Source: Lachnospiraceae bacterium (GTDB lineage: Bacteria; Bacillota; Clostridia; Lachnospirales; Lachnospiraceae). Taken from it: a stretch of 64,000 bases of DNA. Shown piece after piece: positions 1 to 64,000 of the stretch. The notes under the pieces are model-generated. The model worked only from the letters and a program-made list of their open reading frames with translations. It made no database searches and was not told the DNA's origin. The position numbers and the translations under genes were made by a program. How positions within the stretch are numbered: the first letter of the stretch is position 1; every line of letters starts with the position of its first letter. The stretch lies in the NCBI GenBank assembly GCA_014804785.1, contig JAAUZD010000026.1, forward strand, positions 395,216 to 459,215, written 5' to 3'.

Positions 1-2
1 TT

Positions 3-74
3 ATACACATGTTTATAATGCGGCATCGGTGTCGAAATGATGTGAAAAAGTTGAACGTAGAACGAACAGCATAG
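3..74 (+). pseudogene. 3' tail of an ORF cut by the window edge
   Basis: A reading frame open from the left edge ends in the residues VERTA followed by TAG. The same ERTA-stop ending, followed by the same terminator, closes the Rpn-family remnant at 1642-1905, so this is probably another remnant of that type. Too little is visible to assign a function, and it could be non-coding. Confidence 0.3.
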
Positions 75-143
75 GTAAAACCGTAGGTCGGGAATCTACG
101 AACAGGTTCCCGGCTCTTTTTTTGTCCTGTTCACAGCAGAAAG
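60..143 (+). repeat. Copy 1 of an ~80-bp direct repeat carrying a gene end and a terminator
   Basis: This segment and 1891-1969 share a nearly identical run that begins GAACGAACAGCATAGG. Each spans a stop codon, a GC-rich hairpin with a T run, and a trailing TTCAC(A/G)GCAGAAAG. The copies differ by a few substitutions and small indels. The first regulatory locus (AraC plus partner) lies exactly between them, so the repeat could have served as a recombination site. Confidence 0.7.
87..123 (+). terminator. Rho-independent terminator inside repeat copy 1
   Basis: GTCGGGAA pairs with TTCCCGGC across a short loop and is followed by a run of seven or eight T residues. It terminates whatever reads in from the left and insulates the AraC gene. 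Confidence 0.75.
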
Positions 144-250
144 ATTTATATGTGAAAAAGAAGGGCAAGCTATCCATGTGGTACTGAAAATGAGATGAAG
201 TTCCATGACGTATCTGATAAAATAATAAATGCCGGCAGAGAGGAGAAGGT

Positions 251-1114
251 ATGGAATGGAATGAAAAACTGCAGCTAATCATTGATTATGTTGAAAATCA
301 TCTGCAGCGAAAAGAGGAACCTGTTGATAATGAAGAAATCGCAAGAATGGCAGAATGCTCTTTTGGTTTTTTTCAAAAAGTATTTTCATATATGAATGGC
401 ATCAGTTTTGCCGAATATATTCGTTCGCGGAAATTGACGCTGGCAGGATATGATTTGAAAAGCACCAACCTGAAAGTGATTGAAATCAGCTATAAGTATG
501 GCTATGACTCGCCTACATCATTTACGAAGGCCTTTCAATCGTTTCATGGAGTATCACCTAAAGAAGCAAGAAATCCGAATGTTGCTTTAAAGGTCACTCC
601 GAAAATGCAGATAATGGAAAGTCAAAATTATTCATGGAAGCTTGAACAAAAAGATGGTTTTCGATTAGTAGGAAAAAGAATCACCGTATCTTGTAATGAC
701 AACATGCATTTCAAAAGAATACCTGAATTTTGGAACGAATGTCAGCGCAATGGTATATTTGCCAGGTTGGTTTCAATGGACTGCGGCAATCCCCAAGGTT
801 TATTCGGCGTATTTGGCGCTTATGATGAGGGATTAAATGAAATGGAGTATTCCATTATGGTTTTATCTGATCAAAATCTGCCGCAGGGATTTACTGAAAT
901 GCAGATTCCGAATACCACATGGGCGGTTTTTGATTGTAAAGGTTCTGTTCCGCAGGCAATTCAAAAAGGTTGGAAATATCTTAATGAGGAATGGCTTGTA
1001 AAATATCCATTTCAACATGCCGAGTGTCCCGAGATGGAGTGGTATAGCAGCGGAAATATATATGACGACGATTATCTGAGTCAAATCTGGATACCCATTA
1101 TAGAGGAGGAATGA
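251..1114 (+). CDS. AraC-family regulator with GyrI-like effector domain
   Basis: A 287-residue transcription factor. Residues about 8-110 form an N-terminal AraC/XylS double helix-turn-helix (the stretch KVIEISYKYGYDSPTSFTKA is typical of the second HTH). The remainder resembles the GyrI-like small-molecule binding domain seen in Rob/SoxS-related regulators. The start is supported by GAGAGGAGAAGGT upstream. Its stop overlaps the next gene's start (ATGA), so the two are translationally coupled and the partner is probably a co-regulated effector or resistance-type protein. The ligand cannot be read from the sequence. The family assignment is secure. Confidence 0.9.
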   Translation: MEWNEKLQLIIDYVENHLQRKEEPVDNEEIARMAECSFGFFQKVFSYMNGISFAEYIRSRKLTLAGYDLKSTNLKVIEISYKYGYDSPTSFTKAFQSFHGVSPKEARNPNVALKVTPKMQIMESQNYSWKLEQKDGFRLVGKRITVSCNDNMHFKRIPEFWNECQRNGIFARLVSMDCGNPQGLFGVFGAYDEGLNEMEYSIMVLSDQNLPQGFTEMQIPNTTWAVFDCKGSVPQAIQKGWKYLNEEWLVKYPFQHAECPEMEWYSSGNIYDDDYLSQIWIPIIEEE

Positions 1115-1581
1115 AAGTGGTACATTTAGTTTACTGCGATAATGCAGGGAAAAAGGGCGAAAAAGTCCTTGATAAAATCATAGACGGTAAAAAGACGATG
1201 GTAGTCCGCGGCGCAGCGGGACGGAAAATTCCGCATAGCAGAGTTTTTGAAGAAGAGGAATTATACTTTATGGAAAAAGGAAGTTCAGAAATTACTGCAA
1301 AGGCAAAAGTAAAGCATGTGGATAACTATGTAAAGTTAGCGGATGAAGAAATTACAAAAATACTTAAAGAAAATCAGGAGAAATTAAACTTGACGGACAA
1401 ACAGAAAATCCGCTGGCACAAAAAATGTCTCTGTCTTGTGGAATTTCAGGATGTTGAAGCGATAGAACCTCTTGCATTTGAACATCAGGGAAATATGGAT
1501 GATTGGCTTATTCTGGAGAAAATTGAAGATGTGGTTGCAGGAACCAGCATCCCTTATAATTACGAGAAATCAAAATTTTGA
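1111..1581 (+). CDS. Small unknown protein, possibly PUA/ASCH-like
   Basis: A 156-residue soluble protein with no signal peptide or membrane segment. It is lysine- and glutamate-rich, and the central part (MVVRGAAGRKIPHSRV, then EEELYFMEKGSSEITAKAKV) has the short beta-strand pattern of PUA-like folds such as ASCH domains. That fold is my inference and I do not recognise the family. It overlaps the AraC gene by four bases and follows a good ribosome binding site (AGAGGAGGA), so it is translated with the regulator. No catalytic motif is evident. Confidence 0.6.
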   Translation: MKVVHLVYCDNAGKKGEKVLDKIIDGKKTMVVRGAAGRKIPHSRVFEEEELYFMEKGSSEITAKAKVKHVDNYVKLADEEITKILKENQEKLNLTDKQKIRWHKKCLCLVEFQDVEAIEPLAFEHQGNMDDWLILEKIEDVVAGTSIPYNYEKSKF

Positions 1582-1641
1582 GATGTAGTAAATACCGATG
1601 CCCCCGGCTCCTGGCTTGTAAGATCAAGAGGTTTATGCTAG

Positions 1642-1905
1642 TATAAAAAAACAGAAAGTAAAGACAATATTCCACTGGCTGAATTTGTGTTACGCATTAT
1701 TACGGATAAACCAGATTTGGAAGTCCAGGGGCAGGATAAGGGAGCAGACCCACACAGGGCAAGATACCATTCCAGTGTGATGGATATAGAGAATTTTCAT
1801 TCCGGACAGGAATTTAAAGAATTGCCGGACACCTATACGATTTTCATTATCGAAAAAGATTTTTATGGTCATAATTTTGAACTGATGGCAGAACGAACAG
1901 CATAG
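1642..1905 (+). pseudogene. Remnant of an Rpn/PD-(D/E)XK family transposase-like nuclease
   Basis: An open frame of about 88 codons begins after a TAG at 1639 without a credible start. It reads DNIPLAEFVLRIITDKP, then DLEVQGQDKGADPHRARYHS and DTYTIFIIEKDFYG, all recognisable blocks of the Rpn (recombination-promoting nuclease, YhgA-like) family. Intact members are near 280 residues. Here the blocks are joined as though the segment carrying the first catalytic Asp had been deleted, although the ExQ part survives. The frame ends ERTA-stop inside repeat copy 2. It is a decayed gene. The GTG at 1687 in the ORF track is not a real start. Confidence 0.7.
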
Positions 1906-1969
1906 GTAAAACCGCAGGTCGGGAATCTAAGAACAGAGTCCCGGCTTTTTTTCTGTTCACGGCAGAAAG
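1891..1969 (+). repeat. Copy 2 of the ~80-bp direct repeat
   Basis: Second copy of the repeat at 60-143, beginning GAACGAACAGCATAGG and ending GGCAGAAAG. It covers the last codons of the Rpn remnant plus its terminator. Confidence 0.7.
1918..1952 (+). terminator. Rho-independent terminator inside repeat copy 2
   Basis: The GGTCGGGA / TCCCGGC stem is followed by a seven-base T run. It ends the Rpn remnant and separates it from the two-component operon. Confidence 0.75.
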
Positions 1970-2052
1970 TACCTGTTCTACAACATTCTGTTACTGTAAT
2001 CTGAATAAAATTCCGATATAATATTACTAATAGGTGTAAAGGAAGTGAAAAA

Positions 2053-2775
2053 GTGCAGATAGCAGTATGTGATGATGAAAAAGAAATCAGGGATATGTTT
2101 GCAGAAAAAATAAAGAGATTCTACCCGAAAGCAGATCTGCTGCTGTATGCCTCAGGTGAGGAACTGCTTCTATCAGGCAGCCAACCTGATATTCTATTGC
2201 TTGACATTCAGATGCCGGGTAAAAACGGGATGGAAACGGCAAAGGAACTGCGGAAAAATAACAAGAAGGCAATTATTATTTTTGTAACTGCCCTAGAGGA
2301 TTTTGTGTTTCAGTCATTTGACGTAGGCGCATTTCATTATCTGGTGAAACCTTTTGACAATCAGAAATTTGTGAAAGTACTGATGAAGGCGGTGGATGCG
2401 TTTGAAGAGAGAGAAAGGCTGGAAGCTGTCAATATGAAAAAGGAGGTTCCAAACCTCACAATTACGGCAGGAGGCAGTCATATCATCGTCAACCCGGAGG
2501 ATATTGTATATGCGGAGGTATTTGACCGAAAAGTGCTCATTCATACAATGGATTCGGATATAGAATACTACGGAAGGATGAAAGAATTGGAGAAAAAGGT
2601 TGGGGAGGAATTTTATCGTCCCCACAGAGCATATCTTGTGAATTTCAATTTTATCAGAAAATACGATGCCGCAACAATCTACCTGGAAAAAGGACAGGCT
2701 CTTATGGCAAAACAGAATTACAGGGAGTTTGTGAAGCGCTATTTAAGGTATAACCAGAGGAAAGGAACAGAATAA
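2053..2775 (+). CDS. LytTR-type response regulator
   Basis: 240 residues. An N-terminal receiver domain (about 1-120) has the acidic pair in AVCDDEKE, the phospho-acceptor Asp near residue 51 in LLLDIQMPG, and the conserved Lys in LVKPF. A C-terminal LytTR DNA-binding domain follows (about 135-238; FYRPHRAYLVNF is characteristic). GTG start behind AAAGGAAGTG. The histidine kinase gene follows three bases later, so this is an AgrA/ComE-like pair. No AgrB/AgrD-type peptide genes lie nearby, so the signal is unknown. A TATAAT at 2017-2022 is a probable -10 element. Confidence 0.93.
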   Translation: MQIAVCDDEKEIRDMFAEKIKRFYPKADLLLYASGEELLLSGSQPDILLLDIQMPGKNGMETAKELRKNNKKAIIIFVTALEDFVFQSFDVGAFHYLVKPFDNQKFVKVLMKAVDAFEERERLEAVNMKKEVPNLTITAGGSHIIVNPEDIVYAEVFDRKVLIHTMDSDIEYYGRMKELEKKVGEEFYRPHRAYLVNFNFIRKYDAATIYLEKGQALMAKQNYREFVKRYLRYNQRKGTE

Positions 2776-2778
2776 AAA

Positions 2779-4143
2779 ATGATAGATAATGAAGCTGTTC
2801 AGGCTGTGGCGGATATACTGATGGTGGTAGAAATACTCATAACGGCATATTGCATTTACCGGTTTGCCAAGCCCTTTATGAATCGTAAAAAAGGAGCGTT
2901 CTTCAGCGGAGTGGCTTATGTCCTGATTATGCTTATACTTTATAGCATTCCTCTTCCCCTTTATGCTCTTTTGGTATATGGTATTAAAATCCTTGTGGTA
3001 TTGCTTATGATGTGTTTAATTGACAGGAGAAATTATGAGCAAAAAGTATTTCTCGTAGTGACCTTTTTTTCTCTGCGGAGGTTCGCGTTAGTGCTGGCGG
3101 AAATTCTGTATGACCATTTGTATAATTGGGCAACACAGACCCAATATATGATGGAGCACCCCAATATGTGGTTTGCTCTGTATGTGGGAGTTTCCGTACT
3201 TTATCAAGTTTTTGAATTTTCCTTTATGGCGATCGCCATATGTATGATTTTAAGAACGTACTTAAATAAGTATGCACAAATGACAAAAAAAGAGATGCTG
3301 ATGCTGATCCTTCCCTCTTTTGCGATGATAGCAGGCAGTGAGATCATGCACTATTACCGCAGCTTTTATATACTCAAAACGGGAGAGGCCTCCGGGGCTT
3401 ATGATTTACTTTCTTTCCTATACTATGCAATCTCTGTTGTTCCAACGATTCTACTTATTTTGTTGTACCAGAAAATCCGTGCAAAACAGGAGGAAAAGCT
3501 GCAAAGAGAACTGCTTGCCGCTCAGATGGACAACATCCGTCAGCACATCATGCAGGTGGAGACCCTTTACCAGAACATCCGCGGCATCCGCCACGACATG
3601 ACCAACCATATCCTTACCTTAGAAAGACTTTATGCCGGGAATCAACAAAAAGAAGCCAGAGCGTACAGCGCAGACCTAAAAGCCTCCCTCACTGCAGCGA
3701 CAGAAGAGCTCAAAAGCGGAAACCCCGTAACAGACGTAATCCTACAAGAACAAAAAAACGAAGCACAAAAAAAGAAAATACACTTCAACTCAGACTTCCA
3801 CTACCCATCAGACTCCGCCATCAATGCTTTCGACATCAGCGTAATACTAAACAACGCCCTGCAGAACGCCTTAGAAAACGCTAAGACAAGTGATATACCC
3901 TATGTATCCATCCGCTCCTACAGAAGGAATAATGCCTATATGATTGAGGTTAATAACAGCTTTAAAGGAAACCTGCAATGGAATCCAGAAACCGGACTCC
4001 CCCTTACTTCCAAAAGAGAAACAGACGGTCATGGATACGGCTTATCCAACATCCGCAAAGTAGCCGAAAAATACTCCGGCGACATAGCCATTGACATAAA
4101 AGAGAACCAGTTCCGTCTTACTATCATGCTGATGACAGAATAA
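2779..4143 (+). CDS. GHKL sensor histidine kinase
   Basis: 454 residues, partner of the adjacent LytTR regulator. The N-terminal half has about six hydrophobic segments (a polytopic AgrC-like sensor) up to residue ~235. A coiled linker and the H-box GIRHDMTNH follow (His near residue 272), then an N-box (NNALQNALENAK) and a G-box (DGHGYGLSNIRKV) of the GHKL ATPase. From roughly 3590 to the end the coding strand becomes conspicuously poor in G and rich in C and A compared with the sensor half, which suggests mosaic origin. Phosphotransfer to the regulator at 2053 is inferred from adjacency. Confidence 0.92.
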   Translation: MIDNEAVQAVADILMVVEILITAYCIYRFAKPFMNRKKGAFFSGVAYVLIMLILYSIPLPLYALLVYGIKILVVLLMMCLIDRRNYEQKVFLVVTFFSLRRFALVLAEILYDHLYNWATQTQYMMEHPNMWFALYVGVSVLYQVFEFSFMAIAICMILRTYLNKYAQMTKKEMLMLILPSFAMIAGSEIMHYYRSFYILKTGEASGAYDLLSFLYYAISVVPTILLILLYQKIRAKQEEKLQRELLAAQMDNIRQHIMQVETLYQNIRGIRHDMTNHILTLERLYAGNQQKEARAYSADLKASLTAATEELKSGNPVTDVILQEQKNEAQKKKIHFNSDFHYPSDSAINAFDISVILNNALQNALENAKTSDIPYVSIRSYRRNNAYMIEVNNSFKGNLQWNPETGLPLTSKRETDGHGYGLSNIRKVAEKYSGDIAIDIKENQFRLTIMLMTE

Positions 4144-4230
4144 CAAAATATGATCACTTCACAGCAGAAAAAGAACCATCCACATCATATCACTTTATCC
4201 TGAAAATTAAATTCCGAAATACGAAATGAG

Positions 4231-4254
4231 AGGTAACAGGATAAGCTTACCTCG
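4231..4254 (+). promoter_or_regulatory. Inverted repeat in the leader of the FlxA-like gene
   Basis: GAGGTAA and TTACCTC form a perfect 7-bp stem about 40 bases before the start of the next gene, without a T run. It could be an operator or a 5' UTR hairpin. The 150-base gap otherwise contains only a weak sigma-28-like match (TTTA, 15 bases, TCCGAAAT, at 4194-4220), which I do not call. Confidence 0.4.
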
Positions 4255-4293
4255 AAGTACAAGGATGTACGAATTGGAAAGGAGACCACAACT

Positions 4294-5082
4294 ATGATGA
4301 CAGTAGGCAGTGCAGGCGGAGCGATGCTCCAGGGAGTAAACAGCAGTATGCCGGCAGGAAGTATGCAGATGGATTCCGTCAGCAGAAATCTTCAGAATCA
4401 GATTGCAAATGAGCAGCAGAAATTAAAGGAACTTTCTTCTAACGACAATCTGACACCAGAAGAAAAAATGAAGAAAAGGCAGGAGATTCAGCAGGAAATT
4501 GCGAATCTGCAGCAACAGCTGAGGCAGCACCAGATAGAACAAAAAAGGGAGCAGAGGAAAGAACAGCAATCAAAGGACTCCTCTGTGGAAGAGCTGGTTG
4601 GTGGAAACAGGAAGGCAGCTTCATCAAAGAACGGAAAGCAGCAAGCAGGACTTTCAACGTCCAGTATGCAGGCGATGATTTCTGCGGATTCTTCCATGAA
4701 GCAGGCAAAGGTGCAGGGCAGCGTTGCCACGAGAATGGAAGGCAGAGCCGGTGTTCTTAAGGCAGAGATCAAGCAGGATGGGGCTACAGGAGGCAATACA
4801 CAAGCAAAGGAAGCGGAACTTGCAGAAGTAGAGCAGAAGGCTATAGAAGCTACTGCCGCACAGGCAGATACCCTTGCCAAAGCAAATAAGACAATGGAAG
4901 AGGCTGCAAAAGCGGAACAAGGAAACAAATCAGATGAGAAACTTTCAAAGACCGAGGACGGGAAAAGCAGGTCAGGCAAGACTGATGACAAGGAAGAATC
5001 CGCTGCGGAAAATAAAGCAGCAGATGCCGCCGAGGACAAAGCGCAGTCTGCTGCCTATACACATGTGGACGTCCGCCTGTAG
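4294..5082 (+). CDS. FlxA-like coiled-coil protein
   Basis: 262 residues, hydrophilic, rich in Gln, Lys, Glu and Ala. Residues about 25-95 form a long heptad-type coiled coil (NLTPEEKMKKRQEIQQEIA, then LQQQLRQHQ) that matches the FlxA-like family. The C-terminal 150 residues are low-complexity and probably disordered. There is no signal peptide or membrane span. In Enterobacteria flxA is a sigma-28-dependent flagellar-regulon gene of unclear function, and the analogy is only suggestive here. Strong ribosome binding site (GAAAGGAG). The gene stands alone, convergent with the DUF368 gene. Confidence 0.7.
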   Translation: MMTVGSAGGAMLQGVNSSMPAGSMQMDSVSRNLQNQIANEQQKLKELSSNDNLTPEEKMKKRQEIQQEIANLQQQLRQHQIEQKREQRKEQQSKDSSVEELVGGNRKAASSKNGKQQAGLSTSSMQAMISADSSMKQAKVQGSVATRMEGRAGVLKAEIKQDGATGGNTQAKEAELAEVEQKAIEATAAQADTLAKANKTMEEAAKAEQGNKSDEKLSKTEDGKSRSGKTDDKEESAAENKAADAAEDKAQSAAYTHVDVRL

Positions 5083-5133
5083 ATCCCACATTGTTTTTCC
5101 TTAGCTTAAAAAAGCATCGGTTTCGGACCGAAA

Positions 5134-5976
5134 TCAGGGTGACGTTTGAACGGCGGAGTTTAATTTATCCATTATGCCGGCAATAAAGATTCCTGCGGCA
5201 AGACAAAACACATTGATAAGACCGTTTCTGCTGGAAAGGGAAAGGCTTCCAAAGGGAACGGTCATAATTGTGGCAGCAATGATGATTCCCACGATTCCGT
5301 GAAATGCTTCCGAATAATGGGTATCAAACAAAGAATTGACAGCCTTTGACAGACAAATAACCGTAACGATTCCTCCGATTCCACCGGGAATCAGAACTTC
5401 TGGCACCATATGACCGATACCGTCAACAAAAGGAGTATAAAGCTCCAAAGGCATCAGCAGCGTGGAAAAACTCATTCCCGGCGCAATAATGCTGAGGGCA
5501 AGGCAAAAACCGCAGAAAAGATACCATACAAAACCGGGCGTAATTTTGACAGATGCTGCACACAGACCAAGCAGCAGAGCAAAGACGATCAGCATAGCTG
5601 CAAGCATGGAAATAAAAGCTTTGCGCGGTCTTCCATGGAGCCCTGCCTCTTTCCATAGGGAAGGCAACATACCGGCAATCAATCCTACAAAAAGACAGAT
5701 GGAAGGATCTGGGTATTTTTCCAAAAAAAATGCCAGCAGATTGGCAATTCCCATAAATCCGATCACATACCCCACAATATAAGGCAGCAGTCGAGGAACA
5801 TGACTCTTAAAACGCTGAGCCGGATTTGCCAGGAATTCCATGAGAGGTTTATACACTCCAAAGACAACGCTTAAGACCCCGCCGCTGATTCCCGGTAGAA
5901 CAGCTCCCAATCCAATCAAAGCACCTTGAAAAAGATGAAACGCAGCACGCACAAAAGAAACTGAAACATTTCTCAT
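5134..5976 (-). CDS. DUF368 membrane protein, probable polyprenyl-phosphate translocase
   Basis: 280 residues with eight or more hydrophobic segments and the family hallmark GALIGLGAVLPGISGGVLSV near the N terminus, echoed by a second GMSFSTLLMPL region. DUF368 proteins (PopT in Vibrio and Staphylococcus) have been shown to recycle undecaprenyl phosphate across the membrane, so the likely job is returning lipid carrier for peptidoglycan and glycan synthesis. That would suit the wall and glycan genes further along, though it is not in an operon with them. It is divergent from the EF-hand gene. The family is clear; the substrate is inferred. Confidence 0.85.
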   Translation of the reverse strand: MRNVSVSFVRAAFHLFQGALIGLGAVLPGISGGVLSVVFGVYKPLMEFLANPAQRFKSHVPRLLPYIVGYVIGFMGIANLLAFFLEKYPDPSICLFVGLIAGMLPSLWKEAGLHGRPRKAFISMLAAMLIVFALLLGLCAASVKITPGFVWYLFCGFCLALSIIAPGMSFSTLLMPLELYTPFVDGIGHMVPEVLIPGGIGGIVTVICLSKAVNSLFDTHYSEAFHGIVGIIIAATIMTVPFGSLSLSSRNGLINVFCLAAGIFIAGIMDKLNSAVQTSP

Positions 5977-6065
5977 AATATTCTAATCCTTCATTTTATC
6001 CTTATAAGTAAAGATATGATACATCCCTCTTATTTATATCCTTTGGCAAAATTTCCATCTTTAGC

Positions 6066-6092
6066 TAAATTTATTTTTGCAGCGTCCGATAA
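6066..6092 (+). promoter_or_regulatory. Sigma-28 (motility) type promoter for the EF-hand gene
   Basis: TAAA, 15 bases, TCCGATAA. The flagellar sigma factor consensus is TAAA-N15-GCCGATAA, so only one of twelve positions differs. Transcription would begin near 6100 and leave about 155 bases of leader before the ATG at 6257. A closely similar element precedes the gene at 56985. The rest of the 280-base divergent gap shows no other clear signal. Confidence 0.65.
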
Positions 6093-6256
6093 ATATATTG
6101 CAGGTATTTATGGCCAGAATACCCGCAAAATACCGTTAATTAAGTCGCCACGGATGGTATGCTTTAGGGAAACGGACAGCCCTTTTGTGTATCATTTTTG
6201 TTTTTTTCGAACAAGGAGGGGAGAATAAAAGCAAGGGACAAGAAGAAGGAGGAAGA

Positions 6257-7447
6257 ATGCGAGTAGATTCCAGTTCAATAGGAATGGATTCCGCCAGAAA
6301 ATACTCTTCGTTTACGACGAGAGTAACCAAGCTTACAATTACAAGCGGCAGGCAGGGATTGCAGGATGGAACCGGCAGCCTGCTTGGAAATGCACTACAT
6401 ACCGGCGTGGAAGGAGAAGCCTCACAAACCGGGAAGAAGAACCCTGAGGATGCGCTTAAATCCTCTTTTGAGGAGATGCGTTCTAAAATGAGGACCATTG
6501 CATCTGGAAATGTCAGCAGCGAGGAAGCAGCAAATGCGCAGCAGCAGTTTCGGGAAATCAGACAGCAGTGCCTTAATTTCCTAATGGCGATTCTTTTCCC
6601 AACAAGAAGGAGAGGAATCAGCCTGGACGAAGGAGCATTGAATCAGGGAGTAAATGGAACGGCTTCCACGCAGAGCGCACTGCTTTCCAGCGTGGGTACA
6701 GGTACAAAAACATTTACGTTCAGTAATCAGTATTATCACGAGGAGACAGAAACCACCGGCTTTTCCACCACAGGAACTGTCAGATGCGCGGACGGAAGAG
6801 AAATCAGCTTTAATCTTAATCTGGAGATGAGCCGCAGTTTTCAGGAATATTATGAAAACAGCGTAAGCTATACTCAGACATCCCTGTGCGATCCACTGGT
6901 GATCAACTTAAATGGAAACATAGCAGACCTGTCAGACCAGACATTCCTGTTTGACATCGACGGTGACGGTCAGGAGGATGAGATTAACCGCTTGGGAGCA
7001 GGCAGCGGTTTCCTTGCCCTTGACAAGAACGGTGATGGTATCATCAATGATGGATCAGAACTTTTTGGAACAAAGTCAGGCAACGGTTTTGCAGACCTTG
7101 CCGCGTATGACACAGATCACAACGGTTTTATAGATGAAGGTGACGAAATCTGGGATAAACTGAAGATATGGGTCATGGATGAAAACGGAAACCAGCAGCT
7201 TTATTCCCTGGCAGAAAAAGGAGTAGGCGCTATCTGTCTGCAGAATGTTTCCACAGATTATATGCTCACTGATGACCAGAACCAGGCAAAGGGAATGATT
7301 CGCAATACTGGTGTGTTCTTGTATGAAAACGGTGGTGTGGGAACCGTACAGCATGTGGATATGGTTCTCCATGACCAGCGAGAGCAGGAAAAAATAAGGC
7401 AGAGCCAAAGTAAATATGAGCAGTGGCTTTACGACATGGCAATGTAA
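6257..7447 (+). CDS. EF-hand-type calcium-binding repeat protein
   Basis: 396 residues from the ATG at 6257, chosen because GAAGGAGGAAGA precedes it; the track's start at 6185 has no ribosome binding site. No signal peptide or membrane span. The C-terminal half holds three Asp-rich loops typical of calcium sites: FDIDGDGQEDE near 233, DKNGDGIINDGSELF near 255 and DTDHNGFIDEGDE near 284. The architecture resembles the C-terminal unit of large bacterial VCBS or hemolysin-like proteins. The sigma-28-type promoter upstream links it to motility. Whether it is exported (for instance by the flagellar apparatus) cannot be seen. Function unknown. Confidence 0.75.
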   Translation: MRVDSSSIGMDSARKYSSFTTRVTKLTITSGRQGLQDGTGSLLGNALHTGVEGEASQTGKKNPEDALKSSFEEMRSKMRTIASGNVSSEEAANAQQQFREIRQQCLNFLMAILFPTRRRGISLDEGALNQGVNGTASTQSALLSSVGTGTKTFTFSNQYYHEETETTGFSTTGTVRCADGREISFNLNLEMSRSFQEYYENSVSYTQTSLCDPLVINLNGNIADLSDQTFLFDIDGDGQEDEINRLGAGSGFLALDKNGDGIINDGSELFGTKSGNGFADLAAYDTDHNGFIDEGDEIWDKLKIWVMDENGNQQLYSLAEKGVGAICLQNVSTDYMLTDDQNQAKGMIRNTGVFLYENGGVGTVQHVDMVLHDQREQEKIRQSQSKYEQWLYDMAM

Positions 7448-7550
7448 CAAGCGCCGAAATGTGATTTTGGAGCATTTGGCGTACACAATTAAGTGATATA
7501 AATGGTATAAAAAAGATGCCTTTCCGCATAAAATAGGCTGGAGGTGTCTT

Positions 7551-8603
7551 ATGAAAAAACTTAGAGTCTTTCAACCTGTCAAAACAACGAATGCCCCGCT
7601 TTGCGGGTCATCCGTATGTTCAATAAAAAGAATCGTACCTGGATTTTTTATGAAAAGTCTTGGCACGGTTCTTTTGTTTTTGCTGATGATTCCGTATTTG
7701 ATAACCTTTTTGTTCGGCAACCTGAAGGAAGGTGGAGCGGAAACGACACCTTTGTCAAATCTGGAGGAGGAAGCCGGTGAAGGTGATTTTTATGTCACAA
7801 ATAAAACGGTGCTTGGTGTTGAGTCTATTCCTCTCGAATTATATGTGGCGGACAGACTCGCCAGAAGCATTGATGATGAATTTGAAATGGAAGCGCTGAA
7901 AGCGCAGGCAGTTCTGATACGTTCAGGTATTCTTTTTTCGGAAATGGAAGGCGGAATGCAGGGGAATGCAAGAAATATCAGTGTTGAGGATGGGGATTAT
8001 GGAAGCGTTCAGGTGACAGAGAGAATTTACGAAGCGGTGGCAGAGACAAAAGGAGTATATCTCACCTATGAAAATATGCCTGTAAATGGATCCTATTTTG
8101 CAGTGAGTAATGGTTCAACCCGGAATGGAGAAGAATTGTGCCTTACAGAATATCCTTATTTAAAAAGCGTATCCTGTAGCAGGGATTTCCTTTCTCCGGA
8201 TTATGCAAGCTCGGCTCTTTATGAGGAAAACGAGTTTGAAAGAATCTGGAATCAGATGCTGTCATTTCAGATTACAGGGAAAGAAATTTTGGAAAATGAA
8301 AAGATAACAATGGAAAAGAGTATAGATGATATGTATATTTACAGAGACAGTGCGGGATATGTGTTATATCTGGAACGGGAAGGAAAATATGTGTCCGGGG
8401 AACAGTTTAGAGAAGTGTTTTCCGTTTCATCAGCCAGCTTTCATATTTTAAAGGAGGAAACAAAGGTAATTATTACGGCAGAAGGAGTCGGTCATGGGCT
8501 GGGGATGAGCCAGTTTGCAGCAAATGAGATGGCAAAGGAAGGAGAAGATTATATCAAAATATTAGATTACTTTTTTCAGGGTGCAGCAGTGAAAAAATTG
8601 TAA
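7551..8603 (+). CDS. spoIID: Stage II sporulation protein D-like lytic transglycosylase
   Basis: 350 residues: a basic N terminus, one membrane span (SLGTVLLFLLMIPYLITFLF, about 38-57), then the SpoIID domain to the end. Recognisable blocks are LELYVADRLARSID, MEALKAQAVLIRS, PVNGSYFAVSNGSTRNGEE and GHGLGMSQFAANEMA. SpoIID works with SpoIIP and SpoIIM in the mother cell to drive engulfment by cleaving septal peptidoglycan. Ribosome binding site GGAGGTGTCTT. The next gene is SpoIIQ-like, and this spoIID-spoIIQ adjacency is conserved in Clostridia, which supports the assignment. The gene is transcribed separately from the EF-hand gene. Confidence 0.9.
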   Translation: MKKLRVFQPVKTTNAPLCGSSVCSIKRIVPGFFMKSLGTVLLFLLMIPYLITFLFGNLKEGGAETTPLSNLEEEAGEGDFYVTNKTVLGVESIPLELYVADRLARSIDDEFEMEALKAQAVLIRSGILFSEMEGGMQGNARNISVEDGDYGSVQVTERIYEAVAETKGVYLTYENMPVNGSYFAVSNGSTRNGEELCLTEYPYLKSVSCSRDFLSPDYASSALYEENEFERIWNQMLSFQITGKEILENEKITMEKSIDDMYIYRDSAGYVLYLEREGKYVSGEQFREVFSVSSASFHILKEETKVIITAEGVGHGLGMSQFAANEMAKEGEDYIKILDYFFQGAAVKKL

Positions 8604-8702
8604 CAATTACAAAATCTGAATAAAGAAGGAAAAAAGGGCAAAACTAACCATAAGAACGATTCATGTGCATACATGGCAGAACAGGTTCTAGGAGGAATAA
8701 AG

Positions 8703-9563
8703 ATGAGAAGAAGTAGAAGAAGAGGTCTTGTAAAAGAAAGAATTCTTATGGTTGCCTCAGCGGTATTGGTTTTAGGCTCTCTAACTGCTACAGGATTGTG
8801 GCTGGGAAGAGACAATAGTAACCAGGATGAGGGATATGTGGTAGACTTAAGTGCTATTGAAAATAATGCGGCTGCAGGGCTTAATGATGAGAGCAGCGTA
8901 AATCTTGCGGAGAATGTGACGCAGGGAGCTTCTCCTGCAGATGACCTTGATTATGATCCTTATTTTCAAGAGACAAATTCACAGAAGGTAGAAAATCCGG
9001 ATGAATCCAAAAGTGACAGCATGTCAGAAGGCACCAGCCAGGAAAGCGCCAGCGATGATAAAAAGAATCAGGAAACAGACGAGCAGGAGGAAGTCAAAGA
9101 GGAGGAAAACACCACAGCACTTTCAACTGCAATGCAGCCGGCGCTTACCTTTAGCGATTCAGATACGATGATATGGCCGATTGTCGGAAATATACTGATA
9201 AATTATAGTATGGATAAAACGATTTATTTCCCTACACTTCAACAGTATAAATACAACCCTGCCATCATCATTCAGGCAAACGAAGGTGATTTGATTACAG
9301 CTGCAACAGCAGGAAAGGTCAGCTCTGTATTTACAGATCCGCAGATAGGAAATGGAATCACCATGGAACTGGGAGGAGGTTATGAAGCGACCTATGGACA
9401 GCTTACTAACATCCTGGTTTCAGAGGGCAGTTATGTGGCAGCCGGAGATGTGATTGCGGAGGTGGCAGCGCCTACCAAATATTATAGTGTGGAAGGCGCC
9501 AATGTCTATTTCAAGTTGACAAAAGATGGCGAGCCGGTCAATCCGCTGACCAAATTAAATTAG
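8703..9563 (+). CDS. spoIIQ: SpoIIQ-like LytM-fold protein lacking metal ligands
   Basis: 286 residues from the ATG at 8703, which sits correctly behind CTAGGAGGAATAAAG. Arg-rich start, membrane anchor (about 17-38), an acidic Ser/Glu-rich linker, and a C-terminal M23/LytM fold (about 165-286; EGDLITAATAGKVSSV and EGSYVAAGDVIAEV). The zinc ligands of active M23 peptidases are absent: the HxxxD position reads NPAIIIQ and the HxH position reads TYGQL. SpoIIQ forms the forespore side of the engulfment zipper, where catalysis is dispensable in some species. The assignment rests on fold, anchor and the spoIID neighbour. Confidence 0.82.
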   Translation: MRRSRRRGLVKERILMVASAVLVLGSLTATGLWLGRDNSNQDEGYVVDLSAIENNAAAGLNDESSVNLAENVTQGASPADDLDYDPYFQETNSQKVENPDESKSDSMSEGTSQESASDDKKNQETDEQEEVKEEENTTALSTAMQPALTFSDSDTMIWPIVGNILINYSMDKTIYFPTLQQYKYNPAIIIQANEGDLITAATAGKVSSVFTDPQIGNGITMELGGGYEATYGQLTNILVSEGSYVAAGDVIAEVAAPTKYYSVEGANVYFKLTKDGEPVNPLTKLN

Positions 9564-9583
9564 AACTGGAAGGACTAAGAAGG

Positions 9584-10786
9584 ATGTTATATATTATTGG
9601 CGGCAAAATACTGACCATGACCGGAGATGTCTGGGAAAAAGGATATATATGCATTGAAAACGGGAGAATAAAGGATCTGGGGCCGATGATAGATGGAGCC
9701 CCTTTTCCTTTGCCGGAAGGTGCCGGGATCGATGTGATAAATGCCTTGGGATATCTGGTGATGCCTGGTCTGATTGAAGCTCATTGCCATATGGGAATCA
9801 CGGAGGAAAAGAAAGGAATGGAAGGAGATGACTGTAATGAGACAGTCAATCCCATAACACCTTATCTCCGCTCGATAGATGCCATCAACCCCATAGATGC
9901 TGCCTTTACAGATGCACTGCGGGCGGGGATCACATCTGCTATGATTGGACCGGGCAGTGCAAATGTGGTGGGAGGAACCTTCGCTTTTATCAAGACTTTT
10001 GGGAGAAGCATTGATGAAATGATTGTCTTATCTCCGGCGGCGATGAAAGTTGCATTTGGGGAAAATCCCAAGGTCAACTATTCCGGACAGGGAAAATCAC
10101 CTGCTACTAGAATGGCAATTGCGGCCATGTTGCGGGAAGAACTTTTTAAGGCCCAGCGCTATTATGAGAAAAAATCTGAAGGGATGAAGCGGGAGGAAGA
10201 AGACTTCCGTTATGAATGCTGGATACCGGTATTTGAAAAGAAAATTCCCTTAAAGGCCCACGTGCATCGGGCGGACGATATCCAGACTGCCATCCGTATT
10301 GCCAAGGAATTTCATCTGGATATGACGCTGGATCACTGCAGTGAAGGACATTTGATTGCTGAACAGGTAAAAAAATCCGGTTTTCCGGCAATTGTAGGTC
10401 CGGACTTATCAAGCAGAAGTAAGATAGAAGTCCAGAATATGGCGTTCAAGACAGTGGGCATATTGAACAAGGAAGGCGTGAAAACTGCAATTACGACAGA
10501 TCACCCTGTATCCCTGATTGGATCCCTTCCAATCTGTGCCGGCATGGCAATCAAGTCAGGACTGGATGAGATGGAGGCGCTAAAATCTATCACCATTTAT
10601 CCAGCAGAGATATGCCGGGTAGATCATAGAGTAGGTTCCCTTGAAATCGGAAAGGACGCGGATATTGCAATTTATGATGATCTTCCGATAAAAGTATCTG
10701 CAAAAACAATGTGCACTATAATCGAGGGCAAAATTGTCTATGCGGATGAAACCTTTTCTTTACCTGCCTGTGAAAAAAATGTATAA
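9584..10786 (+). CDS. Amidohydrolase (imidazolonepropionase-like superfamily)
   Basis: 400 residues, cytoplasmic. An N-terminal beta-sandwich segment (YIIGGKILTMTG) precedes the TIM-barrel hydrolase with metal ligands visible in GLIEAHCHMGI (HxH), KAHVHRADD, LDHCSEGH and ITTDHPV. The C terminus has the usual LEIGKDADIAIYDD closure. It follows the SpoIIQ gene by 20 bases behind GGAAGGACTAAGAAGG and may share its transcript. Related proteins hydrolyse cyclic amides, dipeptides or purine-like compounds. Nothing here identifies the substrate. Confidence 0.85.
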   Translation: MLYIIGGKILTMTGDVWEKGYICIENGRIKDLGPMIDGAPFPLPEGAGIDVINALGYLVMPGLIEAHCHMGITEEKKGMEGDDCNETVNPITPYLRSIDAINPIDAAFTDALRAGITSAMIGPGSANVVGGTFAFIKTFGRSIDEMIVLSPAAMKVAFGENPKVNYSGQGKSPATRMAIAAMLREELFKAQRYYEKKSEGMKREEEDFRYECWIPVFEKKIPLKAHVHRADDIQTAIRIAKEFHLDMTLDHCSEGHLIAEQVKKSGFPAIVGPDLSSRSKIEVQNMAFKTVGILNKEGVKTAITTDHPVSLIGSLPICAGMAIKSGLDEMEALKSITIYPAEICRVDHRVGSLEIGKDADIAIYDDLPIKVSAKTMCTIIEGKIVYADETFSLPACEKNV

Positions 10787-10792
10787 TATACG

Positions 10793-10920
10793 CTAGGGAA
10801 ACGCTGATTAATGCGTTTTCTGCACCGGATTTGCACCGCAAAGCGGCATATTCCTTTGCAAATCCGTGTGCATCCGCCGAAGGCTCTGATGAAGTGATGA
10901 TTTAATCAGCACTTCGTTAG
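10793..10920. repeat. MITE-like palindromic repeat, long form (128 bp)
   Basis: The left end CTAGGGAAACGCTGATTAA and the right end TTTAATCAGCACTTCGTTAG are imperfect inverted repeats of about 20 bp. The interior has a second inverted pair (CGGATTTGCA / TGCAAATCCG) and no coding capacity. Two short forms with the same ends lie at 18673-18707 and 26799-26829. It ends 20 bp before the GH9-like start codon, so that gene's leader lies in or beside the element. Confidence 0.75.
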
Positions 10921-10940
10921 AAATGTTGGGAGGTATGGAA

Positions 10941-12497
10941 TTGCATAAGATAAAAAAAGCGTTGATCTTCTTTTTGATCTTATTGCTGACAGGCTGCGCT
11001 GCTATCCTGCCGGGAGAGGGCGCACAAAATGCAGAAAATATATTTACCAGTATGGAGGAGGAACCGGACCTTTCTTATGAGGTCCCGGTCAGCTCTCCTA
11101 ACATTTATGTAAATCAATTAGGATACATACCGGAGGGTACGAAAGTAGCAGTTTTTTCCGGAAAGGAATTGCCGGAAAAATTCCATGTAGTTAGGAAAGA
11201 TACGGAGGAAGTTGTTTATACAGGATATCTTAAGAATGTTGAATATGATGATTATACACAAGAATATATTAGTTACGGGGATTTTACTGATTTCTGTGAG
11301 CCTGGTACCTATTATATTGAAGCGCCGGTTATCGGCAGGTCATATTCTTTTATGATAGAACAGGATATATATTATGATGTGTTCAAGGAAGCCTGTAAGC
11401 AATATTATTACAACCGATGCGGCATGACGCTGACCAGACAGTATGCAGGCGAAATGGGGCATAACGCGTGTCATACGGGAAGGGCGCTCCTTAGGGAAGA
11501 TATATCCATCAGTATAGATGTGAGTGGCGGCTGGCATCAGGATGAAAGCGGATCGAAGGCAGTAGAACCGGCCGCAAAAAGCATTGCTATCATACTGCTT
11601 GCCTATGAGTTATATGGAGATACATTTACAGATGATATAGGAATTCCTGAGAGTGGGAATGATATTCCTGATATTCTGGATGAAGTCCGGTATGAGGTAG
11701 AATGGCTCCTTAAGATGCAGGATGATGCAACAGGCGCTGTTTATTCTGGAGTAACCGTTTATGAACAGGGCGCAGGGAGGGGAGCGGTTTCCTATGTGGA
11801 ACCGGCAGATTTAGAAGCTGCCAGAGCGTATGCCATGGTACTTGCCAAATTCAGTTACCTTTATCAATACTATGACACAGATTATGCCACAAAATGCCTG
11901 AAAGCAGCAGACCGTGCATGGAGATATGCGCAGCTGAATGAAAAGGAAGAAGAAAAAACAGATGCGTGGAAGTTCGCAGCGGCAGCAGAACTTTATAAAG
12001 CTTCCGGAAAGCAGGAATATAATCGATGTATTTCAGAATATTTATCGGAAGAAGGGTATGAGGAAAATATGGATGAAGTGATTTTCTTAGGCTGTGTTTC
12101 ATATATTTCCACAAAACAGCCTGTAAATCTTCCGCTATGTGAAGACATCATTGGTATCCTGATGACGAAAGCGGAGGATATTTCAGAGACGGCGAGAAAT
12201 TCTGATTTCCTGACGGGCGGAAGTGCCGACCAGGATAATAATCAGGAACTGCTTCTGGACATGATGTATATGACTTTGGTCAACCACATCATAAGCAACC
12301 ATGAATATGAAAATATCATCGAAAATCATCTGCATTATTTTCTGGGGAGAAATAAAAAGGCAATCAGCTATATTGATGATGTGGGGGAAAACAATTACAG
12401 GCTGACTGATGAAAATCTGGGGATTATGAAACAGTTTGATGCAAACAGCAAGTTCATATTTATGCTCAGTGAGATTGCCAGCTCTGAGGGGAAATAA
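10941..12497 (+). CDS. GH9-like lipoprotein with altered catalytic motif
   Basis: 518 residues from TTG 10941, which is correctly spaced from GGGAGG; the ATG at 10923 has no ribosome binding site. The signal peptide ends in lipobox LLLTGC, so this is a lipoprotein. An Ig-like cellulase N-domain follows (NIYVNQLGYIPEGTKVAVF) and then an (alpha/alpha)6 GH9 barrel with ISIDVSGGWH and HYFLGRNKKAISYI. GH9 enzymes carry the catalytic Asp pair as GGW(H/Y)DAGD. Here that place reads GGWHQDESGSK, so base catalysis may be lost or rearranged. It may be a divergent glycosidase or a glycan-binding protein at the cell surface. ddl and murF follow. Confidence 0.75.
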   Translation: MHKIKKALIFFLILLLTGCAAILPGEGAQNAENIFTSMEEEPDLSYEVPVSSPNIYVNQLGYIPEGTKVAVFSGKELPEKFHVVRKDTEEVVYTGYLKNVEYDDYTQEYISYGDFTDFCEPGTYYIEAPVIGRSYSFMIEQDIYYDVFKEACKQYYYNRCGMTLTRQYAGEMGHNACHTGRALLREDISISIDVSGGWHQDESGSKAVEPAAKSIAIILLAYELYGDTFTDDIGIPESGNDIPDILDEVRYEVEWLLKMQDDATGAVYSGVTVYEQGAGRGAVSYVEPADLEAARAYAMVLAKFSYLYQYYDTDYATKCLKAADRAWRYAQLNEKEEEKTDAWKFAAAAELYKASGKQEYNRCISEYLSEEGYEENMDEVIFLGCVSYISTKQPVNLPLCEDIIGILMTKAEDISETARNSDFLTGGSADQDNNQELLLDMMYMTLVNHIISNHEYENIIENHLHYFLGRNKKAISYIDDVGENNYRLTDENLGIMKQFDANSKFIFMLSEIASSEGK

Positions 12498-12590
12498 AAG
12501 CATTTTTTGCAAGATGGGCGGCATGATATTCTCTTTTTATTAAGAGGGCAGGGCGGTAAAATATATGAAAATCAGCAAATGGAGGAAATT

Positions 12591-13640
12591 ATGAAGATTG
12601 TTGTATTAGCAGGAGGCATCAGTACAGAAAGAGATGTCTCCTTAAGTTCGGGAACTATGATATACCGCGCACTGAAGGAGCGGGGGCATAAGGTGGTCCT
12701 TCTGGATGTGTATCTGGGATATGAATGGGAAGAGCAGAAAGATGTAGTTAAGATAGAAGAAATTTTCAATAAGGATAAAGACTGGGCGGGAGAAATGGGA
12801 ACCATAACGGAGAAAAATCCTGATATTGCTCAGATTAAAGCCATGCGTGCAGACGGCGGTAAGAATTTCTTTGGTCCTAATGTGCTTTCCATCTGCCAGG
12901 CGGCGGATGTGGTGTTTATGGCATTGCATGGAGAAAATGGAGAAAATGGGAAAATACAGGCATGCTTTGATTTGACAGGTATTACTTATACAGGAACAGA
13001 CTACGTAAGCTCAGCCCTTTCCATGGACAAAGGGCTTTCCAAAGAATTGTTTACATATTGTGGCATTCCCACTCCTTTCGGTATTCGTCTTACCAAAGAC
13101 AGAAAGTGGGAGGGAAAGGTTCCTTTTCCCTGTATCGTAAAGGCATGCCGCGGGGGATCCAGCGTGGGAGTCAGCATTGCGTTGTCAGAACAGGAATATG
13201 AAAGCGCACTTGAGGAAGCTTTCCAATATGATGACGAAGTGATTGTGGAACAGTATATTGATGGAAGGGAATTTTCAGTGGGAGTGATGGATGGAAAAGC
13301 GCTTCCGGTGATTGAAATAGCTCCGCTTTCCGGATTTTATGATTATAAAAATAAATATCAGCCGGGCTCTACGATTGAAACCTGCCCTGCTGACCTTTCC
13401 TTAGAAAAAACCAGAGAAATACAGGATTATGCAGAGAAAGCGTTTGCAGCGCTTAGGCTGAAGAGTTATGCCAGAATGGACTTTATGATGAACCGGCAGG
13501 GAGATCTCTTCTGCCTGGAAGCCAATACCCTTCCCGGCATGACGCCCACGTCTCTTCTTCCACAGGAGGCAGCCGCCATGGGAATGAGCTTTGGGGAACT
13601 TTGTGAGAAGATATTGGCATATGCGGTAAAGGAAGCATGA
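12591..13640 (+). CDS. ddl: D-alanine--D-alanine ligase
   Basis: 349 residues from ATG 12591 behind GGAGGAAATT; the track's upstream extension is not credible. It joins two D-Ala with ATP to make the dipeptide that MurF adds to the peptidoglycan precursor. ATP-grasp enzyme: N-terminal VVLAGGISTERDVSL, ALHGENGENG, the lysine and glycine-rich loop KACRGGSSVGVS, VEQYIDGREFSVGV, and the metal-binding end LEANTLPGMTPTSLLPQEA. The motif set is that of ordinary Ddl, and there is no sign of a VanC/VanG-type ligase cluster. murF begins 33 bases downstream. Confidence 0.95.
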   Translation: MKIVVLAGGISTERDVSLSSGTMIYRALKERGHKVVLLDVYLGYEWEEQKDVVKIEEIFNKDKDWAGEMGTITEKNPDIAQIKAMRADGGKNFFGPNVLSICQAADVVFMALHGENGENGKIQACFDLTGITYTGTDYVSSALSMDKGLSKELFTYCGIPTPFGIRLTKDRKWEGKVPFPCIVKACRGGSSVGVSIALSEQEYESALEEAFQYDDEVIVEQYIDGREFSVGVMDGKALPVIEIAPLSGFYDYKNKYQPGSTIETCPADLSLEKTREIQDYAEKAFAALRLKSYARMDFMMNRQGDLFCLEANTLPGMTPTSLLPQEAAAMGMSFGELCEKILAYAVKEA

Positions 13641-13673
13641 GGTGCGTCTGCCGGCACAGAAATGGGGGAAAAC

Positions 13674-15062
13674 ATGGATGTAAATATGAAGAATATGACG
13701 CTGGTCAATATGGCAAAGGCATGTGAGGGCATCCTGTATGAGCCGAAGCAGAAGACGGCGGAGACAGAGTTGAAGGAAGCGTCTTGTGTGGTCATTGACT
13801 CCCGCAAAATAGAGCCGGGAGGAGTTTTTATTGCCACAAAGGGGGAAAAGGTAGACGGGCATACATTCATACCGGATGTCATAGCAAAGGGAGCGCTTGG
13901 CATTGTATGTGAACGGAAAATAGAGAACTGCGCGGTACCTTACATCCTGGTAGAGGACTCTTTCAAGGCGCTTAAGGATCTTGCAGAATTTTATAGAAAA
14001 CAGCTTTCAGTCAAGGTAGTGGGAATCACCGGAAGCGTAGGAAAGACCAGCACCAAGGAATTTATAGCAGCAGTGCTTTCAATAAAATATAGGGTATTGA
14101 AAACCCAGGGTAATTTCAATAACGAGGTGGGACTTCCGCTTACGGTGCTTTCCATCCGGGCAGAACATGAAATTGCTGTTCTTGAAATGGGAATCAGTGA
14201 TTTTGGAGAAATGCACCGGCTGAGCAAAATTGCAAGACCGGATATCTGTGTAATGACGAACATCGGACAATGTCATCTGGAGAATCTGGGCACAAGAGAG
14301 GGGATTTTGAAAGCGAAATCCGAAATTTTTGACTTTATGAACCCAGAGGGATATGTATTTGTAAATGGTGATGATGACCTCCTTAGCAAAATGAAAAAAA
14401 GGGGCATTCACAGCCCGGTTCGGTTTGGACTAGATCCTGCTAACGAGATTTATGCTTCTGATGTGATGAGTAAAGGGCTGTTCGGTTCTGAAGCAGTTAT
14501 TCACGCAAATCTGTCGGTATTTCCTGTGAAGATTCCGCTGCCAGGCGCTCACATGATCCTGAATGCGTTGGCGGCAGCTGGGGTGGGAATGCAGTTTGGT
14601 CTTACCACTCAGGAAATCAAGCAGGGAATTGCTGGTGTGGAAAGCGTCAGCGGAAGAAGCAATGTACTATCCCTGCCCGATTATACACTGATAGATGACT
14701 GTTACAATGCCAATCCAGCTTCCATGAGGGCAGCAATCGACCTGCTTTCCACGGCCCTTGGCAGGAAAGTTGTCATTCTGGGGGATATGTTTGAACTCGG
14801 AGAACGAGCAGAACAGCTTCACGGGGAAATAGGCGCCTATGCAGCGGGAAGAAAAATTGATGTTATAATCTGCACCGGAACGCTTTCCAAGAAGATGTAT
14901 CAGCAGGCGTTAGAAACAAAAGAAACAGGGATTTATTACTTTGCGACCAGAGATGATATGCTGGAAGAACTTCCCCATATACTTAAGAAAGGGGATACGA
15001 TACTGGTAAAGGCATCTCATGGTATGCAGTTCGAGAAAGTAGTCGCACAGTTAAAAAAATAA
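13674..15062 (+). CDS. murF: UDP-MurNAc-tripeptide--D-Ala-D-Ala ligase
   Basis: 462 residues from ATG 13674, preceded by GGGGGAAAAC; an in-frame ATG at 13662 is an alternative. It catalyses the last cytoplasmic amino-acid addition in peptidoglycan precursor synthesis. N-terminal substrate domain (SRKIEPGGVFIATKGEKVDGH), P-loop GITGSVGKTSTKEF, NNEVGLPLTVL, LEMGISDFGEM, and C-terminal domain signature DDCYNANPASMRAAIDLL. Adjacent to ddl, whose product is its substrate. It ends at a terminator shared with the convergent plsC. Confidence 0.96.
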   Translation: MDVNMKNMTLVNMAKACEGILYEPKQKTAETELKEASCVVIDSRKIEPGGVFIATKGEKVDGHTFIPDVIAKGALGIVCERKIENCAVPYILVEDSFKALKDLAEFYRKQLSVKVVGITGSVGKTSTKEFIAAVLSIKYRVLKTQGNFNNEVGLPLTVLSIRAEHEIAVLEMGISDFGEMHRLSKIARPDICVMTNIGQCHLENLGTREGILKAKSEIFDFMNPEGYVFVNGDDDLLSKMKKRGIHSPVRFGLDPANEIYASDVMSKGLFGSEAVIHANLSVFPVKIPLPGAHMILNALAAAGVGMQFGLTTQEIKQGIAGVESVSGRSNVLSLPDYTLIDDCYNANPASMRAAIDLLSTALGRKVVILGDMFELGERAEQLHGEIGAYAAGRKIDVIICTGTLSKKMYQQALETKETGIYYFATRDDMLEELPHILKKGDTILVKASHGMQFEKVVAQLKK

Positions 15063-15064
15063 AG

Positions 15065-15095
15065 AAGGGGCAGGTCAAAAACCTGCTTCTTCTTT
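15065..15095. terminator. Terminator hairpin between convergent murF and plsC
   Basis: AGAAG..GCAGGT pairs with ACCTGC..TTCTT around a CAAAA loop, followed by T-rich sequence on the plus strand. The plsC stop codon lies inside the stem, so it could serve both directions. Confidence 0.7.
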
Positions 15096-15815
15096 TATCT
15101 TAAAGTAGGTATCCATAATGATGTTCTTTGTATAAGCGCCTACTTTTTTTTGCTCCTCTTTTGGCAAATCTTTAATATAAATCGGTTTTCCATATTCGAG
15201 GATGACCTGCGTCTTTTTAATCTTAGGGAGATGATCTTCAAAGATATCAGCTGAATTATAAATCGTCATGGGAATAATGGGACATCCCGTCTTGGCAGCA
15301 ATTTTAAAGCTTCCCTCGTGGAATTCCATGAAGGTGTGATTGACTTTGTTTCTGGTGCCTTCCGGAAAGATGCAGATGGAAACACCGGATTTTACATCTT
15401 CAATAGCTTCTAAGATAATCTTCAGCCCTTGTTTGACATCGTTTCTGTCTAAAAACAGACAATGAAGATTCCGCATCCAGTTTGTCAAGAGAGGCCATTT
15501 GAGCATTTCCCTTTTGGCAATATAACCGGTGGGTCTGGGAACGCGTACATAGGTGATGAGAATATCAAAATAGCTCCGGTGATTTCCGATATACAGGACA
15601 GGTTCGTCTTTAGGAACATTTTCTTCCCCTCTCACGGTGACGCTGGCACCTGCAAGAAAAAGGCAGACCCGAAAAGCCCAGTTTACGATGGCAAGGGAAC
15701 TTTTATCTTTAAGAGGCACATTGAATTTTCCGATGATCCACTCGATAATCAAAAGCGGAATACTGAAAACCAGAAACAAAACAACAAAGGCGGCAACTAA
15801 AATCAATCGAACCAT
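15075..15815 (-). CDS. plsC: 1-acyl-sn-glycerol-3-phosphate acyltransferase
   Basis: 246 residues from the ATG at 15815 (behind TAGGAGAAGAAAAA); the track's 29-residue extension lacks a ribosome binding site. It acylates lysophosphatidic acid to phosphatidic acid at the membrane. One or two N-terminal hydrophobic segments, the catalytic block NHRSYFD (HxxxxD), FPEGTRN for phosphate binding, and CPIIPMTIYNS. Monocistronic and convergent with murF. Confidence 0.93.
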   Translation of the reverse strand: MVRLILVAAFVVLFLVFSIPLLIIEWIIGKFNVPLKDKSSLAIVNWAFRVCLFLAGASVTVRGEENVPKDEPVLYIGNHRSYFDILITYVRVPRPTGYIAKREMLKWPLLTNWMRNLHCLFLDRNDVKQGLKIILEAIEDVKSGVSICIFPEGTRNKVNHTFMEFHEGSFKIAAKTGCPIIPMTIYNSADIFEDHLPKIKKTQVILEYGKPIYIKDLPKEEQKKVGAYTKNIIMDTYFKIKEEAGF

Positions 15816-15967
15816 TTTTTCTTCTCCTAGTTTGAAATAATAACTTTTACTAGTATAGCTCACAGAATTTGTTTTGGCAACATGTATATCTGGACTTCCC
15901 ATGGTAACTCTGATAAAATAAGAACGTAAGTATGCTTATGGCAGTTAAACGGAAGGAAACAATCAGG

Positions 15968-16927
15968 ATGGATAAAATAGCAGTTTTGATTCCATGTTAT
16001 AATGAAGAAAAGACCATAGCCAAGGTTATCCGGGATGCCAGAAATGCGCTGCCGGAGGCAGTAATTTATATTTATGATAATAATTCCACTGACCGCACGG
16101 CTGAAATTGCAAAGGCCCATGGGGCAGTGGTACGCTATGAGTATATGCAGGGAAAAGGAAACGTAATCAGGCGGATGTTCCGTGAGATAGAAGCACGGTG
16201 CTATATTATGGTGGATGGGGATGATACCTATCCCATGGAGTATGCACCGGAAATGGTGGACAAGGTGCTTTATCATAATGCAGATATGGTGGTAGGCGAC
16301 CGGCTTTCTTCTACTTATTTTGAAGAAAATAAGCGACCTTTTCATAATATGGGAAATTCTCTGGTGCGGGCAAGTATCAATCAGTTGTTTGGCTGTGATA
16401 TTAAAGATATTATGACAGGGTTTCGTGCTTTCAGCTATGGGTTCGTGAAGACCTTTCCGGTTCTCTCTAAAGGGTTTGAGATAGAAACGGAAATGACTAT
16501 ACATGCAGTTTATAATCATATGCAGATAGACAATGTAATTGTGGAGTACAGGGACAGACCGGAAGGAAGCGTATCCAAACTGAATACCTATTCTGATGGG
16601 TTCAAAGTGCTGGGCACGATTTTCCGTCTCTACCGTGATTATAAGCCTTTTGGCTTTTTCAGTCTTCTGGCGCTGTTCTTTGCAGTAGTTGCCATCGTTT
16701 TCTTTATACCGGTTCTCTTGGAATATATGAAGACTGGTCTGGTATTGAAGTTCCCGACGCTTATTGTCTGCGGTTTTGTGATGATGGCAGCAATCCAGTC
16801 TTTCTTTGCAGGGTTGATTCTCTCCAATATGGCGCTTAAGAACAGAAGGGATTTTGAATACCGTTTTACGCTGGTCTGTGAGAAGGAAAGACGGAAACAG
16901 AGAGAAGACGAGGGGGAAAAAAGTTGA
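15968..16927 (+). CDS. GT2 glycosyltransferase, dolichol/undecaprenyl-phosphate type
   Basis: 319 residues from ATG 15968. N-terminal GT-A domain (IAVLIPCYNEEKTIAKVI, YDNNSTDRTAEIA, DGDDTYP for metal and nucleotide binding, DIMTGFRAFS) followed by two membrane spans at about 225-290. This domain plan fits enzymes that load a sugar onto a polyprenyl phosphate at the inner membrane face. Its stop overlaps the TTG start of the next gene, a large polytopic protein. The pair resembles Bacillus ykoT-ykoS, where the lipid-linked sugar is thought to be used outside. The sugar is unknown. Confidence 0.88.
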   Translation: MDKIAVLIPCYNEEKTIAKVIRDARNALPEAVIYIYDNNSTDRTAEIAKAHGAVVRYEYMQGKGNVIRRMFREIEARCYIMVDGDDTYPMEYAPEMVDKVLYHNADMVVGDRLSSTYFEENKRPFHNMGNSLVRASINQLFGCDIKDIMTGFRAFSYGFVKTFPVLSKGFEIETEMTIHAVYNHMQIDNVIVEYRDRPEGSVSKLNTYSDGFKVLGTIFRLYRDYKPFGFFSLLALFFAVVAIVFFIPVLLEYMKTGLVLKFPTLIVCGFVMMAAIQSFFAGLILSNMALKNRRDFEYRFTLVCEKERRKQREDEGEKS

Positions 16928-18654
16928 AAAAACTGATTTCAAAATGGTATTTTTTTATTGTAGCGGGTTTCCTTCTGTTTGCGACACTGATCTTTGCTCT
17001 CAGTGGCGAGGACAGTATTATCGCAGTTCACGACAACCTGGATTTATTTATTCCGCAATTTCAGATGATGAAGGATACAAAGACTTTCTTAAGGCACGGC
17101 GTGGACGTGCCATTTTTAGGAGGAATCACCAGAGACAGCCTTCCGGCGGAGTTTTCTCTTTACACGATGCTTTATATGATTCTTCCGGCATATCCCGCTT
17201 ATATCGTGGGGTACCTGCTGAAGATCGTGATTGCGTTATTCTCCTGTATGCTCCTTGCCAAAGATATGTATGGTGAAAAGTATGAGGATTACAGACCTCT
17301 GGTTTGGCTTCTGGGGCTTGCTTACGGCGTGCTCAATGTATTTCCTGCTTTTGGGATACCTTTTGCGTCTATTCCCCTGGTGATTTATCTGATTCGAAAA
17401 ATATATGCACAGCCTTCTGTAAAGTGGTATGGGGCGCTGTTCTTTTATCCCCTTCTTTCTTATTTTTCCTATTTTGGTTTGTTTATATTGGGATATATGC
17501 TGATTGCGCTGATCTGGCTGTGGATCAAGGACAAAAAATTTCCAGGAAGGATCCTGCTTTCCATTTTTATTTTAGCGGCCGGTTGCATTGCCTGTGAATA
17601 CAGGTTGTTTGAGATGATGCTTCTGGGTGATGAGGTGACGATACGTGCAACTATGGAGGCGGGGAGCTATACGGCAGGGGAAATCCTAAAGACCATAGGT
17701 GAAGTGCTTACCGGCGGAATGTTCCATGCGGAAAGTGTCCATTTTTACCTGGTGCTTCCGGTGTGCACAGTTTATTTTATCATATTGAATGTCTTTTATA
17801 TTATAAAAAAGAATGTGAGGGGCATCTTTCACGATTTATATAATTTGTTAATGCTTGTCTTGATCTTTAACAGCATTGTTTATGGAATATATTATTGGGA
17901 AGGATTCCGGAATGTGGTGGAAACTATTTGTCCCCCGCTTACCGGCTGGCAGTTTAACAGGACGGTGTTTTTCAGTCCCTTTATCTGGTATGCTGCCTTT
18001 TTCCTTGTGCTGAAACGTCTGTATGACAGCGGCAGAAAGAATCTAAGGGGAGCCGCCAATCTGCTGGCGGTGGCATCCGTACTGATTATTGTGCTTTCGG
18101 GGACTCGATACAACGATTTGTATCATACCTGCTTTAGTCAGGCATATCGCCTGATTAAGGGAGAAAAAACACAGCAGTTAAGCTTTGGGGAATTTTATTC
18201 TAAGGAACTATTTGAGCAGGCAAAGGAGGATATGGGCTATCAAGGAGAGTGGTCCGCTGCCTATGGCTTTTATCCGGCAAGCCTGGAGTACAACGGAATT
18301 GCCACGCTGGATGGTTATCTGGGATTTTATGCTCAGAGCTATAAGGAAGATTTCCGGAAAATCATTGCCCCAGCGCTTGAACGAGTGGAAGAGAGCAGAG
18401 CCTATTTTGACAGTTGGGGCGCCAGGGCTTATTTATACTCGGGGACGGACTTATCCATTGTAAATGCCCAGCGCAGCTTAATAGTGACAGATCAGAATAT
18501 CTATATTGATGTTGATGCTTTCAAGGCACTTGGGGGAAAATATATTTTTTCCAGAATAGAACTGACAAATGAGACGGAAGCAGGACTTGAACGGATTGGC
18601 ACTTATACAAATGAACAATCCCCCTATGTCCTATATGTATATCAGGTTTCTTAG
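16924..18654 (+). CDS. Polytopic membrane protein, YkoS/DUF6044-like
   Basis: 576 residues with about ten to twelve membrane spans in the first 400, then a C-terminal extracytoplasmic domain (about 410-576). The TTG start sits behind GAGGGGGAAAAAAG and overlaps the GT2 stop. The N-terminal loop after the first span (SIIAVHDNLDLFIPQF) carries acidic residues in the place where GT-C transferases keep a catalytic Asp. I infer that it transfers or handles the lipid-linked sugar made by its neighbour, as proposed for the similar Bacillus pair. The family identification is by resemblance and should be confirmed. Confidence 0.7.
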   Translation: MKKLISKWYFFIVAGFLLFATLIFALSGEDSIIAVHDNLDLFIPQFQMMKDTKTFLRHGVDVPFLGGITRDSLPAEFSLYTMLYMILPAYPAYIVGYLLKIVIALFSCMLLAKDMYGEKYEDYRPLVWLLGLAYGVLNVFPAFGIPFASIPLVIYLIRKIYAQPSVKWYGALFFYPLLSYFSYFGLFILGYMLIALIWLWIKDKKFPGRILLSIFILAAGCIACEYRLFEMMLLGDEVTIRATMEAGSYTAGEILKTIGEVLTGGMFHAESVHFYLVLPVCTVYFIILNVFYIIKKNVRGIFHDLYNLLMLVLIFNSIVYGIYYWEGFRNVVETICPPLTGWQFNRTVFFSPFIWYAAFFLVLKRLYDSGRKNLRGAANLLAVASVLIIVLSGTRYNDLYHTCFSQAYRLIKGEKTQQLSFGEFYSKELFEQAKEDMGYQGEWSAAYGFYPASLEYNGIATLDGYLGFYAQSYKEDFRKIIAPALERVEESRAYFDSWGARAYLYSGTDLSIVNAQRSLIVTDQNIYIDVDAFKALGGKYIFSRIELTNETEAGLERIGTYTNEQSPYVLYVYQVS

Positions 18655-18672
18655 GACCAGGGGAATCAAAAT

Positions 18673-18707
18673 CTAGGGAAGCGCTGATTAAATCACCGCT
18701 TCCTTAG
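18673..18707. repeat. MITE-like palindromic repeat, short form
   Basis: CTAGGGAAGCGCTG and CACCGCTTCCTTAG form a near-perfect stem around ATTAAAT, which equals the two ends of the 10793-10920 element with the interior deleted. It lies between two convergent genes and can fold as a hairpin, so it may act as a terminator here. Confidence 0.7.
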
Positions 18708-18724
18708 AGTTTCTGGCGGATACA

Positions 18725-19915
18725 CTAATCGATTGCTTCGCCTGCCTTGTATCTGGCAACTGCATTTTGAATACGCTGATTGGGATCAAGGAGATCGCTG
18801 ATGGAAGCGTCGTGGTTTAAAGTGTCTATCAGATATGCAATATATTTGCTCATATCACAGTCGATGTACCATTCACGCTGAAGCAGTTCGGGTGCCTGGT
18901 AGATCAAGTTGGTGGTCAGCACTTTATCAATGATTCCGTTTTCATAAGCTTTGTCAAAGCGATCGAGCCCATTGGTGAACAAGCCGAAGGTGGTGCAGAT
19001 GAATATCTTTCGTGCCTTCCGCTCTTTCAGGGCGGTGGCAACTTCTAATACACTTTCACCGGAAGAAATCATATCATCAATGATGACCATGTCTTTTCCT
19101 TCCACGGATGATCCCAGAAATTCATGTGCAACAATGGGGTTGCGTCCGTTCACTACGCGGGTGTAATCTCTTCTCTTATAAAACATACCCATATCCAGCC
19201 CAAGCACATTGGCCATGTAAATGGCGCGGTTCATGCCGCCTTCATCGGGGCTGATTACCATCATATGATTAGAATTAATCTGCAGATCCTTCACATGTTT
19301 CAATAATCCTTTTATAAATTGATAAGTAGGCTGTACCGTTTCAAAGCCGTGCAGGGGAATTGCATTCTGCACTCTGGGATCATGCGCATCAAAGGTAATG
19401 ATGTTGTCAACACCCATACGGACCATTTCCTGAAGCGCAAGCGCACAATCAAGGGATTCTCTGGCAGTTCTTTTGTGCTGTCGGCTCTCATAGAGGAAAG
19501 GCATGATGACGGTGATGCGTCTTGCTTTCCCGCCTACAGCAGCGATGATCCGCTTTAAATCTTGATAATGATCGTCAGGAGACATATGATTTTCGTGTCC
19601 GCACAGGGAGTAAGTCAGGCTGTAGTTGGCAACGTCAACCAGAAGATACAAATCCGTTCCGCGGACAGATTCTAAAATCATTCCTTTGGCTTCACCGGAT
19701 CCAAAACGCGGCACTTTTGCTTTTAAAATATAAGAATCTCTTTGATAACCGGCAAAAGCAAGGCTGTCTTTGTGTTCGCTTTCACGGACGGTACGCCATT
19801 TTACCAGATAATCGTCTACTTTTTCTCCGAGGGAACGGCATCCTTCTAAGGGGATGATTCCGAGAGAACCTACGGGGATTGTTTCCAAGTTTCTTGTTTC
19901 CTCACGATGTGCCAT
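18725..19915 (-). CDS. prs: Ribose-phosphate pyrophosphokinase
   Basis: 396 residues, against about 315 for classical Prs, because of an N-terminal extension and insertions. It makes PRPP from ribose 5-phosphate and ATP for nucleotide, His and Trp synthesis. Conserved elements are IMPFLYESRQHKRTARES, FDAHDPRVQNAI, VISPDEGG and the PRPP loop VIIDDMISSGES. Ribosome binding site GAGGTACCTTC. It is the last gene of a leftward murC-dnaD-dnaI-prs series, 9 bases after dnaI. The long form appears usual for Lachnospiraceae-type bacteria. Confidence 0.92.
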   Translation of the reverse strand: MAHREETRNLETIPVGSLGIIPLEGCRSLGEKVDDYLVKWRTVRESEHKDSLAFAGYQRDSYILKAKVPRFGSGEAKGMILESVRGTDLYLLVDVANYSLTYSLCGHENHMSPDDHYQDLKRIIAAVGGKARRITVIMPFLYESRQHKRTARESLDCALALQEMVRMGVDNIITFDAHDPRVQNAIPLHGFETVQPTYQFIKGLLKHVKDLQINSNHMMVISPDEGGMNRAIYMANVLGLDMGMFYKRRDYTRVVNGRNPIVAHEFLGSSVEGKDMVIIDDMISSGESVLEVATALKERKARKIFICTTFGLFTNGLDRFDKAYENGIIDKVLTTNLIYQAPELLQREWYIDCDMSKYIAYLIDTLNHDASISDLLDPNQRIQNAVARYKAGEAID

Positions 19916-19924
19916 GAAGGTACC

Positions 19925-20896
19925 TCACTTTCTGTTTTGAAGTCTTTTTTTGAGCATCCGGATATCAGGTCCGGTGAATTTACATATGGTGTAATGATTG
20001 GTTATCCGGGAAAAAATCCGGTCCGAATATCGGTTCCGCAAATCCTCTAAGGAAAGATTCGTTGAAATGATAGTGGACTTTTTCCCAAGGTGACGCTGGT
20101 TTAGTAAGGAGAAGAATACAGAAACAGTAACGTTGCTGGTGTATTCCGTCCCCAGATCATCAATAATGAGCAAATCACAACCGTATAAATCTTCATGAAA
20201 ACTGAGAATGTCGTCTTTGTTCTTGTAGTCAAACATATTTCTGGATAAAGTTTCAAAGAGTCCGGCAGAACTAAAATAAATAACAGAATGACCGCTTTCT
20301 ATCAGTTCCTTGGCAATACAGCCGGATAGAAAAGATTTGCCCGTACCCACTGTACCATAAAAGAATAAATTTTGATAGTCTGAATTGAAAGTTTTTATAA
20401 AGTTTCTGCAGGCGTGAACAGAATTCTTAAACCGTTCAAGATCCTCGCCTTGATAATAATCATAAGTGAGAACATCAAAGTTTTCTTTTTCTAACATACT
20501 GCGGATGCCGGACTGCTCGTATAGCAGGTCTATGACGGCCTGCTTAAAGCAATGGCATTTGGTTCCCTCGATATATCCGGTATCTTTACAGTCGGGGCAG
20601 TCGTAAACAGGTTCAAGATAATTAAGAGAATAGCCGGCACTGATAAGAAGCTGCTCTTTCATATTGGAAAGATCACGAATGGATTTTTTTAAATCTTCCA
20701 GTGCATGTTCATCACCCTCCAGCAGTTTTTTGCCATGGGATACAGAGGTGGCGGCAATCGCCTCGGAAAGCTCACGGTATCCGGGTACATTTTGATATAC
20801 TTCTGCTGTGCGTTCCTCTACAAGGTGCCTGTTCCTTGTCTGTTTATCTTCGTATTCACGCATGATTGCTTCATACTGAGAGTTTGTTAATGCCAC
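19925..20896 (-). CDS. dnaI: DnaI/DnaC-type helicase loader ATPase
   Basis: 323 residues. The N-terminal part carries a zinc-type cluster (YDCPDCKDTGYIEGTKCHC) and the C-terminal AAA+ domain has Walker A FYGTVGTGKSFLS, Walker B LLIIDDLGTEY and arginine-finger region RIFSRITNH. It loads the replicative helicase onto DNA with DnaD. It lies 24 bases downstream of dnaD on the same strand, the classic primosome pairing. A cluster of DnaA-box-like sites upstream of dnaD suggests DnaA influences the operon. Confidence 0.93.
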   Translation of the reverse strand: MALTNSQYEAIMREYEDKQTRNRHLVEERTAEVYQNVPGYRELSEAIAATSVSHGKKLLEGDEHALEDLKKSIRDLSNMKEQLLISAGYSLNYLEPVYDCPDCKDTGYIEGTKCHCFKQAVIDLLYEQSGIRSMLEKENFDVLTYDYYQGEDLERFKNSVHACRNFIKTFNSDYQNLFFYGTVGTGKSFLSGCIAKELIESGHSVIYFSSAGLFETLSRNMFDYKNKDDILSFHEDLYGCDLLIIDDLGTEYTSNVTVSVFFSLLNQRHLGKKSTIISTNLSLEDLRNRYSDRIFSRITNHYTICKFTGPDIRMLKKRLQNRK

Positions 20897-20920
20897 GGTT
20901 ATTCTCCTTATGTTTTAGTT

Positions 20921-21964
20921 CTAATTGCTTAAGATTTCCTTCTCAAGCGCATCAAAATCATAATCACTGTGCATAAACTGATTGAACTGCCCTGCACTGG
21001 TGTTTTGGGATTTTGATGGAAGGGACCTGCTCTTTGTGTAGGCTTCGTCCAGAGCTTTTATATCAGATTTATGATGTACCTGTTTCTGATACCAGCTGGT
21101 CAGGATACTATCTGCGTACTCAAAGCGATGCTTATCCGTTGCCATGACCGTGCGGCGGCAGGCTTCAAGGATGATATCTTTTGAAAAGCCGTAGGTCTTT
21201 ACCCATTTGATGGCAAAATCAGCCTCCGCTTTTGTGGGAGTACCGGATTTACCAAGAGCTTTCATAGTATCATAAACAGTCTTATCATATTTGACCGCAA
21301 ATTTGGCTGCCTGTTTTGGCGTAGTAATACCTTCCTCAGCCCAGCTGATGGCAACTTTTTCTATGTATCTGAAGTCTTTTTTTCCTTTATCTACGCAATA
21401 CTGAATCAGGTAATCGATTAAGTCTTCCGAAAATTTAAGCTTGTCTGTGAAGAAAAGGATGGTCCTTATTTCAGAAGGGCTTAAAGGCTTTCCGATATAC
21501 TGCTCCGCTACAAAAAGGATTTGGGATGTTTCCTCATTGTTCTTGAATTCCTTTAATTCATCTACGCTGTAAGCAGGTTTGGAGAATTCGGTTTTCTCCA
21601 AAGGAGCTTCCGGCTTGGAAGGAAGCGGGACGACAGGGGCAAGTGATACCGCATCATTGCCGGGGCGTCTGGAAATATCCATAAGCTGGATTCCGGAAAG
21701 ATTTTTGGTATTGTCATATTCCAGGACAAGGAGGTGATTTTTTTCCCAGTACCGGAGGGCCCTGACCACATCTTTTTCTGTATGATTAAATTGATCTGCT
21801 ATGTCAGAGACACTGGTAGTGTGTCCGGCGCTCATAACGCGGAGCAGATACAAGTATATTTTGAGTTGGGCATCGTTGGCATCTCTCATATATTCATCGA
21901 TGAACAGATTGGGCACAACGGTCACATCAGAACAGTTTTCCTGATAAATTTTAAAGCGACTCAT
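20921..21964 (-). CDS. dnaD: DnaD-family primosome protein
   Basis: 347 residues from the ATG at 21964, behind AGGTGATGATCCC. The track's start at 22222 would translate an intergenic region full of DnaA-like boxes and is rejected. The N-terminal winged helix (about 15-95; VSDIADQFNHTEKDVVRALRY) is followed by two DnaD/DnaB_2 C-terminal domains (about 140-215 and 225-300; DLIDYLIQYCVDKGKKDFRY and TYGFSKDIILEACRR). It acts at oriC and in restart with DnaI. First gene of the dnaD-dnaI-prs group. Confidence 0.92.
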   Translation of the reverse strand: MSRFKIYQENCSDVTVVPNLFIDEYMRDANDAQLKIYLYLLRVMSAGHTTSVSDIADQFNHTEKDVVRALRYWEKNHLLVLEYDNTKNLSGIQLMDISRRPGNDAVSLAPVVPLPSKPEAPLEKTEFSKPAYSVDELKEFKNNEETSQILFVAEQYIGKPLSPSEIRTILFFTDKLKFSEDLIDYLIQYCVDKGKKDFRYIEKVAISWAEEGITTPKQAAKFAVKYDKTVYDTMKALGKSGTPTKAEADFAIKWVKTYGFSKDIILEACRRTVMATDKHRFEYADSILTSWYQKQVHHKSDIKALDEAYTKSRSLPSKSQNTSAGQFNQFMHSDYDFDALEKEILSN

Positions 21965-22089
21965 GGGATCATCACCTGACCTTATATTATTTACACGAAT
22001 GAAAGCAAATTGAATTATAGCACAAGCATTTTGAAATTGAAATAGGAAAAAAATATAAAAGTTCAGTATTTTCAAGGGGTTACGGATTT

Positions 22090-22247
22090 TGTGGAAAGTG
22101 TGGACAATGTGGATATAAGAAAAAATATCGCATGTGCATGTCCTTAAAAGTGTGTAAAATATCGGAAAAAATAAAATTAAAATTAAAAAAATATCCACAT
22201 ATTTGACATGCATTTTCGGCATCCAAATATGTGGATAATGTGGATAA
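22090..22247 (-). promoter_or_regulatory. Cluster of DnaA-box-like 9-mers upstream of dnaD
   Basis: Two perfect boxes TGTGGATAA lie head to tail at 22230-22238 and 22239-22247. ATATCCACA (one mismatch, opposite orientation) lies at 22191-22199. Three adjacent 9-mers lie at 22090-22116 (TGTGGAAAG, TGTGGACAA, TGTGGATAT), with two, one and one mismatches. The DNA between them is very AT-rich. The region lies between the murC stop and the dnaD start. It could mediate DnaA control of the helicase-loader operon, titrate DnaA, or be part of an origin. Confidence 0.75.
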
Positions 22248-23627
22248 TCAGCGCTTTAATAAATCTTCTCCAATATTTACAACGTCTCCGGCTCCCATAG
22301 TTATCAACAAATCTCCGGGAGAACAATTTTCTGAAAGAAAATTTTCAATCTCTGCAAAAGAAGGAAAATAGTAACAGCTTTTTCCCAAAGCTTCAATTTC
22401 CTTCTGAAGCGTTTTTGAACTGATTCCAAGGTCATCTGTCTCGCGAGCAGGATATATATCAGAAAGAATCACATGGTCAGCAAAGGTCAGCGCCCTTGCG
22501 AATTCTTTCATAAAGGTCTTGGTGCGGGTAAAGGTATGAGGCTGGAACACGCACCAAAGGGTTTTGTGCGGATAATTTAATGCCGCATTTAAAGTTGCAG
22601 TAATTTCTGTGGGATGATGTGCATAATCATCTATTATAACAGTTCCGTTCATGGTGCCCTTGTATTCAAAACGCCGGTCGGTGCCATGGAAATTGGACAA
22701 AGCTTTTTTGATTGTAGCGTAATCGATGGAAAGCAGGTCGGCAAGAGCGATGGCTGCCATGGCATTGTAAATATTATGTTGCCCCGGGACATCAAGGGAA
22801 ATCGTTTCTTTTGAACCGTCTTTTCTTATTAAAATGAAACTTGCGCATCCGGTTTCGTTGTAACGGATATCTTCCGGATGATAATCATAAGAATCCGTAC
22901 CGCCATAGGTGATAATGCGGCAGTCGAGATCATGCAGAATGGTATCTATTTCAGGGATTTCACCGTTAATGATTAAAGTACCGTCCTTGGGAAGAAGAGC
23001 GGCAAATTGATGGAAGGAATGACGGATCTGATTGATATCTTTAAAAAAGTCCAGATGATCTGCTTCCACGTTAAGAATAATACCTATTTTGGGGAAAAAG
23101 CTTAAAAAGCTATTGGTATACTCGCAGGCTTCCGTAACAAAGCATTTGCCGTGGCCAATGCGGATATTACCGTCGATTGTCTTAAGGATGCCGCCAATGG
23201 AAAGGGTAGGATCGACTCCTGCCTCCAAAAGGATTTCTGAGACCATGGAAGTGGTAGTGGTCTTTCCGTGAGTACCGCTGATTGCAATCGGAATCTCATA
23301 ATTTTTCATCAGCTGTCCTAAAAGCTGTGCCCTGCTCAAAGAAGGGATTTGCAGTTTCTGCATGGCGACATATTCCGGATTGTCGGGATGAATGGCGCTG
23401 GTATATACTACTAAATCAATGTCGCTGCTTAGATTTTCTGCTTTTTGTCCATAATAGATAGTGGCGCCTTTTCTGGAAAGAAGTTCTGTCAAAGAAGATG
23501 CCTTGGCATCGGAGCCGGAAACTGTGAAGCCCTTATCTATCAAAATCTCGGCAAGACCGCTCATACTGATGCCTCCGATTCCGATAAAATGTATGTGAAT
23601 AGGGTGATTAAAGTCTAAGTGATACAT
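22248..23627 (-). CDS. murC: UDP-N-acetylmuramate--L-alanine ligase
   Basis: 459 residues. First amino-acid addition in peptidoglycan precursor synthesis. N-terminal Rossmann loop IHFIGIGGISMSGLAEIL, P-loop ISGTHGKTTTTSM, NVEADHLDFF, GQHNIYNAMAAIALA, and C-terminal DDYAHHPTEITATLNA and VFQPHTFTRT. The full-length motif set is intact. Ribosome binding site GGAGGG. It is divergent from glgC and head of the leftward series that continues, after the DnaA-box region, with dnaD. Confidence 0.96.
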   Translation of the reverse strand: MYHLDFNHPIHIHFIGIGGISMSGLAEILIDKGFTVSGSDAKASSLTELLSRKGATIYYGQKAENLSSDIDLVVYTSAIHPDNPEYVAMQKLQIPSLSRAQLLGQLMKNYEIPIAISGTHGKTTTTSMVSEILLEAGVDPTLSIGGILKTIDGNIRIGHGKCFVTEACEYTNSFLSFFPKIGIILNVEADHLDFFKDINQIRHSFHQFAALLPKDGTLIINGEIPEIDTILHDLDCRIITYGGTDSYDYHPEDIRYNETGCASFILIRKDGSKETISLDVPGQHNIYNAMAAIALADLLSIDYATIKKALSNFHGTDRRFEYKGTMNGTVIIDDYAHHPTEITATLNAALNYPHKTLWCVFQPHTFTRTKTFMKEFARALTFADHVILSDIYPARETDDLGISSKTLQKEIEALGKSCYYFPSFAEIENFLSENCSPGDLLITMGAGDVVNIGEDLLKR

Positions 23628-23928
23628 GTAAAACCCTCCGTCTATACAATATTTTAACCTAATTATATATAATTACACAAAAAAAGCCAATGGCATTTTT
23701 GACAAAATATGCGATAGTAGTGGATTTGATATACAAAATATTGTAAAAAAAATAGAGAATGCTGTTACTTTGTATGTAAAAAATTGACATAAAAATCGCA
23801 GACTCTTGGAATAAATTTGTAAAAAATATTCACTTTTACCGCAACCTATGATATACTATTCATAAATTCCACGATTGCTACTTAGTATCAAAAATGTAGT
23901 AAAAAAATTACTTGTAAGAGGTGATGAC
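23628..23928. promoter_or_regulatory. Divergent murC/glgC control region with glgC promoter
   Basis: About 300 AT-rich bases between divergent genes. For glgC, TTCACT (23829-23834), 17 bases and TATACT (23852-23857) form a promoter with an extended -10 TG. A TTGACA near 23786 has no convincing partner. For murC I see no decisive promoter. No coding or RNA gene is apparent. Confidence 0.55.
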
Positions 23929-25200
23929 ATGATTAAAAAAGAGATGATTGCCATGTTATTAGCAGGTGGTCAGGGAAGCAGGCTGGGCGTGCTTACATCT
24001 AAGGTGGCCAAGCCGGCGGTATCTTTTGGGGGGAAATACCGTATTATTGACTTCCCATTAAGCAACTGTATTAATTCTGGTGTGGATACAGTTGGAGTTC
24101 TGACGCAATACCAGCCCTTACGATTGAATACCCATATAGGAATTGGTATTCCATGGGATCTGGATAGGAATATAGGCGGCGTAACAGTCCTCCCGCCCTA
24201 TGAGAAGAGTACAAACAGCGAATGGTATACCGGTACCGCAAATGCAATTTATCAGAATTTAGATTACATGGACAGCTTCAATCCGGAATACGTTCTGATA
24301 CTTTCCGGAGATCACATATATAAGATGGATTACGAAGTCATGCTGGATTTTCATAAGGAAAAGGGGGCAGATGTAACGATTGCAGTTATGCCGGTTCCTA
24401 TGGAAGAGGCAAAACGGTTTGGAATCATGATTACAGATGAAAACAGAAAAATCACGGATTTCGAGGAAAAACCGGCAAATCCCAGAAGCAATCTGGCATC
24501 CATGGGAATTTACATCTTTAATTGGAAAACCTTGAAGGAAGCGCTGCTTGCCAATGCAGAACAGCCAGGATTGGATTTCGGCAAACATGTCATTCCTTAT
24601 TGTCATGGTAAGGGTGATCCTCTTTACGCATATGAATTTAATGGCTATTGGAAAGATGTGGGAACCTTGAATTCTTATTGGGAAGCAAATATGGAGCTGA
24701 TCGACCTGGTTCCGGAATTCAATTTATATGAAGAATATTGGAAAATATACACAAAGAGCGAGAGCCTTCCTCCGCAATACATCGCCAACGATTCCGTGGT
24801 GGAGAGAAGTATAGTAGGAGAAGGAACAGATATTTACGGCAAGGTCTATAACTCAGTTATCGGCTGCGGCGTTACAATAGGGAAAAATACCATCATCCGG
24901 GATTCCATCATTATGAATAACACTGTGATTGGAGATGGGTGCGAACTTTATAAGGCAATCGTGGCAGAGGGCGCAGAGATTAAAGATGGTGTCAGGTTAG
25001 GTTATGGTGAAGAAGTTCCCAATGAGACAGATCCTCATATTTATAATAACGGTATTGTTACAATAGGAGAAAAGAGCGTAATACCGGCTGGAATTACGGT
25101 AGGCAAGAACTCCTGCATATTCGGAATTACTTCAAAAGAAGATTACCCGGATAATAGTCTTGGAAGTGGAAAAACATTAATTAAGGCGGGTGAGGAATAG
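23929..25200 (+). CDS. glgC: Glucose-1-phosphate adenylyltransferase, catalytic subunit
   Basis: 423 residues from ATG 23929 behind AAGAGGTGATGAC; the track's TTG at 23875 is unlikely. It makes ADP-glucose for glycogen. Nucleotidyltransferase domain with [74 protein letters not shown] and YWKDVGT, then a left-handed beta-helix C-terminal domain from about 290. glgD starts in its stop codon, so the two subunits are made together. Confidence 0.96.
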
Positions 25201-26318
25201 TGAGAGCAATTGGTATAGTATTAGCAGGCGGAAACAGTTATAGGATGAGAGAACTCTCACAGAAGAGAGCGGTGTGCGCCATGCCTATCGCAGGCAGTTA
25301 TAGGAGCATTGATTTTGCGCTGAGCAATATGACAAACTCCCATATTCAGAAGGTTGCTGTATTTACCCAGTATAACGCAAGAAGTCTGAATGAACATTTA
25401 AATTCATCTAAATGGTGGGACTTTGGACGCAAGCAGGGCGGTTTATATGTATTTACACCGGCGACTACGGCTGAGAGTAACTTCTGGTACAGGGGAACAG
25501 CGGATGCAATTGCACAGAATTTATCATTCTTAAAGACCAGTCATGAACCATATGTGGTGATTGCGTCCGGCGACTGTGTATACAAGCTGGATTACAATAA
25601 AGTACTTGAATATCATATAGCAAAGAAAGCAGACATTACAGTGGTATGCAAAGACATGCCTTCCAACGTAAATGTTGACAGATTCGGTACGATTAAGATG
25701 AACGAAGAAAGTCGTATTGAAGAGTTTGAAGAAAAACCGGTGGTGGCTAAATCCAACACGGTTTCCTGTGGTATCTATGTAGTCAGAAGACGTCAGCTCA
25801 TAGAGATGATTGAGAAATGCGCGGAAGAAGACCGATATGACTTTGTAAAGGATATTTTAATTCGGTATAAAAACATGAAGAGAATCTACGGATATAAGAT
25901 TCAGGACTACTGGAGAAATATTGCAACTGTGGATGATTATTTCAGTACCAATATGGACTTCCTGAAGCCTGAAATAAGAGATTATTTCTTTAAGCAGTAT
26001 CCGGATATTTATTCAAAGGTGGATGATTTGCCGCCTGCCAAATACAACGTGGGTTCGCAGGTCAGAAACAGTCTTATTTCCAGTGGATGTATCATCAATG
26101 GTACAGTAGAAGATTCTGTAATCTTTAAGCAGGCATACATTGGAAATAACTGTTACATTAAGAATTCCATTATTTTAAATGATGTTTATATCGGCGATAA
26201 CACACATATTGAGAATTGCATTGTGGAAAGCCGTGATACAATCAGAGCCAATTCCTACCATACAGGTAATGATGGTATTAAGATTGTGCTGGAACGGAAC
26301 GACAGATACGTTATGTAG
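25200..26318 (+). CDS. glgD: Glucose-1-phosphate adenylyltransferase subunit GlgD
   Basis: 372 residues, GTG start overlapping the glgC stop by one base. A paralogue of GlgC that in Firmicutes acts as a non-catalytic or regulatory partner. The glycine-rich loop is degenerate (VLAGGNSYRMREL instead of GGQGSRL), but the fold is retained: SYRSIDFALSNMTNS, GTADAIAQN, ASGDCVYKLDY, FEEKPVVAKSNTVSCGIYVV, DYWRNIATVDDY and a beta-helix tail. No other glycogen gene follows, as the next gene is spoVG. Confidence 0.95.
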   Translation: MRAIGIVLAGGNSYRMRELSQKRAVCAMPIAGSYRSIDFALSNMTNSHIQKVAVFTQYNARSLNEHLNSSKWWDFGRKQGGLYVFTPATTAESNFWYRGTADAIAQNLSFLKTSHEPYVVIASGDCVYKLDYNKVLEYHIAKKADITVVCKDMPSNVNVDRFGTIKMNEESRIEEFEEKPVVAKSNTVSCGIYVVRRRQLIEMIEKCAEEDRYDFVKDILIRYKNMKRIYGYKIQDYWRNIATVDDYFSTNMDFLKPEIRDYFFKQYPDIYSKVDDLPPAKYNVGSQVRNSLISSGCIINGTVEDSVIFKQAYIGNNCYIKNSIILNDVYIGDNTHIENCIVESRDTIRANSYHTGNDGIKIVLERNDRYVM

Positions 26319-26420
26319 TGCACTCAAACATGAGCAACATGTTTCGCATTCGACGGGAGGCCAAACGTTAATCATAGGTGGGGTTCAGATATTAAATGAC
26401 TGACTAAGGGGGACAAGAAA

Positions 26421-26693
26421 ATGCAAATTACAGATGTAAGAGTGAGAAAGATTACAAAAGAGGGCAAGATGCGCGCCATTGTTTCTATTACCATCGACGA
26501 GGAGTTTGTGATCCATGATATCAAGGTAATAGAAGGCGATAAAGGATTGTTTATAGCAATGCCCAGTAAAAAGACCACGGATGGTGAATACAGGGATATC
26601 GCCCATCCCATTAATTCTGCTACGAGGGAAAAGATACAGGCGATTATTGTGGAACGGTATCAGAAAGCGCTGTTAGAACCGGATGAGGAATAG
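26421..26693 (+). CDS. spoVG: SpoVG septation/regulatory protein
   Basis: 90 residues, the family's usual size. [31 protein letters not shown] and [15 protein letters not shown] are diagnostic. SpoVG is a small nucleic-acid-binding protein that affects asymmetric septation during sporulation and regulates diverse genes. Ribosome binding site AAGGGGGACAAGAAA. It appears monocistronic with its own terminator 15 bases downstream. Confidence 0.96.
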
Positions 26694-26706
26694 GAAAGAC
26701 GAGAAG

Positions 26707-26733
26707 GGGGTCATCGGAAGATGATCCCTTTTT
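26707..26733 (+). terminator. Terminator after spoVG
   Basis: GGGGTCATC and GATGATCCC form a 9-bp stem with a GGAA loop, followed directly by five T residues. Confidence 0.85.
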
Positions 26734-26798
26734 ATGTCCAAAAGATACCCCCGCAGGACGCCGGCAAACATTTTGCCTGATTATTTAAAATACAATGT

Positions 26799-26829
26799 CT
26801 AGGGAAACGCTGATTAAAGCACTTTCCTA
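26799..26829. repeat. MITE-like palindromic repeat, degraded short form
   Basis: It starts with the same CTAGGGAAACGCTGATTAA as the long element at 10793 and continues AGCACTTTCCTA, which pairs imperfectly with the left end. Third member of the family. It lies in the 309-base gap between spoVG and pth, between the spoVG terminator and the pth promoter. Confidence 0.65.
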
Positions 26830-26874
26830 TAAGATTCCATACGGATAGAAAATTTGATTGTTAGAGCAAACCTA

Positions 26875-26904
26875 TTTACTTAAAAGAAAAAGATATGCTA
26901 TTAT
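26875..26904 (+). promoter_or_regulatory. Promoter upstream of pth-mfd
   Basis: TTTACT (26875-26880), 18 bases, TATTAT (26899-26904), with an upstream TG (TGC) giving an extended -10. It would leave a leader of about 90 bases before pth. Confidence 0.5.
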
Positions 26905-27002
26905 GGCAGAGTAGCATTTTAGAGTAAAGCATTCATCATGCGTACCACATACCACACCCCTCCTTTCACATTTCACCTCAAAAAACAAGAAAGGACTAAG
27001 CC

Positions 27003-27578
27003 ATGTTCATTATAGCAGGACTCGGAAACCCAACAAAAGAATATGATAATACAAGACACAACATCGGCTTTGCCGCAATCGATGCCTTGGCGGACAAGTA
27101 CAATATCTCCGTCATGGATGTCCGAAACAAAGCCCTGACTGGAAAAGGTATCATAAATGGGCAGAAAGTGATTCTGGTAAAGCCTCTCACCTTTATGAAC
27201 CTAAGCGGTGAAAGTATCCGTCCTCTGGCGGATTACTATAAAATTGATGTGGAAACACAGCTGCTCGTGATTTCTGATGATATCACCCTGCCGCCGGGAC
27301 AGATACGGGTGAGAAAAAAAGGAAGCGCCGGTGGGCATAACGGGCTTAAAAATATTATCAAGAATTTGGGCAGTGAAGGTTTTCAGCGGATTCGTATAGG
27401 AGTCGGTGAAAAACCGAAAGGATATGATCTGGCAGATTATGTGCTGGGGCATTTTTCCAAAGAGGAAAAGCCGCTTATGGAAGAAGGCGTGCAGAAAGCA
27501 GTAAAAGCGGCAGAAATCATGCTGACAGGTGACACGAATCAGGCAATGAATGAATTTAACCGCAAGGTCTCAATGTGA
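27003..27578 (+). CDS. pth: Peptidyl-tRNA hydrolase
   Basis: 191 residues, the normal length. It releases peptidyl-tRNAs from stalled ribosomes. GLGNPTKEYDNTRHNIGF carries the conserved Asn and catalytic His, KPLTFMNLSGESI and VISDDITLPPGQIRVR the catalytic Asp region, and GSAGGHNGLKNI the substrate loop. Ribosome binding site AAAGGACTAAGCC. The first ~150 bases are notably A/C-rich on the coding strand. mfd follows by 22 bases, the conserved pth-mfd arrangement of Firmicutes. Confidence 0.96.
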   Translation: MFIIAGLGNPTKEYDNTRHNIGFAAIDALADKYNISVMDVRNKALTGKGIINGQKVILVKPLTFMNLSGESIRPLADYYKIDVETQLLVISDDITLPPGQIRVRKKGSAGGHNGLKNIIKNLGSEGFQRIRIGVGEKPKGYDLADYVLGHFSKEEKPLMEEGVQKAVKAAEIMLTGDTNQAMNEFNRKVSM

Positions 27579-27600
27579 GAGTTGAAAGGAAAAGGTATAC

Positions 27601-30600
27601 ATGAGAGCATTAACAGCGCCTTTAGAGGAACTGGGAGAATTCCTTGAGATAAAGGAGAAACTGGAAAAGGGTATGGTTTCGGCAGCACTGACCGGCTGTG
27701 TGGAATCCCAGAAACTTCATATGATATATGGTATTGGCGATGGGTTTAAACATAAGCTTATCGTTACTTTCAGCGACCTCAAAGTGAAGGAGCTGGTGGA
27801 GGACTATCGCCTTTATGACAGAAATGTGACATCGTATCCTGCCAAGGATTTAATTTTTTATCAGGCGGACATCCATGGAAATCAGTTGGTGACAGAGCGC
27901 ATTAAGTGCCTTAGGCGTATGCTTGAGGGAAAGCCGGTTACAGTGGTCACTACCTTCAGCAGTCTGATGGCACCTCAGATTCCCCTTTCTGCTTGGAAGG
28001 AGCATCTTCTTACCATTGATGGAAAAAGTCAGTTGGATGAAAGAAAATTAGCGGAACGTCTGATAGAAATGGGATATGAAAAGAATTATCAGGTGGAAGC
28101 GCCGGGGCAGTTCAGTATCCGGGGCGGCATTGTGGACATTTTTGATTTGACGGAAGAAAATCCCTATCGTATTGAATTGTGGGGAGACGAAATTGAATCT
28201 ATCCGCAGCTTTGATGTACTGAGCCAGCGTTCCATCGAAAAGCTTTCCTGCATTACGATCTATCCTGCCGGCGAAATGCTGCTTTCCCCTGAACGACTGA
28301 AAAAGGGTATGGATAAGATTGAAAAGGAAGGAAAATCTTTCAGTGAAAAACTGAGGAAAGAGTTTCATACGGAAGAGGCGCACAGGGTGGAAACTCAGAT
28401 TAAGGAAATGAAGGAACAGGTCTATGAATTTCAGAATCTGGTTAATCTGGATTCCTATGTGCATTATTTTTATGAGGATACGGTTTCTTTTCTGGAGTTA
28501 TTCGACAAAAACACTACCTGCGTTTTTGTGGATGAACCTGCAAGGGTTAGGGAACATGCAGATGCAGTGGAGTTAGAGTTTAGAGAAAGCATGATGCACC
28601 GTGTGGAAAAAGGCTATATTCTTCCAGGGCAGATGAAACTTTTATATTCAGTGGAAGAAACGGCGGCGAAGATGCAGCAGGGGAGAATCGTGACCTTGGC
28701 GTCGCTGGAACTGAAAAATACGCTGTTTAAAGTTGACAAAAAGGCAGATATTTCCGTTAAGAGCATTTCTTCCTATAACAATAGTTTTGAAGCGCTGGTG
28801 CAGGATTTAAAGCGCTATAAAAAGAATGGATATAAGATGCTGCTCTTATCCGGTTCCAGAACCAGGGCGGCGAGGCTTGCACAGGATCTGCGGGATGAAG
28901 GGCTGACCGCCTTTTACACCGAGGATCCGGACAGGGAAGTGCAGCCTGGGGAAATCATGACATTTTATGGCAGAGTGATGAAGGGATTTGAATATCCGCT
29001 GCTTAAGTTTGTGATTATCTCGGAAAGTGATATTTTTGGCGCTGATAAAAAGAAAAAGAAAAAAAAGAAAACCTATGAGGGACGCAAAATCAATGACTTT
29101 AATGAATTGAAAGTGGGAGATTATGTGGTTCATGAGAACCATGGGCTTGGCATTTATAAAGGCATTGAGAAGGTGGAAATAGAAAAGGTCGTAAAGGATT
29201 ATATCAAGATTGAATACCGGGACGGCGGCAATCTGTATGTGCTGGCAACAGGTCTGGATGTAATACAGAAGTACGCGTCGGCTGACGCAAAACGTCCTAA
29301 ACTGAATAAGCTTGGAACCCAGGAGTGGAACCGCACGAAGAGTAAAGTGAAGGAAGCTGCTGGAGAGGTGGCAAGAGATCTGGTGGAATTGTATGCGGCG
29401 CGTCAGCAGAAAAACGGATTTCAATATGGGAAAGATACGGTCTGGCAGAAAGAGTTTGAGGAGATGTTTCCCTTTGAGGAGACGGAAGATCAGATTGCAG
29501 CAATTATGGCGACCAAAAAAGACATGGAAAGCAGTAAGATAATGGATCGCCTGATCTGCGGGGATGTGGGCTACGGTAAGACGGAAATTGCCATCCGTGC
29601 CGCATTTAAAGCAGTTCAGGAGGGGAAGCAGGTGGTTTATCTGGTTCCCACTACCATTCTGGCGCAGCAGCACTACAATACCTTTGTCCAGCGAATGAAA
29701 GATTTCCCGGTGCGCGTGGATATGCTGTCCCGGTTCAGGACAAATGCGGAGCAGAAAAAGACGGTGGAGGACCTGAAAAAGGGATTTGTGGATATTGTAA
29801 TCGGCACTCACAGAGTCTTATCTGCGGATGTGATCTATAAGGATCTGGGGCTTCTGATTATTGATGAGGAACAGCGATTTGGTGTTTCCCATAAAGAGAA
29901 GATTAAAAAGATGAAGGAAAATATAGATGTGCTGACGTTGACGGCAACGCCCATCCCCAGAACGCTTCACATGAGTCTTGTGGGGATCCGGGACATGAGT
30001 GTGCTGGAGGAAGCGCCGGGTGACAGAATGCCGATTCAGACTTATGTACTGGAGTATAATGAAGAGATGGTCAGGGAAGCGATTGTGCGCGAACTGTCCA
30101 GAAATGGTCAGGTGTACTATGTTTACAACAGAGTGAACAACATTGCAGATGTGGCAGCCACGATTCAGAGCCTGGTGCCGGAGGCAGTCGTTGCATTTGC
30201 TCATGGGCAGATGCAGGAGCGTGAACTGGAACGCATTATGTATGAATTTATCAATGGGGAGATCGATGTACTGGTTTCCACGACGATTATTGAGACGGGA
30301 CTTGATATTTCCAATGTAAATACGATGATCATCCATGATTCTGATAATATGGGTCTTTCCCAGTTGTATCAGCTGCGGGGGAGAGTGGGCAGAAGCAATC
30401 GGACTGCCTATGCCTTCCTGATGTACAAGCGGGATAAAATGTTAAAGGAAGTGGCGGAAAAGAGACTTGCTGCCATCAAAGAATTTACCGACTTGGGGAG
30501 CGGATTTAAGATTGCCATGCGCGATCTGGAAATCCGCGGCGCTGGGAATCTGCTGGGAGCAAAGCAACATGGACATATGCAGGCGGTTGGATATGATCTG

Positions 30601-31119
30601 TACTGCAAGATGTTAAATGAGGCAGTAAAGAGCCTGAAGGGAATCAGCACGGTGGAAGATTTCAATACTTCTGTGGATCTTGATGTGGATGCGTTCATAC
30701 CGCCCGCTTATATCGTGAATGAGATCCAGAAGCTGGATATTTATAAGCGGATCGCCGGAATTGAGAACCAATCAGAGTGCGACGATATGAAGGAAGAACT
30801 TCTAGACCGGTTTGGGGAGATGCCTGTTGCAGTGGAAAGTCTGTTCCGCATATCTATGATACGCGTCAATGCGCACAAACTTTATATTACGGATATAAAA
30901 GGGAAAAACGGGGAGATTCAGTTTACTCTGAAAGCGGATGCAAAGATATATGCAGAAAGGATCCCTCAGTTCCTTAAGGGGAATGAAAAGTTGTCCTTTA
31001 ACTATAAAATGGCAAGCTTCTTGCTTCGATACAAAAAATGCGGCATGGTGGAAAAGGATGCGCAGATTCTATTAGAGCTGACGGAAAATCTTCTGAGAGA
31101 CATGGAGGTTCTTTGTTAA
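27601..31119 (+). CDS. mfd: Transcription-repair coupling factor
   Basis: 1172 residues, full length. It removes RNA polymerase stalled at lesions and recruits UvrA. N-terminal UvrB-like modules (QFSIRGGIVDIFDL at ~175), RNA polymerase interacting domain (LKVGDYVVHENHGLGIYKGI at ~500), RecG-like helicase motor with Walker A CGDVGYGKTEIA, LLIIDEEQRFGV, TATPIPRTLHMSL and RGRVGRSNRTAYAFL, then the C-terminal TRCF domain. A run of eight lysines precedes the interaction domain, a flexible linker. Co-transcribed with pth. Confidence 0.97.
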   Translation: MRALTAPLEELGEFLEIKEKLEKGMVSAALTGCVESQKLHMIYGIGDGFKHKLIVTFSDLKVKELVEDYRLYDRNVTSYPAKDLIFYQADIHGNQLVTERIKCLRRMLEGKPVTVVTTFSSLMAPQIPLSAWKEHLLTIDGKSQLDERKLAERLIEMGYEKNYQVEAPGQFSIRGGIVDIFDLTEENPYRIELWGDEIESIRSFDVLSQRSIEKLSCITIYPAGEMLLSPERLKKGMDKIEKEGKSFSEKLRKEFHTEEAHRVETQIKEMKEQVYEFQNLVNLDSYVHYFYEDTVSFLELFDKNTTCVFVDEPARVREHADAVELEFRESMMHRVEKGYILPGQMKLLYSVEETAAKMQQGRIVTLASLELKNTLFKVDKKADISVKSISSYNNSFEALVQDLKRYKKNGYKMLLLSGSRTRAARLAQDLRDEGLTAFYTEDPDREVQPGEIMTFYGRVMKGFEYPLLKFVIISESDIFGADKKKKKKKKTYEGRKINDFNELKVGDYVVHENHGLGIYKGIEKVEIEKVVKDYIKIEYRDGGNLYVLATGLDVIQKYASADAKRPKLNKLGTQEWNRTKSKVKEAAGEVARDLVELYAARQQKNGFQYGKDTVWQKEFEEMFPFEETEDQIAAIMATKKDMESSKIMDRLICGDVGYGKTEIAIRAAFKAVQEGKQVVYLVPTTILAQQHYNTFVQRMKDFPVRVDMLSRFRTNAEQKKTVEDLKKGFVDIVIGTHRVLSADVIYKDLGLLIIDEEQRFGVSHKEKIKKMKENIDVLTLTATPIPRTLHMSLVGIRDMSVLEEAPGDRMPIQTYVLEYNEEMVREAIVRELSRNGQVYYVYNRVNNIADVAATIQSLVPEAVVAFAHGQMQERELERIMYEFINGEIDVLVSTTIIETGLDISNVNTMIIHDSDNMGLSQLYQLRGRVGRSNRTAYAFLMYKRDKMLKEVAEKRLAAIKEFTDLGSGFKIAMRDLEIRGAGNLLGAKQHGHMQAVGYDLYCKMLNEAVKSLKGISTVEDFNTSVDLDVDAFIPPAYIVNEIQKLDIYKRIAGIENQSECDDMKEELLDRFGEMPVAVESLFRISMIRVNAHKLYITDIKGKNGEIQFTLKADAKIYAERIPQFLKGNEKLSFNYKMASFLLRYKKCGMVEKDAQILLELTENLLRDMEVLC

Positions 31120-31200
31120 AATGCCTATATCCAAAAAAAATGAAATAGTGTAAAATAAGAAACAGAGTAGCTTTTTTACGGACATCCGGAGGGATAGGAT

Positions 31201-32976
31201 ATGGATATTTTTAGTGTACTGACGATGATTGGCGGACTGGCTTTGTTTTTGTATGGTATGAAGGTTTTGGGAGAGGGACTTAAAAAAGCGTCTGGCGGAA
31301 AACTGGAAATTATTTTGGAAAAGCTCACTTCCAATAAGCTGATGGCGATTCTTTTAGGGGCTGGCGTAACGGCAATCATCCAGTCTTCCTCGGCAACGAC
31401 TGTTATGGTGGTAGGTTTTGTCAATTCAGGTATTATGAAGCTTTCCCAGGCAATAGGCGTTATTTTGGGCGCAAATGTTGGTACTACAGTGACATCATGG
31501 CTACTCAGTCTGACTGGAGTAGAGGGGGGATCAAGCTTTCTTCTCCAATTTCTCAAACCGTCTTCCTTTTCTCCGATTCTGGCAATGATAGGCGTAGCCA
31601 TGCTGAGTACGGGCAAAAAAGAGAGGCATAAGGCTGCTGCTACCATTCTGATTGGATTTGGAGTTCTTATGATTGGAATGGATACCATGTCGAATGCGGT
31701 AAAGCCTTTGGCAGAAAATGCTGAATTTACCAATATGCTTCTTATGTTCTCAAACCCGGTGCTAGGTATGCTGATTGGTCTTGTGCTCACAGCAGTGATT
31801 CAGTCATCCTCTGCATCCATCGGTATCTTGCAGGCACTGTGCGTTTCGGGTGCAGTCAGTTATTCAACAGCGATTCCTATTATTATGGGGCAGAATGTGG
31901 GAGACTGCATAGCCGCGCTCCTTTCCAGTGCAGGTGCAGGAAAGCAGGCAAAGAGGGCGGCGCTGATTGGTCTTTACTATAAATTGATAAAAGCAGTAGG
32001 CTTCATGGCTATTTTTTATACATTAGATGCAGTGTTTCATTTTGCATTTTTAAACAGCCCGGCAAGCGCCCTTGGGGTTGCCGTGATACATACAGCATTT
32101 AATGTGATATCAGTCATTCTCATGTATCCGTTTACATGGGTGCTGGAGAAGCTGGCATATTTGACAATTCCTGAAAGCGCTGAGGAAACACAGATATTAG
32201 AAGCGACAAAGAAAGAAATTCAGATCCTGGATCCCAGATTTCTGGACACACCCAGAATTGCGCTTGAGCAGTGTAAGAATGCGGCTGTTGATATGGCGAA
32301 CTATGCGAAGGATGCGCTGTTTATGGCAATTGGTCTGATGGACAAGTTTGACAAAAAAACATCTGAAAAGGTGATAGATCTTGAGGAACTAGTGGATTAT
32401 TATGAAGATGAGCTGGGTTCCTATCTGGTAAAGTTAAGCAGCAAGCATCTTACAGCCAAAGACAGTCAGGAACTGTCCATTCTGCTTCATTGTATCGGTG
32501 ATTTTGAGAGGATTTCGGATCACGCAATCAATATCATGGAATCTGCCAAGGAAATGTATGAAAAAGATTTATACTTTTCAAAGAAGGCCGAGGAAGAACT
32601 GGAAGTCTTTACAAAGGCAATTAAAGAGATCATTAACACATCCATCACTGTCTTCCAAGAAGAGGATTTGAATCTGGCACGTATGGTTGAACCATTGGAG
32701 GAGGTGATTGACCATCTCAACTCCGAAATCAAGAAACGTCATATTAAGAGACTGCGCAAAGGAAAATGTACGATTGAGATGGGATTTGTCCTTTCAGACA
32801 TTACAACGAATTACGAAAGGGTGTCTGATCATTGTTCCAATATAGCGCTCTGTCTTCTTCAGTTGAATGAAGAAAATTTTGACACTCATGAATATCAGAT
32901 CAACTTATCAAGTAAAGATAATGTGGCATTTATGGAGAAAGTAAAGCAGCTGCGTGAATGTTATGCTTTGCCATAA
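31201..32976 (+). CDS. Na/Pi cotransporter with C-terminal PhoU-like domain
   Basis: 591 residues. Two Na/Pi-cotransporter repeats with the hallmark GAGVTAIIQSSSATTVMVVGF and LVLTAVIQSSSASIGILQAL, about eight spans to residue ~320, then a cytoplasmic helical PhoU-like region (DFERISDHAINIMESAKEM and YERVSDHCSNIALCLL). It imports phosphate with sodium, and the PhoU part may regulate it. Ribosome binding site GGAGGGATAGGAT. Monocistronic, 81 bases after mfd. Confidence 0.92.
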   Translation: MDIFSVLTMIGGLALFLYGMKVLGEGLKKASGGKLEIILEKLTSNKLMAILLGAGVTAIIQSSSATTVMVVGFVNSGIMKLSQAIGVILGANVGTTVTSWLLSLTGVEGGSSFLLQFLKPSSFSPILAMIGVAMLSTGKKERHKAAATILIGFGVLMIGMDTMSNAVKPLAENAEFTNMLLMFSNPVLGMLIGLVLTAVIQSSSASIGILQALCVSGAVSYSTAIPIIMGQNVGDCIAALLSSAGAGKQAKRAALIGLYYKLIKAVGFMAIFYTLDAVFHFAFLNSPASALGVAVIHTAFNVISVILMYPFTWVLEKLAYLTIPESAEETQILEATKKEIQILDPRFLDTPRIALEQCKNAAVDMANYAKDALFMAIGLMDKFDKKTSEKVIDLEELVDYYEDELGSYLVKLSSKHLTAKDSQELSILLHCIGDFERISDHAINIMESAKEMYEKDLYFSKKAEEELEVFTKAIKEIINTSITVFQEEDLNLARMVEPLEEVIDHLNSEIKKRHIKRLRKGKCTIEMGFVLSDITTNYERVSDHCSNIALCLLQLNEENFDTHEYQINLSSKDNVAFMEKVKQLRECYALP

Positions 32977-33070
32977 GATATTAAATTAATATTTATAGTC
33001 CGGTTTATTGGACTGCTGTAATGTTATTCTGAATATAACAAGGAAATTACTCAGAATGACAGGAGGCAGT

Positions 33071-33175
33071 ATGATGAAGGGATATGTGGTAAACAATGGT
33101 TATATGGGATTTGTAAATGGAAGTTATATGCTGTTTGCCAGTGAGGAGGATTATCTGGACTATCTGGAAAACTAG
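33071..33175 (+). CDS. 34-residue small protein
   Basis: Below the ORF track's size limit. ATG behind a consensus AGGAGGCAGT, sequence MMKGYVVNNGYMGFVNGSYM followed by LFASEEDYLDYLEN and TAG. It has an alternating aromatic/glycine pattern in the first 20 residues, an acidic end, and no signal peptide. The ribosome binding site is as good as any in the window, which argues for translation. It lies alone between the phosphate transporter and the glycosylase. Function unknown. Confidence 0.6.
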   Translation: MMKGYVVNNGYMGFVNGSYMLFASEEDYLDYLEN

Positions 33176-33230
33176 CGTGTTGTGTCATTTGATTTCAATA
33201 AAATGACGCAGAACATAGGAGGAATTTGAA

Positions 33231-33764
33231 ATGACAAGGCGCCTTAAAAGGGATGTGCTTGAACAGCCTGCAACCCAGCTCGCGCCGGAACTACTGGGTA
33301 TGCTTTTATGCAGAAGAACAGCGCAGGGGGTCCTCAAATACAGAATCATGGAGACGGAGTGTTACTTCGGAGAGGAGGATACTGCCTGTCATGCCAGTAA
33401 AGGAAAGACAGACAGGACGAAGGTTCTGTACGAAAAGGGCGGAACGGCTTATATCTATCTCTGCTATGGCATTCATTCATTGTTTAACGTTGTCAGCGGC
33501 AAAGAGGGACATCCTGAGGCTGTGCTGATACGCGGTGTCACAGAATATAACGGACCTGGGAAGCTTACCCGTGCCATGGAGATAGACAGAGATTTAAATT
33601 ATGAAGATATGGCAGTATCGGATCGATTGTGGTTGGAGGACGACGGCTGCAGACCGGAATACGTGACTGCTAAAAGAGTTGGAATTGATTATGCTACAGA
33701 AGAGTACAGGGATATCTTGTGGCGGTTTATTGTGAATGACGGAAAATACAAGCCGGCTAAATAA
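33231..33764 (+). CDS. DNA-3-methyladenine glycosylase (MPG/AAG family)
   Basis: 177 residues, slightly shorter than the usual ~190-200. It excises alkylated purines. Family blocks are LAPELLGMLLCRRTAQGVLKY, IMETECYFGEEDTACHASKGKTDRT with the active-site Glu and Tyr, GTAYIYLCYGIHSLFNVV, EAVLIRGV and GPGKLTRAMEID. The C-terminal segment is shortened but the active site is complete. Ribosome binding site AGGAGGAATTTGAA. Confidence 0.92.
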   Translation: MTRRLKRDVLEQPATQLAPELLGMLLCRRTAQGVLKYRIMETECYFGEEDTACHASKGKTDRTKVLYEKGGTAYIYLCYGIHSLFNVVSGKEGHPEAVLIRGVTEYNGPGKLTRAMEIDRDLNYEDMAVSDRLWLEDDGCRPEYVTAKRVGIDYATEEYRDILWRFIVNDGKYKPAK

Positions 33765-33786
33765 AGCGCCTAAAGAGGGGAAAGCC

Positions 33787-33942
33787 ATGTTGGAAGTTAT
33801 TTACGAACAGGGAACATCGCGAAAATCGCATACATGAAAAGAGTTATATGATTTGGAGGGAAATTCGCAGGATGAAGATGTTTTTGATGACGGATTTGCT
33901 TCTTTTTTTAGTAATTTCCTGAAAAAAAACAGAATTTTATGA
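33787..33942 (+). pseudogene. Possible decayed small ORF with an in-frame TGA
   Basis: ATG behind GAGGGGAAAGCC reads 16 codons (MLEVIYEQGTSRKSHT), meets TGA at 33835, and the same frame continues KELYDLEGNSQDEDVFDDGF and on to TGA at 33940. The downstream composition looks protein-like. It is probably a dead gene fragment. I do not recognise a family. The remaining ~100 bases before the Spo0A-C gene hold only a TATACT (33998-34003) that may be its -10. Confidence 0.25.
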
Positions 33943-34042
33943 CAGAAAGCTGTTATTGCGCGATGAATTACAACTTCTCACACGTATCAATGTATTTTAT
34001 ACTTAAACTAGCAGTAAAATATACGAGGTGGGAGTGACCGTT

Positions 34043-34426
34043 ATGGAAAAAGTCGAAGATAAGATAGCAGAGCAAATGGTTTCTCATATGATGCTGGACA
34101 TGGGTGTTCCGGCGCATCTGAAGGGATATCGTTATGTAAGATCAGCTGTTCTTATGGCAGAAGAAGATATGAAGGTAGTGGGAAGTGTTACAAAGCTGCT
34201 TTACCCAGAGATAGCAAAGCAGTATAATACTACTGACGGTAAAGTCGAGAGAGCGATTCGCAATGCCATTGAGATTTCATGGGAAAGGGGCAATAAGGAA
34301 ACTTTTGAAGGTCTGTTCGGATATTGTAGCGAAAGCGGACAGGGCAGACCGACCAATAGTGAATACATAGCAGTAATCGCCGATGAGGTCAGAATACAGA
34401 TTAATACGAGATGCGGGGAAAATTAA
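34043..34426 (+). CDS. Stand-alone Spo0A C-terminal (effector) domain protein
   Basis: 127 residues from ATG 34043 (GTG 34028 is an alternative). The whole protein corresponds to the DNA-binding half of Spo0A: MKVVGSVTKLLYPEIAKQYN and TTDGKVERAIRNAIEISWER align with the Spo0A recognition-helix region. There is no receiver domain before it and none nearby. It would bind 0A-box-like DNA without phosphorylation control, or interfere with Spo0A. pseC starts 39 bases downstream, so it may be the first gene of, or regulator for, the glycan cluster. Confidence 0.85.
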   Translation: MEKVEDKIAEQMVSHMMLDMGVPAHLKGYRYVRSAVLMAEEDMKVVGSVTKLLYPEIAKQYNTTDGKVERAIRNAIEISWERGNKETFEGLFGYCSESGQGRPTNSEYIAVIADEVRIQINTRCGEN

Positions 34427-34465
34427 AGCAGTTTTCCCGGCTTTCGGGAAAGTAGAGGATAGCTT

Positions 34466-35662
34466 ATGGATAAACCTGCAATTTGTGGAGGAACTCCTAT
34501 TCGTGATACGAAGCTATTTTATGGTCATCAGTATATTGATGAAGCAGACATACAGGCTGTAGTGGATGTGCTGAAAAGCGATTTTTTGACCTGCGGACCG
34601 AAAATTGATGAACTGGAGAATAAGCTTTGTCAAATCACAGGAGCGAAATATGCGGTTGTCTGCAGTAACGGGACTGCCGCACTGCATATAGCCTGTCAGG
34701 CAGCCGGGATCGGCGCGGGGGATGAGGTCATTACTACGCCGATTACCTTTGCCGCATCGGCGAACTGCGCTCTGTACTGCGGTGCAAGGCCAGTGTTTGC
34801 AGATATCAACGAAGAGACTTATAATATTGATCCCGATCAGGTGAAGAATCTGACGAATGAGCGGACGAAGGCTGTGGTGGCGGTGGATTTTACAGGGCAG
34901 TCTGTAGAACTTGATGCGTTGCTTGCTCATTGCCGCGAAAATCATCTGGTATTGATAGAGGATGGAGCTCATGTCATCGGAACACGTTATAATGGAAAAT
35001 ATAATGGATCCATAGCAGATATGACTACTTTAAGCTTTCATCCAGTTAAAACGGTGACCGGTGGCGAGGGTGGTGCGGTTTTGACCAATAGTGAAGAATA
35101 CTACCAGAAATTACTTTTATACCGCACTCACGGTATCACTAAGGATCCTCAGCAGATGGAGCATGAGCCGGATGGTCCATGGTACTATGAACAGACAGCC
35201 CTTGGGATGAATTACCGTATGACGGACATGCAGGCGGCGCTGGTAATTACTCAGCTGGACAAGCTGCCGATGTTCTCGAAGAGACGGAAAGAAATTGTAA
35301 AAGCTTATAATGAGGCGTTTTCAAAGCTGCCCCAGATTATTGTACAGAAGGAAATACCAGAGTCAGATACCACGAGGCACTTGTATATTTTAAGACTGGA
35401 TCTGTCACAGCTTAAAATAGACAGGAAGCAGTTTTTTGAGGCGCTGTATGCAGAAAATATCTGTTGTAATGTGCATTATATTCCGACCTATTATTTCCCG
35501 TACTACGAAAAGCTGGGATATAAGAGGGGTATTTGTCCTAAGGCGGAAAAATTATACGAAGAAATCATCAGTCTTCCGCTATACTATGCCATGACAGATG
35601 AGGATGTACAGGATGTGATTGATGCGGTGACGAGAATTGCTGAATACTATCGGGCAGATTGA
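34466..35662 (+). CDS. pseC: PseC-type UDP-sugar 4-aminotransferase
   Basis: 398 residues, DegT/DnrJ/EryC1 PLP aminotransferase. In the pseudaminic acid pathway PseC converts the UDP-4-keto sugar made by PseB to UDP-4-amino-4,6-dideoxy-N-acetyl-beta-L-altrosamine. N-terminal PAICGGTPIRDTKLFYGHQYI, CSNGTAALHIA, PITFAASANCALYCGARPVF, the PLP-lysine block LSFHPVKTVTGGEGG and MNYRMTDMQAAL are characteristic. pseG, pseI and pseF in the same cluster confirm the pathway. pseB is not in the window. Confidence 0.9.
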   Translation: MDKPAICGGTPIRDTKLFYGHQYIDEADIQAVVDVLKSDFLTCGPKIDELENKLCQITGAKYAVVCSNGTAALHIACQAAGIGAGDEVITTPITFAASANCALYCGARPVFADINEETYNIDPDQVKNLTNERTKAVVAVDFTGQSVELDALLAHCRENHLVLIEDGAHVIGTRYNGKYNGSIADMTTLSFHPVKTVTGGEGGAVLTNSEEYYQKLLLYRTHGITKDPQQMEHEPDGPWYYEQTALGMNYRMTDMQAALVITQLDKLPMFSKRRKEIVKAYNEAFSKLPQIIVQKEIPESDTTRHLYILRLDLSQLKIDRKQFFEALYAENICCNVHYIPTYYFPYYEKLGYKRGICPKAEKLYEEIISLPLYYAMTDEDVQDVIDAVTRIAEYYRAD

Positions 35663-35733
35663 GATTGTAACTGGGAAGATACTGAACAGTTACAATGCAA
35701 GATACATAACAGCCATGAAATGGAGAACATGAG

Positions 35734-36762
35734 ATGAAGCTGAGCGTGATTGTACCCGTTTATAATATGGCGGCGCAGGGCAAGCTTGCTTGGTGCCTTG
35801 ATTCGCTGGTAAATCAGACGATATCAGATTATGAGATTATTGCGGTGGATGACTGTTCAACAGATGACTCACTGGAAATATTGCGCAATTATGAACAAAA
35901 ATATCCGGATAAAGTTCGTGTAATTGCCTCACCTGTCAATAAAAAACAGGGCGGCGCCAAAAATCTGGGACTGGAAGAGGCTAAGGGCGACTGGATTGGG
36001 TTCATTGACAGCGATGACTGGGTGACTCCTGACTTCTATGAAAAACTGCTCACCCGCGGGGAGGAGACCGGAGCGGATATCGTGGGGTGCGACTATCATC
36101 TGACTCATGAACATAGTATGGAGATTGGTCAAGTAGTACACAATAATACCCAGTCTCAGGCAGGAATCCTCACAAAAGAAAAGTACAGGTCACTGATTCT
36201 GGATAGTGGAAGCCTGGTGGTAAAGATCTATAGACGTCATATCATTTTTGACTTTCCAAACCGTTTCCCAGAACAGATTTTTTACGAAGACAATGCAATC
36301 AGCAATTCATGGATGCTGCGGGCGAAGCACTTTGAGTATTTGGAGGAGCCTCTTTATTACTATTATCAGCATGACACCTCTACCGTGCACACAATTACCA
36401 AAAAGCGCTGTGAGGACCGGATGGAGGCAGCCAGAGTCATGGTCAGGGAGGCGGAGCAGTTCGGCTATCTTGATGAGTATTATCCTGAAATAGAAAGCAG
36501 CTTTACGACGCTGTTCTATGTCAATACCCTGTTCTCCTACATGGTAGGCGTAAAGAAAAAGGAATATAGTTTTTTGAAGACCCTTGGCAGGGAGATGCAG
36601 GAAACCTTTCCCAGATTCATGGAAAACCCCTATTATCAGGAGCGGGTTCATGAGGAGGAGCGCAGGCTGATTAAAATGCATATGAAGTCTACTCTGTATT
36701 TCATGCTCTATTATAAGGTGTTGTGGGCATACCGGAATTTCAGGAAAAGGCTTCAAAGATAG
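35734..36762 (+). CDS. GT2 glycosyltransferase
   Basis: 342 residues, no membrane span. N-terminal GT-A fold with LSVIVPVYNMA, CLDSLVNQTISDYEII, VDDCSTDDSLEIL, KKQGGAKNLGLEEAKGDWI and the metal-binding FIDSDDWVTPDF. A C-terminal helical region with EDNAISNSWML acts in acceptor recognition in related enzymes. Similar GT2 proteins add hexoses or N-acetylhexosamines to polyprenyl-linked or teichoic-type glycans. It is between pseC and the ATP-grasp gene on the same strand and probably builds the same glycan. Confidence 0.88.
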   Translation: MKLSVIVPVYNMAAQGKLAWCLDSLVNQTISDYEIIAVDDCSTDDSLEILRNYEQKYPDKVRVIASPVNKKQGGAKNLGLEEAKGDWIGFIDSDDWVTPDFYEKLLTRGEETGADIVGCDYHLTHEHSMEIGQVVHNNTQSQAGILTKEKYRSLILDSGSLVVKIYRRHIIFDFPNRFPEQIFYEDNAISNSWMLRAKHFEYLEEPLYYYYQHDTSTVHTITKKRCEDRMEAARVMVREAEQFGYLDEYYPEIESSFTTLFYVNTLFSYMVGVKKKEYSFLKTLGREMQETFPRFMENPYYQERVHEEERRLIKMHMKSTLYFMLYYKVLWAYRNFRKRLQR

Positions 36763-36866
36763 GACTTTGAGTAAAACTGTAGGCAGAAGATTTTTAAGTA
36801 TAAGGCAGGGAAGACCCACTGTTGCAGGCGGGGGGTTGGCGCGTCGGAATAAGGATAGGAATCATA

Positions 36867-38066
36867 ATGAAAGCAGCAATCATAGGTGCCAGCGGGGAAG
36901 CTGTCCATACAATTGAAAAGGCTCATGAGTATGGACTTGAGGTGGTGGCATTGGATGGAAATCCCGGGGCAGAGGGACTGAAAAGTGCAGATAAACCGTT
37001 GATTATAGACATCTCAGATGAGGCGGCAACGATAGAGACGCTTCGGCAGGAAAAGCCGGATTTTGTGCTGACGGTGCCGATTGGAAGGTATTTAACTACT
37101 GTAGGAGCTGTCAATGATGCGCTGGGACTTCCAGGAATCAGCAGGGAGATAGCCGTTCTATGTACGGACAAATTTCAATTTCATCAAAGGTTGAGTACAC
37201 AGGGGCTGCGGAACTGTCGGTGTTATGCCATTGAAGGGAAGAACATCTTAAATGCAGATCAAAGCATTTCGCAGAAACAAAAGATTGCTCCTGGTCAGCT
37301 TCAGCTTACTTATCCGGCAATCTTGAAACCAAGGTATGGTTCAGGGAGCAGAGGAATTTTTATGCTCACACGTACGGAAGAACTGGAAGAGGCATTGCAG
37401 GCGATAGGGGAAGAATCTTATGTGCTGGAAGAATGCATTGCAGGTGAGGAATACGGTGTGGATGGGGCTGTGACAGAGGATGGATTTTGTATGATTCTGC
37501 TTCGCAGGAAAGAAAATACACCCCCTCCTGCCAGACAGGCAGTGGGATATACTTCTATTTTGCCGTCGGAGGGATTCTGGCAGCAGGTACAGGATCATAT
37601 GAAGAAAGTCATTGCGGGTCTGGGGATGAAGGAGTGCCTTCTGCATGCAGATCTCATACAAGGAGAGGAGGGACCCTTTGTCATAGAGCTTTCTGCAAGG
37701 CCCTCCGGACATAATCTGCACAATCTGTTCACACCTTTGGCTGTGGGAGTGGATATGGCGGAGCAATATATCAGATATCGGATGGGGCTTTCTTACAGCT
37801 TTGTACCGGAAGAAACGAAGTCTATGATGATTCACTACTTTGATATGCAGGGAAAAGTTACAAATATTCCCGCCAGAAGGCAGGTGGAAGAGGTCTTGGA
37901 TGCGCAGCTTGCAGCATGGAGTTGTAATATAAGAAAAGGAGAGGAATTATCTCCTGTGTCGGACGGACATTCTGTTATGGGGCGCGGATATTTTGTGCTG
38001 AAGGGCAGGGACACGCCTTTCCTGCGCAGCCAGGTTGAAGTCGTCAGAAAATTATTTTTTAGGTAA
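36867..38066 (+). CDS. ATP-grasp carboxylate-amine ligase
   Basis: 399 residues from ATG 36867 (AGGATAGGAATCATA upstream; the track's TTG is rejected). Pre-ATP-grasp Rossmann part (KAAIIGASGEAVHTIEKAHE), the ATP-binding lysine region YPAILKPRYGSGSRGIFML, CIAGEEYGVDGAVTE, and metal-ligand end GPFVIELSARPSGHNLHNLF. Such enzymes form an amide or acyl-phosphate from a carboxylate and ATP. It is not part of the standard Pse pathway. Its place between pseC and pseG suggests that it acylates an amino sugar or supplies a modified side chain. It ends three bases from the convergent pseG stop. Confidence 0.85.
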   Translation: MKAAIIGASGEAVHTIEKAHEYGLEVVALDGNPGAEGLKSADKPLIIDISDEAATIETLRQEKPDFVLTVPIGRYLTTVGAVNDALGLPGISREIAVLCTDKFQFHQRLSTQGLRNCRCYAIEGKNILNADQSISQKQKIAPGQLQLTYPAILKPRYGSGSRGIFMLTRTEELEEALQAIGEESYVLEECIAGEEYGVDGAVTEDGFCMILLRRKENTPPPARQAVGYTSILPSEGFWQQVQDHMKKVIAGLGMKECLLHADLIQGEEGPFVIELSARPSGHNLHNLFTPLAVGVDMAEQYIRYRMGLSYSFVPEETKSMMIHYFDMQGKVTNIPARRQVEEVLDAQLAAWSCNIRKGEELSPVSDGHSVMGRGYFVLKGRDTPFLRSQVEVVRKLFFR

Positions 38067-38069
38067 GGA

Positions 38070-39206
38070 TTAGAGATTTTGTAAGGCATGGGCAATGCGC
38101 AGGGCGCCGTTGCCATCGACTAAGCTGCTCATACGATCATGGGCAGCTTTTCTTTTGCTGTAAGAAGCATCGGAAGAACCGGAGTTTTCAGCTATAAAAT
38201 GAAAGATTTCCTGAAATATTTGGTGGGAAGATGTACGTATATCACCGGCACAGGGAATTGCGCCCGCCGCATCAAATGCACTGGCGCTGTCAACCTGGTT
38301 ATCTGCCATGGTGAAGCTGATGGAGGGAATGCCAAGGGCGCAGAGTTCATATAAAGTGGTGCCGGCAGCAGACACTGCTAAGTCACATTTGCTCATAAGA
38401 GATGCCATGTCACTCACATTTTCGTAGAGTTCTAAAAAAGAAAATTTATTGGCAAGCAGTTGGAGTTCTTTTTTATCCAGACTCATCCTTCCAACCACAA
38501 TATGAAATTTCAAATCTCTGTCCTTTACAGGGGATGGGAGAATAAATGTATCAGTAAACAATTTGATGATGTTTAGGCAAAAATGACAGGGATCGCTTCC
38601 TCCTGTAGTAATCAGGATATCAGATGCACTTTTCCGCACAGAGATTCGGCGATTTTGAAACTGATTCCGAAGAGGGGTATAAGAGGCGCCCAAAAGGAGT
38701 TGCCCTGCATTTTGATAAGTGGATTGGTAGGAAGATATCTTGTCATCAGGAATCACATCATAATTGATGAGCAGATCTACAGGATAATCAAAGAGCTGCA
38801 GATCGTCCATGTATGCTGTTTTTACCAGTGGCCTTAAAGCGGACAAATACTTCTCAGTGACATAATAGGAGTCAAGAAGGTAAAGCGGTTTCACGAAGGC
38901 GGAATGCGGACCGTAGGAAGTGCCGGAAAGCCTGGAAGTATGGGTGGAAAGCAAGGCGGTCACTTCGGGAAGTTCCTGATCGAGATGATCAAAGGCGGCA
39001 GTTTTTAATTGGATAAATGTAAATCCCGTATGCATATCTGAAATTTCCTTCAGCAGACGGCAGCTTTCCCCGTCAGAAACAAGAAAGCATATTTTCATAC
39101 CTAGGCTCTGACAGGCAAGGGCAACAGAAAAACAGCGTACCAGATGTCCGGATGCTATTTTGGCGTTGCCGTCCGTTCGGATATAAATCAGTCGAGAAGT
39201 TTCCAT
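38070..39206 (-). CDS. pseG: PseG, UDP-sugar hydrolase of pseudaminic acid synthesis
   Basis: 378 residues. It removes UDP from UDP-2,4-diacetamido-2,4,6-trideoxy-L-altropyranose before condensation by PseI. N-terminal IYIRTDGNAKIASGHLVRC is the family signature (the conserved His is in GHLVRC). The GT-B/MurG-like C-terminal half has LITTGGSDPCHFCLNII, DLAVSAAGTTLYELCALGIPSISF and ADNQ. It overlaps the pseI end by 19 bases and is the last gene of the leftward pseF-decarboxylase-pseI-pseG operon. Confidence 0.9.
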   Translation of the reverse strand: METSRLIYIRTDGNAKIASGHLVRCFSVALACQSLGMKICFLVSDGESCRLLKEISDMHTGFTFIQLKTAAFDHLDQELPEVTALLSTHTSRLSGTSYGPHSAFVKPLYLLDSYYVTEKYLSALRPLVKTAYMDDLQLFDYPVDLLINYDVIPDDKISSYQSTYQNAGQLLLGASYTPLRNQFQNRRISVRKSASDILITTGGSDPCHFCLNIIKLFTDTFILPSPVKDRDLKFHIVVGRMSLDKKELQLLANKFSFLELYENVSDMASLMSKCDLAVSAAGTTLYELCALGIPSISFTMADNQVDSASAFDAAGAIPCAGDIRTSSHQIFQEIFHFIAENSGSSDASYSKRKAAHDRMSSLVDGNGALRIAHALQNL

Positions 39207-40240
39207 TGAAGCGGCGTTCCTTTCTTTAAAAATGTTTTTGCCTTTTTCCCAAGCACTTCCTCATAATACATGGTATGAAGTCCGTTGCCTGGGCGGATAG
39301 AACGTATATTGTCACATGTCAGTTCTTCGCCTTTGGAAATATCCTTTACCACGAACAGGGAACGGGAACCGCCATGTTCCAGTTCCTGCGTGGGGGTAAG
39401 ACGGTATTCCCGGCTTCCCAGCGCTTTTTCCATAATTCTGATGTCCTTTACCATCTGTGAAAATTCTTCCGGCTCCATGGAAAAAGCGCCATCCGGTCCG
39501 CCGTCGGACCGGCGCAGGGTAAGATGCTTTTCGACCATTTTTACGCCCAGGGCGACAGAGCCGGCAGAGACAATGCTCCCCAATGTATGATCGGAGATAC
39601 CCACCAGACAATCATAGGTTTTGGCTAAAGTTGGAATGACGTTTAAATTTACATCCTCGTAGGGTGTAGGGTAAGAAGATACACATTTTAAGAGGAGAAT
39701 GTCTTCGTTTCCTTCTTCTCTGCAGACCGAAAGCGCCCGTTCAATATCTTCCGGATAGGCGATGCCGGTGGCAAAAATCATGGGTTTATGCAGTTTCGCA
39801 ATTTCCCTAATCAGGGGAATATCGTTGATTTCGTAAGAAGCAATTTTGTAAGCAGGTACATTCATTTTTTCTAGGAAATCCACGGAAGTAAAGTCAAAAG
39901 GGGAAGAAAAGCATTCCATCCCCAGTTTCTCTGCCTCTTCCTTCAGTCTCGGCTGCCATTCCCATGGGGTATAGGCCTGCTCATAGAGTTTATAAAGAGT
40001 GGTTCCGTCCCAGATGGTTCCTTCCTTGATCTGAAAGCAGGAATCCTCACAATCGATGGTAATCGTATCTGCCGTATAGGTCTGCAGCTTTACTGCATCT
40101 GCGCCGGCTTCTTTGGCAGCATGAAGAATCTCCACAGCCCGTCCGTAATCTTGATTATGATTAGCAGATAACTCCGCCACGATGAACACTGGGGAATGTT
40201 CATTGATAACATGTGAACCGATTTTAATTTCTTTATTCAT
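39188..40240 (-). CDS. pseI: Pseudaminic acid synthase
   Basis: 350 residues from ATG 40240, behind GGAGGATTTGT; the track's upstream extension is rejected. It condenses the 6-deoxy-diacetamido sugar with phosphoenolpyruvate. NeuB-type TIM barrel with VFIVAELSANHNQDY, GADAVKLQTYTADTITID, SSPFDFTSVDFLEKMNVPAYKIAS, GISDHTLG and VEKHLTLRRSDGGPDGAFS, then a C-terminal antifreeze/SAF domain (SLFVVKDISKGEELTCDNIR). The DGPDG-type and TLRR features fit PseI rather than NeuB or LegI, and pseG/pseC support this. Confidence 0.9.
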   Translation of the reverse strand: MNKEIKIGSHVINEHSPVFIVAELSANHNQDYGRAVEILHAAKEAGADAVKLQTYTADTITIDCEDSCFQIKEGTIWDGTTLYKLYEQAYTPWEWQPRLKEEAEKLGMECFSSPFDFTSVDFLEKMNVPAYKIASYEINDIPLIREIAKLHKPMIFATGIAYPEDIERALSVCREEGNEDILLLKCVSSYPTPYEDVNLNVIPTLAKTYDCLVGISDHTLGSIVSAGSVALGVKMVEKHLTLRRSDGGPDGAFSMEPEEFSQMVKDIRIMEKALGSREYRLTPTQELEHGGSRSLFVVKDISKGEELTCDNIRSIRPGNGLHTMYYEEVLGKKAKTFLKKGTPLQWKLLD

Positions 40241-40321
40241 ACAAATCCTCCATGTCAGAGCCTTATGCTGCCCTGAGGGTGTTGCCGCCTGTCTAAATGA
40301 CATTGATGGCTGAATTGTTAC

Positions 40322-41524
40322 TTAGTGTTCTATATAATTTTTCTGCATATATTCGTCGTTGGTCCATGCATCCCTTGCAGTGAAAATAGAGCCATCCTCA
40401 TGTTCCACATAAACGGCAGGAAAATAATTAATGAACAGCGGATTGAGGCACATGGTGTATCCGCCTGCCGTGTCGTAAATAATTTTATCACCGGGTTTCA
40501 GAGAAATATCATCTGTTATTTTAAATAATCTGTCATATTCCATGCAGGTGGCGCCGCAGACCCATTGATGGGATTCGATGCTTCGGACGGAAGTGTCGGA
40601 ACTATATTCAATGTGATGCGGGTAAACATGCCTTGTCACCAGCGGGTTCAAGTTGGTGCGGCTTCCGTCTGTCACCACAAATTTCCGGTTTCGGATATCC
40701 TTTACATCAATTACGGAGGTGACGAAGGTGGATGCCCTTGAAATCAAAGAGACACCGGGCTCTGCGATCAAAATAGTCTTTTGAGGATCAAAGCGGACCG
40801 AAAGTTCTTTGCAGATTTCGGCAAAGTAATCGCGGTAATCCGGCTTGTCATCCCTGCCGCCAAAATAACCGCCGCCCATGTCCACATAGTCCAGAGAAAG
40901 GTCATACTCCTCTGCGATGGTGACAGCCATTTTTGCCAACGCCCCAAATACCTGTACGGTACGGGATTTGGTGGAGGAATGGAGATGGAGACCTGATACC
41001 CATACATTTGGCAGGGCAGAGAGCCTGTCAATGGCAGATTTTAGGACGCCGTTTTCGTAGCAGTAACCAAATCTGCCGCCCTCTTCTTCCGCAAGTATTT
41101 CTCCGGGACAGATAGCAGCAAGATCACAGTTGACGCGGAGGCCAATTTTGAAACGTCTGTTAGGATAAAGTACACTTAGTTCTTCCATCCAGTCAAGTTC
41201 ATAATTGGAATCCAGATTGATATAGCCGCCTGCAAGCAGCACCATTTCAAAAACTTTCTTGTCTTTGATGGGACCATTGTAAATAATCTGTTTTCCCGAA
41301 TATCCCAATCTGGTTACCAAATCGTATTCTGTTTTCGACACCACTTCTGCATAGAATCCTTGCTCTTTCAGATAAGTGAGAAGCCAGGGCAGGGAATTTG
41401 TCTTTACGGAGTAGCCAATAATATAATTGCCCCAGTTTTCACTAAGGGATTCCTTTAAAAGTGTGATGTCATAAAGTAAATCTTTTTCCTTTATTCTGAA
41501 AAAGGGTGTTTGGAGCTGTTTCAT
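40322..41524 (-). CDS. LysA-fold (type III) PLP decarboxylase inside the pse operon
   Basis: 400 residues from ATG 41524, behind GGGAGGTCATGCA, overlapping the pseF stop (ATGA). Alanine-racemase-type barrel with the PLP lysine in IIGYSVKTNS, LHLHSSTKS, the glycine loop DMGGGYFGG, EPGVSLISRA and C-terminal WVCGATCMEYDRLF with the catalytic-type Cys. The diaminopimelate decarboxylase EPGR motif reads EPGV here, so substrate handling differs. BtrK-like enzymes decarboxylate carrier-bound amino acids. Translational coupling to pseF and the nearby ATP-grasp ligase suggest sugar or side-chain modification. It is not needed for known Pse synthesis. Confidence 0.85.
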   Translation of the reverse strand: MKQLQTPFFRIKEKDLLYDITLLKESLSENWGNYIIGYSVKTNSLPWLLTYLKEQGFYAEVVSKTEYDLVTRLGYSGKQIIYNGPIKDKKVFEMVLLAGGYINLDSNYELDWMEELSVLYPNRRFKIGLRVNCDLAAICPGEILAEEEGGRFGYCYENGVLKSAIDRLSALPNVWVSGLHLHSSTKSRTVQVFGALAKMAVTIAEEYDLSLDYVDMGGGYFGGRDDKPDYRDYFAEICKELSVRFDPQKTILIAEPGVSLISRASTFVTSVIDVKDIRNRKFVVTDGSRTNLNPLVTRHVYPHHIEYSSDTSVRSIESHQWVCGATCMEYDRLFKITDDISLKPGDKIIYDTAGGYTMCLNPLFINYFPAVYVEHEDGSIFTARDAWTNDEYMQKNYIEH

Positions 41525-42225
41525 TGCATGACCTCCCGGTTCTTCAGTAAATTGTATTTTATCTCCGCTAATTCCCAATCCTCCGGTGTATCGATATCCT
41601 GTACTTCAAGTTCGGAAAGGACAAGAGGGAGAAGATTTTCCACATCGGTGGTTCCGGCTTTTAAAAATGCCTTTGTCCGGCAGGCATAAAACTGACCGCA
41701 GTCATGGTAAATTTTCTGAAGGTCCTGACTACGTGCTGTGGCATATTCCGGGAACTGTCTTTCTATCCATCCATTCTGGGTGATGATAAGACCGCGCTGG
41801 GGGGGATAAGAAAAGGGGACAACGGGCATGACGGAGTCTGCTGTGTCCAAAAGTTCCATGGCGCTTTTCAGCCGGGTGCCGCTTAAGAATGGCGCAGTAG
41901 GGTAAATACAGCAGAAGGTGTCAAATTCCTGTCCGGTTTCCTTATATGCTTTTAGAACTTCCATTATAACATCATCGGTGGAAGCATAATCTCCGGCAGT
42001 TTCTTTGGAGCGGAAAAAGGGGACGCTGGCTCCAGCTGATTTTGCAATTTCTGCGATTTCCTTATCGTCAGTGGAGACCATGATTTCATCAAAAACAGCC
42101 GATTGTTTTGCTGCTTCTATGGAATAGCAGAGGATGGGTTTTCCGCAAAAATTCTTGATGTTTTTTCGGGGAATCCGTTTACTGCCTCCCCTGGCAGTGA
42201 TGATAGCCAGACTTTTGCCCTTCAT
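41521..42225 (-). CDS. pseF: CMP-pseudaminic acid cytidylyltransferase
   Basis: 234 residues. It activates the nonulosonic acid with CTP. LAIITARGGSKRIPRKNIKNF is the CMP-sugar synthetase signature, with CYSIEAAKQS, VSTDDKEIAEIA, CCIYPTAPFLSG and FSYPPQRGL, the last typical of PseF against NeuA. First gene of the leftward operon, with the decarboxylase start overlapping its stop. A promoter lies just upstream at 42264-42291. Confidence 0.9.
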   Translation of the reverse strand: MKGKSLAIITARGGSKRIPRKNIKNFCGKPILCYSIEAAKQSAVFDEIMVSTDDKEIAEIAKSAGASVPFFRSKETAGDYASTDDVIMEVLKAYKETGQEFDTFCCIYPTAPFLSGTRLKSAMELLDTADSVMPVVPFSYPPQRGLIITQNGWIERQFPEYATARSQDLQKIYHDCGQFYACRTKAFLKAGTTDVENLLPLVLSELEVQDIDTPEDWELAEIKYNLLKNREVMQ

Positions 42226-42263
42226 ATTGTTCTCCTAGAATTTTAGATTTATTAATACTTCCG

Positions 42264-42291
42264 ATTATACACCAATATCCGTTGCAATCAA
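42264..42291 (-). promoter_or_regulatory. pseF operon promoter, overlapping an opposing one
   Basis: On the minus strand TTGATT, 16 bases, TATAAT, with TG before the -10. On the plus strand TTGCAA (42282-42287), 16 bases and GATAAT (42304-42309) may serve the divergent sialyltransferase-like gene. The two -35 regions overlap, so initiation could be mutually exclusive. Confidence 0.5.
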
Positions 42292-42366
42292 GCAAAAATC
42301 TATGATAATATTGTTTCGGAAGAAGGGACTAAGGGGTCTGGTTTCACATTGAAAGGTGAGAAAAAG

Positions 42367-43446
42367 TTGAAAAAACGTATTTATATTTGTCATACCTATT
42401 ATCATGTGTATATTTCGTGTTTGAAGGAGTTGAATCTGCCGGTGGACGGCAGGGGGCAGGCTGATCTTATGCTTAGTTCTATGTCCACCGATTTTGGAAA
42501 TTTGAAGGAGCGGGCAGAAAGGCAGGGGCTGTTTGGACAGGTGATAACTTATGATGAAAAGGAGGAAGGATTTTTCCCGGAGCTTTTAAAGTATCATAAA
42601 AACAGAGGGAATATTGTGATCAATATGCTTTCCAGAATCAAATATACCAAGATGATGGGGAAGCTACAGGAGCCTTTTGTTCCGGTGGACTTGCGGGCAT
42701 ATGAGGATATTTATGTGTTCTGCGATTCGGATCCGATTGGGTATTATTTGAATACACACAAAATTTATTATCATGCTCTTGAGGACGGGCTTGACTGCAT
42801 CCGCTACTATGATACGGCGAGGTATGATAATCGTGGACATTTTAAGCTGAAAACATGGATGGCGTCCAAAAATCTTATTTTTATTCAAAATGGTTATTCT
42901 AAATATTGTCTGGATATGGAAGTCAACGATATTTCCGTATTGCCCTACCCCTGCCCTAAGTATATCGAAAAATCCCGCAAGGAACTTGCAGCGAATCTTG
43001 GTGAGGCAGAGAGAGAAATACTAGTATCCATTTTCATAGAAAACAGGCAGGAACTGGAAAGAATACTTTCCACGGGCACAGGACATGAGCACAAAGTGCT
43101 GGTACTTTCAGAACCCCTCTGCGACCTTGAAACAAGAAAACAGATTTTCCGGGACATCATTGAAGAGTACGGTTCCATCGAGGGGCACAAAGCACAGATT
43201 TTAATCAAACCTCACCCCAGAGATGCACTTGATTACAAAGCGCATTTCCCGGAGCATATCGTTTTAGACGGAAAATTTCCAATGGAGGTCCTGAATGAAA
43301 TTAAAGGACTGATTTTTGACCGTGTAGTCACTGTATTTACCGTCCCGGAAGCCATCGCCTTTGTCAAGGAAAAAATCTTCCTAGGCGAAGATTTCATGGA
43401 CAAGTACGAGTCTCCGGAAATCCACCGCCAAAACGAGCAAATATAA
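42367..43446 (+). CDS. Sialyltransferase-like protein, candidate pseudaminyltransferase
   Basis: 359 residues, TTG start behind AAAGGTGAG. N terminus KKRIYICHTYYHVYISCLKE resembles GT52/polysialyltransferase starts. It carries the two motifs shared by bacterial sialyltransferases of GT38, GT52 and GT80: the D/E-D/E-G motif as YHALEDGLD (~138) and the HP motif as ILIKPHPRDAL (~280). A later TVFTVPEAIAF may be the Ser/Thr site. In a cluster that makes CMP-pseudaminic acid, the natural donor is CMP-Pse. The gene's last ~450 bases are C-rich and G-poor on the coding strand. Divergent from pseF. Donor and acceptor are inferred. Confidence 0.7.
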   Translation: MKKRIYICHTYYHVYISCLKELNLPVDGRGQADLMLSSMSTDFGNLKERAERQGLFGQVITYDEKEEGFFPELLKYHKNRGNIVINMLSRIKYTKMMGKLQEPFVPVDLRAYEDIYVFCDSDPIGYYLNTHKIYYHALEDGLDCIRYYDTARYDNRGHFKLKTWMASKNLIFIQNGYSKYCLDMEVNDISVLPYPCPKYIEKSRKELAANLGEAEREILVSIFIENRQELERILSTGTGHEHKVLVLSEPLCDLETRKQIFRDIIEEYGSIEGHKAQILIKPHPRDALDYKAHFPEHIVLDGKFPMEVLNEIKGLIFDRVVTVFTVPEAIAFVKEKIFLGEDFMDKYESPEIHRQNEQI

Positions 43447-43463
43447 TCTTCCCATTACAAGCC

Positions 43464-43494
43464 GCCAGAATAGCACCTTCCTTCTGGCTGGTTT
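43464..43494 (+). terminator. Terminator after the sialyltransferase-like gene
   Basis: GCCAGAA pairs with TTCTGGC around an 11-base loop, followed by TGGTTTT. Moderate strength. Confidence 0.55.
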
Positions 43495-43530
43495 TAAACC
43501 AACATGTAACACAAGTGCATTGTATCCCAT

Positions 43531-43559
43531 TTGCTTTGTCCCCCCACCTATGGTAAAAT
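43531..43559 (+). promoter_or_regulatory. Promoter of the ABC flippase operon
   Basis: TTGCTT (43531-43536), 17 bases, TAAAAT (43554-43559), with TG one base before the -10. About 45 bases upstream of the ABC transporter start. Confidence 0.5.
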
Positions 43560-43603
43560 AAAATGATATTTTTAAAAATCATACAAAATCTGGAAGAAGA
43601 TCA

Positions 43604-45361
43604 ATGAACAAAATTTTAAAAAAATTAATGGTGCTGCTTGACCAGCGGCAGAAAAGAATTATGATAATTCTGGTTATAATGATGCTCATAGGAGCCGTAC
43701 TGGAAACCGCAGGTGTGGGAATGGTCATACCAGTGATGCAGATGGTGTTGGATGAGAATGCGGTAGCCAAAAATGAGTATCTGCAGATGCTCTGCGATAT
43801 TTTACACATTGCCCATGATGACAGCAGAACTTTGATTATTATCACAATGCTGGCGCTCATCATGGTTTTTGTAGTGAAAAATATCTTTTTGTTCTTTCAG
43901 CAGAAGGCGCAGCTTAAGTTTGTCTACACAAACCAGTTCGCCACATCCAGAAGAATGATGATTAATTTTATGCAGCGTCCCTATGAATATTATTTGAATG
44001 CAGATACCTCGGTGATTCAAAGAAGCATTACTTCCGATGTGAATAATATGTATGGGCTGATTTTGTCACTTTTGCAGCTCTTTAGTGAGGCAATTGTATT
44101 CATATGCCTTGTAGGGGTCAGCTTTGTGACAGATATATGGATGACCATTACGGTGACAGTGGTATTGGTTGCGGCACTTGCAGTCATTAAGTGTTTCTTG
44201 AAACCCATTATGAAAAAGGCGGGAGAGGAAAACCAGGATTATTATAGCGGATTGTACAAGTGGATCGATCAGTCTGTTATGGGAATCAAGGAAATCAAGA
44301 TTGCCAATAAAGAAAATTATTTTATCAATGAATATGCCAAATGCGGAGCCGGATATGTAAGTGCGGTGCAGAGATATAATCTTTACAATGCAACCCCCAG
44401 ACTTTTGATTGAAACCCTTGCCATAGCCGGTATGATTTTTTATATGATGTTTCAACTGTTAAGGGGAACTGCGGTGACGGATATCATGCCCCAAGTGATG
44501 GCGTTGGGAGTGGCGGCGATGCGTCTAATTCCGTGCGCCAACAGAATCAACAATCACCTGACCTCTATCTCTTACTTCGAGCCTTTTTTTATGGGGGTAA
44601 GCGATAACCTTCAAGAGGAAATCAGGGATGAATCAATTGATTATGATGAAAACACCTATCAGAAGAAAGTGGAAGTTGAAAAGCTGAACATTGAAAAGAA
44701 GATTGAGCTTAAGGATATTGTTTTCAAGTATCCCAATACAGAGGTGTTTATTTTCAATCATGCCAATATGGAGATACCAATTGGACAGGCGGTAGGAATC
44801 GTGGGAACTTCCGGTGCGGGTAAGACGACGGTGGTGGATATTCTGCTTGGACTTTTAAAAGTGCAGGAGGGGCAGATTCTGGCTGACGGTTTGGAGGTCC
44901 GGGAACATTATCAGTCATGGCTCAAGAACATTGGTTATATTCCTCAGACGATTTTCATGATAGATTCCACCATACGCAAAAATGTGGCTTTCGGCGTTGC
45001 AGATGAAGATATTGATGATGAAAAGGTGTGGCGGGCGCTTAAGGAAGCCCAGTTGGATGAGTTTGTAAAAGGACTTCCGGAAGGACTCGACACCAGCATT
45101 GGGGAGAGAGGCATCCGCATCTCCGGCGGACAGAGGCAGAGAATCGGCATTGCCAGAGCATTGTTTGAAGATCCGGAAGTGCTTGTCTTAGATGAGGCGA
45201 CTTCTGCGCTTGACAATGAAACGGAGGCAGCAATCATGGATTCCATTAACCGGCTCCATGGAAAGAAAACGCTTGTTATTATTGCTCATCGTCTGCAGAC
45301 CATTGAAAAATGTGATATGGTCTATCGGGTAGAGAATGGAAAAGTAACTAGAGAACGATAA
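43604..45361 (+). CDS. PglK-like ABC flippase/exporter
   Basis: 585 residues: six membrane spans (about 20-310) fused to an ATPase domain (about 355-585) with Walker A GTSGAGKTTVVD, signature ISGGQRQRIGIARAL and Walker B VLVLDEATSALD. The membrane domain (GAVLETAGVGMVIPVMQMVL, RPYEYYLN, GIKEIKIANKE) resembles PglK/WlaB, which flips lipid-linked oligosaccharides, more than drug exporters. In this cluster it is the only candidate for moving the finished glycan across the membrane, since no Wzx/Wzy is visible. It starts a long rightward series of glycan genes. Confidence 0.85.
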   Translation: MNKILKKLMVLLDQRQKRIMIILVIMMLIGAVLETAGVGMVIPVMQMVLDENAVAKNEYLQMLCDILHIAHDDSRTLIIITMLALIMVFVVKNIFLFFQQKAQLKFVYTNQFATSRRMMINFMQRPYEYYLNADTSVIQRSITSDVNNMYGLILSLLQLFSEAIVFICLVGVSFVTDIWMTITVTVVLVAALAVIKCFLKPIMKKAGEENQDYYSGLYKWIDQSVMGIKEIKIANKENYFINEYAKCGAGYVSAVQRYNLYNATPRLLIETLAIAGMIFYMMFQLLRGTAVTDIMPQVMALGVAAMRLIPCANRINNHLTSISYFEPFFMGVSDNLQEEIRDESIDYDENTYQKKVEVEKLNIEKKIELKDIVFKYPNTEVFIFNHANMEIPIGQAVGIVGTSGAGKTTVVDILLGLLKVQEGQILADGLEVREHYQSWLKNIGYIPQTIFMIDSTIRKNVAFGVADEDIDDEKVWRALKEAQLDEFVKGLPEGLDTSIGERGIRISGGQRQRIGIARALFEDPEVLVLDEATSALDNETEAAIMDSINRLHGKKTLVIIAHRLQTIEKCDMVYRVENGKVTRER

Positions 45362-45414
45362 AAGATGGCGTAAGGTTAGATTTGACCGAAAATAAGTGGA
45401 AGGGAGATGGAAAA

Positions 45415-46536
45415 GTGGTACGAAGCAAGCGCATGGCGAACTACGAATTACTGAGGATTCTGGCCATGGTCATGGTGGTTGTCATGCATTTTTTGGCGCA
45501 TGCAGACGATCTCCCTGTACTTGATGTACCTCTCGATGCGGTCAGGATCATTGGCGCGTTGCTGGAGGCTTTCTGCCTGGTAGCTGTGAATACTTATGTG
45601 TTCATCAGCGGATATTTTGGTGTGAAAAGTAACTTTAAGCCAGGGAAGGCAGTGAATCTTTTGTGCCAGATTTGGTTTTATGCGCTGCTTATTCCGTTAG
45701 TTTTTTTCTTTGCAGGTGTTCCGACGGTGGCACAGGAGCAGGGAATATATGGGCTGGTCCAATATCTTTTTCCCATCGAAACAGAGCACTATTGGTTTGC
45801 AACTTCCTATTTTATGCTGTATCTTCTGTCGCCGATACTGAATGTGGCAGTAAAGAATATGTCCAAAAAACAGCTTCAGATTGCTATAGGCAGTCTTTTG
45901 ATTTTGTTCAGCGGAATAAAGAGCATCAGCCCGATTGTATTTGCTTTTGACAGATATGGGTACGACCTTCCATGGTTTATCTGTGTGTATCTGACTGCGG
46001 CATATTTTAGCTTGTACGGATCGAATTTTTTTGAAAAAAAAGGTTGGTTTGTCTATATAGGGAGTTGTCTGCTTGGCTTTACTATCAATCTTGCCATGTG
46101 GGTGTTAAGTCAGAAATGGGATAGTTTTAGCTACTATTTTACAGTTCCCTTTCATTATAACTTTATTTTCTGCCTGACGGGAGCGATTGGATTATTCTAC
46201 GGGTTTTCTAACATTTCCATAAAGGAAGGATGGATAGCGGAGAGGATACGGAAGATAGGAAGTTTATGCTTTGGGGTCTATCTGCTTCATGAACATATCG
46301 ATCTTCGTTTTTTGTGGTACGGATGGATCAGACAGATGATCAATCCGGGAGGAAAGGATGGACTTGGATTTTTCTTTTGGGAATTGATTTGCTGTGTTGT
46401 GATTCTTTTTGTTATGGGAATTATCATAGACTGGTTAAGGAGCAGATTGTTTTCAATTTCAATTACATTCATGATAGGTAAGACGAAACTCTATCAATGG
46501 GTGAAAGAACTGGATCAGGCATTTCAGACGAAATGA
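45415..46536 (+). CDS. Membrane acyltransferase (acyltransferase_3, OafA-like)
   Basis: 373 residues from GTG 45415, placed 5 bases after AGGGAGATGG; the track's TTG lacks a site. About ten spans. The N-terminal block NYELLRILAMVMVVVMHFLAH holds the family's conserved Arg and His, and FCLVAVNTYVFISGYFGV and FGVYLLHEH also match. Such proteins move acetyl or other acyl groups onto exported polysaccharides. O-acetylation of the cluster's glycan or nonulosonic acid is likely. Confidence 0.88.
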   Translation: MVRSKRMANYELLRILAMVMVVVMHFLAHADDLPVLDVPLDAVRIIGALLEAFCLVAVNTYVFISGYFGVKSNFKPGKAVNLLCQIWFYALLIPLVFFFAGVPTVAQEQGIYGLVQYLFPIETEHYWFATSYFMLYLLSPILNVAVKNMSKKQLQIAIGSLLILFSGIKSISPIVFAFDRYGYDLPWFICVYLTAAYFSLYGSNFFEKKGWFVYIGSCLLGFTINLAMWVLSQKWDSFSYYFTVPFHYNFIFCLTGAIGLFYGFSNISIKEGWIAERIRKIGSLCFGVYLLHEHIDLRFLWYGWIRQMINPGGKDGLGFFFWELICCVVILFVMGIIIDWLRSRLFSISITFMIGKTKLYQWVKELDQAFQTK

Positions 46537-46552
46537 CAGAAAGGAAAGGCGG

Positions 46553-48406
46553 ATGAACAATAGGATAACAGGTGTGTCTATTGGGGAGAAGCTGATGAAA
46601 GTTTCTGAAAAAAAAGAATTTCAAAGGATACAGCATATTTTACAGGCGGTTGTTTTCCCGTTGATTTTATTGTTGTTTCCGCTGATAAAGATCAGTCAGG
46701 GGATTGATTTGACGGATACGGGTTACAGTCTTGGGAACTATCGGTTCTTTGGGCAGATAGGCGGGGTTTGGGTGCTCCTCACCTTTCTTTCTAATGCGGC
46801 GGGAGCACTGCTTACAAAACTGCCCATGGGCGGAACAATGATGGGAATGAAGCTTTACACATCTCTTATCGTCAGCCTCATGGCACTTTTAGGGTATCGT
46901 TTCTTTAAGACGAAAATGCCGGCATGGCTGGCTTTTGTGGGTGAGATTGCGGCAATCGGCTTTTGCTGGTGCCCTGCGGTAATTTTATACAATTATCTCA
47001 CTTATCTGTTGTTTATTTCAGGGGCGATTCTGTTATTCAGGGGGCTGGCAGGGAAACGACCTGTCTGCCTGGTATTGGCAGGAGGGATTCTGGGATTAAA
47101 TGTGTGGGTGCGTTTCCCTAATAATATTCTGGAAGCCTCCTTGATTGTGGCAGTCTGGTATTATGGAGTATTGAAAAAGAAATCCCTTAAGCAGATTTTG
47201 GGGGAGAGCGGACTGTGCATAGCCGGTTATCTGTTTTCTTTTGCCGCGATGTTGGTAGTGATTTCTGCACTTTATGGATCCGGCGTTCTGACAGATATGA
47301 TAACAGGTGTTCTTGACATGGCAGGAAGCGCTTCGGACTATACATTGGGGGAAATGCTGATTGCGATTTTGGATGCTTATCTGCATGGCTTTAAGTGGAT
47401 GCTTTATATGATCTTATGCATTCTTCCTGGAATTCCGTTCCTTGTAATCAAAGAAGAGCGGTTCCTTGGAATAAGGAAGATAATTTACTGTATCTGCATT
47501 CCGTTTTTGTTTGTTGTATTGGGGAAATGGGGAATGTTTAATTTCAAATATTATCAAAAAGAAGCAGCGCTGCAGTGGGGAGCAGTCTTTCTGCTTGTTG
47601 CATTTGTTGTTCTTCTCTGGATGCTTTATACAAGAATGCTGGATGCAAATTGGCGCCTGATTGGATGTATTGCCCTATTGATGATTCTTGTTACACCCCT
47701 CGGAAGTAATAATCATATCTGGCCGGTGCTGAACAACTTGTTTTTTGTTGTGCCAATTATCTTTTGGATGGTTTATCGCTTCGTCAGATGGGGAAGGATT
47801 TATCTGGATGCTTCTGAAAAAGTGCCGCTTTTTCCTGTGAAGGCTATGACGGCAGGAATCCTGCTGGCTTTCTTTATACAAAGTGTTGGAATTGGCTGTG
47901 CTTATGTTTTCCTTGACGGAGAGGGCGGTGAGAGGAGAATGTATAAGGTGTCCGATAATCCGGTGCTGCATGGGATGTATACAAATGAGATGAATGCCGA
48001 GACCTTGGAAGAAATCAATGCCTATATGGTGGAAAATAAATCCCTATATGAGGATAAAAAGATGATTCTCTATGGAAATATTCCGGGGCTTGCCTATTAT
48101 CTTGATAAAGCACCGGCAGTCTATACCACCTGGCCGGATTTGAATACCAGTTCCTTATCTCAGCTTGTGGATGAACTTCAAGGGATATCTGATGGAATCA
48201 GGGCAGGGGATGCGCAGCGCCCGCTGGTTATTATGACACCTGCCATCGATGCATATTTATCTGGTAACTCCGATGCTATTGCATTCTGGGGAGCGGATAA
48301 GGAAAATTATGACCAGGATGAAAAATTAGGTGCTATCCGTTATTTTATGGAGGAGAATGGCTATAGCCAGGTTTTTTCAAATGAGGCATTTGTGATATAT
48401 GAGTAA
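46553..48406 (+). CDS. Large polytopic membrane protein, GT-C-like
   Basis: 617 residues with roughly twelve spans to ~440 and a C-terminal extracytoplasmic part. After the first span comes ISQGIDLTDTGYSLGNYRFF, an acidic loop in the position of the catalytic Asp of GT-C glycosyltransferases. The C-terminal domain includes MILYGNIPGLAYYLDKAPAV. I do not recognise a named family. By architecture and context it would act on a lipid-linked sugar or polymer outside the membrane. Ribosome binding site GAAAGGAAAGGCGG. Confidence 0.65.
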   Translation: MNNRITGVSIGEKLMKVSEKKEFQRIQHILQAVVFPLILLLFPLIKISQGIDLTDTGYSLGNYRFFGQIGGVWVLLTFLSNAAGALLTKLPMGGTMMGMKLYTSLIVSLMALLGYRFFKTKMPAWLAFVGEIAAIGFCWCPAVILYNYLTYLLFISGAILLFRGLAGKRPVCLVLAGGILGLNVWVRFPNNILEASLIVAVWYYGVLKKKSLKQILGESGLCIAGYLFSFAAMLVVISALYGSGVLTDMITGVLDMAGSASDYTLGEMLIAILDAYLHGFKWMLYMILCILPGIPFLVIKEERFLGIRKIIYCICIPFLFVVLGKWGMFNFKYYQKEAALQWGAVFLLVAFVVLLWMLYTRMLDANWRLIGCIALLMILVTPLGSNNHIWPVLNNLFFVVPIIFWMVYRFVRWGRIYLDASEKVPLFPVKAMTAGILLAFFIQSVGIGCAYVFLDGEGGERRMYKVSDNPVLHGMYTNEMNAETLEEINAYMVENKSLYEDKKMILYGNIPGLAYYLDKAPAVYTTWPDLNTSSLSQLVDELQGISDGIRAGDAQRPLVIMTPAIDAYLSGNSDAIAFWGADKENYDQDEKLGAIRYFMEENGYSQVFSNEAFVIYE

Positions 48407-48487
48407 TGGTATGAGGGAAGCTAAGTAGCCGATTATTTTGAAAAAACATATTAAACAACGGGTGAAATTTAAAATGGAGGAGCGATT

Positions 48488-49618
48488 ATGATTCGGTTCA
48501 ATGTACCGCCCTACACGGGAAGAGAAATAGAGAATATACAGAAGGCAATAGAGAATATGCACATTTGCGGCGACGGAATATTTACCAGCAAATGCAGTGA
48601 ATATTTGGAGAAGACTACCGGGACTGCAAGATGCCTTCTGACTACTTCCTGCACCCATGCGCTTGAGATGGCAGCACTTTTGTGCGATATTAAGGAAGGG
48701 GATGAGGTGATCCTCCCCTCTTATACCTTTGTCTCTACAGCAGATGCTTTTGTACTGCGTGGGGCAAAGGTGGTGTTCGTGGATATCAGACCGGACACCA
48801 TGAATATAGATGAAACACTGATTGAAGATGCGATTACGGAAAAGACCAAAGCGATAGCCCTGGTTCACTATGCAGGGATAGCCTGTGAAATGGACGTCAT
48901 TATGGACATTGCCAGAAGGCATCACCTTATGGTAGTGGAAGACGCTGCCCAGGCAATCATGTGTACTTATAAGGGACAACCCCTTGGCACAATTGGGGAT
49001 TTTGGCTGTTACAGCTTCCATGAGACAAAGAATTTCAGCATGGGAGAAGGAGGCGCACTTTTAATCCGCGATGCGAGATATATTGAGGATGCAGAAATCC
49101 TGCGGGAGAAAGGGACGGACAGAAGCAAATATTTCAGAGGACAGGTGGATAAGTACCGGTGGCAAAATTTTGGCTCTTCTTATCTTCCCAGCGACATGAA
49201 TGCAGCATATCTCTATACCCAGCTTGAGATTGCTGATGAAATCAACGATGCCCGTCTTGCAAGATGGAATCAGTATTATGAATTATTATCCCCGCTTGCG
49301 GAGACGGGGAAAATAGAACTTCCGGTGGTGCCAGAGGGATGTGTGCACAATGGACACATGTTCTATATTAAGACGAAAGATATGGAGGAACGCACCCGAT
49401 TGATTGCATTTTTAAAGGAAAATGATATTTTTTCTGTATTCCATTATGTACCGCTTCATTCGGCGCCTGCCGGAATCAAATTCGGCAGATTTCACGGAGA
49501 AGACAGGTATACCACTAAAGAGAGCGAGAGATTGCTGCGGCTTCCCATGTTCTATCAGCTGACTGGGGAGCAGAGCGATTATATTGCAGGAAAAGTAAAG
49601 GAATTTTATGGATATTAG
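48488..49618 (+). CDS. wecE: WecE/RffA-type dTDP-sugar 4-aminotransferase
   Basis: 376 residues, DegT/DnrJ family but distinct from PseC. MIRFNVPPYTGREIENI, CTHALEMAALLCDI, PSYTFVSTADAFVLRGAKVVF, the PLP-lysine block YSFHETKNFSMGEGGALLI and LPSDMNAAYLYTQLE match WecE, which makes dTDP-4-amino-4,6-dideoxygalactose (Fuc4N) from the 4-keto sugar. A GNAT acetyltransferase two genes on could finish Fuc4NAc as WecD does. The rml genes that supply the dTDP-sugar are not in the window. Consensus GGAGG ribosome site. Confidence 0.88.
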   Translation: MIRFNVPPYTGREIENIQKAIENMHICGDGIFTSKCSEYLEKTTGTARCLLTTSCTHALEMAALLCDIKEGDEVILPSYTFVSTADAFVLRGAKVVFVDIRPDTMNIDETLIEDAITEKTKAIALVHYAGIACEMDVIMDIARRHHLMVVEDAAQAIMCTYKGQPLGTIGDFGCYSFHETKNFSMGEGGALLIRDARYIEDAEILREKGTDRSKYFRGQVDKYRWQNFGSSYLPSDMNAAYLYTQLEIADEINDARLARWNQYYELLSPLAETGKIELPVVPEGCVHNGHMFYIKTKDMEERTRLIAFLKENDIFSVFHYVPLHSAPAGIKFGRFHGEDRYTTKESERLLRLPMFYQLTGEQSDYIAGKVKEFYGY

Positions 49619-51434
49619 GAATCAGCTAAAGAAGAAAGAAAACTGGATGATTGCGGTTGCGGCGATTGTGGTCCTTTGCCTGCTTGTAGGAATACGGTTT
49701 GATTATTTCTATGATTTAAATGATGATGTACTGATGAAGGACATTCTTGCAGGGATCTATACAGGCACGCCGGAGGGGCACAATATACAGATGTTGTGGC
49801 TCGTCAGTGCCTTTATCAGCTTGTTTTACAGGGCGGTAAGGTTTCTTCCTTGGTATGGGATTTTTCTGTGTGTTTGTCATTTTGGAAGCTTTTTCTTGAT
49901 TCTAAAGCGAAGCCTTGATTTTTCCAGAACAGTCGTTGGAAAACTGGCGGTGGCTTTGGCGGAGACGCTGTTATTCGGGGGATTGTTCCTTGAACATCTG
50001 GTGTTTGCTCAGTATACAGTGACCTGCACTTTCCTTGCTGCGGCGGCAGCTTTCTTATTTTATACTACGGATATAGAACTTGCCTGTAAAGCATTCGTCA
50101 AAAAGAATGTGCCGGTGGCTTTGCTTGTTTCGATAGCTTATTTAATCCGTTCAGAGATGCTGCTTTTGGTGCTTCCGATGATCTGCGTGGCAGGAGTGGC
50201 AAAATGGGGAAGTGAGAGCCGGATTTTTACCAAGGAGCATGTCGTCAAATATTTTGCTGTTATCGGAATGATTCTGGCAGGCATTGGAATTGGACAGCTT
50301 ACCCACATGGCTGCTTATGGTTCGGCACAGTGGCGTACTTTTACGGAGTTTTTTGATAACAGGACGGAGTTATATGATTTTCAGGAAATTCCTTCTTATG
50401 CGGAAAATCAGGCATTTTATGAAAGCATTGGGCTGAGCGAGAGTGAAAAGATTCTCCTTGACAACTACAATTTTGGTATGGACGAAGAGATTGACGAGCT
50501 TATGGTCGGTCAAATTGCAGAGTATGCGGGAACGAACAGGAGTGTCCAAAAGCCGTTTTTAGAAAAACTGCCTGAAAAGTTGAAAGACTATGTGTATCGT
50601 TTTACCAGCGGCAAGGGAAGAACGGGAAGTGATTATCCATGGAATGTTATGGTGATACTTGGATATATGGCGGTGTTCCTTACAGCAATTCCCAGAAAAT
50701 ATTCAAAAGAGCGGATTCAGGACGCAGGGCACAGGACTTATGTGAAAAACATTCTGGGGGTATCCTGGAAGCTGATTTTTCTTTTTGCGGTGCGTACCGT
50801 ATTATGGATGTTCATTTTGATGCGGGAGCGTGCGCCGGAGAGAATTACTCATTCCCTGTATTTGATGGAGTTCTGCATCCTGACAGCCATGGTATTTGCG
50901 CAGTATGGCGGCATCTGCTATGTCAGAACGAGAAAGATGATGGGAGCAGTTCTTACTGTGGCGGCTGGTATTATGGCAGTGATGATGCTTCCTGACAGCA
51001 TTGAGACGGTCTCCGAAAGCCAAATCCGTAGGGAAGAGGTGAATGGGCTCTACAGAGAGCTTTACGATCAGCTTTCAAGTGGTGAGAACAAAGAAAATTT
51101 TTATCTGATAGACGTTTACTCTTCGGTTTCTTATTCCGGAGTACCTTATTCGGAAAAAATGTTTGCGGATGTGGACAATTCATTGGACAATTATGATATT
51201 ATGGGAGGGTGGGCATGTAAAAGCCCTCTCCAGAGAAAAAAGTTGGCATGTTTTGAAATCGAAAGTATGGAGCAGGCTTTAAAGGATAGGGAAGATGTAT
51301 ATTTTGTCCGCATGAAGAGCGAGGATATGCAGTGGCTCTTTGATTATTATGAGAATCATGGAACTCCCATAGAGGTAAATTTATTAGATACAATAGCAGA
51401 TGTTTTTGAAATATATGCGGTATCAGCCAGATGA
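49608..51434 (+). CDS. Large polytopic membrane protein, GT-C-like
   Basis: 608 residues, overlapping the wecE end by 11 bases. About ten spans. The first extracytoplasmic loop reads FDYFYDLNDDVLMKDILAGI, with acidic residues where GT-C enzymes have their catalytic Asp. A long loop (about 235-335) and a C-terminal soluble part follow. No named family recognised. Coupling to wecE suggests it handles the amino sugar that wecE helps make. Confidence 0.65.
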   Translation: MDIRNQLKKKENWMIAVAAIVVLCLLVGIRFDYFYDLNDDVLMKDILAGIYTGTPEGHNIQMLWLVSAFISLFYRAVRFLPWYGIFLCVCHFGSFFLILKRSLDFSRTVVGKLAVALAETLLFGGLFLEHLVFAQYTVTCTFLAAAAAFLFYTTDIELACKAFVKKNVPVALLVSIAYLIRSEMLLLVLPMICVAGVAKWGSESRIFTKEHVVKYFAVIGMILAGIGIGQLTHMAAYGSAQWRTFTEFFDNRTELYDFQEIPSYAENQAFYESIGLSESEKILLDNYNFGMDEEIDELMVGQIAEYAGTNRSVQKPFLEKLPEKLKDYVYRFTSGKGRTGSDYPWNVMVILGYMAVFLTAIPRKYSKERIQDAGHRTYVKNILGVSWKLIFLFAVRTVLWMFILMRERAPERITHSLYLMEFCILTAMVFAQYGGICYVRTRKMMGAVLTVAAGIMAVMMLPDSIETVSESQIRREEVNGLYRELYDQLSSGENKENFYLIDVYSSVSYSGVPYSEKMFADVDNSLDNYDIMGGWACKSPLQRKKLACFEIESMEQALKDREDVYFVRMKSEDMQWLFDYYENHGTPIEVNLLDTIADVFEIYAVSAR

Positions 51435-51495
51435 GGGAGACGATTGAAAGGCTCATTCATGCAGCAGTGTAGAGGCGGTGCATAGGGGTATAGAT

Positions 51496-52062
51496 ATGGA
51501 AATAAGAGACAAAGATAAGAAAACGCGTGTTATAAATGGGGCGGATATTGTACTGCGTCTGATGAAGGAAGAAGATACAGACTTGATTATTAAATGGCGC
51601 AACACAGAGTTTGTCCGCCGGAACTTTATCTATCAGGAACTTTTTACCAGACAGGGACATGAAAACTGGGTAAAAACCATGATTGATACCGGAAGGGTGG
51701 TACAGTTCATTATATTAAGAAAAATGGATGACAAACCAGTAGGAAGTGTTTATTTAAGGGATATTGACAGAACTCACAGCAAAGCAGAATATGGTATCTT
51801 TATAGGGGAAAAAGAGGCTCTTGGGAAAGGATACGGCACTCAGGCAGCCCGAATGATGATAGAATATGCTTTCCACGAAGAGGGACTTCATAAATTGATG
51901 CTGCGGGTGCTTGCAGAGAATGTGCGTGCAAGAAGAAGCTATGAAAAGGCAGGATTTGTCAGGGAAGCCCATTTAAAGGATGAGGTTTTTCTGGATGGAC
52001 GTTATCAGGATGTAATTTATATGGCGGTCATAAATGATAAGGGACAGGAGGCTTTTGCGTGA
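51496..52062 (+). CDS. GNAT acetyltransferase (PseH- or WecD-like)
   Basis: 188 residues from ATG 51496 (GTG 51478 is an alternative). GNAT fold with IVLRLMKEEDTDLIIKWRN, the acetyl-CoA loop GEKEALGKGYGTQAARMM and ENVRARRSYEKAGFVREA. The pathway genes nearby require two N-acetyltransfers: PseH for the pseudaminic acid route and WecD for Fuc4NAc. This is the only GNAT in the cluster and could be either. It could also be a RimJ-type protein acetyltransferase, which is less likely here. The next gene's GTG overlaps its stop. Confidence 0.75.
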   Translation: MEIRDKDKKTRVINGADIVLRLMKEEDTDLIIKWRNTEFVRRNFIYQELFTRQGHENWVKTMIDTGRVVQFIILRKMDDKPVGSVYLRDIDRTHSKAEYGIFIGEKEALGKGYGTQAARMMIEYAFHEEGLHKLMLRVLAENVRARRSYEKAGFVREAHLKDEVFLDGRYQDVIYMAVINDKGQEAFA

Positions 52063-53018
52063 AAAAACTGGTCAGCTTCGTGATTCCCTGTTACCGTTCC
52101 GAGGCAACATTGCCCGGTGTGGTGAAGGAAATCCGGGAAACAATGGAAAAACTGGATAATTATGCATATGAGGTAGTGCTGGTGAATGATTGTTCTCCCG
52201 ACAATACTTTTAAATGTATCAGAAAATTGTGTCAGGAAAATGATGAGATCACAGGCATTGATTTGGCAAAGAATTTTGGTCAGCACAATGCGCTGATGGC
52301 AGGATTTCACTATATTAAAGGGGACATTATCGTCTGTCTGGATGATGACGGACAAACACCTGCAAATGAGGTGGACAAGCTGCTTCGGGGAATTGAGGAA
52401 GGGGCGGATGTGGTATATGCAAAATACAATCACAAGCACCATTCTGGCTTTCGCAACTGGGGAAGCCGTGTTAATGAATTGATGACACGTGTTATGCTTG
52501 GAAAACCCAAGCATTTGTATCTTTCCAGCTATTTTGCAGCGCGGCGATTTGTAGTGAATGAAATGATTCGTTATGAATATGCCTATCCCTATGTGATTGG
52601 GCTGGTTCTGCGCGCCACAAAGAATATTATAAATGTGGAGGTGGAACACCGGGACAGGCAGGCAGGAACTTCAGGTTATACTTTGGGGAAACTGCTGAAC
52701 CTGTGGTTCAACGGTTTCACGGCTTTTAGTGTAAAGCCCTTGAGGATTGCCACTGTAAGCGGTGCGGTCTGTGCTTTTGTAGGGTTCTTATATGGAATTT
52801 ATACAATAATTAAGAAGATCTTTATCAATCCTCCCGGTCTGGTGACGGGTTTCAGCGGCTTAATGTCTGTGCTGGTATTTATGGGGGGGATGTTGATGCT
52901 CATGATGGGGCTGGTAGGTGAATATATGGGGAGAATGTATATTTCCATGAACAATTCTCCGCAGTTCGTGATACGGGAGATGACGGGGGAGAGAAAAAAA
53001 GAGGATGAAGGGAAATGA
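52059..53018 (+). CDS. GT2 polyprenyl-phosphate glycosyltransferase (GtrB/ArnC-like)
   Basis: 319 residues. GT-A domain with LVSFVIPCYRSEATLPGVV, VLVNDCSPDNTFKCIR, DLAKNFGQHNALMAGFHYIK and CLDDDGQTPA, then two C-terminal spans (about 230-300). This layout matches enzymes that charge undecaprenyl phosphate with a single sugar or sugar derivative. GTG start overlapping the GNAT stop (GTGA). The polytopic protein after it overlaps its end, suggesting a carrier-loading plus transfer pair as in gtrB/gtrC systems. Confidence 0.88.
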   Translation: MKKLVSFVIPCYRSEATLPGVVKEIRETMEKLDNYAYEVVLVNDCSPDNTFKCIRKLCQENDEITGIDLAKNFGQHNALMAGFHYIKGDIIVCLDDDGQTPANEVDKLLRGIEEGADVVYAKYNHKHHSGFRNWGSRVNELMTRVMLGKPKHLYLSSYFAARRFVVNEMIRYEYAYPYVIGLVLRATKNIINVEVEHRDRQAGTSGYTLGKLLNLWFNGFTAFSVKPLRIATVSGAVCAFVGFLYGIYTIIKKIFINPPGLVTGFSGLMSVLVFMGGMLMLMMGLVGEYMGRMYISMNNSPQFVIREMTGERKKEDEGK

Positions 53019-54837
53019 GAATGCTCTAACTGCATATTTGAAATCATCAGGTCCTGTGCGGATAATGGCATCGGCGTTGTTATCCTTTGCATCAGCATAC
53101 GCATTTCCATGGATGCTTTCTTTGAGCGGCGACGGATTGGAATATACCAACAGCATTGTTTCGGTATTTTTGTTTCTGACGCTTTTCTGTTTTGTAAACC
53201 GGATTTTCAGGACAGGATTTGAAGGAAAACGCTCCAGATGGAGAGTTCCCCTTCTGTTTGGGGCAGCTTTCAGCGTCTGCATGGTCTTCGGCGCACAGCT
53301 GGATCTGGAAGAAAGGATTCCCTTTAAGCAGGGAGGAATGTGGGTCAGGATCCTAATCCTGGCTGTTTTATTTACGCTGTTTTGCCGGTATTTCTGGGAC
53401 AGGCTGTTGGAGTGGAAGCTTGGCAAAGGGCAGCGAAAGATTCATAGGGTGAATGAGAAGGAAGAAACGGTGAATCAAAGGAGCCGCCGCAGCTTCTGGA
53501 TTACCGCCGGGGTGATATTGCTGTTATACCTTCCTGCTTTTCTGGCGGTTTATCCGGGATTTTTCGTATATGATGCCCAGGATGAATACTTACAGGTAGT
53601 GACCCGGAACTTTTCCACACATCACCCGCTTTTGCATGTGCTCTTTTTGGGAGGCGTCATACAGGCGGTCTATAAACTGACAGGTTCCTATAATCTGGGA
53701 ATCGGCTGTTATACAGCGATACAGATGACTGTGATGGCTGGAATTTTTGCCTTGTTTATAGAAAAAATGAGGGTAAGAGGAATGGCAAGGTGGTGCAGGA
53801 TTCTTCTTACTTTGTATTTTGGGCTCTGCCCTGTACTTGTCATGTTTTCTCTATGTTCGGCAAAAGATGGACTTTTTACGGGAATGCTGCTTATGATGGT
53901 AGTTTTTTTGCAGGAATTATGCGCAGATCCCGAAGAATTTTTCAAAAAAAGGGCCAGCGTCCTTCTATTTGCAGTGTCCTCCTTAGGGATGATGCTGTTA
54001 AGGCATAATGGATTCTATGCTTTTCTTGTCTTTACACTGGTCATGATTCTTTATTTGAAAGGTTTTCGGAGCAAAATAGTTGTCTGTTTTGCAGGGATCA
54101 TCGCCGCATATATGGTAATCAATGCCGGGCTTGCCGCGTTGCTTCATGCGGATGATTCGGAGAATCAGGAAATGCTCACCGTGCCTATTTCCCAGATGGC
54201 AAGGGTGTATGCGGACGAGAAGGAAACCTTGCCTTCGGAAGATAAGGAAATTCTATATCGTTATCTTCCCGAGGAAGCCCTTGCAAGATACACGCCGAAA
54301 GTATCTGACGGCGTAAAAATCAGCTTTAACAACGAAGCTTTTTCCGCAGATGCGTCTGGGTTTTTCAGGCTATGGGCAAAATGGGGAGCAAATCATCCTT
54401 TCACATACTTAAATGCATGGTTCATGACCTCTTACGGTTTCTGGTATCCCGATACGGTAATTGACGTATACCGGGGGAATGCTGTGTTTACCTTTACCTA
54501 TGAGGATAGTTCTTACTTTGGTTACGAGGTGGAACAGCCGGGTGTGAGGGAGAGCAAAATCCCATGGCTTGACGAGTGCTACCGGAGAATGTCGCTGGAG
54601 ATCACCCAGCAGAAGATCCCGGTCTTGTCAATGTTGTTCTCACCGGGATTCCTGTTCTGGGTAACGGCATTTGGGATAGGTTTTTTGTGCTATTGCAAAT
54701 GCTGGAGAAAAGTGATGCCTTTTGTGCTGCCGGGACTGGTGTGGCTGACGGTGATCTTGGGACCCACTTATCTGGTGAGATATGTGGTGTTCCTGTGGGT
54801 GTTATTTCCATTGATTCTATGGGAAGTTGTGGATTAG
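53005..54837 (+). CDS. Polytopic membrane protein, DUF6020-like
   Basis: 610 residues, overlapping the GT2 gene end by 14 bases. About eleven spans. The loop YPGFFVYDAQDEYLQVVTRN with FSTHHPLLHVLFLGG is characteristic of this family and looks like a GT-C active-site loop. The C-terminal region has an extracytoplasmic portion and final spans. It probably transfers the sugar loaded by the upstream GT2 enzyme. Last gene of the glycan cluster. The family label is by resemblance. Confidence 0.72.
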   Translation: MKGNENALTAYLKSSGPVRIMASALLSFASAYAFPWMLSLSGDGLEYTNSIVSVFLFLTLFCFVNRIFRTGFEGKRSRWRVPLLFGAAFSVCMVFGAQLDLEERIPFKQGGMWVRILILAVLFTLFCRYFWDRLLEWKLGKGQRKIHRVNEKEETVNQRSRRSFWITAGVILLLYLPAFLAVYPGFFVYDAQDEYLQVVTRNFSTHHPLLHVLFLGGVIQAVYKLTGSYNLGIGCYTAIQMTVMAGIFALFIEKMRVRGMARWCRILLTLYFGLCPVLVMFSLCSAKDGLFTGMLLMMVVFLQELCADPEEFFKKRASVLLFAVSSLGMMLLRHNGFYAFLVFTLVMILYLKGFRSKIVVCFAGIIAAYMVINAGLAALLHADDSENQEMLTVPISQMARVYADEKETLPSEDKEILYRYLPEEALARYTPKVSDGVKISFNNEAFSADASGFFRLWAKWGANHPFTYLNAWFMTSYGFWYPDTVIDVYRGNAVFTFTYEDSSYFGYEVEQPGVRESKIPWLDECYRRMSLEITQQKIPVLSMLFSPGFLFWVTAFGIGFLCYCKCWRKVMPFVLPGLVWLTVILGPTYLVRYVVFLWVLFPLILWEVVD

Positions 54838-54857
54838 ATGGGAGACATGATATAGGG

Positions 54858-56639
54858 ATGAAAAATTTCTTATGTAAAAAAATTTCATTGTGGATGCTGA
54901 TGATTACTGTTTTAGCGGAAGCTTCGCTTGCTGTGGTCGTTGCGTGGCAGTTTACGGGTAGAGAAAGCGCTGTGCAGGATGGTAGTGGTGCGATAGTGTC
55001 TGATGCGGTATCAGAGAAGGCAGCAGGTGGGCGTAGCACGGATAAAATTATGATTTTGTATACGAATGATATTCACTGCAGCATAGAAGCTGGAGAAAAT
55101 GCATTTGGGCTTTCCCAGCTGAAAGAGCTAAAGGGCTGGATGAAGAATGTCAGTGAATATGTGACTCTGGTGGATTGTGGGGACGCCGTTCAAGGAGAGG
55201 TAATCGGAACTCTTTCAGAGGGTGAATACATGGTGGAACTCATGAATGAGGCAGGCTATGACATCTGTACTTTTGGCAATCATGAGTTTGATTATGGCAT
55301 GGAGCAGGGACTTCGGATTGCAGAACAGCTTTCTGATGCGCAGTATGTATCCTGCAACTTTGTGGATCTTGTGTCGGGGAAGACGGTTGTATCTCCCTAT
55401 GTTTTGGTGGACTATGACGGCATATCGGTGGCTTATGTGGGAATCTGTACACCGGAGACCATTACAGCCTCTGCCCCCGGCAGCTTTATGGACGAAAACG
55501 GTAATTTTATTTACGGGTTTCGCCAGGGGAAGGACGGAACAGAGCTCTACGATGCTGTGCAGTCTGCTGTAAATGATGCAAGGGCTGAGGGCGCAGATTA
55601 TGTCATTGCAGTGGCACATTTAGGAATCAGTGAGAAGGCAGAGCCTTATCGTTCCACGGACGTGATTGCTCATACAACGGGAATTGATGTAATGCTTGAC
55701 GGGCATTCCCATTCTGTGATACAGAGTGATGCGGTTAAAAATAAAGAGGGCGCCGAGGTGCTTTTAAGTTCGACTGGGAGCCGCCTTGCAAATGTGGGGT
55801 GTCTTGTGATCGATACAAAGGGGACGGAAGAACTTTTGGACGACTCCATTACTACCTCTTTAGTTTCTGCTGAATCAAGACAGAGCATGGATATGTCGAT
55901 TGAACAGATCATGTCAGAATATGGAGAGTTGCTTGATACGGTAGCAGCACATGCAGAGGTGGAACTATCTACTCTGAGTGAAAATGGAAACCGTATGGTG
56001 AGATGCAGGGAGACGAATATTGGCGATTTTTGTGCGGATGCTTACAGGGCAGTTTCCGGCGCGGATGTTGCAGTGATTAACGGAGGAGGCATTCGTTCTG
56101 ATATTCCGGCAGGCGATATCACTTATAATAATTTCCTTAGCGTTAATCCGTTTGGAAATACAGTGTGTGTGGTGGAAAGCTCCGGACAGGAAATTTTAGA
56201 TATGCTGGAAATGGCATATGCATATGTGGAAGCAGAATATGAAAATGCAGATGGTCCGGTGGGAGAATCGGCAGGGTTTATGCAGGTTTCAGGCTTGAAA
56301 CTAGTGATTGATACTAATATTACGTCCACAGTTCTTTTGGATGAAAATGGGATGTTCAAATCCGTTTCTGGTGAACGGCGTGTTGGTGAGGTGCAGGTTT
56401 TGAATAAATTGACGGGGAAATATGAAGAGATTGATCCGGAAAAGATTTATACACTGGCATCTAATAATTATATCCTTCACAGCGGCGGTGATGGCTTTGG
56501 TATGTTTATGGATAATAAATTTGTTCTGGATGAGTTCATCCTAGACAACCAGGCATTGATTGATTATGCGGAAAATGGAATGGGTGGTTCCGTTGGCATT
56601 GAATATCAAAGAGCACAGGGAAGAATAGAAATAAGGTAA
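54858..56639 (+). CDS. 5'-nucleotidase / UshA-like metallophosphoesterase
   Basis: 593 residues from ATG 54858, behind ATAGGG; the track's start lies inside the preceding gene. An N-terminal signal anchor (LWMLMITVLAEASLAVVVAW) exports it. The calcineurin-like domain has ILYTNDIHCSIE, VDCGDAVQGE, FGNHEFDYGM, AVAHLGIS and DGHSHS, a full metal-ligand set. The C-terminal 5'-nucleotidase domain has INGGGIRSDIPAGDITYNN and HSGGDGFGMF. It dephosphorylates external nucleotides for uptake. It may be read through from the glycan cluster but is not functionally tied to it. Confidence 0.92.
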   Translation: MKNFLCKKISLWMLMITVLAEASLAVVVAWQFTGRESAVQDGSGAIVSDAVSEKAAGGRSTDKIMILYTNDIHCSIEAGENAFGLSQLKELKGWMKNVSEYVTLVDCGDAVQGEVIGTLSEGEYMVELMNEAGYDICTFGNHEFDYGMEQGLRIAEQLSDAQYVSCNFVDLVSGKTVVSPYVLVDYDGISVAYVGICTPETITASAPGSFMDENGNFIYGFRQGKDGTELYDAVQSAVNDARAEGADYVIAVAHLGISEKAEPYRSTDVIAHTTGIDVMLDGHSHSVIQSDAVKNKEGAEVLLSSTGSRLANVGCLVIDTKGTEELLDDSITTSLVSAESRQSMDMSIEQIMSEYGELLDTVAAHAEVELSTLSENGNRMVRCRETNIGDFCADAYRAVSGADVAVINGGGIRSDIPAGDITYNNFLSVNPFGNTVCVVESSGQEILDMLEMAYAYVEAEYENADGPVGESAGFMQVSGLKLVIDTNITSTVLLDENGMFKSVSGERRVGEVQVLNKLTGKYEEIDPEKIYTLASNNYILHSGGDGFGMFMDNKFVLDEFILDNQALIDYAENGMGGSVGIEYQRAQGRIEIR

Positions 56640-56648
56640 ATGTGCATC

Positions 56649-56684
56649 TAAAAAGCCCGCAAGCAGCAAAACCACTTGCGGGCT
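56649..56684 (-). terminator. Terminator of tRNA-Ser, also facing the nucleotidase gene
   Basis: AGCCCGCAAG and CTTGCGGGCT form a 10-bp perfect stem. On the minus strand it is followed by a T run, so it terminates the tRNA transcript. The plus-strand side (GAATTTT) is weaker but may serve the nucleotidase gene. Confidence 0.85.
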
Positions 56685-56692
56685 GAATTTTC

Positions 56693-56783
56693 TGGCGGAG
56701 AGTGTGGGATTCGAACCCACGTGCCCAGTAAAGGACAACTGCATTTCGAGTGCAGCTCGTTATGACCGCTTCGATAACTCTCC
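56693..56783 (-). tRNA. tRNA-Ser(CGA)
   Basis: Read on the minus strand: acceptor GGAGAGT pairs with ACTCTCC, discriminator G, and an encoded CCA (56693-56695). The anticodon stem CTGCA/TGCAG encloses loop CTCGAAA, so the anticodon is CGA, reading UCG. A long variable arm (class II tRNA) and a T-loop GTTCGAATC are present. 88 bases without CCA. Confidence 0.97.
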
Positions 56784-56827
56784 GTGTCATATCTGCAACC
56801 ACTATCAAAAGTGTTACATTCGTTGTT

Positions 56828-56856
56828 ATTATACTGGTTTCAAAATTTTTAGTCAA
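56828..56856 (-). promoter_or_regulatory. tRNA-Ser promoter
   Basis: On the minus strand TTGACT, exactly 17 bases, TATAAT, ending 45 bases before the tRNA 5' end. Near consensus. Confidence 0.8.
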
Positions 56857-56896
56857 TCATTTCATGACTGATTTTAGGTGATTGGTGAAAATTTAA

Positions 56897-56924
56897 TAAA
56901 TTGTTTTTGCGAATGCTCCGATAG
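56897..56924 (+). promoter_or_regulatory. Sigma-28-like promoter for the 100-residue protein
   Basis: TAAA, 16 bases, TCCGATAG. One base longer in the spacer and two mismatches in the -10 relative to TAAA-N15-GCCGATAA. Its context (ATTGTTTTTGC) is strikingly like the element at 6066-6092. Predicted start near 56932, about 50 bases before the ATG. Confidence 0.5.
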
Positions 56925-56984
56925 AATTTTTGAAAAGGCTGATTTGTTCTGCCATATACTTGAAAATGAAAGAAGGGTGAAAAT

Positions 56985-57287
56985 ATGCTGATAGGAAATA
57001 TGACAGAGTTTAGGGAGCAACAGTTAGGGAAAGTGGAAAAGAGAAAAAAAGAAGACGAACGGATCAGAAAGGGTGTTTACCAGATGCATGCAATGATTGA
57101 AGCCCAGAGTACGGAAACCTTCTTTAAAGAGTGTGACAAGACAGAAAAGCAGAATGATACAGAAAAGGCGGAAAGCGAAAAAGCGGACGCAAAGAGAGAA
57201 GGAAGAAAGACAGACGTAAAGACAGAAATAGAAAAAATGCTGTCGGTAGGAAGCAAATTTCTAAATTTAAACACTCAGACAGTGTAA
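56985..57287 (+). CDS. 100-residue charged protein of unknown function
   Basis: Hydrophilic, with 40 or so Lys, Arg, Glu and Asp residues and an N-terminal helical segment (TEFREQQLGKVEKRKKEDERI). The middle (KTEKQNDTEKAESEKADAKR) is low-complexity, and it closes with a short hydrophobic-tinged segment (MLSVGSKFLNLNTQTV). No membrane span or signal. Good ribosome binding site (GAAGGGTGAAAAT), its own terminator, and the sigma-28-like promoter indicate a real monocistronic gene, perhaps in the motility regulon. No family recognised. Confidence 0.65.
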   Translation: MLIGNMTEFREQQLGKVEKRKKEDERIRKGVYQMHAMIEAQSTETFFKECDKTEKQNDTEKAESEKADAKREGRKTDVKTEIEKMLSVGSKFLNLNTQTV

Positions 57288-57303
57288 GATCCTTTTTAAG
57301 GTT

Positions 57304-57345
57304 AAAAACCCCTGGGACTGCAGATATGCAGTTTTAGGGGTTTTT
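57304..57345 (+). terminator. Terminator after the 100-residue gene
   Basis: AAAAACCCCT/AGGGGTTTTT with an inner ACTGCA/TGCAGT stem. The closing T run follows the GC segment directly. Strong. Confidence 0.88.
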
Positions 57346-57444
57346 GTTCGATAAGCCGACTCACGGGTACATCGGAATTTGATAAAAAATGCGTTTGCTC
57401 AAGCCCATCACGCGATAAAAAGGTAAATTAGGCAGGCAAAAAGG

Positions 57445-57473
57445 TTGTTAAGAAGCCCTAAATTATGTATAAT
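57445..57473 (+). promoter_or_regulatory. Promoter of the phosphofructokinase gene
   Basis: TTGTTA, 17 bases, TATAAT, about 55 bases upstream of the GTG start. Confidence 0.7.
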
Positions 57474-57527
57474 AATGAGTGCATAAACTATAAATATGTT
57501 TACATTAGGACAAGGAGGATGGGTTAA

Positions 57528-58601
57528 GTGAAGAGAATTGGTATGTTAACAAGCGGCGGCGATTGCCAGGCATTGAATGCTGCCATGAGAGGTGTAGTAA
57601 AGTGTCTTGTAAACAGTAAAGAGCAGGTTGAGATTTACGGTTTCATTGATGGCTATAGAGGACTCATCTATGGAAACTTCCGGATGCTCGAGGGACGAGA
57701 TTTTTCTGGTATACTTACAAAAGGCGGAACGATTCTGGGAAGTTCGCGTACTCCTTTTAAAACGATTAAGGATCCTGATGAAAATGGTCTGGATAAAATT
57801 GACGCAATGAAACAGAACTATTATAAACTGCGTCTGGACTGTATGGTTATCTTAGGAGGCAACGGTACACATAAGACAGCAAATCTTTTAAGGGAGGAAG
57901 GGCTGAATGTAATTACGCTTCCCAAGACGATTGATAATGATTTATGGGGAACAGATATGACCTTCGGCTTCCAGAGCGCAGTAAATATTGCAACTGATGC
58001 TATCGATTGCATCCACACCACTGCTGCATCCCACGGAAGAGTATTTATTGTGGAAGTAATGGGGCACAAAGTTGGATGGCTTACCCTGAATGCAGGTATG
58101 GCAGGCGGAGCAGACATCATCCTGATACCTGAGATTCCCTATGATATCAAGAAAGTAGTAAATAAAATCAAACAGCGTAATGAAAACGGAAGCAAATTTA
58201 CGATTCTGGCGGTAGCAGAAGGTGCGATTTCCAAGGAAGATGCTAAATTATCCAAAAAAGAATATAAAGAAAAGATGAAAAACTATAAATTCCCATCTGT
58301 TTCTTATGAACTGGCACAGCAGATTCAGGATATGACAGGACATGAAGTGAGAGTGACCGTACCCGGTCATACCCAGAGAGGCGGAAGCCCCTGTCCTTAT
58401 GACCGTGTCTTCGCAAGCCGTTTGGGAGCAGAAGCAGGTGAGCTTATTTTGAAAGGCGAGTATGGATTCATGGTTGGATATAAGAACCGAGAAGTTGTAA
58501 AAGTACCCCTTGAAGAGGTTGCCGGAAAGCTTAAAATGATTTCACCGGATGCATCTATCGTGAAAGAAGCGAAGCTTATGGGAATCAGCTTTGGCGATTA
58601 A
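57528..58601 (+). CDS. 6-phosphofructokinase, mixed-type active site
   Basis: 357 residues, GTG start behind CAAGGAGGATGGG. It phosphorylates fructose 6-phosphate in glycolysis. GMLTSGGDCQALNAAMRG, LPKTIDNDLWGTDMTFGF, VEVMGHKVGWL and VPGHTQRGGSPCPYDRVF are conserved. Where ATP enzymes have GGDGS and PPi enzymes GGDD, this one has GGNGT, and it has the Lys of PPi-type enzymes in PKTIDND. That combination occurs in the intermediate group of PFKs, where Gly usually goes with ATP and Lys with PPi. The phosphoryl donor is therefore not certain. Longer than E. coli PfkA (320). Confidence 0.92.
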   Translation: MKRIGMLTSGGDCQALNAAMRGVVKCLVNSKEQVEIYGFIDGYRGLIYGNFRMLEGRDFSGILTKGGTILGSSRTPFKTIKDPDENGLDKIDAMKQNYYKLRLDCMVILGGNGTHKTANLLREEGLNVITLPKTIDNDLWGTDMTFGFQSAVNIATDAIDCIHTTAASHGRVFIVEVMGHKVGWLTLNAGMAGGADIILIPEIPYDIKKVVNKIKQRNENGSKFTILAVAEGAISKEDAKLSKKEYKEKMKNYKFPSVSYELAQQIQDMTGHEVRVTVPGHTQRGGSPCPYDRVFASRLGAEAGELILKGEYGFMVGYKNREVVKVPLEEVAGKLKMISPDASIVKEAKLMGISFGD

Positions 58602-58604
58602 ACT

Positions 58605-58620
58605 GGTGCCTTCGGGCACC
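58605..58620 (+). promoter_or_regulatory. UUCG-tetraloop hairpin between pfk and dnaX
   Basis: GGTGCC-TTCG-GGCACC, a hyperstable cUUCGg hairpin with no T run, immediately before the dnaX ribosome binding site. It is more likely an mRNA-stability or attenuation element than a terminator. Confidence 0.5.
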
Positions 58621-58639
58621 ATGGAAGGAAAGAGAAGGT

Positions 58640-60244
58640 ATGTCATACACAGCCCTTTACAGAAAATTTCGTCCTGCGACCTTTGAAGATGTAAAGGGTC
58701 AGGATCATATTGTTACAACCTTGAAAAATCAAATCAAGGCAGAGCGTACCTCTCATGCATATTTGTTCTGCGGCACCAGAGGAACCGGTAAGACCACTAT
58801 TGCAAAAATATTTGCGAAAGCGGTAAACTGTGAAAACAGGACGGACGGAAGTCCCTGTGGGGAGTGTGCAATCTGCAAAGCCATTGCGGCAGGTGCCAGC
58901 ATGAATGTAATTGAAATTGATGCGGCATCCAACAATGGGGTAGACAGCATCCGTGAGATTGTGGATGAAGTGGCTTATTCACCAGCAGAAGGAAGATATA
59001 AGGTTTATATTATTGATGAAGTCCATATGCTTTCTATAGGAGCTTTTAATGCACTTCTTAAGACGCTGGAGGAACCGCCTTCCTATGTTATTTTCATATT
59101 GGCAACCACTGAGGTCCATAAGATACCAATTACGATTATGTCCCGTTGTCAGAGGTACGATTTTAAAAGAATTACCATTGACACCATTTCGGAACGCATC
59201 AGGGAACTGATGGAGCAGGAACAGGTTCAGATAGAAGATAAAGCCATCCGCTACATTGCCAAGGTAGCGGATGGTTCCATGCGTGACGCCTTAAGTCTTT
59301 TGGATCAGTGTATTGCTTTTCATTTTGGACAGGAACTGACCTATGATAAGGTGCTGGATGTGCTGGGAGCAGTGGACACAGAGGTATTCAGCAGGCTCCT
59401 TAGAATTGTTTTAAAGGGAGATGTGCCGGATGCAATTGTTCTGCTTGAAGAAATCGTTATGCAGGGTAGGGAACTGACACAATTCATTTCAGATTTCACA
59501 TGGTATCTGAGGAATCTGCTTTTGATAAAGACTGCGGACGGAATTGAGGATGTGATAGATGTTTCCACCGAGAATCTGGCTCGTCTGAAAGAAGAAGCCA
59601 AGATGGCGGAAAATGATGTCATCATGCGTTATATCCGTGTGCTTTCAGAACTTTCAGGGCAGATTCGCTATGCATCTCAGAAGAGAATTTTAGTAGAAAT
59701 GACTTTGATCAAGCTGTGCAGACCAAGTATGGAAACAGATCCCAGTTCACTGGTGGACAGAATCAGACAGTTGGAAGAAAAAATCGAAAATGGAATTCCG
59801 ACAGTAGTTTCTCCGGGAACAGGAGTAAGAAGCGATGGAGAAGGCACAGCGGCTTTGCAGCCTTTAGTCAGGGCGGAGCTTCCCAAGGCGATTCCGGCGG
59901 ATGTAAAGCAGACCGTAGAAAAGTGGTCTGCTATTGTAGGAGAGTCATCCATGCCCATGAAGGCGTATCTAAAGAGTGCATATCCGAGTCTGGCGGGTGA
60001 TGGAAGCTTGCTGGTAGTGGTGAGTGATGGTCTGCCCTCAGATTATTTCAGGGAAGCACAGCACCGGGAGGAACTGGAGCGCATTGTCTGTGATTTTGCC
60101 GGAAAAGAAATAAAAGTGACGGTGCAGAGCGCAGAGCAGGGAAGAAACCCCGAAGAACTTTTCCCAGATCTCACAAAGATGGTAAGTCAGGTGATTCATA
60201 TGGAGGTTGAAGAACTTGAGGAAGAGCCGGAAGAATTGATTTAG
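58640..60244 (+). CDS. dnaX: DNA polymerase III gamma/tau subunit
   Basis: 534 residues. Clamp-loader ATPase. LYRKFRPATFEDVKGQDHI, Walker A GTRGTGKTTIAK, zinc cluster CENRTDGSPCGECAIC, Walker B VYIIDEVHML, sensor and SRC motif IMSRCQRYDF, and a C-terminal tau-like region. Ribosome binding site AGGAAAGAGAAGGT. Followed by ybaB and recR in the conserved Firmicute order. I see no obvious slippery A/T run that would produce a programmed gamma form. Confidence 0.97.
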   Translation: MSYTALYRKFRPATFEDVKGQDHIVTTLKNQIKAERTSHAYLFCGTRGTGKTTIAKIFAKAVNCENRTDGSPCGECAICKAIAAGASMNVIEIDAASNNGVDSIREIVDEVAYSPAEGRYKVYIIDEVHMLSIGAFNALLKTLEEPPSYVIFILATTEVHKIPITIMSRCQRYDFKRITIDTISERIRELMEQEQVQIEDKAIRYIAKVADGSMRDALSLLDQCIAFHFGQELTYDKVLDVLGAVDTEVFSRLLRIVLKGDVPDAIVLLEEIVMQGRELTQFISDFTWYLRNLLLIKTADGIEDVIDVSTENLARLKEEAKMAENDVIMRYIRVLSELSGQIRYASQKRILVEMTLIKLCRPSMETDPSSLVDRIRQLEEKIENGIPTVVSPGTGVRSDGEGTAALQPLVRAELPKAIPADVKQTVEKWSAIVGESSMPMKAYLKSAYPSLAGDGSLLVVVSDGLPSDYFREAQHREELERIVCDFAGKEIKVTVQSAEQGRNPEELFPDLTKMVSQVIHMEVEELEEEPEELI

Positions 60245-60329
60245 TTTGCTTTGTTAAGACTGCCTGCAAGCCGTTTGGCGGTTTCAGGCATATGGTATTA
60301 ATAGTAAAATATAAGAATGGAGGACGAAC

Positions 60330-60680
60330 ATGGCAAAACGTGGTGGATTTCCGGGCGGTATGCCCGGTAATATGAATAATCTGATGAAACAGGCGCAGAG
60401 AATGCAGCGTCAGATGGAGGAGAACCAGAAGGAACTGGAGACAAAGGAGTTTACGGCAAAGGCTGGCGGCGGTGCAGTGGAAGTGACTGTTACCGGAAAA
60501 AAGGAAATAACAAAAGTGAAGTTATCCCAGGAGGTTGTAGATCCTGAGGATATTGAAATGCTGGAGGATCTGGTGATGGCAGCAACCAACGAAGCCCTTC
60601 GTATGGCTGAGGAAGCGAATGCAGAGGCTATGAATAAGATGACGGGGGGACTTGGACTGGGAGGAGGCTTTCCTTTCTAA
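60330..60680 (+). CDS. ybaB: YbaB/EbfC nucleoid-associated protein
   Basis: 116 residues, the usual size. [19 protein letters not shown] coiled region, [20 protein letters not shown] and [18 protein letters not shown] are diagnostic. A dimeric DNA-binding protein of unclear role. Gly/Met-rich N and C termini. Between dnaX and recR, sharing one base with the recR start. Confidence 0.95.
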
Positions 60681-61276
60681 TGGATTTGTATAGCGGACAT
60701 ATCAATAAATTAATAGATGAGTTGTCCGGATTGCCGGGAATTGGTTCTAAGTCAGCGCAAAGGCTGGCTTTTCACTTGATTAATATGCCGAAAAGCAGAG
60801 TGGAAAGACTTGCCAAAACCATTATTGAGGCAAAAGAGAATGTTCGCTACTGCAAGGAATGCTTTACATTGACTGACAATGAAATCTGCCCGGTCTGTGC
60901 CAATTCCAAACGGGATCATGGCACAATTATGGTGGTGGAAAATACAAGAGATCTGGCGGCATATGAAAAAACGGGTAAGTATGAGGGCGTTTATCATGTG
61001 CTCCATGGAGCAATATCCCCAATGCTGGGAATCGGTCCGGGCGATATTCGGTTAAAGGAACTGATTACGCGTCTGGAGGGGAATGTTTCAGAGGTAATCA
61101 TTGCAACCAATTCAAGTCTGGAGGGGGAAACCACAGCTATGTATATCAGCAAGCTGATTAAACCTACAGGCATTAAAGTGACGAGAATTGCCAGCGGCGT
61201 TCCGGTGGGAGGAGACCTTGAATACATTGACGAGGTGACCCTCTTAAGGGCGCTGGAGGGAAGAATCGAAATTTAA
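60680..61276 (+). CDS. recR: Recombination protein RecR
   Basis: 198 residues. Helix-hairpin-helix [17 protein letters not shown], zinc finger [16 protein letters not shown], Toprim domain [15 protein letters not shown] and [16 protein letters not shown], and Walker-like C-terminal motif. It works with RecF/RecO to load RecA in gap repair. ATG overlaps the ybaB stop by one base, so translation is coupled. Confidence 0.97.
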
Positions 61277-61440
61277 ATTATATTCCTTCTGTGGCGTTTA
61301 ATCTGGCAGAAATATAAAAGCGCTGCGATTTATCAATTTTGTTCATAAACAGACTGCGATGCATTACAATCCCATTTGGAGCAGCGGTATGCTAAACTGA
61401 GAGTATCATGAAAGATTGCACGGAGAAATGGGGGATTGTG

Positions 61441-62070
61441 ATGCAGCTGCCAACAATGGTGAAACAAATCGGCAGAGTAGATGGAAACGAAAGAGTTTAC
61501 ATAGAAGACTATGTTTATGCATATTTGAATGAACTGAAAGCAGAAAAGAAAAACCTTCCGTTGCGCGCGGCTCTTTTTGGACATGTTTACCATAGGGAAA
61601 ATCAGACCTTTCATCTGGTATATGGAGCTGTTAGTATTGTAGACGAACTGGCATATGGAAGAAACGAAGAGCAGGTCAGAAAAGAATATTTTGAAGAATA
61701 TGAGTTGATTGGATACGTCAACATATACGGTAATAAGCAAGAACTGCCTGGCAAAAAAGATGGATATTACATTTTTTATGATAAGAATGAGGCCATGCAG
61801 AACTATCTGCTTTTTTGTTATAGGCAGATGAAGAAAAAGGGAATGGGCAGAATGGAGACAAGTCGTACGGAAGGAGATGTTTCAAGATTTTCCCGGACAG
61901 CCTCCAGGGCGTCCATAAAAGAGATTATTAAAAGATTGATTTATGGCGGATGTATCGTTATACTGTCAATAGCAGTGACCGCCATTAATGATTATAAAAA
62001 AATGTATGGATTTGTGGAAGCAGCAGGCAGGGCTGCTGAATTGACCACAAGAGAAGAACAGTTGCCTTGA
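61441..62070 (+). CDS. Unknown single-span membrane protein
   Basis: 209 residues from ATG 61441 (GGGGGATTGTG upstream); the track's start at 61408 is weaker. N-terminal globular part (YIEDYVYAYLNELKAEKK, RAALFGHVYHRENQTFHLVY, EYELIGYVNIYGNKQELPG), then a basic linker and one membrane span (LIYGGCIVILSIAVTAI, ~170-187). The N-terminal strand pattern is faintly like MPN/JAB folds without their metal motif, which is speculation. It precedes the DUF5711 protein by 24 bases, and the pair probably works together at the membrane. Confidence 0.65.
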   Translation: MQLPTMVKQIGRVDGNERVYIEDYVYAYLNELKAEKKNLPLRAALFGHVYHRENQTFHLVYGAVSIVDELAYGRNEEQVRKEYFEEYELIGYVNIYGNKQELPGKKDGYYIFYDKNEAMQNYLLFCYRQMKKKGMGRMETSRTEGDVSRFSRTASRASIKEIIKRLIYGGCIVILSIAVTAINDYKKMYGFVEAAGRAAELTTREEQLP

Positions 62071-62094
62071 TACGAAAGAGTTGGAGATGAGCGG

Positions 62095-63321
62095 ATGGCA
62101 AATGTACGTGATTATTTGAAGGAAAGAGAAAAGCGGCAGGGTGCCAAGCCGCAAGGTGCAGCAAGGAGCATTGATTATAAAGAAAAAATCCGCAGTCATA
62201 AGCTGAAAATATTTTACAGGGTTGTTCTTTCCATCTTGCTGGCGGCAGTGGTAATTATGTTTTTAATGATTCAATGGAAGAACAAGGTGTTTACAGACAG
62301 CGCGGTTACAGCCTCCTATCCGATAACGGTAGTGCAGGGCGCTACAGTGAAAAACCTGGGTGGAAATATTCTTTTGTACAGCAAAGATGGAGCAAGTTGT
62401 ATTGATGCTACGGGCAATACAGTGTGGAATCGTACTTATGAAATGCAGACACCACTTTTATCTGTCTGTGGCCAGGTGACGGCAATTGGAGATTACAACG
62501 GACGTTCTATTTATGTTATGGATAAATACGGTGAAAAGGGGACGGTGAATACGAACCTCCCTATCAGGGATTTTTGCGTATCTGCCAATTGCGTGGTGGC
62601 AGCAGTGCTTGACGATGTGAACATAACCAGAATCTACGTATATAATGGAAATGAAAACACGGAAACACCTATTATATATGCTAAAGCGACCATGGATAAA
62701 AGCGGTTACCCTGTCAGCATTTCCCTGACGCCTAACGGACATCTTATGATGGTTTCATATTTATACGTGGATAGTGGAAGCATGAAATCCTCCGTAGCAT
62801 TTTATAACTTTGGAGAAGTGGGAAAAAACGAATCAGATAATTATGTTAGTGGATATGATTATCAGGACACGATTATACCCTATGTACAGTTTATGGATAA
62901 TGATTCCGCATTTGCTGTTTCGGATGACCGGATTGTATTTTTTCAGGGTGCAGAAAAACCACAGAATATTGCATCTAATTTGCTGGAGGAAGAGGTGCAA
63001 AGCATCTATTACAATGAGGACTATGTGGGACTTGTCTTCATAAACCCAAGCGGGGAATCTGCGTATAGACTGGATGTCTATAATGAATCTGGAAGCAGGA
63101 TACATTCGCAGTTTTTTGACATAGAATATACGGATATTGTTTTTCATAAAGATCAGATCATCATTTATAATGATCTTGAGTGCCAGATTTGTAATATGAA
63201 GGGAGTAGATAAGTTTGTGGGCGATTTTGAAAAAAGCACCTCCCTCGTCATACCTACTTCATCTGTTTACAAATTTGTTACGGTAACATCTGATTCTATT
63301 GAGACAATGGAGCTAAAATAA
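62095..63321 (+). CDS. DUF5711-like membrane-anchored beta-propeller protein
   Basis: 408 residues: a basic cytoplasmic tail with SIDYKEKIRSHKL, one membrane span (VVLSILLAAVVIMFLMIQ, ~44-61), and an outside domain of repeated short strands (LLYSKDGASCIDATGNTVWN, then YNGRSIYVMDKYGEKG) typical of PQQ/WD-like propellers. It resembles DUF5711 proteins of Lachnospiraceae-type bacteria. Function unknown. It lies between the single-span protein and cvpA on one transcript, suggesting an envelope role. Confidence 0.75.
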   Translation: MANVRDYLKEREKRQGAKPQGAARSIDYKEKIRSHKLKIFYRVVLSILLAAVVIMFLMIQWKNKVFTDSAVTASYPITVVQGATVKNLGGNILLYSKDGASCIDATGNTVWNRTYEMQTPLLSVCGQVTAIGDYNGRSIYVMDKYGEKGTVNTNLPIRDFCVSANCVVAAVLDDVNITRIYVYNGNENTETPIIYAKATMDKSGYPVSISLTPNGHLMMVSYLYVDSGSMKSSVAFYNFGEVGKNESDNYVSGYDYQDTIIPYVQFMDNDSAFAVSDDRIVFFQGAEKPQNIASNLLEEEVQSIYYNEDYVGLVFINPSGESAYRLDVYNESGSRIHSQFFDIEYTDIVFHKDQIIIYNDLECQICNMKGVDKFVGDFEKSTSLVIPTSSVYKFVTVTSDSIETMELK

Positions 63322-63334
63322 CAGGAAGGTACAA

Positions 63335-63733
63335 ATGTATTACATTTCTTTAGCAGTAATTGCGATTATATTTATATGGAGAATGATAGCCGGTTTCCGT
63401 AAAGGTATGGTTCAGGAAATTATTTCGTTGATTGCCATGGTTGTTGCGGGGTTTTGTGTTGTCCTTATTTTAGGAGCGATAGGAAGTTATTTGGATCGTG
63501 AGATTGTAAGAGTGATTCAGATTGTTGCCGTCCTTTTCGCAGTATGTTTTGTCTACCGGTTAGTGCATACTCTTTTTACATCCCTTGAATTAATATCAAA
63601 ACTGCCTATTATTAAAGGGGTGGATAAACTCTTAGGTATTGTAATAGGGTTTGCAGAAGCGGTATTGATTGTAGGAATTATGGTATATTTTTTGAAAAAT
63701 TGGGGATTGTCAATTTTACAGAATGTAGCTTAA
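63335..63733 (+). CDS. CvpA-family membrane protein
   Basis: 132 residues, somewhat short for the family (about 160-180). Four hydrophobic segments, with IAGFRKGMVQEIISLIAMVV and FVYRLVHTLF typical of CvpA. The family is linked to colicin V production in E. coli and to envelope homeostasis elsewhere. Ribosome binding site AGGAAGGTAC. Last gene before the rRNA-type promoter. Confidence 0.85.
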   Translation: MYYISLAVIAIIFIWRMIAGFRKGMVQEIISLIAMVVAGFCVVLILGAIGSYLDREIVRVIQIVAVLFAVCFVYRLVHTLFTSLELISKLPIIKGVDKLLGIVIGFAEAVLIVGIMVYFLKNWGLSILQNVA

Positions 63734-63818
63734 AGGATTAAAAGAAGGGGGCGATTATATCGTGCGTGTTATCAGCTGCCAAGTGCAATAAAAAAATAAA
63801 AAAAATTTTAAAATCATG

Positions 63819-63847
63819 TTGACAATAATTACCTTATCTGATATTAT
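63819..63847 (+). promoter_or_regulatory. Strong rRNA-operon-type promoter
   Basis: TTGACA, exactly 17 bases, TATTAT, with a long A/T tract (63788-63812) upstream acting as a probable UP element. It faces the right edge of the window. Confidence 0.85.
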
Positions 63848-63854
63848 ATGAAAG

Positions 63855-64000
63855 TCGCACGTTGAAAGATTTGCGACAGGAAACAGAACCTTGACAAATG
63901 AACAGCAATGCAACCCTGAAAATTCTATAAAAGAAAATTCAGAAACGAACGGAGCAGGTCGGAAGACCGGCTCGAACCAAGAACAGTAATAACGGTTAAA
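63855..64000 (+). ncRNA. Probable rRNA operon leader, cut by the window edge
   Basis: Non-coding and structured: GAGC.GGTC-GGAA-GACC.GCTC forms a hairpin (about 63952-63974), and CTGAA..TTCAG a second. No ORF or ribosome binding site follows the strong promoter. The composition and phrase CTTGACAAATGAACAGCAAT resemble 16S leader sequences of Clostridia. The 16S gene itself would begin beyond 64000, so this remains inferred. Confidence 0.6.

Follow-up and report, generated by a model that had tools for sequence, protein, structure and literature searches.

Introduction

Pseudaminic acid (Pse) is a bacterial sugar that resembles sialic acid. The Pse transferases described so far are few: Maf, the GT118 enzyme KpsS1 and a number of TagB-like candidates. 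Maf proteins transfer nonulosonic acids to flagellin, as in Clostridium (PMC13317340), and KpsS1 of Acinetobacter baumannii is a characterised transferase of capsule Pse5Ac7Ac, a retaining relative of KpsS/KpsC (PMC12887879). TagB-type proteins of Tannerella and Bacillus (SpsB) are candidate Pse or Leg transferases; in the sections of PMC7439481 that deal with them, SpsB is reported to carry DEG and HP motifs and not to be needed for Leg transfer, and the passage naming GT52 describes no Pse transferase of that family. The titles and abstract openings of the literature searched on pseudaminic acid and Lachnospiraceae mention no such transferase either.

Bacterial sialyltransferases are characterised by two motifs, D/E-D/E-G and HP, which are essential or important for activity (E153 and H278 in NmB-polyST, D141 and H311 in PmST1); in PmST1, D141 is the proposed general base and H311 lies on the CMP phosphate (PMC2169525). 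The (K/R)XHP form of the second motif binds cytosine and phosphate, the Lys usually contacting the cytosine (PMC12887879). The protein described here has PF07922, D/E-D/E-G, KxHP and a predicted GT-B-type fold in common with the GT52 sialyltransferases (Neisseria Lst, Haemophilus LsgB and SiaA, GBS CpsK), but differs from them by its predicted donor, CMP-Pse instead of CMP-Neu5Ac, and by a T-V pair in place of (S/T)(S/T). It shares its proposed role with the TagB-type candidates, which belong to a TagB-domain family and not to GT52.

A GT52 protein with a predicted sialyltransferase-like fold

The window, a stretch of 64,000 nucleotides from a Lachnospiraceae bacterium, contains an intact open reading frame of 359 amino acids at 42367-43446 on the forward strand, closed by a TAA stop. 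Its start is a TTG with a Shine-Dalgarno-like AAAGGTGAG just 5' of it, and many homologues start with ATG at the aligned position; a second possible in-frame TTG lies at 42349. As originally predicted, it is transcribed away from pseF (41521-42225, reverse strand), with 141 bases between the two genes. A promoter/terminator scan returned nine promoter-like sites versus 5.0 (sd 2.4) in shuffles, and one terminator-like site versus 1.8.

The original prediction had read the protein as sialyltransferase-like and named an HMM search and structure prediction as checks. Both agree with it. The Pfam GT52 profile PF07922 matched above its gathering score (47.7 bits, cut-off 26.1, 1.6e-12) and was matched by all 51 relatives (E <= 0.1); the protein is the sole GT52 protein of its genome. 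The GT38 polysialyltransferase profile PF07388 scored lower, just above its cut-off (25.8 versus 23.3 bits). An AlphaFold2 model built from a 51-sequence alignment was confident (pLDDT 87.4, pTM 0.86) and GT-B-like, and its best ten Foldseek matches in the PDB were all bacterial sialyltransferases of GT38 or GT80 (E 8e-8 to 3e-6), with TM-scores of only 0.45-0.54 to these structures. The best match was 5wcn and the polysialyltransferase 5wc6 was also found, both of GT38; the others included 2ihj (PmST1), 4v39, 4r9v and 2zwi, all of GT80. The GT38 enzymes (5wcn, NmB-polyST) thus provide the best fold match and share both motifs, but the protein scores better with GT52 and nothing points to a capsule polysialate system. 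Sequence searches of the PDB gave nothing usable, just one weak GT80 alignment across the HP region, so that the family assignment depends on Pfam and fold. NCBIfam holds no model for this protein, and a viral structure library held nothing close to the predicted structure. At E <= 10 the sequence matched neither the MptE-like domain of Maf (PF01973) nor PF05159, the KpsS/KpsC-type profile; a KpsS1-like enzyme would share the predicted donor with this protein, which is without a Pfam match of that type.

The two motifs are where the original prediction had placed them, near residues 138 and 280: ALEDGL spans residues 137-142 and IKPHPRD residues 280-286 (KPHPRD, 281-286). EDG (residues 139-141, 42781-42789, forward strand), the predicted catalytic base region by conservation and by the NmB-polyST and PmST1 data (PMC2169525), directly follows a strand at 135-138 in the model, and KPHP (residues 281-284, 43207-43218, forward strand), predicted to bind CMP (PMC12887879, PMC2169525), overlaps the end of a strand at 277-281. 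In 51 homologues of 61-89% identity, D140, G141, K281, H283 and P284 are invariant; residue 139 is E in 49 of the 51 and E or D in all. C-terminal of HP lies a further conserved motif, FPMEVLN (residues 304-310, 43276-43296, forward strand), in which F304, P305, M306, E307 and N310 are invariant and which matches in position the P-x-E-x-L of other GT52 proteins. The distance from the D of EDG to the H of KPHP is 143 residues, versus 125 in NmB-polyST and 170 in PmST1. Taken alone the motif pair is only suggestive, because [DE][DE]G with an HP 90-180 residues further on arose in 3.7% of 20,000 shuffled versions of the protein, or in 0.34% when KxHP was demanded; the motifs are nevertheless above chance because they are invariant down to 61% identity and because Pfam, fold and gene context concur.

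The gene lies in a pseudaminic acid cluster

The genes around the transferase encode most of a Pse pathway. On the reverse strand, pseF (CMP-pseudaminic acid synthetase; TIGR03584, 287 bits, cut-off 205.7) is followed by a LysA/FslC-like PLP decarboxylase (40322-41578; PF02784/PF00278, below NCBIfam cut-offs) that may modify a Pse precursor, the pseudaminic acid synthase gene pseI (39188-40303; TIGR03586, 476 bits, cut-off 340) and the UDP-sugar hydrolase gene pseG (38070-39206; TIGR03590, 158.4 bits, cut-off 153.6). On the forward strand lie the aminotransferase gene pseC (34466-35662; TIGR03588, 465 bits, cut-off 423.5), a GT2 glycosyltransferase (35734-36762; PF00535, 2.6e-36), a candidate maker of the acceptor glycan, and an ATP-grasp ligase (36822-38066; PF13535) possibly ligating an amino acid or acyl group to the sugar. 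PseC, PseG, PseI and PseF are thus all above their NCBIfam cut-offs. Downstream of the transferase, also on the forward strand, are a PglK/MsbA-type ABC exporter (43604-45361; NF050066, 355 bits, cut-off 1000, hence related to that family and not a member), a candidate glycan flippase; a WecE-type aminotransferase (48488-49618; TIGR02379, 618 bits, cut-off 435) of the dTDP-Fuc4N type, for another sugar of the glycan; and a GNAT acetyltransferase (51478-52062), either PseH or a Fuc4N acetyltransferase, which barely exceeds the PseH cut-off (TIGR03585, 94.1 versus 93.1 bits). PseB is encoded elsewhere in the genome (539 bits). With these enzymes the route to CMP-Pse looks complete, the PseH call being tentative. 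The genome has three flagellin-domain genes and no Maf/MptE domain protein. Near pseB, the translation of L130:454-4366 (contig C32) has many X from ambiguous or withheld bases.

Linkage to PseI across the family

We examined 397 genomes of the family from 334 genera, mostly one genome per genus. A clear orthologue was present in 51 genomes and a PseI above cut-off in 84, with both in 48; the orthologue group occurs in about 13% of the sampled genera (45/334, two of these with distant homologues only). PseI was found in 48 of the 51 orthologue-bearing genomes versus 36 of the 346 others (odds ratio 138, Fisher p 5e-35, a descriptive value, like the other p-value given here, because the genomes are related and not independent samples). 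Where orthologue and PseI shared a contig (32 genomes), 25 of the pairs were no more than 10 kb apart and 30 no more than 20 kb. Conserved occurrence without nonulosonic acid genes would speak against the proposed function, and PseI was missing from only three of the 51 orthologue-bearing genomes. Two of these have a completeness of 61-67%; in the third, the orthologue lies close to a contig edge, next to pseF and pseC.

A second collection of 80 loci, many from the same species as the family sample, gave a similar picture. PseI or PseF homologues lay within 10 kb in 52 of the 57 loci with full 10-kb flanks, and over all 80 loci the neighbours included PseI in 69, PseF in 67, the PglK-like flippase in 66 and the WecE-type protein in 58. 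One locus (L073) carries on one strand, within 10.1 kb, pseB, pseC, a GT2 gene split into two frames, a gene for 403 amino acids, pseG, pseF, pseI, an ATP-grasp ligase and the transferase orthologue; all five of its Pse enzymes are above NCBIfam cut-offs, and the orthologue is the last gene of what is here a full pseBC-GFI operon. The genomic data therefore support the original proposal that the enzyme transfers pseudaminic acid or a modified form of it, with CMP-Pse or a modified CMP-Pse as the putative donor.

The modified form deserves consideration. One of two different ATP-grasp ligases is present in 45 of the 57 full-flank loci: 19 have the window's type, accompanied by a LysA-like decarboxylase, and 26 have a second type which, when tested in L073 (L073:8738-9961), has an L-amino acid ligase C-terminal domain. 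This second type is directly upstream of the transferase gene in 31 of the 80 loci. The native sugar may thus be aminoacylated or otherwise modified, and the existence of two Pse cluster types with differing ATP-grasp ligases suggests amino-acid-modified pseudaminic acids. As for the acceptor, most loci have the gene for the PglK/MsbA-type ABC protein as the first recognised one downstream of the transferase, which favours a lipid-linked glycan, and the WecE-type aminotransferase is so far above its cut-off that Fuc4N or N-acetylated Fuc4N is probably a further component of this glycan.

The predicted transferase and Maf are complementary at the PseI locus

The transferase shares with Maf its position beside pseI in relatives and its predicted donor, but it has a predicted sialyltransferase-like fold and the two are complementary in distribution, which is further evidence for the proposed function. 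Among the 36 PseI genomes without an orthologue, a protein that matches the Maf/MptE domain strongly (E below 1e-20) occurs in 25, and in 17 it lies within 20 kb of PseI (counts read by hand from gene coordinates). Such an arrangement was found in none of 44 PseI genomes with an orthologue (p 8e-8), nine of which have a strong Maf match elsewhere. The transferase occupies the place where other relatives keep the unrelated flagellin glycosyltransferase Maf. The 36 genomes imply that it is one of several solutions, and since about ten PseI genomes have neither an orthologue nor a Maf domain protein, further Pse transferases are likely there.

Proposed function and alternatives

The gene most probably encodes a cytoplasmic GT52-type GT-B enzyme that moves pseudaminic acid, or an acyl- or aminoacyl-modified form, from CMP to a growing surface glycan. 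From the GT52 match, the fold similarity, the motif invariance and the Pse-pathway linkage we infer a donor, a mechanism, an acceptor and an order of steps. CMP-Pse, or CMP-Pse modified by the cluster, would be the donor, and the growing glycan would receive the sugar. If the mechanism resembles that of PmST1 and NmB-polyST, (i) D140 of EDG would be the general base for the acceptor hydroxyl, (ii) K281, H283 and P284 would hold the cytosine and the phosphate and (iii) the anomeric centre would be inverted during transfer. The glycan would also bear sugars supplied through the GT2 and WecE-type genes before being flipped by the PglK-like ABC protein. Points against this reading are the low TM-scores, the degenerate (S/T)(S/T) pair (see below), the 36 PseI genomes without an orthologue and the fact that GT52, which in CAZy also holds glucosyltransferases, is not exclusively a sialyltransferase family.

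There is some room, though not much, for another role: the protein may be a GT52 enzyme that belongs to this operon and builds the same glycan, but from another donor, such as dTDP-Fuc4NAc, a UDP sugar or CMP-Kdo. The cluster does make other sugars, as the WecE-type aminotransferase indicates, so that some transferase must use them; several other glycosyltransferases are encoded in it, non-sialyl activities are known in GT52 and the phosphate-binding pair is altered. However, the CMP-sialic acid motifs KxHP and EDG are invariant, the closest folds all use CMP-sialic acid, PseI and PseF are steadier neighbours than the WecE-type protein, and it is at the PseI locus that Maf replaces the gene. 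This replacement, together with the three flagellin-domain genes and the missing Maf of the genome, would also fit a flagellin-specific Pse transferase, the functional equal of Maf. We consider this improbable: the cluster has no flagellin gene, the constant PglK-like flippase and the GT2, GT-C and WecE genes point to a lipid-linked glycan, and the nine genomes mentioned above carry both an orthologue and a strong Maf match.

The genome also has a second NeuB/NeuA-type locus, at G000:C43:174000-193000 (L112), with a PtmE-like CBS-nucleotidyltransferase, NeuB, NeuC-like and NeuA-like proteins, about 25-45 kb from flagellin genes. That the transferase serves the legionaminic-like acid of this locus rather than Pse is very improbable, since both the window and most relatives have the gene next to pseF/pseI, genomes with only a non-PseI NeuB are mostly without an orthologue, and the second locus has a candidate transferase of its own, a TagB-like protein with an HP motif (L112:1282-2682; PF04464 slightly under its cut-off).

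If pseudaminic acid transfer is indeed its function, this GT52 enzyme, common among gut Lachnospiraceae and predicted to use CMP-Pse, would be a tool to make Pse glycans and a marker of Pse-decorated surface glycans among commensals, and it would allow a test of how a sialyltransferase fold takes a sugar of inverted stereochemistry.

The T-V pair and distant GT52-like proteins

In GT80 enzymes, an (S/T)(S/T) pair contacts the CMP phosphate. T325-V326 (43339-43344, forward strand) occupies the site of this pair in other GT52/GT80 enzymes, so that only one hydroxyl residue is kept; T325 is invariant and V326 is present in 49 of 51 homologues, residue 326 being V or M in the group. At about 40 residues past HP, the other GT52-like proteins compared read SS or ST (L113, L132, L133) or GTT (L111). 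The CMP-binding motif of the group is thus predicted from sequence to be changed, its phosphate-binding pair being T-V. A phylum-wide search found GT52 matches in only 5 of 399 genomes, too few for a map of donors across the family. Identity to the other GT52 proteins compared, all from the phylum, is about 20%. We regard the orthologues as a subgroup new to GT52, with a donor that is likewise predicted to be new. A more detailed picture is, taken as a whole, rather doubtful: a distinct GT52 subfamily would use CMP-Pse bearing an amino-acid-derived substituent put on by the cluster ATP-grasp ligase, which the LysA-like decarboxylase would trim in the window version; with the T-V pair the enzyme would have adapted to CMP-Pse, whose stereochemistry is inverted, and the PglK-flipped glycan would constitute a Gram-positive route of Pse glycosylation independent of Maf.

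Distant homologues (28-30% identity) and the L113 protein were left out of the orthologue group, because the two top cases (G195 and G221) are in genomes without a PseI above cut-off and L113 is without EDG. The L113 protein (L113:8147-9274) has KAHP and SS but HARG in the place of EDG, and no nonulosonic acid gene was seen along its contig stretch; another distant homologue (L111:12324-13700), in a different nonulosonic acid locus, has both EDG and KPHP. Finally, one genome (G078) carries, as well as its clustered copy, a second copy of 49% identity (G078:C32:249889-250941; L115:7875-8999) that adjoins rpoB/rpoC, away from any Pse gene.
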